From contig CAILIB010000011.1 in NCBI GenBank assembly GCA_903834195.1, positions 1 through 36,427 of the forward strand: DNA of 36,427 nt, read 5' to 3'. The stretch comes from an uncultured Candidatus Berkelbacteria bacterium (lineage in GTDB: Bacteria > Patescibacteriota > UBA1384 > CAILIB01). Of the stretch, positions 1 to 36,427 are shown piece after piece. Numbering within the stretch: position 1 is the first letter of the stretch; each line of letters begins with the position of its first letter. Both the position numbers and the translations under genes were made by a program. The notes below the pieces were generated by a model, which did no database searches, was not told where the DNA came from, and saw only the letters and a program-made list of their open reading frames with translations.

Positions 1-858
1 ACCTGCATCCATGAGGTAGGTAAGTGCTGCTCCGAGCCCGATTACGCCTTCAATATTCGGTGTACCAGCTTCGAATTTCCAGGGTACATCGTTCCACTCG
101 GCGCTTGTACGCGTTACTGTGCGAATCATATCGCCACCTGTCTGATAGGGAGGGAGATTGTTAAGTAGGGGTAGCCTTCCCCATAGAATACCGGTGCCAC
201 TTGGGCCGTAAACTTTGTGACCTGAAAAAACGAGAAAATCACAGCCAAGATCCTGTACAGAAATCGGGAAGTGGGGCGCAGCTTGCGAAGCATCGGCAAT
301 GAAAATTGCATCACTCCCCTGCTCGACTGCAATTTTTTTCAGCTCGGCAAATGGGGTAATTGTTCCTAACACATTTGAACACAGTGACAGCGAAATAATT
401 CGTGTGTGTTCTGTAAGTGCATTTTTAAAGCTTTCAATGTCTATATTCCCGTTTTCTGTAAGCTCAACAAATGTTATGGTTACACCTTGAATTTGTTGCC
501 ATGGCACAAGGTTTGCATGGTGCTCTAGGGCAGAAACTATGATTTCGTCACCTTCCTTAAGTGTTGGCGCAAGGCCATGTGCAAGGAGATTAAGTCCTTC
601 AGTTGCACTACGGGTAAAGATAATTTCTTCAGGTTGATTGGCGCTCATAAAACGGGCTACAGTACTTCGAACCTGTTCGTACTGCTCAGATGCATTCACG
701 CCAAGTGGGTAGAGCGTGCGGTGAATAGTGGCATATTCGGTACGGTAAAAACTATTTACACTCTGAATAACTACTTCAGGTTTCTGGGTAGTGGCGGCGC
801 TATCGAGGTACACCAAGTCGGGGTGTGCGGTAAAAATGGGGAAATCAGCTTTGTACAT
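1..858 (-). CDS. sufS: SufS-like cysteine desulfurase, 5' part only (3' end lies beyond the window edge)
   Basis: Manual minus-strand reading from ATG at 858 gives MYKADFPIFTAHPDLVYLDSAATTQKPEVV...SALEHHANLVPWQQ...ISLSLCSNVLGT...DASQAAPHFPISVQDLGCDFLVFSGHKVYGPSGTGILWG..., open to base 1. Contains the class V aminotransferase PLP-lysine motif SGHK. Not in the ORF track, apparently because it is open at the edge. Confidence 0.96.
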   Translation of the reverse strand, partial: MYKADFPIFTAHPDLVYLDSAATTQKPEVVIQSVNSFYRTEYATIHRTLYPLGVNASEQYEQVRSTVARFMSANQPEEIIFTRSATEGLNLLAHGLAPTLKEGDEIIVSALEHHANLVPWQQIQGVTITFVELTENGNIDIESFKNALTEHTRIISLSLCSNVLGTITPFAELKKIAVEQGSDAIFIADASQAAPHFPISVQDLGCDFLVFSGHKVYGPSGTGILWGRLPLLNNLPPYQTGGDMIRTVTRTSAEWNDVPWKFEAGTPNIEGVIGLGAALTYLMDAG

Positions 859-1408
859 CGTGAATAAATGCGTCAATGAGGAGCTTTTCAGCCTCTAATT
901 TAGAGATTCCTCGGCTACGGGCGTAGAAAAGGTCTGTGTCCGTTACAGTTCGTATTGTAGCAGCATGGGAGCACTTTACCTCGTTTGCCAGAATTTCTAG
1001 TGAGGGAGTGGTCCAGCTTTGCCCTTCTTCACCGAGAAGAAGTGAATGATGATTGAGGAATGATTCTGAATTTTGGGCACCTTCTTCAATTCTGATAACA
1101 CCGGTATAGCGAGGTTGGCCACCGTTTGTAACGAGTGTTCTAATAAGTGTTTCAGCTTGTGTATGAGGTGCGTGGTGTATCACCTTTGTTTCCAAGATTG
1201 GTGCTGTATTATCAGATTTAACCAGACCAGTTACTCGAATTCGGCAATCTGAGTGTCGCAGGTGAAAGGTGTACGTCTGGTTTTTTGTCTCGCCGAGTTC
1301 CAGGTGGTAGTGATATTCACCTGCTGGCACCTCAATATCCCCGCTCTGAGATGCGGTGAGAATAATGCGCTGGGTGTGTTCGGCCAGGTGAAGTCGCTTG
1401 GATTCCAT
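845..1408 (-). CDS. sufD: SufD-like Fe-S assembly scaffold, short form (187 aa)
   Basis: SufB/SufD C-terminal beta-helix-like sequence (YTGVIRIEEGAQNSESFLNHHSLLLGEEGQSWTTPSLEILANEVKCSHAATI...FYARSRGISKLEAEKLLIDAFI) and position in the suf operon. Confidence 0.9.
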   Translation of the reverse strand: MESKRLHLAEHTQRIILTASQSGDIEVPAGEYHYHLELGETKNQTYTFHLRHSDCRIRVTGLVKSDNTAPILETKVIHHAPHTQAETLIRTLVTNGGQPRYTGVIRIEEGAQNSESFLNHHSLLLGEEGQSWTTPSLEILANEVKCSHAATIRTVTDTDLFYARSRGISKLEAEKLLIDAFIHDVQS

Positions 1409-1443
1409 GTGAGGTAGTTATATCTGATTTTACCTCTTATATC

Positions 1444-1472
1444 TAGACATTTTGCTGATTTTAGTGTATACA
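1444..1472 (+). promoter_or_regulatory. Sigma70-like promoter for the 1484-1630 unit
   Basis: TAGACA (1444-1449), 17-bp spacer, TATACA (1467-1472). The palindrome GTGTATACAC (1464-1473) could also serve the opposite strand (sufD). Confidence 0.5.
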
Positions 1473-1483
1473 CAATAAGCAAA

Positions 1484-1630
1484 ATGGATTTTCTTCTTGC
1501 CTTGCTCAAGGATGTTTTTGTTGTAAAGCTGAATCCGTTTCATTGGTTCCCAATGCTCGGACTCCTGATATGTTTTTTTGGATCACTACGGCAACATGTA
1601 GTGTTCAACTGGTCTCGTCGGCGGGGGTAA
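1484..1630 (+). CDS. Putative small hydrophobic protein (48 aa), antisense in the sufB-sufD gap
   Basis: ATG at 1484 to TAA at 1628-1630: MDFLLALLKDVFVVKLNPFHWFPMLGLLICFFGSLRQHVVFNWSRRRG. Preceded by TAGACA-N17-TATACA and followed by a strong terminator overlapping the stop codon. Confidence 0.5.
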   Translation: MDFLLALLKDVFVVKLNPFHWFPMLGLLICFFGSLRQHVVFNWSRRRG

Positions 1631-1650
1631 ATCCCCGCCCTCTTTTTTTG
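1620..1650 (+). terminator. Intrinsic terminator
   Basis: GGCGGGG-gtaaat-CCCCGCC followed by ctcTTTTTTT on the + strand; no T-tract in the minus orientation. Confidence 0.8.
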
Positions 1651-1654
1651 TTTA

Positions 1655-3046
1655 TTACCCTACTGAGCCTTCCATTTGAAGCTCAATCAACCGGTTCATT
1701 TCAACTGCATACTCCATCGGAAGTTCTTTAATAATTGGCTCAAGAAAGCCGTTGACAATTAGTGAAGCAGCTTCGGCCTCATTTAAACCTCGAGAACGGA
1801 GATAAAACAGTTGATCTTCAGCAATTTTTGAAACTGTTGCCTCATGCTCTACTTGCACTCGAGGGTTTTGCATATCGATCGTCGGGTAGGTGTCAGATTC
1901 AGATTTGTCATCCAGAAGAAGAGCATCGCAAACCACTTTTGAGGTGATACTATGTGCTCTTTTATTACTCTTCACGATGCCACGGTATGAAGTTCGGCCT
2001 CCGGTATGTGACACTGATTTCGAAGTGATTATTGAACTTGTATGGGGAGCGAGGTGAAAAATCTTGCTGCCGGCGTCTTGATGTTGTCCTTCCCCTGCAA
2101 CTGCAAGTGAGAGAATTTCAGCCCGTGCACCTTCGCCTATCAGGAAAACTGATGGGTATTTCATGGTAACTTTGGAACCCAGGTTACAATCAACCCACTC
2201 CATGGTGGCATTTTTGTGTGCAGTTGCCCGTTTGGTTACGAGGTTATACACATTTGATGACCAGTTCTGAATCGTCGTGTAGCGCACACGTGAGCCTTCT
2301 AAACAAATAACCTCTACAACTGCCGAATGGAGGGAGTCGGTGCTGTAAATAGGCGCTGAGCAGCCTTCTACGTAGTGAACGTAGGCACCTTCTTCAGCAA
2401 TAATGAGTGTTCGCTCAAACTGTCCTGCATTGCGCGCATTAATGCGGAAGTAGGCTTGTAATGGAATTGTCATTTGTACGCCTTTTGGAACAAAGACAAA
2501 TGAGCCTCCACTCCAAACTGCTGTATTTAGAGCTGCAAACTTGTTGTCGGTGGCAGGAATGATTGTGCCAAAATGCTGTTTGATAATTTCAGGGTGTTCA
2601 CGTAAGGCACTGTCCATATCGAGGAAAAGTACTCCTAGCTCTTCCCATTCTTTTTGCAGGCTGTGGTAGACAACTTCACTTTCATACTGTGCACCAACCC
2701 CTGCGAGGTACTTCTTTTCAGCTTCTGGGACACCGATACGATCAAAGGTTTGACGGATCTTTTCAGGGACATCATCCCAGGTGCGTTCTGGTCGGTCTTG
2801 TGAACGGAGAAAATAGGTCATTTCATCGAAGTTGAGCTCGGAAAGATCAGCTCCCCAGGTAGGCATTGGCTTTTCTTGAAAAATCTTAAACGCAGCGAGG
2901 CGCTTTTCAAGCATCCAGTCTGGCTCATTTTTGTACGCCGAAATTGCCCGTACAGTTTCCTCTGTGAGTCCACGAGGTGTGCGAGCTAAGTACTCTTCAG
3001 GGTCTGAGAAGCCGAGGGAATAGGGAGTAGCTGAAAATGTATTCAT
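1655..3046 (-). CDS. sufB: SufB Fe-S cluster assembly protein
   Basis: 463 aa with SufB signatures (GVFVPKGVQ-like [51 protein letters not shown]..., [15 protein letters not shown]). Confidence 0.97.
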
Positions 3047-3795
3047 GATCGGTGAATATCTTTCCGAAAATCTAGCTCCTCAGGTACAAACTTTCGCGGA
3101 ACAAGAAGTGTATTCCAGTGTTTGAACTGTTTGTATAACCCGATTATTCCAAGGTGATGTGAGTGATAAACCGTCATATGAGGGTCAAAAAGCAGTGTTT
3201 TTCCATTTGAAATTGCCCAGGTTGCCCATTCAACATCTTCTCCACCTGCAGCCCAGTTTTCGTTAAACTGATGCTGTAACCAGAGCGATTTTCGTATTGC
3301 TGAATTAACATTCTGTAATGTTCCACTTTTTGCAGCTTTTTCGATTCGAACACCTTTGAGGAGGTGACGCCAATAGAATGGATATGTAATAAGAATTTCG
3401 GAAATAGTACATGGTTTTCTAGGAAGAGTACTTCCAGAAACTCCGGCATTTTTTGAATCTTTAAAATGTCGTACTACAGTTGAGAAATACTGATTTCCTT
3501 TAAGGAGGCAGTGACCTGAAAATGAAAATACTATCTCATTATTTGCTTGGGCAAACCCTAAATTGAGTGACTTTGGATAGGTAAATTGTTTTTGATCTAA
3601 TTTCACAATTTCTGCACCATGCATTTCTGCAACTTCCGATGTTGTGTCGGTTGATCCGTTATCAACGACGATTATTTGGATTTTATTTTGTGGATACGAC
3701 TGACTTTTTATACTACAGAGAAGTTCATTAAGTTGTTCTGCTTCGTTATATGCACGTATAACAACCGAAATATGAGGTTCTTCAAAGTCCGACAT
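3043..3795 (-). CDS. GT2-family (GT-A fold) glycosyltransferase
   Basis: [44 protein letters not shown]...[11 protein letters not shown]. Likely start [12 protein letters not shown] at 3795 rather than 3834, overlapping the sufC stop by 14 nt. Confidence 0.88.
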
Positions 3796-4522
3796 ACCCG
3801 CTTTTTTCGAGTGCATGTGCCAATTCAGATCCACCTGTTTTAACTATTATGCCATCTTGCATAATATGGACTGTAGTTGGTGTGATGTAGTCTAAGAGGC
3901 GCTGATAGTGGGTGATAATGAGGAAGGTAACTTCAGAGTTTCTTTCTCGAAGTATATGAACTGCATTTGCTACAATTTTAATTGCATCAATATCTAACCC
4001 TGAGTCAATTTCATCGAGAATTACCAGTTTTGGATTGAGTACTAGCATTTGAAGCATTTCTAGGCGTTTTTTTTCACCTCCTGAAAAGCCATCATTTACA
4101 CTTCGTTCAGCAAAGCTCATCGGAATTCCTAATACTTTCATCTCAGTGCGGAGTATTTTAATGAATCCTGCAACGCCTGTTAGTGTTTTTTGTTGTGCTT
4201 TTTCCTGCGCGTTTAGGGCAAGACGGAGAAAGTGGGCGACGCTTACGCCAGGGATACTCATAGGATACTGAAAGGCAAGGAAGATCCCCTGTTGAGCACG
4301 TTCTTCCGGTGCTAGAGCTAGTACATCACTATTCCCAAATTTGATCGTGCCAGAATAGACTTCATATCCTGGGTGCCCTGCGATAATATTGGCGAGGGTT
4401 GATTTACCAGAGCCATTTGGTCCCATTATTGCGTGAATCTCCCCCGATTTTGCAGATAGGGAAAAGCCTTTAAGAATTTCTTGGTCAGTAATTCCAGCGT
4501 GGAGTGATTTAATTTCGAGCAT
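3782..4522 (-). CDS. sufC: SufC ATPase
   Basis: Walker A GPNGSGKS, signature FSGGEKKRLE, Walker B LVILDEIDSGLD, in suf context. Confidence 0.97.
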   Translation of the reverse strand: MLEIKSLHAGITDQEILKGFSLSAKSGEIHAIMGPNGSGKSTLANIIAGHPGYEVYSGTIKFGNSDVLALAPEERAQQGIFLAFQYPMSIPGVSVAHFLRLALNAQEKAQQKTLTGVAGFIKILRTEMKVLGIPMSFAERSVNDGFSGGEKKRLEMLQMLVLNPKLVILDEIDSGLDIDAIKIVANAVHILRERNSEVTFLIITHYQRLLDYITPTTVHIMQDGIIVKTGGSELAHALEKSGYVGL

Positions 4523-4802
4523 AAGGTAGTGGAATATTTGGAGCTTCGTGAGTTGTAGGCTCGTCGTTTACGGCTACCACATCTTCAACTTCTTCAACAC
4601 GAATCATAAGCATTTCTTTGAGTCCGTATTCCAGGGTAATGTCAGCAGCTGCACACCCAACACATGCACCAATAAAACGAAGGGCAACAATATTGTCTTC
4701 ACTAATACTAACCAACTCAATACTTCCTCCGTGAAGTCCGAGGACTGGTTGCACTTCGGTGATTACTGCTTGAACCTTATCGTGAAGCGGATGTGTGCGC
4801 AT
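4509..4802 (-). CDS. NifU-like C-terminal domain (Nfu-type) Fe-S scaffold
   Basis: VQPVLGLHGGSIELVSI...GACVGCAAADITLEYGLKEML with CxxC. Likely start MRTHPLHDK at 4802, with extended -10 TGGTATGCT just upstream on the minus strand. Confidence 0.9.
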   Translation of the reverse strand: MRTHPLHDKVQAVITEVQPVLGLHGGSIELVSISEDNIVALRFIGACVGCAAADITLEYGLKEMLMIRVEEVEDVVAVNDEPTTHEAPNIPLPYARN

Positions 4803-4864
4803 ATGGGAGGAGCATACCAAAAACAGGCTTTTCTGGCTATACTCTGTTGGAAAGGATATGTTTT

Positions 4865-5758
4865 ATGCTGAAAAACTGGATGTTAAATCGGTTGAGAGGT
4901 GAAGTAAAGAAAGTCACTGGAATTGAGGTTCCGACAAATGACAATCTTGTCTCTTTGGCTGGCTTAAAACAAGTTGTTATTCCAAGCTCTCTCGTTTTTT
5001 ACCAGGGTAAGCCGATAGTTCGGCAGTATTTTGCTGTGCAGGATCAAACAATTGCTACAAAGCAGCAGGTTTTATTCTTGGCAGCTAGCATGGTTCAAAA
5101 AGGGCAGCATTCAATTCTCCAATCCCTCCTTCATGCAGCAAAAGAAAGTGGGATTGTTACGCGTGAAGCAGATATGGACACTGTTGAAGAAATGGGAAGT
5201 ATTGGTCGGCTTGATCGCACAATGTATGTGCTTGGTGATGAAAAGATGATGGCGCAGCAAGAGATTGAACTTGGTGTAACTGTGCAAACTCTTGCACATC
5301 AATTTGAATTAGATGGAAAATATACACTGTTTCTCGCACAACGACACCCAAAGCGATTACTTGCTATTTTTGCCTGTGAGTACGAGTTGAAGCCTGGCTG
5401 TGCAGATGTGATTACTGAATTGCGTCAGCTCGGTGTTGAATCAATTCTTCTGACTGGGGTGAAAACGAGAATTGCTAAAGGGTTAGGAAATAGACTGTCA
5501 GTATCACTCATTCACAGTGAGCTAAGTGAACAGGAAAAAGACAGGGTTGTGAGTGGCTTGGTGCACCAGCAGCCTGCTTCAGCCATTCTTCTTGGGGAGG
5601 ATTCTCGCCAAAGTTACCCTTCACAGCTTACAATAGGTGTAGAAGGTCAAAAAGGTACAATAACTATTCCTACACTTGCCGAGTTGCCACTCCTAATGAA
5701 GAGTGTTCAACGTGGCATATCCGAAATTCGATCAAAATTACCATTTAGTAAACTATAG
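4865..5758 (+). CDS. Soluble protein resembling the N/P (HAD) domains of P1B-type ATPases, catalytic motifs absent
   Basis: VIPSSLVFYQGKPIVRQYF...VLFLAASMVQKGQHSILQSLLHAAKESGIV...YELKPGCADVITELRQLGVESILLTGVKTRIAKGLGNRL... parallels CopA-type N/P domains. No predicted TM region. Start at 4865 preferred, after a TATACT -10 near 4834. Confidence 0.7.
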   Translation: MLKNWMLNRLRGEVKKVTGIEVPTNDNLVSLAGLKQVVIPSSLVFYQGKPIVRQYFAVQDQTIATKQQVLFLAASMVQKGQHSILQSLLHAAKESGIVTREADMDTVEEMGSIGRLDRTMYVLGDEKMMAQQEIELGVTVQTLAHQFELDGKYTLFLAQRHPKRLLAIFACEYELKPGCADVITELRQLGVESILLTGVKTRIAKGLGNRLSVSLIHSELSEQEKDRVVSGLVHQQPASAILLGEDSRQSYPSQLTIGVEGQKGTITIPTLAELPLLMKSVQRGISEIRSKLPFSKL

Positions 5759-5760
5759 TC

Positions 5761-7041
5761 ATGCCACTCCACTTTTCCGAACAGTTTGGTTTTTCCGACC
5801 AGGATTTCGCCGATGTTCAGTCTAAGCGGGAGCAAGCGGCGGCGACAGTTCGGGAAATGAATAGTAAGGGTGAACTTGGTTTTACCAAGTTGCCGTATGC
5901 CAATATTGATCAGATTATTAGTTTGGCAAACGAGTTGCGCTCAGAATTTGCTGATGTAGTTCTCATAGGTATAGGTGGTTCTGACTTGGGAAGTCGAGCT
6001 GTTCATCGTGCGTTGAATAGTCCTTATTTCAACTTAAACGAACAGCGACGAAATGGAAGTCCACGACTATTCTTTACAGGTGATACAACTGATCCAGTTG
6101 CGCTTTCTGAAGTAATTGAGGAAGTTGATTGGAATCATGCATGTGTAATTCTTGTTTCAAAATCTGGTAATACAGTTGAACAGATGAGTACGTTTGTTCT
6201 ATTGCGTCAAAGGTTGTTGGATGCAGTAGGTGATAATCAGACAAAACGGGCAATAATTACAATCACAGATGGTGAAAAGGGTACGTTACATGATGTTACG
6301 ATCCAGGAAGGGTATCGAACTCTTGCGGTGCCCGGTGATGTTGGTGGCCGCTTTTCAGTACTCACAAGTGCAGGTCTTTTGCCCTTGGCAGTCGCGGGTA
6401 TTGATATTCAAGGTCTTCTGAAAGGTGCTGCTGATATGTCGATTGATGACGATCGCCCACTCGCCTACGCCACGCTCCAGTATTTGGCATATACCAAGCG
6501 TGAACAACGGATTCATGTCTTTATGCCGTACACATATAGCCTGCGTGAGGTTGGGTTTTGGTTTCGTCAGCTTTGGGCTGAGAGTTTAGGAAAGGCCTAT
6601 GCAAAAGATGGTCAGGAAGTGCACAGTAGTCCAACTCCAATTGCTTCAGTTGGTCCTACAGATCAACATTCGCAGGTTCAGTTGTACCGTGAAGGGTTAA
6701 ATGACAAAACGTACACCTTTGTTGTAGTCAAAGAAGTTCGTGTTGATTACACGTTACCAGAAGCATTTTCAAACTTTGAAGGTGTTGCCTACCTGAAGGG
6801 TCATTCAATGAATGAAATTCTGCATGCTGAGCAGCGCAGTACTGACCAATCCCTGAAAGAAGTGGGTCGCCCAACTTGTTTAATCGAGCTTGATCGTATG
6901 GATGCATATCATGTCGGGCAACTTCTCTTTTTCCTTGAGCTTGCCACTGCGTACGCCGGTGAGATGGTTGGGATAAATACATACGATCAACCAGGTGTGG
7001 AGAGAGGTAAAGAACTTATGTATCAAATACTTGGTCGCTAA
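5761..7041 (+). CDS. pgi: Glucose-6-phosphate isomerase
   Basis: 426 aa with VLIGIGGSDLGSRAVHRAL, VILVSKSGNTVEQMSTF, GGRFSVLTSAGLLPLAVAGID, FWFRQLWAESLGK. Confidence 0.95.
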   Translation: MPLHFSEQFGFSDQDFADVQSKREQAAATVREMNSKGELGFTKLPYANIDQIISLANELRSEFADVVLIGIGGSDLGSRAVHRALNSPYFNLNEQRRNGSPRLFFTGDTTDPVALSEVIEEVDWNHACVILVSKSGNTVEQMSTFVLLRQRLLDAVGDNQTKRAIITITDGEKGTLHDVTIQEGYRTLAVPGDVGGRFSVLTSAGLLPLAVAGIDIQGLLKGAADMSIDDDRPLAYATLQYLAYTKREQRIHVFMPYTYSLREVGFWFRQLWAESLGKAYAKDGQEVHSSPTPIASVGPTDQHSQVQLYREGLNDKTYTFVVVKEVRVDYTLPEAFSNFEGVAYLKGHSMNEILHAEQRSTDQSLKEVGRPTCLIELDRMDAYHVGQLLFFLELATAYAGEMVGINTYDQPGVERGKELMYQILGR

Positions 7042-7047
7042 TAATAC

Positions 7048-7077
7048 AAAAACCCCGCTCAGCCGAGCGGGGTTTTT
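7048..7077. terminator. Bidirectional terminator between convergent pgi and pyk
   Basis: AAAAACCCCGCTC-agcc-GAGCGGGGTTTTT. Confidence 0.93.
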
Positions 7078-7093
7078 AATTCGTTCTAAATTC

Positions 7094-8170
7094 TTAGAGG
7101 CCGAACTTTTTGAACTGATTTTCAGAGCCGTACATATCGTTTTCAATGTGACGAGCAATCTTTACCATAGTCTTTACGACGAGGTCAGGGTGGTTACCAA
7201 CCATAGTCTCTTCGGAAAGCATGAGGGCGTCGGAACGATCGTACACTGCGTTAGCAACGTCAGAAACTTCAGCGCGAGTTGGGCGAATAGCTTCAGTCAT
7301 TGAAAGCATCATCTGAGTTGCAGTGATAACTGGCTTACCTTTGTGGTGTGCAAGTTGGATGATTTCCTTTTGGATAACTGGGATTTCTTCCATTGGAAGT
7401 TCAATACCAAGGTCGCCACGGGCAATCATGATAGCGTCGCAAGCTTCAATAATTTCCCATAGGTTTTCCATTGCTTTCTTACGCTCAATCTTAGCGATAA
7501 TGCATGGGTTTTGGCCCTTATCAGCACAAATTTTGCGAACTGTATCGAGTTCTTCACGTCCAGCAATGAAAGAAACTGCGATCAAATCAACACCGGTTTC
7601 AAGAAGGAAATCGAGGTCTTTGAAGTCTTTCTCTGTAAGTGAAGAAGCAGTGAGCTCAGTGTCAGGAACGTTGATACTCTTACGTTGCTTGAGTACTCCA
7701 CCATTCAACATCTTTACAGTGATGCGGTGTCCATCAACATTTGTAATAGTGCCTTCTAGAGCGCCGTCGGCGAAGATGATTGGCTCACCTGCTTTAACAT
7801 CGTTGTGCAGATTGTCATCATTGATTGGAAGTTCACCATCTTTAATGTCGCCACCATTGGTCACGAACACATAGGTTTCACTAGCAACGAGGTCAACTTT
7901 TTCACCTGGAAGCATACCAACGCGGATGTTTTGACCCTGTAGATCTGCCTGCATCTTAACTGAGGTGCCAAGCTTTGCGTTGAGTGCTTTGAGGTTACTC
8001 AGACGTTCACGGTACTCGTCGTACTGAGCGTGGGCGAAGTTATTGCGGAGCACATCGGCGCCAGCCAGGATGAGCTTCTCCATGGTTTCAATATCGGAAC
8101 TAACTGGTCCAAGACCACAGACAATTTTTGTACGAGGTTTGCCCGTACTTTCAGGTGAGGTGAAAGGCAT
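7094..8170 (-). CDS. pyk: Pyruvate kinase, short and divergent, lacking the C-terminal domain
   Basis: 358 aa: TKIVCGLGPVSSD, IIAKIERKKAMENL, IMIARGDLGIELP, ATQMMLSM...RPTRAEVSDVANAV. Ends shortly after the barrel. Confidence 0.9.
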   Translation of the reverse strand: MPFTSPESTGKPRTKIVCGLGPVSSDIETMEKLILAGADVLRNNFAHAQYDEYRERLSNLKALNAKLGTSVKMQADLQGQNIRVGMLPGEKVDLVASETYVFVTNGGDIKDGELPINDDNLHNDVKAGEPIIFADGALEGTITNVDGHRITVKMLNGGVLKQRKSINVPDTELTASSLTEKDFKDLDFLLETGVDLIAVSFIAGREELDTVRKICADKGQNPCIIAKIERKKAMENLWEIIEACDAIMIARGDLGIELPMEEIPVIQKEIIQLAHHKGKPVITATQMMLSMTEAIRPTRAEVSDVANAVYDRSDALMLSEETMVGNHPDLVVKTMVKIARHIENDMYGSENQFKKFGL

Positions 8171-8303
8171 GAGTAACTGCTATTTAACGATCTTTTAATA
8201 TGAGGTGCCTCGATAGCATACCATAATCTTCTCGATTGGCAAAGGTTCAAAATGGGCTTGAAAATTGGGGTGGTCTAATTTGTATTGCTACAAACCCATC
8301 AAT

Positions 8304-8337
8304 AAAAAAATGGAGCAGCCGAGTATCCGGGCTGCTC
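8304..8337 (-). terminator. Terminator for the 8352-8870 gene
   Basis: Minus strand GAGCAGCCC-ggatactc-GGCTGCTC followed by catTTTTTTT. Confidence 0.8.
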
Positions 8338-8351
8338 TGCGAGCGATTTAG

Positions 8352-8870
8352 TTAGTAGTGAGGTTCGTCGTAGCTGGGAATTTTGGGATCCAACCCCTTT
8401 TCAAGTACTGTCGTGAGTGTTGACTCACCTTTTTCGTTGATAAAGACCTCACTATAAAGTTCAGTTTCAGTGTAAATGTCCGTCTGAGTTTTAAACAGTA
8501 TTGGACGGAAACAGTGCACGATATTTCCTTGCTTGGTCGTTCGAAATGACGACCTAAAACCAAGATTGTCGAACCTGATAGTGTACGCTGGTTCCCAGGA
8601 TTGATTGGTTCGGAGTGTATGAATCACGAACATTCTGTTTGATCCAAGCTCATCCTTTGTTTGTGTAACCGACTTCAAGACGAGTGTCTTATTGTCCGGC
8701 ATCCAGTAATCGACACCCTCTTTCATTTCCTTAGGCTTCTTGTCGATTAGTTGAATGGCTAGGTCAATAATTCCCTTCTTAAGTTTCGGTGGAACAGGAA
8801 CGTGTTGTGCAAACGCCGACGAGATGATAGCTCCGATTAAAAAAGCGGTGGCCAAAAACTTTAAATTCAC
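8352..8870 (-). CDS. Hypothetical secreted protein
   Basis: N-terminal signal-peptide-like MNLKFLATAFLIGAIISSAFA; adjacent terminator. Confidence 0.65.
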   Translation of the reverse strand: MNLKFLATAFLIGAIISSAFAQHVPVPPKLKKGIIDLAIQLIDKKPKEMKEGVDYWMPDNKTLVLKSVTQTKDELGSNRMFVIHTLRTNQSWEPAYTIRFDNLGFRSSFRTTKQGNIVHCFRPILFKTQTDIYTETELYSEVFINEKGESTLTTVLEKGLDPKIPSYDEPHY

Positions 8871-8950
8871 ACCGGCATACTAACTGAAAACAGCGATTTA
8901 GTCCAGGTGAATATCAGATAGGCGTTGAATCTATTCATCAATCGCGCTAA

Positions 8951-10282
<1,332 letters not shown>

Positions 10283-10284
10283 AT

Positions 10285-11793
10285 ATGAAGAAGCAAATTG
10301 CGCTTATTGTTTTAGATGGTTGGGGTTATCGAGAAGAAACTGCTAACAATGCAGTTGCTGATGCTCGAACACCTATTTTTGATGCACTCTGGGCTAAGTG
10401 GCCGCATAGCCTATTGGAGGCGAGTGGTGAAGCTGTAGGTTTGCCTGAAGGCCAAATTGGAAATAGTGAGATTGGTCATACAACTATTGGTGCTGGTAAA
10501 GCAATTGATACAGATCTTATTCGTATTAATAAGGCTGTCAGAAACAATCAGCTTGGTGAGAATGAAGTTTTCAACGAACTGTTTGATCACGTTGCCAAAA
10601 ATAACTCGACCCTTCATGTTTTGGGTCTCTTAAGTGATGGCGGTGTGCATAGTCACAAGGATCATATGTTAGCCGTGCTACGTGTTGCAGTTGAAAAAGG
10701 AATTAATAAGATTGCTATTCACGTGTTTACTGATGGGCGTGACACTGCACCTCGTAGTGCTGGTGAGCATCTGGTTGAACTTGAGAATCTCATTTCCGAG
10801 CTTGGTACAGGGGTTATTGCAACTGTTTCCGGTCGCTACTTTGCGATGGATCGCGATAATAACTGGAATCGAACCGAGAAAGTTGAAGAAGCACTTTTCC
10901 GTGGTCATGCTGATCAAATCGAGTCACATCGGAAGCCTTCCGAAGTTGTACGTGAAGTGTATGCAAATGGCGGAGCTGATGAGCACATGGAACCGATTGT
11001 GTTTCTTGATGAAGGTGATACGTACACAATTAAAGAAAATGATGGTGTGTTCCTGGTAAATTATCGTCCTGATCGGATGCGTCAGATTAGCAAGAAGCTT
11101 GTAGAGCGAACAAAAGATTCAAATATCTTTATCGCATCAATGACTGAGTACGAACCAACGCTTCCATTCAAGATTGCCTTTCCACTAAATGCTATCGAGA
11201 CAACGCTTGCGGCAGAAGTAAGTGCTGCAGGGTTAACTCAACAGCATGTAGCTGAAACTGACAAATTCCCACATGTTACCTACTTTTTGAACGGACGTCG
11301 TGAACTTCCTCATGAAGGTGAAGAACACGTTATGTTGGAAAGTCGCAAAGATGTGAAGATCCATAGTCAGGCTCCTGAAATGCGTGCAGAAGGAATTGCT
11401 GATGAAGCCATAAAACGTATTGAAGGAGGTGTAGATTTTACATTTATCAACTTTGCAAATCCAGATATGGTAGGTCACTCTGGTGATCATGACGCAACAG
11501 TTGTTGCTGTTGAAGTTACTGATACACAGCTTGGACGTGTGGTTGATGTAATGGAAAAGCGTGGTGGGATAGTATTTGTTACTGCAGATCATGGAAATGC
11601 AGAAATAACCTTTGATACCGAAATCGGTGAGAAACATACTGCTCATACACTTAGTCGTGTACCTGCAATTTTAGTAGGTGCCGAAGGTAAACTGTTGGAC
11701 GGTAGTTTGGCGGATATTGCTCCTACAGTTTTAAATCTTTTTGATCTGCCGGTACCTAAAGCCATGCAAGGAAAGAACCTACTTCAGAAGTAG
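10285..11793 (+). CDS. gpmI: 2,3-bisphosphoglycerate-independent phosphoglycerate mutase
   Basis: IALIVLDGWGYREE, GNSEIGHTTIGAG, HVFTDGRDT, YRPDRMRQI, VFVTADHGNAE. Confidence 0.97.
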   Translation: MKKQIALIVLDGWGYREETANNAVADARTPIFDALWAKWPHSLLEASGEAVGLPEGQIGNSEIGHTTIGAGKAIDTDLIRINKAVRNNQLGENEVFNELFDHVAKNNSTLHVLGLLSDGGVHSHKDHMLAVLRVAVEKGINKIAIHVFTDGRDTAPRSAGEHLVELENLISELGTGVIATVSGRYFAMDRDNNWNRTEKVEEALFRGHADQIESHRKPSEVVREVYANGGADEHMEPIVFLDEGDTYTIKENDGVFLVNYRPDRMRQISKKLVERTKDSNIFIASMTEYEPTLPFKIAFPLNAIETTLAAEVSAAGLTQQHVAETDKFPHVTYFLNGRRELPHEGEEHVMLESRKDVKIHSQAPEMRAEGIADEAIKRIEGGVDFTFINFANPDMVGHSGDHDATVVAVEVTDTQLGRVVDVMEKRGGIVFVTADHGNAEITFDTEIGEKHTAHTLSRVPAILVGAEGKLLDGSLADIAPTVLNLFDLPVPKAMQGKNLLQK

Positions 11794-11865
11794 ACAGAGT
11801 GGTCACAGGAAATACTCAGAAAATTGTGCTAGGGTTAGGTAAGAATGAAACTAAACTCCTAGAAT

Positions 11866-12534
11866 ATGAGAGTTCTTGTTATAGAAGATGAACCAAAAAT
11901 TGGTGCTGCTCTAAAGAGGGGTTTAGAGCAAGAAGGCTATGCTGTTGATCTAATCGTTGATAGTGACGCTGGACTTCGGTATTTGCTCACCGAACCATAT
12001 GACGTTGCGCTCATTGATCGAATGCTTCCAGGAAGTATGGACGGCGTAGAGATTTGTCGTGCTGCACGCAAAAAAGGAAATAGTACCCCGGTTATAATGT
12101 TGACCGCGAAGTCGGCAATACATGACCGAATAGAAGGTCTTGACGCTGGTGCCGATGATTACCTGCCTAAACCATTTGCGTTTGAGGAAGTGGTTGCTCG
12201 TATCCGAGCTGTGCTTCGACGTCCGCAGGTAGTACAGGGTGAAATTTTGACGTGTCGTGATTTAGAAATGGATCCTGCTAATCATTTGGTTCGCCGTGCA
12301 GGAAAAGAACTGACATTAAGTACAACTGAATATTCACTTCTTGAGTATTTACTTCGTCGTTCTCCTCACGTTGCCAGTAAGGATGATATTATTGCGCACG
12401 TCTGGGATTTTGATGCAGACGTGTTACCAAATACAGTCGAAGTATATATTGGCTACCTTCGCAGCAAAATTGATAAAACCTTTTCACCAGCACTCATTCA
12501 TACTGTGCGCGGTGTAGGATATTCACTTCATTAA
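11866..12534 (+). CDS. OmpR/PhoB-type response regulator
   Basis: Receiver MRVLVIEDEPKIGAALKRGLEQEGY...VIMLTAK...GADDYLPKPF plus winged-helix C-terminus (NTVEVYIGYLRSKID...IHTVRGVGYSL). Confidence 0.96.
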   Translation: MRVLVIEDEPKIGAALKRGLEQEGYAVDLIVDSDAGLRYLLTEPYDVALIDRMLPGSMDGVEICRAARKKGNSTPVIMLTAKSAIHDRIEGLDAGADDYLPKPFAFEEVVARIRAVLRRPQVVQGEILTCRDLEMDPANHLVRRAGKELTLSTTEYSLLEYLLRRSPHVASKDDIIAHVWDFDADVLPNTVEVYIGYLRSKIDKTFSPALIHTVRGVGYSLH

Positions 12535-12540
12535 CATCAA

Positions 12541-13548
12541 ATGTTTCGTTCAGTTTACTTAAAACTTACAATTCTCTACGTGGCTGTAATCATGGCGATC
12601 AGCCTTTTTTTCAGTATTATCTACTACCAGAGTAGTGTGCGTGATTTAAACGCTGGTTTTCAGCGTCAGTCGGACGCATTGCATCGTAGTCAAACCGGAA
12701 TGATGTTTTTTCAACAGTCAGATTTCCAAACGGTAATTACACAACAATTGGATGAAAGTCGCGACCACGTTTTTTGGGAGCTGATATACGTTAATTTTAT
12801 TATTCTCATTGGTGGTGCAGCTGCAAGTTATGCTCTTGCTCTATACTCGCTTAAACCAGTGCAAGACAGTATGGAAGAACAGGCGCGGTTTACTGCTGAT
12901 GCGTCACATGAACTTAGGACACCTCTTACAGCCATGCGAACTGAAACTGAAGTATTACTCCGAGATAAAAAAGTGAGTATTGATGAGATGCGAAGTCAGC
13001 TTGAAAGTAACCTTGAAGAAGTAGGTAAACTTGAGCGGTTATCATCAGCTCTACTTACACTTGCTCGACATGAGCATGCTGCTGAAATGGCTTTTGAGCC
13101 AGTTCCAGTTCAAGATATTTGGGAAGATGCACAGAAACGTTTAGTAGCCAAAATTACCCAGCACAAGGCAGTAATTACAGTTTCTGCGAATGAATTAAGT
13201 GTGCGTGGTCAAAAAGATATGCTCGTTGAATTGATTGTGATACTGCTCGACAATGCTCTTAAATACAGTAAACCTGAAAGTGAAATAGATTTGTCTGCAC
13301 GCCATGATGGTCATTCGGTAGTCCTTACAGTGAGGGATCATGGGTTTGGTATTCATGCCAGTGATATTCCTCATATTTTTGATCGTTTTTACCGGGTTGA
13401 TCGCGCCCGTTCTCAGTCAGTTGACGGGTACGGACTAGGACTGTCTATTGCTCATCAAATTGTTCAGCAGCACAGTGGCAAAATTGAAGTTACGAGCGAA
13501 CCAGGAAAAGGTACTTGTTTCACGATAAAGTTACCAAAAGCTGCGTAG
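12541..13548 (+). CDS. Membrane sensor histidine kinase
   Basis: H-box FTADASHELRTPLTAM, N-box LLDNALKYS, G-boxes DHGFGIHASDIPHIFDRFYR and GYGLGLSIAHQIV; two N-terminal TM segments. Confidence 0.96.
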   Translation: MFRSVYLKLTILYVAVIMAISLFFSIIYYQSSVRDLNAGFQRQSDALHRSQTGMMFFQQSDFQTVITQQLDESRDHVFWELIYVNFIILIGGAAASYALALYSLKPVQDSMEEQARFTADASHELRTPLTAMRTETEVLLRDKKVSIDEMRSQLESNLEEVGKLERLSSALLTLARHEHAAEMAFEPVPVQDIWEDAQKRLVAKITQHKAVITVSANELSVRGQKDMLVELIVILLDNALKYSKPESEIDLSARHDGHSVVLTVRDHGFGIHASDIPHIFDRFYRVDRARSQSVDGYGLGLSIAHQIVQQHSGKIEVTSEPGKGTCFTIKLPKAA

Positions 13549-13618
13549 GTAGGCTGTCTCAGCCTGCTCTCAGATTCTACTGTTTAACTTAAAGAGTCTT
13601 ACACCTAAATAAAGCTCT

Positions 13619-14977
13619 ATGGAAGTTGTAATCCGCGGTGTGCGAAATGTCTTTCGCAACGCGACGCGATCTCTGGCGGTCGTTCTAATCCTGACGGTAG
13701 TTATCTGTTTTAGTCTGGTCATGTTGATATCGCTGCGGGCGGTAAATAATAAAGTTGATTCAGTCCAGTCTTCAATTGGAACAACGATTACAATTTCTCC
13801 TGCGGGTTCTCGTGGAACTGAAGGTGGTGGTGAGCCAATCACAACTGATGACATTGCTAAGATAAAAGCAACACCGCACGTGTCTAGTGTTATTACTTCA
13901 TTAGCTGATCGTGCAGTTACGGGAACTGATACAAACTTGGTTTCAGCAATTGATCCAGGAACACTTGGTCAACGGTTTAACCGAAATCGAAGTGGTTCAA
14001 CCAATAGTAATGCACCAGCAGCTCCTCCTGCCACTCTCAAATTACCAATTACTGTAACTGGTACATCAGACCCATCAAATATTCAGGTACAGGGAATTAG
14101 TACGGTTACTCTTACATCGGGTAAATGGTTCGATGGAGCAAGTTCTGCGAATGATGCGGTTATTGGTACTACATTGGCTACAAAGAATACATTAGTAGTT
14201 GGTTCAACCTTTACTCTTCATGATGCTACCTTCACAGTAGTTGGAATTGAAGATGCTGGTAATCAGTTTGCAAACAACGGCGTAATTATCCCAATTACAA
14301 CATTACAAAACATTACAACTCAGGCAGGTCAGGTAACGAGCGTGTATGCAGTTGCTGATAACTTAAGTAACTTGAGTGATGTGCAAACAGCGTTAACATC
14401 TTCTCTGGGAACTAAAGTAGATATTACCTCACAGATTGATCAAGCAAATCAGGCACTGCAACCACTGCAGAATATTCAGAGCATTTCGCTCTATAGTCTC
14501 ATTGGTGCCCTTGTTGCGGGAACAGTAATTATCCTCCTTACAATGGTTATGATTGTTCGCGAACGTCGTAAAGAAGTTGGGGTTCTGAAAGCAATTGGTG
14601 CTTCAAACTTCCTCATCTCAACCCAGTTTATGGTAGAGTCATTTACCATGAGTATAATCGGTGCAGTTGCAGGAACAATTGCAGGGGTGTTTCTTAGCAC
14701 TCCAGTTCTGAATGCTTTGCTCAATAACGCAAGTGCCAGCACTGCGAGTACAGCGGCTGGCCCTGGTGGATTTGGTGGTGCTGCACGTGGTTTTGCAAGT
14801 CGCTTTGGCGGTCAGGCAGCGAGTGCATTTAATATTAAAAGTATTCAGGCAAATGTAGGTTGGAACATTCTCGGATATGGGTTATTGATTGCTCTAGCGA
14901 TTGCCTTAATTGGTACGCTGTTCCCAACACTACTTATTACCCGGGTTCGGCCGGCCGATGTAATTCGAGGAGAATAA
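13619..14977 (+). CDS. MacB/FtsX-type ABC transporter permease
   Basis: N-terminal TM, large extracytoplasmic domain, then VRERRKEVGVLKAIGASNFLISTQFMVES and C-terminal TM segments. Confidence 0.9.
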   Translation: MEVVIRGVRNVFRNATRSLAVVLILTVVICFSLVMLISLRAVNNKVDSVQSSIGTTITISPAGSRGTEGGGEPITTDDIAKIKATPHVSSVITSLADRAVTGTDTNLVSAIDPGTLGQRFNRNRSGSTNSNAPAAPPATLKLPITVTGTSDPSNIQVQGISTVTLTSGKWFDGASSANDAVIGTTLATKNTLVVGSTFTLHDATFTVVGIEDAGNQFANNGVIIPITTLQNITTQAGQVTSVYAVADNLSNLSDVQTALTSSLGTKVDITSQIDQANQALQPLQNIQSISLYSLIGALVAGTVIILLTMVMIVRERRKEVGVLKAIGASNFLISTQFMVESFTMSIIGAVAGTIAGVFLSTPVLNALLNNASASTASTAAGPGGFGGAARGFASRFGGQAASAFNIKSIQANVGWNILGYGLLIALAIALIGTLFPTLLITRVRPADVIRGE

Positions 14978-14978
14978 C

Positions 14979-15647
14979 ATGTTAACAGTTTCAAATATCA
15001 CAAAAGAGTTTCCATCTGGTGACGGAATAGTGAAGGCAGTATCTAACTTGAGTTTTAAAGTTGAAAACGGAACCTTTGCAGCAATTGTTGGTAAAAGTGG
15101 GTCCGGAAAGAGTACCGTACTAAATATGCTCGGTACGTTAGATGCACCAACTTCAGGTGAAATTAAAGTTGATGATCAGGTAATCAATAAGTTAAGTGGA
15201 AGTAAGTTAACAAAGTATCGTCGTCAAAAGATTGGCTTTATTTTCCAAAACTACCAACTTATTCCAAACTTGACTGCTATTGAAAACGTTATGCTCCCAA
15301 TGGAGTTTAATGGACTACCAAAGAAGCAGCGCCTGGAGCGGGCTACAGAATTACTTCTTATGGTTGGTCTGACCGAAGAAAAGCACCGTCGTCGCCCAAC
15401 TCGTCTGTCCGGAGGTGAACAGCAGCGCGTTGCGATCGCACGTGCCCTTACTAATCACCCTCGTTTAATCTTGGCGGATGAACCAACAGGTAATCTGGAC
15501 TCAAAAACTGGCAAAGTCATTATCGATCTATTGCGAGATCTGGCGCGTTCACAAGATGTAACCGTAATTGCGGTGACGCATGATACTGCAATTGCGAAAC
15601 TGGCAGATGTACAGTTTACCCTGAAAGACGGTGAGCTAGAAAAATAA
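14979..15647 (+). CDS. ABC transporter ATP-binding protein (MacB/LolD-type)
   Basis: Walker A VGKSGSGKST, signature RLSGGEQQRVAIARAL, Walker B LILADEPTGNLDS. Confidence 0.97.
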   Translation: MLTVSNITKEFPSGDGIVKAVSNLSFKVENGTFAAIVGKSGSGKSTVLNMLGTLDAPTSGEIKVDDQVINKLSGSKLTKYRRQKIGFIFQNYQLIPNLTAIENVMLPMEFNGLPKKQRLERATELLLMVGLTEEKHRRRPTRLSGGEQQRVAIARALTNHPRLILADEPTGNLDSKTGKVIIDLLRDLARSQDVTVIAVTHDTAIAKLADVQFTLKDGELEK

Positions 15648-15683
15648 AAAAATCCCTCCTGATACTCTCGGGAGGGATTTTTT
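15646..15683. terminator. Bidirectional terminator
   Basis: AAAAAAATCCCTCC-tgatactctc-GGGAGGGATTTTTT between convergent genes. Confidence 0.9.
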
Positions 15684-15685
15684 CT

Positions 15686-16615
15686 TTAGCTTAGCGCAGC
15701 TTCTAGGTTTGGCACCATTTGTTTTTTGCGGGAGACAATTCCAGGGAGTAAAACAGTGTCACCTGTAACATCAGTGTTGTAGGCGCGTGCAGCAATTTCT
15801 TGTTCAAATTCATCAGGCATGATGAGTTCTGCATTTGAATTGAGAATGTCTACAACATAGAGGAATACTGCGTCAATTTCTTCTCGACTTTTCATATCGC
15901 GGGCTGCAGAAACGAGAGCCTCCTTCATTGCGATTGCATTGGCAGGCTTTGTAGTCTCAAGAACTGAAATACGGATTTTTTTACCTTTGAGGGTAAAGAT
16001 CTTACTATCAATTACGAGTAAATCGGCAGCTTCCATACCAGATAAATCTGATTTTGCAGTAAATAGTCCTTCTGCAAGATCGTCGGTATCAATTCCGCAG
16101 ATTGCCTTGAGAGTTTCAGCAGCGTTGCGATCAGTATCGGTTGTTGTTGGGCTGGTGAACTTTAGTGTGTCTGAAATAATTGAACTAAGCATAATTCCGG
16201 CAATGGCTGGAGTCGGAGTAACTGATGCTGCTTGCATAATTTCAAGCAGGATTGTGCACGTGCAGGCAACCGGGCGAATAGTAATAGAAATTGGATCAGG
16301 AGTTGAGATGCCACCAGCTAGTTTATGGTGGTCAATAATTTGAGTAATCGTTGCTTCCTCAAAACCAGGAAGAAGTTCTTCAGGATTATTAGTATCAACA
16401 ATTACAAGTGAATCACCTTCTTTAAACGATTGGCGAAGGGTAGGAGTTGGAATATTAAATCGTCCAAGTACATACGCTGTTTCTTTGTTGAGAGATCCAG
16501 ATGTAATTGCTTCTGCCTCATGTCCGGTCTCGTTCAAAAACCAAGCATGTGCAATAGCGGCACAAATTGTATCAGTGTCTGGATTAATGTGTCCAACAAC
16601 AAGGGTGGTGCTCAT
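15686..16615 (-). CDS. ppaC: Manganese-dependent (family II, DHH) inorganic pyrophosphatase
   Basis: VVGHINPDTDTICAAIAHAW, VIVDTNNPEELLP, IIDHHKLAGGISTPDPISITIRPVACTCTIL, ISDTLKFTSPTTTDTDR. Confidence 0.95.
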   Translation of the reverse strand: MSTTLVVGHINPDTDTICAAIAHAWFLNETGHEAEAITSGSLNKETAYVLGRFNIPTPTLRQSFKEGDSLVIVDTNNPEELLPGFEEATITQIIDHHKLAGGISTPDPISITIRPVACTCTILLEIMQAASVTPTPAIAGIMLSSIISDTLKFTSPTTTDTDRNAAETLKAICGIDTDDLAEGLFTAKSDLSGMEAADLLVIDSKIFTLKGKKIRISVLETTKPANAIAMKEALVSAARDMKSREEIDAVFLYVVDILNSNAELIMPDEFEQEIAARAYNTDVTGDTVLLPGIVSRKKQMVPNLEAALS

Positions 16616-16713
16616 AGGAAAAGAGTTACTTTCAAACAGGTTTCAGGATAGCAGATCTAATGACTTCATGGTACCGCTTGATATAGTTCAATACAAAATG
16701 AATGTATTAGTAC

Positions 16714-17478
16714 CTATTGGCTAGCCTGTGCATTTAAATCAATTGATTCAATAAATTGTCGAAAGTCAGGAGGTAATACACTCGTTGAATTCATTGAAAT
16801 AGTTGTATTTTGATCACCTAGATACAGTGTGCACAAAGGTTCACCCTTTGTTAGTATTGGTTGAAATTGAGTGGACACACATCCATTAAATATATGGGTA
16901 CTGCCGATAGTATCTTCTACAATTGTTAAGGCACTAGCAGGTATTCCTTGGTACTTTGCAGTAAAGTTTGATGTAACAACTTCTCGTGTAATAGCAGGCT
17001 TACTTGAAGAAACTTTGTCTACACTAACTGCAGTCAGTATTTGTTGTAACACCCTATCAAGCTGCGCACTTTTCACTTCGGTAGACCCGGTAATGTCGGG
17101 TTTCTCTGCAGCCAGAACGTTATCTGGAATGATGTAGATACACCGCGCGGTTGTTTTTCCTGTAAGTGGTGAAACGTCAGTGTTGTAGATATAACGTGCT
17201 TCCAGGTCGTCACATTGATAGGCTGAAAAACCACTTGGCAGTTGGTATGAGACTGAGCTATCTTGCCCTACATATGTCAGTGATGAGTTTGGAGTTGCAT
17301 TCGTCTTCACTGTGTCAGCTGTAGTTTTGTGTTTTGTAATTAGTACTGTCACTACGCCAATACTAATGAGTACCAATACTGCAATAGCCACAATAATAAT
17401 ACGTTGCGAGAAACGGGGCGGAGCATCTGTGTGCGGTGCAGTACGTTCTTCTGGACTATTCAGTTGAGGGGAATTCAT
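16714..17478 (-). CDS. Hypothetical single-pass membrane protein
   Basis: Cytoplasmic N-terminus, TM IIIVAIAVLVLISIGVVTVLI, then an extracellular region; overlaps the upstream Nudix-like ORF. Confidence 0.65.
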   Translation of the reverse strand: MNSPQLNSPEERTAPHTDAPPRFSQRIIIVAIAVLVLISIGVVTVLITKHKTTADTVKTNATPNSSLTYVGQDSSVSYQLPSGFSAYQCDDLEARYIYNTDVSPLTGKTTARCIYIIPDNVLAAEKPDITGSTEVKSAQLDRVLQQILTAVSVDKVSSSKPAITREVVTSNFTAKYQGIPASALTIVEDTIGSTHIFNGCVSTQFQPILTKGEPLCTLYLGDQNTTISMNSTSVLPPDFRQFIESIDLNAQASQ

Positions 17479-17978
17479 TGCAGATCTAGTCTCTTTAAGG
17501 TGTTGCCATACTCAGTCCAAAACCACACTAAGGTGTCGGCAAGTATTGATCGACGTTCTAAAAGTTCGTCCATTTTATCCAATTGGACATGCCGGAAGCC
17601 TTCTTCTGGAAGTTCTATATCAGCGATTACATAGTATGCAGAGGCTGAGCGACGTGCGCCGATATCGAGTGTTACCATGTGGTTACCAAGTTTTACTGGT
17701 AACGCATCAAGATCTAACTCACCTTTTAATGCACGAATAGCTGCTTCATCTGGAGTTTCATCGTGGCGCACAATGCTACCAACGCTTAGACCTAATTTGG
17801 ATGGAAAAAGCGAATCTGTTGTCAGAGCTGCTAAAAAGCAGGTTCCTTTTTGGGAAATTACAAGAACGTAGACTGAGCTGAATATGTCGTTGCGCTTATC
17901 TACATCGCGACGAAGTTTGCGGCCAATTTCTAAGCCGTTTGCATCGAGAATATCGATTTGGTAATCGCCGTGCTCCAT
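17475..17978 (-). CDS. Nudix-fold protein with degenerate Nudix box
   Basis: VYVLVISQKGTCFLAAL...LGLSVGSIVRHDETPDEAAIRALKGELDL resembles Nudix organisation, but the REUxEE core reads RALKGE. Confidence 0.65.
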   Translation of the reverse strand: MEHGDYQIDILDANGLEIGRKLRRDVDKRNDIFSSVYVLVISQKGTCFLAALTTDSLFPSKLGLSVGSIVRHDETPDEAAIRALKGELDLDALPVKLGNHMVTLDIGARRSASAYYVIADIELPEEGFRHVQLDKMDELLERRSILADTLVWFWTEYGNTLKRLDLQ

Positions 17979-18066
17979 ATACCTGGAGATATGTTAGTTA
18001 AGTATTACTATAGTAGCAGGTGATGTGCTGCTACCAAAGCCTTATTACACTTGCTATGCTAAGTTC

Positions 18067-18693
18067 ATGAAAAACGAGCAAGAAGCGCTTATTCACAGGA
18101 TAACTGGATTCAGTGACGCAGTCTTTGCTGTGGCAATTACGCTACTTGTGTTAGATATTCACACCGCTGAGTTACCTGCTTTGCTCAGTAATGCTGATTT
18201 CAGTTCAGCACTTCTGAATACCCTTCCTAAATTTTGGTCATTTGCGCTCAGTTTCTTTGTGATTGGACGGTATTGGGTTTCACATGTTCGATTCTTTCAA
18301 TTCTTCCGCACGATTCAAGAAGAGGAAAAGCCACGACTGCTCTTTATGACTCTCGTATTACTGTTTTTTGTGGTACTTTTACCGTTTTCAACTTCTCTCA
18401 TTAGTGCACATCCTGAGCAGCAGTTGGCAGTGGCGGTCTATGCCGGAAATATTGCTGCTGGTGGTTTTGCACAGTATGTTATGTGGTTGTATGTTACACG
18501 TGAGTACATGCAAAAGGCACCTAAACAAGAGAATCGCTTACTCTACTACCAATCAATGCGATTACTTGTTACACCTCTCGTGTTCTTACTTTCAATCCCC
18601 CTTGCTTTTTATAATGTTCACTTAGCTGAGTATTTCTGGATTCTCATTCTTTTTGTGAGAACTCAAATTGTGAAGCGACAACGGAGTTTGTAG
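18067..18693 (+). CDS. TMEM175/DUF1211-family membrane protein (putative K+ channel family)
   Basis: MKNEQEALIHRITGFSDAVFAVAITLLVLDIHT. ATG at 18067 sits 6 nt after extended -10 TTGCTATGCT, so the 18025 start in the track is less likely. Confidence 0.85.
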   Translation: MKNEQEALIHRITGFSDAVFAVAITLLVLDIHTAELPALLSNADFSSALLNTLPKFWSFALSFFVIGRYWVSHVRFFQFFRTIQEEEKPRLLFMTLVLLFFVVLLPFSTSLISAHPEQQLAVAVYAGNIAAGGFAQYVMWLYVTREYMQKAPKQENRLLYYQSMRLLVTPLVFLLSIPLAFYNVHLAEYFWILILFVRTQIVKRQRSL

Positions 18694-19317
18694 TTTTGGT
18701 GCTGTGCAAAGCATTACAGTAAGTAGGAACCCGTAAACAATGCATTTTTGTAGGATTACATGAGCTGTATGTGCTGCGATGCCTGTTTCTGGAAGTGGGG
18801 CAAAGATTAGCCAAAACGGGTACATGAGTATTAGAAGTGTAAATATACGAAAGATTCGTCCAAATATTGTTGGGCGGGCTAGGTTGAATGCAAGAGTTCC
18901 ACAAGAAAGTGCAAGGAAAAATACACTACCTAGTAGGGCAATTCGGTGTGGCCAGGTATAGAGATCATCTGGAATTAAACCGATTGATGTGACACATAGA
19001 GCAAAGCCATAACTATACCAAGTGAGTTTAGATTTTGCCTGAAGAGAGACTTCTTTTGATTTTTGTTTAAAGAATAGTACGCCTGCACATCCTGCGCTTA
19101 TGAGTGAAGCTGCAAAAAGTATTCGTACAATGAGTGGATTAACAGTATGTGCATACGTATGGGTAATTCCAAGATCACTGAGAAAATTTTGAGTGAACTG
19201 ATAAGAATGTATCGAGGAAATAAATGCGTTAGATCCCTGGTAACTAACTATTGCAATAGTACTGAACACAAGAAAGATAGTGCAGGAAATGTAAATTGAA
19301 GCAAAATGTCGATTCAT
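18622..19317 (-). CDS. DUF998-like multi-pass membrane protein
   Basis: FLSDLGITHTYAHTVNPLIVRILFAASLISAGCAGVLFF..., DUF998-like topology and motif. Confidence 0.65.
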   Translation of the reverse strand: MNRHFASIYISCTIFLVFSTIAIVSYQGSNAFISSIHSYQFTQNFLSDLGITHTYAHTVNPLIVRILFAASLISAGCAGVLFFKQKSKEVSLQAKSKLTWYSYGFALCVTSIGLIPDDLYTWPHRIALLGSVFFLALSCGTLAFNLARPTIFGRIFRIFTLLILMYPFWLIFAPLPETGIAAHTAHVILQKCIVYGFLLTVMLCTAPKLQTPLSLHNLSSHKKNENPEILS

Positions 19318-19334
19318 GCTTCAAGTATAGCGAA

Positions 19335-19366
19335 AATAAAAAATAGGGACCACATACAGTGGTCCC
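19335..19366 (-). terminator. Terminator for the 19372-19671 gene
   Basis: Minus strand GGGACCAC-tgtatg(t)-GTGGTCCC followed by taTTTTTTatTTT. Confidence 0.75.
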
Positions 19367-19371
19367 AGCGG

Positions 19372-19671
19372 TCAAAGATCATCTTTCCGCCGCGTTGGCA
19401 GATAGGGAATAGCCTGGAAAAAGAGTTCAGTTATGAGATATCCGGGCAGTGTGGTTAATAACATAACGATACTTAACCCGTTACTATTTGAAGATTTGTT
19501 GATGTAGTACCGTGAAACGAGTTCCTTCCAGGATGCTGGACCTTTCGTGACATAGTAGCCGATGTGAAAAGTTGAGTTGAGTATGTATAGAATAAGACAC
19601 ACCATTCTCAGATCAGGATGACTTGCTGCATAGATCAGACAGTATCCGCCGAAGAGTATAACAAAATTCAT
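19372..19671 (-). CDS. Small hypothetical membrane protein
   Basis: 99-aa hydrophobic ORF with terminator immediately downstream. Confidence 0.55.
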   Translation of the reverse strand: MNFVILFGGYCLIYAASHPDLRMVCLILYILNSTFHIGYYVTKGPASWKELVSRYYINKSSNSNGLSIVMLLTTLPGYLITELFFQAIPYLPTRRKDDL

Positions 19672-19740
19672 GGTGGTTGCGTTCCAGAGTATGAATACAG
19701 AATTTCCCCCGCCTTGCGACGGGGGTTAAGGAGAAACAAA

Positions 19741-19765
19741 TGTCTGTTAGTCGTCCTAATAGACA
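19741..19765 (-). terminator. Putative terminator downstream of the SPFH-like operon
   Basis: Minus strand TGTCTATTAG-gacga-CTAACAGACA (one wobble) followed by TTTGTTT. Confidence 0.5.
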
Positions 19766-19799
19766 GAGGGGGAGAACGGGATTGTGGCACGGTTAGGTG

Positions 19800-20858
19800 C
19801 TAGTTCCCGTCAGTGGTCGTAGTTGTGGTCGGTTCGGTTTTCACCGGTTCTTCTTTGGGTGTTTCGATGCTCTTGATAGGCTCGAACAACTTGCTGATGA
19901 TGGTGTTAATACCGACGGCTTGAGGCAGTCCTTTCTGGCCCATGACCTTAATCAACTCGCGCTGATTTTCCAATTCCATTCTCTTTAATTCGAGTCTGGT
20001 ATAGGCAATGCCAGTTGCTGAAGAAAGGATGGCCGAAGCTTTTGCAGACGCTTGTGCTCGCTCGATTTCTCGGCGGTTTATAGCGCCCTGGGCTTTTTCT
20101 TCAGCTTCAGCTTCCACAATCTTGTCGAGTGATGTCTGAACGCTTGCTTGTGTCCAGGTTACATCGCTCGATATTGTGATCCGACTGAGGATGAGTCCAT
20201 GTGCTTTGCAGAAGTCACCGACTGCTTTTTGCATCGCTGCATTAAGCTCTGGCTTGTTCTTCAGAAGCGCGTAGACGTCGAACTTCCCAGCGGCTGCAAC
20301 GAGTGCGCCAAGGGCAACGGGGCGAATGTCCCGGTCCATGACGGTTTCGAGTGGTTGGCCAGAGAAGGATCCGACGAATAGGGCAGCATTGGCTTCATCT
20401 ACTTGAACGCTACAAGAGACGTCCATGGCGAACGAAGTACTGCCTGCGGTCTCAGCGTGGAACGATTGATTCTTTGCTGTAGAACCTGTTTCGCTCGACG
20501 ATGTCCACTCCCGTGTTACAGGAGCAAGGTTTACGACGATGACGGTGTCCAATGGTGCATAGTGTCCCATGCTGTTTCTGAAACCATCAGAAATCCACTT
20601 GTGGCGGATTTGCACACGTCGTGTGGCAACCTTCTTGTCCTTGAGGAATTGTGAGGTGTACCACTGCTTCTGGTTGCCGGTGTCTTCGTCCAGATGAATG
20701 AAGAAGCCGGTTTCATCGGGTTTGATGGTGACGAATTCGGGTTTGTCAAACGGTCGATGGTCAGTTGATCCTCCACCATCTTCGCCGCCACATCCGACGA
20801 GTGCAAGGCTGAAAAGGAGCGCTGCTGCGCCAGTGACGAAACGGTTGATGGTTTTCAT
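19800..20858 (-). CDS. SPFH/band-7-like lipoprotein
   Basis: Lipobox ALVGCGG. DTVIVVNLAPVTREWTSSS...AMDVSCSVQVDEANAALFVGSFSG...DRDIRPVALGALVAAAGKFD followed by a charged, Ala/Glu-rich helix, as in SPFH proteins. Confidence 0.65.
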   Translation of the reverse strand: MKTINRFVTGAAALLFSLALVGCGGEDGGGSTDHRPFDKPEFVTIKPDETGFFIHLDEDTGNQKQWYTSQFLKDKKVATRRVQIRHKWISDGFRNSMGHYAPLDTVIVVNLAPVTREWTSSSETGSTAKNQSFHAETAGSTSFAMDVSCSVQVDEANAALFVGSFSGQPLETVMDRDIRPVALGALVAAAGKFDVYALLKNKPELNAAMQKAVGDFCKAHGLILSRITISSDVTWTQASVQTSLDKIVEAEAEEKAQGAINRREIERAQASAKASAILSSATGIAYTRLELKRMELENQRELIKVMGQKGLPQAVGINTIISKLFEPIKSIETPKEEPVKTEPTTTTTTDGN

Positions 20859-21169
20859 TTAGTCGTATTCCAAGGATTCTTTGAAAGTTCCGATAATGAC
20901 TTCCGAATTTCAGGAAGCCACATAAGTACAAGTGCGATGACGAGAAATATTCCGCACCAGTCGTAGGCTACGGCAAGACCTGAGTTGTTCGCTTGTTCAA
21001 GACCTTTGGTAAGGTTTGGATCAAACTGCGAAACTGCTTGGTGATTACTGTATACGGTTTGAGCTGGGTGAAAGTGTGTCCATTCTGTAACATATATGTA
21101 CAGAGTGACAAAACATACAATCGACTTTGCGGTGTAGAGAGGCCATTTAGGCTTCGGTTTTCGTGGCAT
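20855..21169 (-). CDS. Small two-TM membrane protein, translationally coupled to the SPFH-like lipoprotein
   Basis: 104 aa, TM SIVCFVTLYIYV and WCGIFLVIALVLMWL; 4-nt ATGA overlap with the next gene. Confidence 0.6.
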   Translation of the reverse strand: MPRKPKPKWPLYTAKSIVCFVTLYIYVTEWTHFHPAQTVYSNHQAVSQFDPNLTKGLEQANNSGLAVAYDWCGIFLVIALVLMWLPEIRKSLSELSKNPWNTTK

Positions 21170-21356
21170 ATGGTATGTGCTCCTGGCGGGGTTGGCCGCA
21201 TGCGGGGTTTCCGCTCAGGTTTTTAGGATTCGGTAACGAATGCTATTCGTTAGTAAGAAGAGTTATAGAAGAATCCCTACAAAAGAGTATATAAAAAATA
21301 ATATTCTCTATATTTATTCATTGCATACATCGTTTACAATCTGTAGAAAATGTGAT

Positions 21357-21376
21357 AATGTACCAAATATTACATT
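21357..21376. promoter_or_regulatory. Candidate operator upstream of the TrmB-family gene
   Basis: AATGTA-N8-TACATT inverted repeat overlapping a possible -10 (GATAAT, 21354-21359). Confidence 0.35.
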
Positions 21377-21409
21377 TTTCTAAAACTGCAGAAAAAAATC
21401 TACAACAAA

Positions 21410-22162
21410 ATGACTACTCAGGACCTTATTTCATTGGGATTACAAGAAAAAGAAGCCGAACTGTATATGGCCTGTATTGAACATGGTCCTAGTAAGGCAA
21501 AAGACATTGCGAAGTACACTTCATTAAATCGAGGTACTACCTATGATCTTGCGCGTTCATTAATGAAAAAGGGTTTATTAAGTACAACCCAAAAGCGTAA
21601 TATTACCCACTTTGTTGCCATGACTCCGAATAAGTATATTCGGCAGTTGGATGCTGAAACTGAGGCTGCACGTGCCCTTATGCCTGCAATTGAGGCGTTG
21701 TTGAAAACTGGGAGTTATCGACCAACGATAAAATTCTTTGAAGGAAGTGAAGGTATAAAACAGGTATACGAAGAAACTCTTAACTGTACGGGTAAGGAGA
21801 TCGTCTGTATGGTTTCGGTTCAGGAAATATTAGATGCTGTAGGAGCAGACTTTCTTAACTATTACACTAAAAAACGTGTTCGCCGTCATATTCACCTGCG
21901 TTGTTTGAAGGATCCTAGTGGTGAAGTAGATGAGTATATTGCTGGGTATTCAAGTGGTACCGATGCACTTGCTCTGCGTGAGGCGTACCTTGGTCCTGAA
22001 GTTATCGATATTGCAGGTAACTTTATGATATTTGATGACACAGTTGCGCTTATGAGTACAAAAAGAGAGAACTTTGGTGTTCTACTTCACTCTCATGAGT
22101 TTGCTGTGATGTTTCGTCACATCTTTAATAGCCTTTGGCTATCGTGTGTTCCTACTGATTAA
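21410..22162 (+). CDS. TrmB-family transcriptional regulator
   Basis: MTTQDLISLGLQEKEAELYMACIEHGPSKAKDIAKYTSLNRGTTYDLARSLMKKGLL winged helix plus TrmB-like C-terminal region. Confidence 0.85.
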   Translation: MTTQDLISLGLQEKEAELYMACIEHGPSKAKDIAKYTSLNRGTTYDLARSLMKKGLLSTTQKRNITHFVAMTPNKYIRQLDAETEAARALMPAIEALLKTGSYRPTIKFFEGSEGIKQVYEETLNCTGKEIVCMVSVQEILDAVGADFLNYYTKKRVRRHIHLRCLKDPSGEVDEYIAGYSSGTDALALREAYLGPEVIDIAGNFMIFDDTVALMSTKRENFGVLLHSHEFAVMFRHIFNSLWLSCVPTD

Positions 22163-22508
22163 ATGCGCTAAGTGAGGAAGTGACGTCAGCTAATGTTGCT
22201 TGAACATCAGTTAGGTTGAGTGTAGAGATTGCATCATTAGCAACCGCTGCTGCTGCTCGTACTGTGGTAGGGGTTGTAGTAGGCGTAGGGGTAGGAGACG
22301 TAGTTGCCGCAGGTGTGTCAGTTGGAGTAGGGGTAGCTGCAGGTGTTGGAGTAGGAGTTACAGATGCAATTGCAACCGGATTGCTGATTGCGTTAGTGGA
22401 CTTAGTGTTACGTGCGCTAAATGAAAAATATCCAATAGTTGTGATCGCCCCGATAACTACAAGCGAAGAAATGGTGAAAAGAAGTTTTGAGTAAGGGTGT
22501 GGTTCCAT
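22152..22508 (-). CDS. Hypothetical membrane-anchored protein with Thr-Pro low-complexity linker
   Basis: TM LLFTISSLVVIGAITTIGYFSF then SVTPTPTPAATPTPTDTPAATTSPTPTPTTTPT. Confidence 0.55.
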   Translation of the reverse strand: MEPHPYSKLLFTISSLVVIGAITTIGYFSFSARNTKSTNAISNPVAIASVTPTPTPAATPTPTDTPAATTSPTPTPTTTPTTVRAAAAVANDAISTLNLTDVQATLADVTSSLSAFNQ

Positions 22509-22510
22509 TT

Positions 22511-23386
22511 TTATTTCGCTAAAGCTGAAATGTTCTGCTGAAGATCAGTTAGAGCATTTTTTAATTCATCTGATTTTGTAAGAATAGCTGCTTGATCTGT
22601 GCTTTGAACTTGCTTCTTTACGCTGTCGTAGGCTTTTCCTGAGTCAGATCCTGATGCATCAAGTTGGTCAATCGCAGTGTTAACTGTCTGGAAATAACTA
22701 CGCAGGCTTACAATATCTGCTTTGATAGTCGAGATGTCGTTTGTAATTGTTTGTATTACCGCAGGATCTGCGCCTGATGTTTGAAGAGTAGGAATGATTG
22801 CTTCTACTTTTGTAATTGCAGCAGTTACTTTATCTAGTGCTGGTAAGCCAGATGTGGCAATTTTTGATTTATATGTTTCAAGGTGTTGCTTTTCTTGTGT
22901 AACTACGGCCTGTTTGCATGCTGCGGTTTGGGCAGGTGGTGGTGTTGGAAGTGCAGTTGTTGAAGCGACTTTCAAAGCATCGTCTTGTTTTTCTAAATCA
23001 GAAATCTTTTGAGTTGTTGCGGCAGTTGCAGCATCTTCAGAATCTGAGTGTGATGAGGTTGATCCGCTCGGTTTTGCCGTAGCTTGTGTTACCGTTTTCT
23101 TGAGTGTATTTAGCTGATCTTCTACGTCCTTCTTTTCTGTTTGGATCTGAGTTAGCGCGTCTTCGGCAGTATGCTTTGCAGCTAGACATGCTGCTGGTAT
23201 TGGAGCAGCAGTAACAGTTCTGGCTTTTACAGGTGCAAACGTGCTTGCTGTGCTACAACCTGTAGCATCGCAACTGGCAGCGATAACAGCATTATTGTAC
23301 TGGCCAATAGAAACAAATACACCAAGAAGTGCAATTGCCCATATCGACACATGTTGGTGTGGCTTAATTTTTGTGTGCAAGCTCAT
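22511..23386 (-). CDS. Hypothetical secreted coiled-coil protein
   Basis: N-terminal TM/signal, long helical segments (LTQIQTEKKDVEDQLNTLKKTVTQ, KISDLEKQDDALK); paired with the upstream TP-rich ORF. Confidence 0.6.
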   Translation of the reverse strand: MSLHTKIKPHQHVSIWAIALLGVFVSIGQYNNAVIAASCDATGCSTASTFAPVKARTVTAAPIPAACLAAKHTAEDALTQIQTEKKDVEDQLNTLKKTVTQATAKPSGSTSSHSDSEDAATAATTQKISDLEKQDDALKVASTTALPTPPPAQTAACKQAVVTQEKQHLETYKSKIATSGLPALDKVTAAITKVEAIIPTLQTSGADPAVIQTITNDISTIKADIVSLRSYFQTVNTAIDQLDASGSDSGKAYDSVKKQVQSTDQAAILTKSDELKNALTDLQQNISALAK

Positions 23387-23446
23387 GGTAATGTTTATAC
23401 AGTTAGTACATTAATGGTAAGTCTGTACTGGTATAAAGTCAAAGTT

Positions 23447-23707
23447 TCACACAGTGAGACCGTCAGAAATCTCAGCCAAAGTAACCTCCATACTTTTTTC
23501 ATTGAGATGAAGTTGCATGTCGAGAGGTCCGACATTGGCATTGAAGATGTGAACATAGCCGCGAACAGTTTCTAAAGTGCGAATGTAGACCACACTAACA
23601 ACTGAATATATGTCGCCCTGCCAGAGTATGTTGTGAATCGTAAAGGCGCGGCGGGCAGGGTCGACCACCATATTGACCTGTACGGGTTGGTTAATAGTTG
23701 CGTGCAT
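23447..23707 (-). CDS. Hypothetical small protein
   Basis: MHATINQPVQVNMVVDPARRAFTIHNILWQGDIYSVV... ATG at 23707 lies 6 nt after a TATAGT -10, so the upstream GTG start in the track is less likely. Confidence 0.6.
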   Translation of the reverse strand: MHATINQPVQVNMVVDPARRAFTIHNILWQGDIYSVVSVVYIRTLETVRGYVHIFNANVGPLDMQLHLNEKSMEVTLAEISDGLTV

Positions 23708-23833
23708 GTGAATACTATACACCGAACGTATACCGAACAGTCAAGGTGTTATAAAAAACAAAAAATTGGGGTAGTGAATATAGATATTCTAGAACCAAAA
23801 AGTACGTAATATGTTCGGTATTTTCTCAAAAAT

Positions 23834-23857
23834 AGTATCGGCCAAGCGACCGATACT
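23834..23857 (-). terminator. Terminator for the 23868-24596 gene
   Basis: Minus strand AGTATCGG-tcgcttgg-CCGATACT followed by aTTTTTga. Confidence 0.7.
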
Positions 23858-23867
23858 GAAATTAGGT

Positions 23868-24596
23868 TTATTTCGTCCAAACGACACCAGGTTCAGGAAT
23901 AAATCCATCCGGAAGAATGTAGGGTTGACCCTGTAGTTCATTACGTAGTGCACACGCAATTTGAAATGCTATTACATTAATTGGTTTTTGCGTATACGAA
24001 AGGGCTCGGGCAACCTTGTTTCGAAGATGTGCAGGGACAGTGTAGTGAACAAATGTACTTTCAGTAACGAGCTGTCCATGTACTCGGACTTTTCGTCTAA
24101 GTTGAGCATTGTAGTCAAGGCACACACGAACTGGTGTAAAGATGTACGGGCTGGTTAAGTACTTTATTGATCGCACGCGTTCATGATCGATGACAAAGTA
24201 CTCATCATGAAGAGGAAAAAATTCGACATTTTCTCCCGTTGAAAAGTGAATCTCGCTGAGAGTAGAGGGTTCAAAGTAATACCCACTTAAGAGTAGTGAG
24301 AGGCTTCCTGCAAAAAGTAAGCTCCGTGACTTTAGTCGTTCAGGTTTTGTGTGCTCACTGTACCACTGACTGCCTGCTTCCTGAGTTGCTATCGTAATTG
24401 CAGCGATTGTTGCAACTATTGCTATACCAGCTGCCACTACTTGCACAGTGATGCCTTCATTTGTGAACCGAACAGTGCGAGTAGTCCAGGCTGAAAGCCC
24501 AAAAATAGCGAAGAATACGAGCAATGCATCTCCAGTGTATCCGCCGATTCGAAGAATATTGTTCAGCTGTGTGTGAATTTTCAGTTTTACTATCAA
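23868..24596 (-). CDS. Hypothetical membrane protein
   Basis: 242 aa with three to four N-terminal TM segments and a soluble C-terminus; adjacent terminator. Confidence 0.6.
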   Translation of the reverse strand: MIVKLKIHTQLNNILRIGGYTGDALLVFFAIFGLSAWTTRTVRFTNEGITVQVVAAGIAIVATIAAITIATQEAGSQWYSEHTKPERLKSRSLLFAGSLSLLLSGYYFEPSTLSEIHFSTGENVEFFPLHDEYFVIDHERVRSIKYLTSPYIFTPVRVCLDYNAQLRRKVRVHGQLVTESTFVHYTVPAHLRNKVARALSYTQKPINVIAFQIACALRNELQGQPYILPDGFIPEPGVVWTK

Positions 24597-24663
24597 TGTT
24601 CACTCCTATGTGTGAGCCTAGCAAGGAGCTACTTTTGAATCTAGTGAAGATGTCTTCGGTAAA

Positions 24664-25077
24664 ATGGAGTACACTGGAGTTATGATGTTTGATTCTCTTT
24701 TTAAAGAAAAACGACGGAGAGAAAAGGTGGTTCGCCAGGCTGATGAGAAAATTGCAGTCTTAGTTCGGCGTCGTGATGATCTTGATTCTGCTCGTCAAAT
24801 GAAGTTGCAGCGGCAAGTTGATTTATGGTCTATTCCACATTTAGACAGTGCCACTGAAGAAGAGTATTTTGTGGTCAGTCGACTGATTGCTGATTTGATT
24901 AAAGAGATCGCGGCTATAGATGAATATATTTCTGATCTTCGACAGGCAAGATATGAATGTGTTGAAGCGAAGAAAACTGAAGAAATTGATCGGTTGCTTG
25001 CTATTGAAGATCCATGGGCCGAAAAGATCAAACTTGGTACTCAAGACGAGGTGCCTCGTCTGGCTGTTTTGCAATAA
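24664..25077 (+). CDS. Hypothetical helical/coiled-coil protein
   Basis: 137 aa, charged and helical, no signal peptide; likely start MMFDSLFKEKRRREK near 24682. Confidence 0.5.
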   Translation: MEYTGVMMFDSLFKEKRRREKVVRQADEKIAVLVRRRDDLDSARQMKLQRQVDLWSIPHLDSATEEEYFVVSRLIADLIKEIAAIDEYISDLRQARYECVEAKKTEEIDRLLAIEDPWAEKIKLGTQDEVPRLAVLQ

Positions 25078-25112
25078 AAAAGTGGAGGCCCGTACTTGGT
25101 ACGAACCTCCAT
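25075..25112. terminator. Terminator between convergent genes
   Basis: AAAAAAgTGGAGGcccGTAC-ttg-GTACgaaCCTCCA; T-tract on the minus strand. Confidence 0.7.
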
Positions 25113-25120
25113 TGGGTGAA

Positions 25121-25576
25121 TTACCCTGAAATGATTGCCATAGCCGCCGCAGCATCTTTGGTCAGGAAGACTTTGTCTGGCGCCCGGTCGAGTAGAAGCG
25201 GGTCGAATTCCCGTCCAGTCATAACGATTGTCTTAGTGTCCGGTTTTGTCGCTATCATTGTTGCGGCGAGTAGAGCATTCCAGAATTCTATGGCCGCTCC
25301 GTCACTTTCTTCCACGACGAATGGATGTTCGTTAATCACAATGATGTCGAACTCCATTTCCATTCTGCGGTAACTTACGGCTACGTGCTCAACTTGTGAT
25401 GTAATTACTCCTTCGGTATGGTCGTTGATCAACCCACTTTTGAAGAGAAAATCGAGTGGTGGGAGGTTATCTGTGACGACATGGGTGTAGGCAGTGTCGT
25501 CATGCCATTTAGCAGGATTGATCAAGTTGATTATCGCCTGGCCATTGCTATCAATAAATAGTACGTTAGGTTTCAT
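25121..25576 (-). CDS. Hypothetical protein, possibly a degenerate receiver-like fold
   Basis: MKPNVLFIDSNGQAIINLINP...DIIVINEHPF...TIVMTGREFDPLLL...KVFLTKDAAAAMAII has alternating beta/alpha character reminiscent of receivers but no clear phospho-acceptor set. Confidence 0.45.
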   Translation of the reverse strand: MKPNVLFIDSNGQAIINLINPAKWHDDTAYTHVVTDNLPPLDFLFKSGLINDHTEGVITSQVEHVAVSYRRMEMEFDIIVINEHPFVVEESDGAAIEFWNALLAATMIATKPDTKTIVMTGREFDPLLLDRAPDKVFLTKDAAAAMAIISG

Positions 25577-25672
25577 GTTCTCCGTGCGCAATTTCCCTGA
25601 AATTGTTTGGGTGCGCTTGGTTTGTATATACCAGATAATGAGTAATTAATCAATGATACAAGCCTATAATCA

Positions 25673-25701
25673 TTGTTTAATTGAAATAATTCTGCTAAGA
25701 T
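25673..25701 (+). promoter_or_regulatory. Promoter of the leader ORF/MFS transcription unit
   Basis: TTGTTT (25673-25678), 17-bp spacer, TGc-extended -10 TAAGAT (25696-25701), 9 nt before the leader ATG. Confidence 0.55.
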
Positions 25702-25710
25702 CAGCTAACC

Positions 25711-25830
25711 ATGAAACATATCTGGCAACCTACAACTCGTCCGATGATTGATGAAGTCGCGCTTACAGTGCTCGGCTCATATTCACGTACCAGTAGGTTT
25801 AGCCAAGGTGGTTTTACACGTCTCAGATAG
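25711..25830 (+). CDS. Putative 39-aa regulatory leader peptide upstream of the MFS transporter
   Basis: ATG 25711 to TAG 25828-25830: MKHIWQPTTRPMIDEVALTVLGSYSRTSRFSQGGFTRLR. Lies between its own promoter and an intrinsic terminator. Below the ORF track cutoff. Confidence 0.65.
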   Translation: MKHIWQPTTRPMIDEVALTVLGSYSRTSRFSQGGFTRLR

Positions 25831-25851
25831 TTCTCTTTCTTAGGTAGCAAA

Positions 25852-25885
25852 AGCGTCTTGGCCAAGCCGGCTAAGACGCTTTTTT
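25852..25885 (+). terminator. Intrinsic terminator/attenuator upstream of the MFS gene
   Basis: AGCGTCTTGGCC-aagcc-GGCTAAGACGCT followed by T6. Located after the leader ORF and about 38 nt before the MFS ATG. Confidence 0.85.
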
Positions 25886-25922
25886 AGAGTTTTACTGCGC
25901 TTTGTTCTTTGAGGATTTTGAC

Positions 25923-27098
25923 ATGAAAAAAATATGGTCGGATTCGATTACTCGTTCCTGTGTTATTACTGCTTTACTAAGTAAAGTAGGGGTAACCCTT
26001 GTCTTTGCGTTTTACGCAACATTTTTGCTACACAATGGTCTTAATCAACTAGGTGTTAGTTGGGTAAATTGCGTATTTTTCATCACTTTATTTATCTTTG
26101 AAATTCCTACGGGTGCATTAGCTGATGTAATTGGTTATAAAAAATCGATTGTCATAGCGAGTGTTATTAGCTCAATAGGTATGTTCGTGTACGCTGCTTC
26201 TCATTCGTTTAGTGGTTTTGCACTCGCCGAAGGTTTTGTTGCCTTTGGTGGCACACTCTACAGTGGAGCATTCTCGGCTTGGTTACATAACCAACTTGAG
26301 CGCGAAGGTCGAGTAAACGAGCAACGAAAGATTCTTTCATTAAGTAATATGTGCGATCAGTGTGCATGGCTGATGTGCGGCTTGTTAGGAATACTTTTAA
26401 CAAGATGGGGTGAATTTTTGCCGTTTGTTGTGGGTGGATTTTGCTATCTCATATGTGCTGTCTACACAGGCATAGCAATGAATGAGATAAAAAGTGAAAA
26501 TCAGCCACTCAAAAATGTTTTTTTGAAAGTTCGAGTTGGTATGAAATACGCTCGAACACATCAGGCAATTCGCACACTCTTTCTTGTTTCACTTGTCCAA
26601 ACAGCGGGAATCGTTGGGGTAAATACACAATGGCAGCCGCGCTTTGAGCCTTTACTGCCAAGTCAGATTTGGATTGGTGGATTAAGTGTTCTTATGCCTC
26701 TTGGTGTACTAACTGGTAATTATATTGCTCGTCACCGAGAAATACATGATTCAGGTAAGGTGATAGCGGTATCTGAATTGACGATTGGATTAGGTGTTTT
26801 AGTGGCGGGGTTTTCCCATTCACTTCCACTTATCTTAATTGCGTTCGTGGTGCACGAAGTTGGGCGTGGATTTTATAATCCCGTCAAACAAGCGTTCCTG
26901 AATCGCTGTATTACAGATAGTGAAACCCGTGCAACTGTCATTTCCTGTGAAGCGCTAAGTCGTGACATAGGAGGAATGATTGGTAATCCAATTACTGGTG
27001 CCATTGCACTCCACAGTTCAATTCCGATTACTTGGATGATTTGCGGAGTTGCTATCATTTCTGTCATTGTCGTTATTCCTGGCCGTCTCCGGTGTTAA
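25923..27098 (+). CDS. MFS transporter (putative drug efflux)
   Basis: Multi-TM protein with motif A-like GALADVIGYKKSIVIAS. ATG at 25923 preceded by GAGG, preferred over TTG 25902. Confidence 0.85.
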   Translation: MKKIWSDSITRSCVITALLSKVGVTLVFAFYATFLLHNGLNQLGVSWVNCVFFITLFIFEIPTGALADVIGYKKSIVIASVISSIGMFVYAASHSFSGFALAEGFVAFGGTLYSGAFSAWLHNQLEREGRVNEQRKILSLSNMCDQCAWLMCGLLGILLTRWGEFLPFVVGGFCYLICAVYTGIAMNEIKSENQPLKNVFLKVRVGMKYARTHQAIRTLFLVSLVQTAGIVGVNTQWQPRFEPLLPSQIWIGGLSVLMPLGVLTGNYIARHREIHDSGKVIAVSELTIGLGVLVAGFSHSLPLILIAFVVHEVGRGFYNPVKQAFLNRCITDSETRATVISCEALSRDIGGMIGNPITGAIALHSSIPITWMICGVAIISVIVVIPGRLRC

Positions 27099-27194
27099 CC
27101 TGAGTGGTCATACTTGATTGCCGATCACCTATAATGGGTGGTCGGCATTTTTCGTAGTGTTGTAATTTTAGACGTTTTTCTTGAAACTAGGAGT

Positions 27195-27509
27195 ATGACA
27201 ATTATTGAACAAGAATTTGAAGCTGTTTTTAGTAAGGTAAATGCAAATAAAAATCCTGTAACGATGCAGGAGTACGTTGAGTACCTTGCAGTAATTTCGG
27301 AAGCGGTTGAACGGTGTGAGAAGTTGCTCCTCTATTTAGCAACAAATCCGGATCGCTCGGCAGATATGCTGACGTATTTATTCGAGTATAAACAGCTGAT
27401 TAATTTGCAGCAGACAATATCGGAACGAAAAAGTGAAGCTCGGGCGGCTGAAATTTCAGCAAAAGTGCATCCTCCGAAGAAGTCGCCTTGGTGGAAATTT
27501 GGTGCCTAG
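27195..27509 (+). CDS. Hypothetical small helical protein
   Basis: MTIIEQEFEAVFSKVNANKNPVTMQEYVEYL..., AGGAG Shine-Dalgarno immediately upstream of ATG 27195. Confidence 0.55.
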   Translation: MTIIEQEFEAVFSKVNANKNPVTMQEYVEYLAVISEAVERCEKLLLYLATNPDRSADMLTYLFEYKQLINLQQTISERKSEARAAEISAKVHPPKKSPWWKFGA

Positions 27510-27510
27510 T

Positions 27511-29010
27511 CTAATAGCAACTTCCGTGTGAATTCTCGCTGTCTATGCTAAATGTAACTGGTAGATTTTCGGTGTTCTTTACGCGGTTATCAGGACCTAG
27601 AAGAATGTAACAGGATCCAATTTCTGCAATTGCTGGAGCAATAGTAATTGGTGTGTTCGCTGACTTGGTTCGTTCGTCAAAATCAGCTTGAATTTGCTGA
27701 TGGTCGTTATTGGGTACCATATATATTTTTTGAGGATTGCGCGCCTCAATAGAGTAAAAAACATCCTCAAAACCACTTGTTGCAAATGCACCGGTGGAAA
27801 GTGCTGGGTACTTGGTGAAATATGCAGTTACGTATAGTGATGTTTCAAGTGTAATAAGTACAAGTACTCCGATTTTTGCCACTGTGCCCCAGCGTTCAAA
27901 TAACCAAGCGGCACCGTATCCAGACAGAATCACAAGCACAAGTCCTAGTAATACACTGCGTAAGCTGTGTGCTGGTGTGGTAATTGAAATACTGAGCACG
28001 ACAGCAATACCACAAAGAAGAAGGAAAGTAATGTAGTGTGGTGCTTTGCGTTTCCAGATTTGGTACGCGTACACTCCTAATGCAATACAGGCCAAGATTC
28101 CTGTGGTATAAAAAAGCTCTCCCGCCAATCCGGTATGATTGCGAATGGCAGTATCACCAATTTTAAAGAAGAAATCTCTATTGGTGTACGATTTGAAATT
28201 TTCAACAAACATGTGGAACTTATCATTCACACTTAGTCCTGGTTCAAAGAGAAAAGAAATGGTTTTGAGACGTGATGTAGCGGCTCCCTGAGTAGTGGCA
28301 GTGAAGTAAATATACGGAATAGAAGCAAGTAAAAAACCGCCGACACTTGTTAGCCACTGACGAAGGGTGGCCTTTTTTCGGTATACAAGAAATAGGGCTA
28401 TGAAAAAGAGAAAACTGAGAATGCGTGAAGTTGTATAGGAATACACAGAAAACGCGAGTAAAAAACCACTCCAGAATATGTAGGTAGATTTTTTTGGTTG
28501 GGAATCTTGAAAGGCTCGATAAATGCAGAGTAGAGCCGCTGCAATAACTGGCAGTTGCGATACTACTTCAAAACTTATCCGCGACATATCAAAAAACCAC
28601 GGTGTAAACGAACACGCGATAAGTCCGTAGAGTACAATCCAACGGTCTTTAAACATGTCGTTGAGGAGAACATACATAATCGCAAGGAAGATCATCATGA
28701 AAAGCCCACTGGTTGCGCGTAGTGCAAGTTCACTTGTGCCAAAGATCTTAAATACGCCAGCAACTGTATAAATGTAAAGCGGGTTTTTGTACTCACCAAA
28801 GGCCTCAAAGAAGATTGGGAAGTGTACGCCGTGCTCATCAATACCTGAGTGGGCGATTAAATCAGCATTTAGTCCGATCGAGGCTTCGTCGGAGTATAGG
28901 CCATGCGGAACGTAGGTGAGATAGGCGAAGTGGGCGAAAACCGACGCAAGAATTACACCAACGAGTGCGAGGGTGTACCAATGTTTGAATCGAAGGAGAA
29001 ATTGTTTCAT
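27511..29010 (-). CDS. GT39/ArnT-like membrane glycosyltransferase
   Basis: 499 aa with many TM segments, YSDEASIGLNADLIAHSG and EYKNPLYIYTVAGVFKIFGTSELALRATS, characteristic of the GT-C/PMT group. Confidence 0.8.
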   Translation of the reverse strand: MKQFLLRFKHWYTLALVGVILASVFAHFAYLTYVPHGLYSDEASIGLNADLIAHSGIDEHGVHFPIFFEAFGEYKNPLYIYTVAGVFKIFGTSELALRATSGLFMMIFLAIMYVLLNDMFKDRWIVLYGLIACSFTPWFFDMSRISFEVVSQLPVIAAALLCIYRAFQDSQPKKSTYIFWSGFLLAFSVYSYTTSRILSFLFFIALFLVYRKKATLRQWLTSVGGFLLASIPYIYFTATTQGAATSRLKTISFLFEPGLSVNDKFHMFVENFKSYTNRDFFFKIGDTAIRNHTGLAGELFYTTGILACIALGVYAYQIWKRKAPHYITFLLLCGIAVVLSISITTPAHSLRSVLLGLVLVILSGYGAAWLFERWGTVAKIGVLVLITLETSLYVTAYFTKYPALSTGAFATSGFEDVFYSIEARNPQKIYMVPNNDHQQIQADFDERTKSANTPITIAPAIAEIGSCYILLGPDNRVKNTENLPVTFSIDSENSHGSCY

Positions 29011-29060
29011 TCACTATATTGTACTAAATATTTGAACAGCTGACTTAGGGTTTTTGGTAC

Positions 29061-29098
29061 AAAAAATGGGGATTACTTTATAGAGAAAGTAATCCCCG
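29061..29098 (-). terminator. Terminator for the YecM-like gene
   Basis: GGGGATTACTTT-atagag-AAAGTAATCCCC, T-tract (ATTTTTT) on the minus strand. Confidence 0.85.
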
Positions 29099-29104
29099 TT
29101 CGGG

Positions 29105-29503
29105 TTAGAGTTCACCGCTCTGGCGTTGTAATACAACGACTTCGAGTATGGGACGCTCGTGGAATTTTGCAGAGCAGTTTTTAAAACTGAGTGAAATCTC
29201 GGGATTAATCTTCCGGTCGATGTTCTTCTCGTTAAATTTCAGATTTTTATGACGTCGCTTGAAGCCTGTGAGGCTTTGAACGATAAATTCAACATGCTCC
29301 CATCCTTCAGCGTAAAACGTCTCAGATGGAGAGGGTAGTTTTAGGGCTGTAATTAAATACCCCTTGTAATTGATAGGGGTGCTGAGTTGAAAGATGCTGA
29401 TCTTACGTCCATTAATGAGGGATTCATCGGCGAGATGGTGAGAGGATGATAAGAGTGTTTTAAGTTCTTCATATCGCTCAACCGTTTCGACTCGATAGCA
29501 CAC
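29105..29503 (-). CDS. YecM-like protein (VOC-like fold family); true N-terminus probably further upstream
   Basis: LINGRKISIFQLSTPINYKGYLITALKLPSPSETFYAEGWEHVEFIV resembles E. coli YecM (MINGRPICLFKL...EGWEHIEIV). The frame stays open upstream to 29590. Confidence 0.75.
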   Translation of the reverse strand: MCYRVETVERYEELKTLLSSSHHLADESLINGRKISIFQLSTPINYKGYLITALKLPSPSETFYAEGWEHVEFIVQSLTGFKRRHKNLKFNEKNIDRKINPEISLSFKNCSAKFHERPILEVVVLQRQSGEL

Positions 29504-29655
29504 ATGATCAATGCCTAAGATTTCATCAAATTTGATTCCAACTCCTTTGAGTGCAAAAACAGTCCTGGTAATAAGACTTTCGAGGCCACATTACCGTAAA
29601 CTTCATAATGTAGAAATATAGACGAATTTCCCTAATAAATCAATTAGTTAAAGAA

Positions 29656-29683
29656 GGTCTACCACTTTTTACAATGGTAGACC
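29656..29683 (-). terminator. Putative terminator for the 29708-30553 gene
   Basis: GGTCTACCA-n10-TGGTAGACC followed on the minus strand by ttcttt. Confidence 0.55.
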
Positions 29684-29707
29684 GTGATTTCTTTAAGGTT
29701 GAGTTAA

Positions 29708-30553
29708 TTATTTCTTGGATGAAATAACAGCTTTCATTACAGGCTTATTTTCATCATTCATACCGATGATTACAGTATCGCCATTTGAATTTGTGTACTG
29801 CAAATATTTGAGAGCCAGTGGTTGAACTGGGGTAAGGATAGTTGGTCCAGAGTTGGTAGTGGATTGGGAAATATTTACACCACCACCAGTGCTTAACTGG
29901 ACTGCTCCTTGAGGAGTGGTGCCTGTAACATCGATTGGTGTTATTGTACCAGCTGATAAGGTTAATGCTCCGGATTGTCCTGTAGTTGAAACTGGTCCAC
30001 TTGTTACATCTCCAGAAATTGCAGTTGCGCTTCCAGTAACCATAATTGACCCTCCTTCAGGAGGTGTACCTGAAGACATAGTGCTTGGACCATCGCCTGG
30101 AGCGCCAACAGACATTGAAATACTGCCACCGTCTGACTTTGAAAATGCATTCTGGAACTCTTCTTGAGAAATAATCTTGAGATCAGCAGCGCTCTGTGCC
30201 TCTACTAAGGCTTGTTCAGGAGTTCCGCCAAATCGTTTGTCGAAACTTGCAATTTCAGCCGGACTTAACTGACGAGCGGCTTGAATTGACTGAGTTGCCA
30301 GTTCACGTGCTTGAGCGTGTGGAGCGTATTTCTCATTAAAAATGGTATACCCTGCTACAACCACAACTGCGGTAATTGTTGCTATGCTACTGGCAATTTT
30401 GAGCGCTTTGGGAAACTGGGCCATACGAGTAATGAGTGAGTGAGTAGGTTGTTTAGAAAGAAGGGCTCGACGTAAGCGTTGGGCATGGAGAGGAGTATCA
30501 GGAACATCGACCTGAAGCTGCTCGAGCGGGTTTTCCGAAGAGTTATTCTTCAT
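29708..30553 (-). CDS. Single-pass membrane protein, candidate anti-sigma partner of the ECF sigma factor
   Basis: Starts inside the sigma gene (11-nt overlap). Cytoplasmic N-terminus, TM IASSIATITAVVVVAGYTIF, long Gly/Ser/Thr-rich outer region. No obvious zinc anti-sigma motif. Confidence 0.6.
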   Translation of the reverse strand: MKNNSSENPLEQLQVDVPDTPLHAQRLRRALLSKQPTHSLITRMAQFPKALKIASSIATITAVVVVAGYTIFNEKYAPHAQARELATQSIQAARQLSPAEIASFDKRFGGTPEQALVEAQSAADLKIISQEEFQNAFSKSDGGSISMSVGAPGDGPSTMSSGTPPEGGSIMVTGSATAISGDVTSGPVSTTGQSGALTLSAGTITPIDVTGTTPQGAVQLSTGGGVNISQSTTNSGPTILTPVQPLALKYLQYTNSNGDTVIIGMNDENKPVMKAVISSKK

Positions 30554-31184
30554 ATGCTTCTTGTGGATTTAGGATGAGAAGTGGTTGTTCAGTAGCTATA
30601 ATACTTTCTGGCTCAGATGGTTGCACTGCAGTGCGCAAAAGCGTAAGTCCGCGTGAGATGAGTGATTTTACCGTTCCCTCACGTTTGTTGAGTACATCTG
30701 CGATTTCAGCAATTTTCATTTCCTCAAGAAAACGTAAGGTGAGCACTTCTTGATAATGGATCGGAAGAGTCTTAAGTGAAATTAGAACAATCTGGTACTG
30801 TTCGTTTCGAACTAACTGGTCCTGCACTGCAGAAATTTCTGCAAGAAGGTCGGTTGTGCTTGGAGTTTCAAAACCGTGATCTTCAAGCATTTGATCTAAT
30901 GAAATCGGTGTTCGCTTTGATCTTCGGTAATGTAGTTTAATTTCATTTCCTGCAATGCGGTAGAGCCAGGGCTTTATAGATGTCCCACGCCAAGTAAATG
31001 ACCTAATTCCACGGAGGGCTTTAAAGAACACTTCTGAAGTAATATCTTGCGCAGTGCTTGCATCACCAGTGCGTTTAGCAATGTAGCCAAAGATTGGAGC
31101 GTAGTACGTATCAAAAAGCGGGCCAAAAGACGAGGGGTCTTTCTGAGTAGCTTCGACACATTCTTTTTCTTGGCTCAACTCCAT
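30543..31184 (-). CDS. ECF-type sigma-70 family RNA polymerase sigma factor
   Basis: FGPLFDTYYAPIFGYIAKRTGDASTAQDITSEVFFKALRGI (region 2) and LPIHYQEVLTLRFLEEMKIAEIADVLNKREGTVKSLISRGLTLLR (region 4). Confidence 0.95.
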   Translation of the reverse strand: MELSQEKECVEATQKDPSSFGPLFDTYYAPIFGYIAKRTGDASTAQDITSEVFFKALRGIRSFTWRGTSIKPWLYRIAGNEIKLHYRRSKRTPISLDQMLEDHGFETPSTTDLLAEISAVQDQLVRNEQYQIVLISLKTLPIHYQEVLTLRFLEEMKIAEIADVLNKREGTVKSLISRGLTLLRTAVQPSEPESIIATEQPLLILNPQEAYEE

Positions 31185-31245
31185 GGAGTGTATTACGTGG
31201 TATGTATTCTATAACACATCGTTTCATAAAACGTTGCAGTGGTAA

Positions 31246-31749
31246 TTAGTACGTGGATTGGCTCGAGTCAGAAATATCATATTTTGTATTCGAATTTGTG
31301 ACCGTAACCGAGCAAACTTCATTCGCATTTTCACCAAAAATGTTACAGTACTGTTTGCCCTGACTTTCGACCAAAACTGAGTACGTGCCAGCAGGAACCG
31401 AAAGAGCGTATGCACCACTCGTATCACTCATAGTAGTTGCGACCAGTGTTCCGGCGCCAGGTACGAGGTCAGTCCCGTCCATATCTGAATTACTGAGTGA
31501 TTTGTACACATATACTTTCCTGGTTGGATGCGTGGTAACACATGTTGATACACCTGGCATGCAGTTCCCAGCGACCACTGAGACTATTCCTGAGATTCCA
31601 ACAGAGATAGTAGGTGTTGGTGTGGTAGTGGGATTTGATGAAGTGGTGTCAGGTGAGTAGTGTATAAACCAGAATAAACCCGATCCAAAGGCGAGTAATA
31701 AAACACCTGCTATTGTGAGTGCGATTTTTGGGTTGGTGTGCGGCATCAT
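31246..31749 (-). CDS. Secreted/anchored protein with carboxypeptidase-regulatory-like domain
   Basis: TM plus TP linker, then DTSGAYALSVPAGTYSVLVESQGKQYC, a typical beta-sandwich motif. Confidence 0.65.
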   Translation of the reverse strand: MMPHTNPKIALTIAGVLLLAFGSGLFWFIHYSPDTTSSNPTTTPTPTISVGISGIVSVVAGNCMPGVSTCVTTHPTRKVYVYKSLSNSDMDGTDLVPGAGTLVATTMSDTSGAYALSVPAGTYSVLVESQGKQYCNIFGENANEVCSVTVTNSNTKYDISDSSQSTY

Positions 31750-31772
31750 AGTTGAAGATACTGACGAAGTAT

Positions 31773-32789
31773 TTACGCGAGTTTATGTAGTGATTCTAGT
31801 TTACTCCAGTATTTCTTAACCTGCTTTTCAATGTACTCAACTTCATTAAATTCTGGATCCGCAAAAGCCCGGATCGAAAGTTTCTCATTTGTGAGTGTGG
31901 CCAGATAACAGGTTAGCCATTCAATAGAAATTAATCTTGATACTGTTTTTACGCGCGTTAAAATCTCAGGACTAACAGTACTGCGTTCAAGGTAGGTTTC
32001 GAGGAAATACGTTTTATCCACTTCAGAGATTCCAGTAGATTGGTCGTGATCCAGAAAATCAACTACGAGCTTGCAAGGGTCATCCCAGCCAAAATATTCA
32101 AAATCGAGAAACGTTGCAGTACCGTCTGGTTTGAACACCATGTTGTGCGGGCCAAAATCTACTGGTGAGAGGCGCATATCCTTTTGATCAATTGGTTTGG
32201 TCAGTTCTTCATGTGTGTACTGGTGAATAGCTTCGCAAACCAGATCAGAGATTGTGTGCTCATACCCAGAATTACGTAACTCCTGAATATTTTCAGATGT
32301 ATGTGCACGCTTGGAATCATGTTTGAATTTTTCAACGCGCGCTGTGATATTTTTGATGTAATCCTGAAGACATGTGCAGGCTGAAACCGCTGGCATGAAA
32401 TACTCAGAAACGGTATCTGGTTGTATGTCTTGGAGTTTGAGAACGAAGCCTAGCATTTGGTTAAGGTCGTCACGTGTCAGATTTTCTGCTGACTTCGTAA
32501 TACCATCCTCAAATGAATATACTGCGTAGTTTAACGTATCATCTTTGAAAAATGCCTCAGGAATATTTAAAAATCCATGTGTTCTGAGGTATGAAAAGGC
32601 CTGAAATTCACGCTGTAATCGCTGCCGATTATCGTGAGTTGTGTATATTTTCAGGAGAAGATTACGATTACTTGAGGAAAGTTTGAAAAGGCGGTTATTT
32701 CCACCAGCTTTTATTTCTGTTGATGACTCAAGAATAAATCCGAGTTCTGTTTTAAGTCTTTGTCCAATTACATTTTTTAGTTCGTACAT
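31773..32789 (-). CDS. APH/choline-kinase-like phosphotransferase
   Basis: GGNNRLFKLSSSNRNLLLKIY, catalytic-loop-like SPVDFGPHNMVF and TATFLDFEYFGWDDPCKLVVDFL. Confidence 0.8.
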   Translation of the reverse strand: MYELKNVIGQRLKTELGFILESSTEIKAGGNNRLFKLSSSNRNLLLKIYTTHDNRQRLQREFQAFSYLRTHGFLNIPEAFFKDDTLNYAVYSFEDGITKSAENLTRDDLNQMLGFVLKLQDIQPDTVSEYFMPAVSACTCLQDYIKNITARVEKFKHDSKRAHTSENIQELRNSGYEHTISDLVCEAIHQYTHEELTKPIDQKDMRLSPVDFGPHNMVFKPDGTATFLDFEYFGWDDPCKLVVDFLDHDQSTGISEVDKTYFLETYLERSTVSPEILTRVKTVSRLISIEWLTCYLATLTNEKLSIRAFADPEFNEVEYIEKQVKKYWSKLESLHKLA

Positions 32790-32790
32790 T

Positions 32791-33564
32791 TCAGAGTATT
32801 GGAAACATGGTGCTGGAATCTTCAGTTACAACAAATTGCCCATCATACCCTCGATGTTTGTATGGTTCGCCCAAATTTCCACCACCACGCCACCAGATTT
32901 TGTCTTTTGAACATTCATCTTGCCAGAGTAACCCTTCAGTCTCAAAAAGTCCTGGTCTTGTGAAGAAATTATTGCGAAGTGAGGTGTATATCCAGAAGTA
33001 ATTTGAAGGAGTTGCAAAGCCAAGTGCATCTTCTGAGAACGTGATAGCCTGAGTAGTCGAGTTTGTTTCACCGGTAATTAACCGGGCCCGATCTGTGATC
33101 CACTCATTGCGAATTTCAAGTGCATTAAGCGGAATTCCATTTTTGAGATAGTGCAGGGTATTTTGTGGGTCAACCACATACCACTTTTTAAACTCATTGG
33201 ACCAGATATCTACAACGCCATGGTGGTGGTCCTCTGTTTCTTTTTTGTGGTCAAAGTCGACACTTAATTTGCGCGCTTGCCAGCCGAGCGCTTGCGCACA
33301 TTGGAGGAATGCAAATGCGAACTGTGTGCACCACATTGGATTGCCAGCTTGAGCATCGCGCAGAATTTCAAGAGCTGATTCGTTGTAGTAATCCCGTCTT
33401 GGTGTTCCTTGGGGAATATAGCCGTGGAGCCATTCTTTGAGAAGGAGTTGTTTGTCGAATTCTGATTTTCCAGTTTCAACTATTTTTTCTAACTCGAACT
33501 CTTCACGAAGTTCGGTGAGTTTTGGGTGTGACAAATTTTCCCACTCAAAGTATGTCATGTTCAT
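32791..33564 (-). CDS. Transglutaminase-like (papain-like fold) protein
   Basis: Cys in GNPMWCTQFAFAFLQCAQALGWQARKLS, His in HHHGVVDIW, Asp in WYVVDPQN. Confidence 0.75.
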   Translation of the reverse strand: MNMTYFEWENLSHPKLTELREEFELEKIVETGKSEFDKQLLLKEWLHGYIPQGTPRRDYYNESALEILRDAQAGNPMWCTQFAFAFLQCAQALGWQARKLSVDFDHKKETEDHHHGVVDIWSNEFKKWYVVDPQNTLHYLKNGIPLNALEIRNEWITDRARLITGETNSTTQAITFSEDALGFATPSNYFWIYTSLRNNFFTRPGLFETEGLLWQDECSKDKIWWRGGGNLGEPYKHRGYDGQFVVTEDSSTMFPIL

Positions 33565-33674
33565 TTAATAAAACTGTAGCAGATTTTTTGAACATTTACG
33601 GCGGTTCATTATTACTAAAATAAGCGTAATCTAAACGTACAAGATAAAAATTGACTAAAGAAGGCACAAACGCC

Positions 33675-34178
33675 ATGAGTCTAAACATCCACCCAATAAT
33701 AGTTCACTTTCCAGTTGCGCTTTTGACACTATACGCACTGATTGAGCTCATTCCATTTGCGGTTGTACGGAAAAACAAAAGTGTGCAGGTAATAAAACTT
33801 TTCCTACTATTTATTGGTGAGATGGGGGCGGTTGCAGCTGGGCTTACTGGGAGTTTGGCAAGTCATGGTTCAAAAACAAATCCCGACATTCGCTATCCTA
33901 ATGTAATCCATACCCATAGCGCATTTGCCCAGTTAACCTTTATAGTTTTTGGACTGATTACTCTCTTGTACATTTCACAATTATTAAATCAATATTACAA
34001 AAAAGTGAGTGTGCCAGAGCTGATTGTAACCCTTAGTACGTATTATTGGGTTTTGGCACCTCTTGCGCTTATTGGAATTACTACACTCACGATCACGGGT
34101 GCACTTGGAGGAGTAGTGGTATATGGGCCAGATCTTGATCCGTTCACTCACTTCGTTTATCAGCTCCTTATTCACTAG
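33675..34178 (+). CDS. DUF2231-like membrane protein
   Basis: MSLNIHPIIVHFPVALLTLYALIELIPF motif and four TM segments. Confidence 0.7.
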   Translation: MSLNIHPIIVHFPVALLTLYALIELIPFAVVRKNKSVQVIKLFLLFIGEMGAVAAGLTGSLASHGSKTNPDIRYPNVIHTHSAFAQLTFIVFGLITLLYISQLLNQYYKKVSVPELIVTLSTYYWVLAPLALIGITTLTITGALGGVVVYGPDLDPFTHFVYQLLIH

Positions 34179-34560
34179 CCACGTTTTCGTCTAAAAACTT
34201 TTTTAGGGCAACGAGATCTTTTGTGTGTTCGTTATAGTGATGTGCAATTATTCCAACTGATTGAGCGCTTTCTACACTGGCACTGTCGTGTTCAAAGTAT
34301 ATGACGTCATTTACAGAAAGATTTTCTTCTTCAAATAACATTAGGAAGTAATTTGGATCTGTTTTTAATGGGTTCCGCTGCAGTGTGAATACTTTGTATG
34401 AAAGTTTGTCCAAATTATATTTACAAAACATCTCCAGTGGTGCGTTACTTACAACAAGCTTTGGGTTTGGGTACGATTCAAGGAGATTAAACATTTCATG
34501 GTTTAGCTCTCCGGTTTCACTTACAAGGGTGTACACTGCGTCAACGAGTATGGTTTTCAT
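34168..34560 (-). CDS. HAD-like protein with altered motif I
   Basis: MKTILVDAVYTLVSETGELNHEMF...LVVSNAPLEMF...NPLKTDPNYFLMLFEEENLSVNDVIYFEHDSASVESAQSVGIIAHHY. Confidence 0.65.
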   Translation of the reverse strand: MKTILVDAVYTLVSETGELNHEMFNLLESYPNPKLVVSNAPLEMFCKYNLDKLSYKVFTLQRNPLKTDPNYFLMLFEEENLSVNDVIYFEHDSASVESAQSVGIIAHHYNEHTKDLVALKKFLDENVASE

Positions 34561-34648
34561 AGTAATGTAATAGGTTATGCATCTTATTCGAGTATAGAGG
34601 ATATTCGTTCGTAAGACAGTCATTTTTAAGTCGTGATACTATACCTAT

Positions 34649-35509
34649 ATGTTCCTTGCGTATATCGTCATATTTTTTGTTCTGATCGTTGCATATTCCT
34701 GGTTAATTGAGCCTATGGCTTTTAATATCCAAAAAATTAAAGCACACGTTCCTGGTAACAATGCTCGGGTGCTTTTCATCTCCGACTTTCATATGGGTAG
34801 GGGAAGGTTTTGGTTCCGATACACACTACTCTTGAGAAAAATTATGGCTGTGCAGAATGAAAATGCGTTGGATGCCATTTTATTAGGTGGTGATTATCTT
34901 GATTTTGATATCCGATACCTGCCTCAGCTAGAAAAATTTGTTGAGGAACTGAGTAGATTGAATGTCAAAATGTACGCAGTGTTGGGTGATCATGATCATA
35001 AGAAAATTGATCCTGAACTCATACGAAACGCACTGCGGAAGCATAACGTAGTAGTTCTAGAAGATGAGCTCGTTGATTTAGGTTCTTGGCGGTTATTTGG
35101 TGCTAAAGAATTGCGCTTTGATGTCGAATACGATGTCAAGAAAAACGGAAGAAATGTGCCAGATGGAACACGTGAAAAAATCCGTAATCGTGTGCGCGAA
35201 ATGAATCCTGAGATTGGAGGTACTCCATTAATTGTAATCTCACATAATCCAGACGCTGTGTATTTTCGACAGATTCCAGCCGAGTCACTTGTGATCGCAG
35301 GTCACACACATGGAGGGCAGATTTGGCCACTAACGTGGTTTGGGTACCGAAGCTGGAAATTTGTTCCCGGTGGTACGTTTGGGTCTTGGTCTGGGCGGTG
35401 TGAGATTGAGAAGAAACAGTTAATTATTAGTAATGGAGTTGGGTGTTCTGCTTGGCCGTTGCGATTAGGTCGTCGGCCTGACGTGTTGGTGGTTCAGATC
35501 TCGGGGTAA
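34649..35509 (+). CDS. Calcineurin-like metallophosphoesterase (YaeI-like)
   Basis: VLFISDFHMGRGR, LLGGDYLDFD, VLGDHDHKK, LIVISHNPD, LVIAGHTHGGQIW. Confidence 0.92.
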   Translation: MFLAYIVIFFVLIVAYSWLIEPMAFNIQKIKAHVPGNNARVLFISDFHMGRGRFWFRYTLLLRKIMAVQNENALDAILLGGDYLDFDIRYLPQLEKFVEELSRLNVKMYAVLGDHDHKKIDPELIRNALRKHNVVVLEDELVDLGSWRLFGAKELRFDVEYDVKKNGRNVPDGTREKIRNRVREMNPEIGGTPLIVISHNPDAVYFRQIPAESLVIAGHTHGGQIWPLTWFGYRSWKFVPGGTFGSWSGRCEIEKKQLIISNGVGCSAWPLRLGRRPDVLVVQISG

Positions 35510-35596
35510 GTAAGATAATAGGTTATCTATAGATATAGGTGTATAGTGGCAATTTAGCCTCCTGTACATTAAATCCCCCCAAAGGACACAATGGAA

Positions 35597-35986
35597 ATTG
35601 AACGAAACATAGTTCACCAGAACCCTCAGACAGGTAGTTCGGAAGCTACGCATACTCAAGAGCACGTACCTTCACGTGCAGCAGTTAGTGAGAAGCAGGC
35701 AATTAAGGCAGATGCCTATGTATGGTATGTCATCGGCGTGATAGATGTACTCCTCGCGCTCCGCTTCGTCTTTTTATTGCTCGGAGCACAGAATACAGGG
35801 TTTACCTCGATTCTGTATCAGGTTAGTTACCCGTTTGTGGCAATGTTTAAAGGGATTTTTCCATCACCGGGAAACTCAACAGGGTATTTTGATACGTCGG
35901 CAATCCTTGCGGTAATTGTATTCCTTTTGCTCGGATGGGGAATTGTTTCTCTGATTGATATTACTAAACGCAATCGCGCAGCTTAA
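35597..35986 (+). CDS. YggT-family-like membrane protein
   Basis: VIDVLLALRFVFLLLGAQNTGFTSILYQVSYPFVAMFKGIF. Exact start codon within 35591-35597 uncertain. Confidence 0.65.
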   Translation: MERNIVHQNPQTGSSEATHTQEHVPSRAAVSEKQAIKADAYVWYVIGVIDVLLALRFVFLLLGAQNTGFTSILYQVSYPFVAMFKGIFPSPGNSTGYFDTSAILAVIVFLLLGWGIVSLIDITKRNRAA

Positions 35987-35997
35987 CAGGAGATATT

Positions 35998-36243
35998 ATG
36001 GGATTATTACTTTGGATACTCTTTGGTGCATTAGTTGGGTGGGCAGCCTCGGCAATTATGGGAAGTGGGCAAGGATTGCTGATGGATATAGTCGTTGGTA
36101 TTTTCGGAGCCGTCATTGGTGGCTGGATTATGTCGCTATTAGGATATGGTGGTGTGTCAGGGTTTGATTTGTACAGCTTTATTGTGGCACTGATAGGCGC
36201 ACTTGTTCTGTTTGTGATTGTACGAAGTTTGCGGAAGAGATAG
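35998..36243 (+). CDS. GlsB/YeaQ/YmgE-family membrane protein
   Basis: MGLLLWILFGALVGWAASAIMGSGQGLLMDIVVGIFGAVIGGWIMSLLG. Confidence 0.88.
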   Translation: MGLLLWILFGALVGWAASAIMGSGQGLLMDIVVGIFGAVIGGWIMSLLGYGGVSGFDLYSFIVALIGALVLFVIVRSLRKR

Positions 36244-36275
36244 GAAGAAAAGTATTGTCATAAATATGACTGCAT

Positions 36276-36304
36276 AAATGGACGCTCTCAGAGCGTCCAT
36301 TTTT
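36276..36304 (+). terminator. Terminator of the YggT-GlsB unit
   Basis: AAATGGACGCTCTcAGAGCGTCCATTTTT. Confidence 0.9.
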
Positions 36305-36317
36305 AATAAAGAGGAAA

Positions 36318-36348
36318 CCCCGGACGGGGACTCCATCGGAGTCCGGGG
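36318..36348. repeat. GC-rich nested inverted repeat
   Basis: CCCCGGAC (36318-36325) complementary to GTCCGGGG (36341-36348); alternative inner pairing GGACTCC-atc-GGAGTCC. Confidence 0.6.
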
Positions 36349-36363
36349 ATGAATCGTCCCTTT

Positions 36364-36395
36364 CTTAGCAGAACGTGCTCGCGCGTTCTGCTAAG
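36364..36395. repeat. Perfect 12-bp inverted repeat overlapping a putative promoter
   Basis: CTTAGCAGAACG-tgctcgcg-CGTTCTGCTAAG; the right arm overlaps TGC-TAAGCT (36389-36397). Confidence 0.6.
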
Positions 36396-36403
36396 CTGTG
36401 CTC

Positions 36404-36427
36404 ATGAGACTCCAAAAACTTTCACAC
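36404..36427 (+). CDS. Possible start of a downstream gene (truncated by window)
   Basis: ATG AGA CTC CAA AAA CTT TCA CAC (MRLQKLSH...), 6 nt after extended -10 TGCTAAGCT. Confidence 0.3.

Follow-up and report, generated by a model that had tools for sequence, protein, structure and literature searches.

A candidate ribosome-read transcription attenuator upstream of an MFS exporter gene in a Candidatus Berkelbacteria contig, with related loci across Patescibacteria

How is an exporter gene expressed when an intrinsic terminator lies between it and its promoter? This question is raised by a predicted MFS gene in the window analysed here, a stretch of 36,427 nucleotides from an uncultured Candidatus Berkelbacteria bacterium. 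The first-pass annotation proposed that a translated leader attenuates transcription and lets polymerase read conditionally into a drug-efflux-like MFS gene of a CPR genome, and the comparative evidence for this proposal is strong. We consider a ribosome-mediated transcription attenuator the best explanation, with a probability of roughly 0.78. The promoter-like site, the 39-codon ORF, the GAGG and the MFS ATG were all found in the sequence where they had been placed. The terminator is present with its T6 and ends at 25885 as described, but its stem measures 15 bp from 25849 instead of 12 bp from 25852. The features are as follows.

25673..25701, + strand: promoter-like TTGTTT-N17-TAAGAT, 7/12 to consensus (sequence)
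25711..25830, + strand: near-leaderless leader ORF MKHIWQPTTRPMIDEVALTVLGSYSRTSRFSQGGFTRLR, 39 codons, stop TAG (sequence and homologous leaders)
25711..25752, + strand: segment 1, anti-antiterminator, the first leader codons, partner of segment 2 (duplex −27.0 kcal/mol)
25795..25816, + strand: segment 2, antiterminator 5′ strand AGGTTTAGCCAAGGTGGTTTTA, inside the ORF (22-pair helix, covariation in 18 loci)
25848..25869, + strand: segment 3, terminator 5′ arm and loop, partner of segment 2 or segment 4 (pairing, alignment)
25849..25885, + strand: intrinsic terminator, segments 3:4, 15 bp, T6 (sequence, folding; terminator in 48/48 loci)
25904..25914, + strand: GTTCTTT box, boxA-like, weak in the window at 8/11, overlapping the Shine-Dalgarno sequence (strong in relatives)
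25911..25914, + strand: Shine-Dalgarno GAGG of the MFS gene (sequence)
25923..27098, + strand: predicted MFS exporter gene, Tet-like, 391 aa, ATG at 25923 (Pfam MFS_1, NCBIfam)

The terminator stem (AAAAGCGTCTTGGCC/GGCTAAGACGCTTTT) includes one G-U among its 15 bp and closes on the loop AAGCC, with the T6 ending at 25885. Transcription is expected to start about 2–3 nt upstream of the leader ATG, and, of 200 dinucleotide shuffles of the RNA from 25700 to 25922, 198 fold less well than the sequence itself (z −2.55). At 7/12 to consensus, the promoter falls under the scan threshold, and the hairpin was not picked up by a generic terminator scan, probably because the T-run forms part of the stem. 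Both are unimportant since the whole arrangement recurs in relatives. The encoded protein matches Pfam MFS_1 (E 7e-23) and, in NCBIfam, TetA(P) (E 1.1e-21) and Tet(40) (E 1.6e-17), its nearest curated relatives, both far under the curated cut-offs; a PDB search gave no match at 0.001. The window leader (25711) and the MFS protein (25923) share an MK(H/K)IW start, a pairing not seen in the other loci, which looks like a coincidence.

Relatives of the leader are spread across Patescibacteria (CPR), and 48 loci were compared. Homologous MFS genes with the same arrangement occur in the CPR class that includes Candidatus Berkelbacteria, to which locus L125 (contig JAGVEG010000111.1) belongs, and elsewhere. 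In L052 the MFS protein is 47% identical to that of the window and comes with the leader MKYTHWLTSMQIDNVAFKRGYLSHGRVFSQGGFRSLR, a terminator and the same start-site layout; L003/L085 are built likewise (33% identity, leader MKYYLGKKENHMSAPVRIGLFWRFPNQGGL). Many further loci were reached via MFS homology. Covariance models from 13 loci (R1) and 18 loci (R2) were also used to scan several hundred CPR genomes blind to the downstream gene, and these searches placed leaders upstream of MFS, GNAT, ABC, methyltransferase, Ocnus/PHPT-like and Pfam-less genes. The model that includes the window sequence retrieves it at E 8e-10; independent support comes from the other loci. Weaker model matches at L170, L173 and L174 have no leader and were discarded as false positives. 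An ORF and a terminator are present in all 48 loci compared. Leader ORFs were partly picked by eye around the terminator; in one gene-blind search, every match had a terminator.

Among 24 non-CPR genomes carrying MFS relatives, a search that had no positive control outside CPR gave 0 leader matches. A leader peptide had no tblastn match against plasmids (best E 8), and Rfam at the gathering threshold returned tRNAs only, leaving the leader without a family match. At L054 and L089, the leader promoter is immediately preceded by a tRNA gene or a tRNA-like 3′ end, possibly an insertion site.

The alternative pairings 1:2, 2:3 and 3:4, as well as the conserved anatomy around them, are demonstrated by the comparison of loci. 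All 48 loci have the potential for pairing 2:3, between the 3′ codons of the ORF and the terminator 5′ arm. When the 3′-terminal 60 nt of the ORF were confronted with the terminator 5′ arm of the same locus or of swapped loci (n = 48), cognate duplexes averaged −23.8 kcal/mol and swapped ones −15.4 (z −14.8); such swap tests are conservative, given that common ancestry lifts non-cognate pairing. Against dinucleotide shuffles, p was at most 0.025 in 46/48 loci (0.020 in the window), the exceptions being L212 and L219. An alignment of 18 sequences (A3) contains a 2:3 helix of 22 pairs, 19 of which have changes on both sides; 89% of its cells are paired, compared with 35–51% after sliding by 1–3 columns, and the terminator helix is likewise supported. 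The antiterminator excludes the terminator and has covariation support, and an intrinsic terminator lies between promoter and gene in 48/48 loci. On average the antiterminator is the stronger of the two (−23.8 versus −18.1), with values of −21.2 and −23.3, respectively, in the window. Pairing 1:2, between the 5′-terminal 36 nt of the ORF and its 3′ end, also favours cognate over swapped partners (z −12.2, 48 loci), reaching −27.0 kcal/mol in the window. Early leader codons can therefore form an anti-antiterminator, which at equilibrium loses to 2:3 in most loci. Control pairings gave no signal or almost none (segment 1 with 3, z 0.1; segment 2 with 4, z −1.5).

The ORF runs across segments 1 and 2 in 48/48 loci, partly by selection, and the other two frames are open there in 5/96 cases. 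Leaders are 27–50 aa long. In many of the 48 loci, 6–12 nt separate the end of a −10-like hexamer from the leader ATG; an SD-like sequence precedes the leader start codon in 0/48. From this spacing, and from the lack of an SD in leaders whose target genes have one in 43/47 cases, translation of the leader probably begins at the extreme 5′ end of the RNA.

N-termini are variable except at codons 2 and 5–9. With the leaders anchored at the start codon, codon 7 is the most conserved at the amino-acid level (1.55 bits; 95% null value 0.50), and codons 6 and 9 likewise exceed the null; the residues enriched at codons 6–9 are H/R/C, Q/K, L/M and N. Codon 7 is Q, K or H in 31/47 leaders and is the least paired among codons 4–13 in the 1:2 helix. 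Its information is 0.64, 0.91 and 0.09 at codon positions 1, 2 and 3; the nearly free third position indicates a constraint on the peptide. At codon 9, Asn is written AAT in 21/21 cases and never AAC (47 leaders), which suggests a nucleotide constraint besides that on the peptide. At the C-terminus, 29 leaders have an FNQG-like motif and 6 have the other register, LTKA-like. Because this motif is read in two registers, it is the RNA, and not the peptide, that is conserved there.

To relate pairing to ribosome position, a 30-nt footprint was masked at each codon and pairing was computed, thermodynamically, in transcripts ending upstream of segment 4. With the P site at codons 1–24, pairing 2:3 stays intact, but a ribosome on the last ~12 codons disrupts it; in the window leader, it disappears at codons 27–39. 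On this model, an early stall would switch the gene on, and a ribosome that has come close to the leader end would switch it off. The informative stall zone is predicted in the early ORF, around codons 6–9, and not at the C-terminus. Without a ribosome, 2:3 is preferred at equilibrium in 42/48 loci, though 1:2 is made first, so that the untranslated state may be on rather than off in the model. It is this state that distinguishes a specific stall from a general sensor of translation failure.

We infer that the leader is coupled to translation, that the stall is early and that a drug is the signal. The proposed sequence of events is the following. RNA polymerase would start a few bases from the leader ATG, and a ribosome would load at the extreme 5′ end without an SD. 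In normal translation, it would reach the last ~12 codons, that is, segment 2, during synthesis of the terminator; with segment 2 masked, 3:4 would form and transcription would stop. A ribosome that slows down or stops early in the leader, with codons 6–10 as the likeliest region, would instead keep segment 2 free to pair with segment 3, and the resulting 22-bp antiterminator would let polymerase read into the exporter gene. If no ribosome is loaded, segments 1 and 2 would pair first, perhaps safeguarding the terminator. The best candidates for inducers would be ribosome-targeting compounds that the exporter or acetyltransferase products counter.

The downstream genes of the 48 loci bear on the possible signal. 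About 27 encode MFS proteins and a dozen encode RimJ/RimL-like GNAT acetyltransferases (L169, L171, L172, L200, L202, L203, L205, L206, L209, L211, L213 and L218), while one ABC exporter (L217) and one methyltransferase (L215) are also found. The GNATs may modify a ribosome-targeting compound. Those examined resemble spermidine N-acetyltransferases, one of them also AAC(6′) enzymes, and the best named relatives of MFS and GNAT targets are weak matches. Some targets lack a Pfam family or do not look like resistance genes: L212, L214/L221 and L216, the last an Ocnus/PHPT-like protein. The small leader-preceded proteins of L214 and L221 (~126 aa), as well as that of L212, have no Pfam family, and a 'TIVAGRAR' stretch of L214 recurs in L212, marking an uncharacterised target family. 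At L206, a gene ~80 nt past the GNAT resembles, by eye, a hibernation-promoting (HPF-type) ribosome factor.

Drug induction of the leader is plausible. Circumstantially, the list of exporters, acetyltransferases, an ABC exporter and a methyltransferase resembles genes of defence against ribosome inhibitors. In the ErmCL, ErmDL and catA86 leaders, stalling occurs at about codons 6–9, and the conserved codons of the CPR leaders sit at a chain length that many antibiotic arrests have in common, an analogy that is again circumstantial. Tentatively, and at less than even odds, we hypothesize a CPR-wide antibiotic-sensing regulon: a new leaderless family of short arrest peptides in which a drug-dependent stall at codons 7–9 ([HRC]-[QK]-[LM]-N) would open the 22-bp antiterminator before exporters, acetyltransferases and other defence genes. 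If true, these reduced and largely uncultured bacteria would sense ribosome antibiotics through one common RNA device.

The first-pass annotation had looked for the arrest at the other end of the leader, in the terminal R-L-R. Macrolides are known to arrest ribosomes at basic-x-basic motifs, and the B. subtilis tlrB leader uses a C-terminal RYR (PMC6851288), so that a macrolide-type arrest at the RLR of the window could be imagined to block the terminator as in tlrB or ermD. The comparison makes this very improbable. The RLR end is found in the window only (1/48), its closest relative (L052, the 47% relative) ends in SLR, and L213 (KHR) is the only other leader with a basic-x-basic C-terminus; no conserved R/K-x-R/K marks an arrest site. 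A model ribosome on codons 37–39 of the window abolishes 2:3 and does not prevent termination, so that, contrary to the earlier suggestion that stalling at the leader end opens the gene, a ribosome arrested at the RLR is predicted to keep it off: anywhere on codons 27–39 it removes the antiterminator and favours termination. Nor is tlrB-like masking of the terminator by an RLR-stalled ribosome expected, as the terminator begins 18 nt past the leader stop codon, beyond the expected footprint.

Three further readings were weighed against a specific early stall. An amino-acid-starvation attenuator of the trp/his type, stalling at early regulatory codons, would account for the classic 1:2/2:3/3:4 layout and for the enrichment of particular residues at codons 6–9; however, there is no run of a single residue, the enriched residue varies among loci and the targets are exporters and acetyltransferases rather than biosynthesis genes, which renders it improbable. 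Somewhat unlikely, in our judgement, is a general sensor switched on by any block in leader translation (an initiation block, energy loss, many inhibitors) without specific nascent-peptide arrest. It agrees with the persistence of 2:3 in 42/48 loci in the ribosome-free model and with the variability of N-termini outside codons 2 and 5–9, but two points speak against it: a conserved 1:2 helix (z −12.2) would be pointless if the lack of translation were meant to turn the gene on, and codon 7 is constrained at the amino-acid level. A ligand-binding riboswitch or a T-box, in which translation plays no part, is extremely improbable: the leader is structured and ends in a terminator, and its conserved GGTGG recalls part of a T-box, but it has no Rfam match and no conserved aptamer besides the mutually exclusive helices, and its ORF spans segments 1 and 2 in 48/48 loci, with other frames open in 5/96.

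The principle of the ribosome-mediated attenuator favoured here is already known. As in trp/his/ilv attenuation, there is a leader ORF, an anti-antiterminator from early codons, an antiterminator and a terminator, and the position of the ribosome decides among them. In the CPR leaders, however, segment 2 is made up of codons close to the end of the ORF, whereas in trp/his/ilv it follows the ORF; moreover, the CPR leaders are near-leaderless, without an SD or a run of regulatory codons, their targets are exporters and acetyltransferases and their hosts are CPR bacteria. The tylosin attenuator of B. subtilis tlrB (yxjB) also combines a leader peptide and a terminator before a resistance gene, with readthrough set by ribosome position: a ribosome stalled at the C-terminal RYR of its 9-aa leader masks the base of the terminator (PMC6851288). 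The CPR leaders, in contrast, have 27–50 aa and no conserved C-terminal motif, and their antiterminator is predicted to need an early ribosome. In plasmid records, the regions upstream of the tetracycline genes tet(O/32/O)-tet(40) and tetA(P) of Clostridia similarly hold a short ORF and terminator-like hairpins, and Tet(40) and TetA(P) are distantly related to the window MFS protein. As a source of the leader, the tet(O/32/O) and tetA(P) regions were rejected: by eye, they have no peptide, antiterminator sequence or GTTCTTT box in common with it.

In the open-access journal papers searched, we found no report of leader-peptide or transcription attenuators in Patescibacteria/CPR. A survey of CPR genomes describes many resistance-like genes, mostly from similarity, and its main text does not mention leaders (PMC8651080). 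As far as checked, the novelty lies in the family, its CPR hosts, the near-leaderless ORF, an antiterminator made from the ORF's own 3′ codons and its use before unrelated genes. Few regulators have been described in the small genomes of CPR bacteria, and a ribosome-read switch conserved in many of their lineages would show that exporters and acetyltransferases are regulated by the state of the ribosome. The leader would also mark which of the CPR resistance-like genes (PMC8651080) likely answer ribosome poisoning, and it gives reporters usable in laboratory bacteria without CPR culture.

Two further elements lie 3′ of the terminator. A boxA-like GTTCTTT box (GTTCTTTAACA) occurs 20–35 nt upstream of the target gene in most of the 48 loci, scoring at least 8/11 in 31/47 (2.6 expected). 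Its identity with an rrn-type boxA was considered and rejected, the best scores upstream of seven CPR 16S genes being 7–8/11, near background. The other element, just 3′ of the T-run, can base-pair with the loop of the terminator (48 loci, z −11.1). No counterpart was spotted by eye in the window; examples are found in L052, L054, L059, L089 and L090, with CTAGATACG/CGTATCTAG as the pair in L052, and the element exists only in the readthrough RNA.
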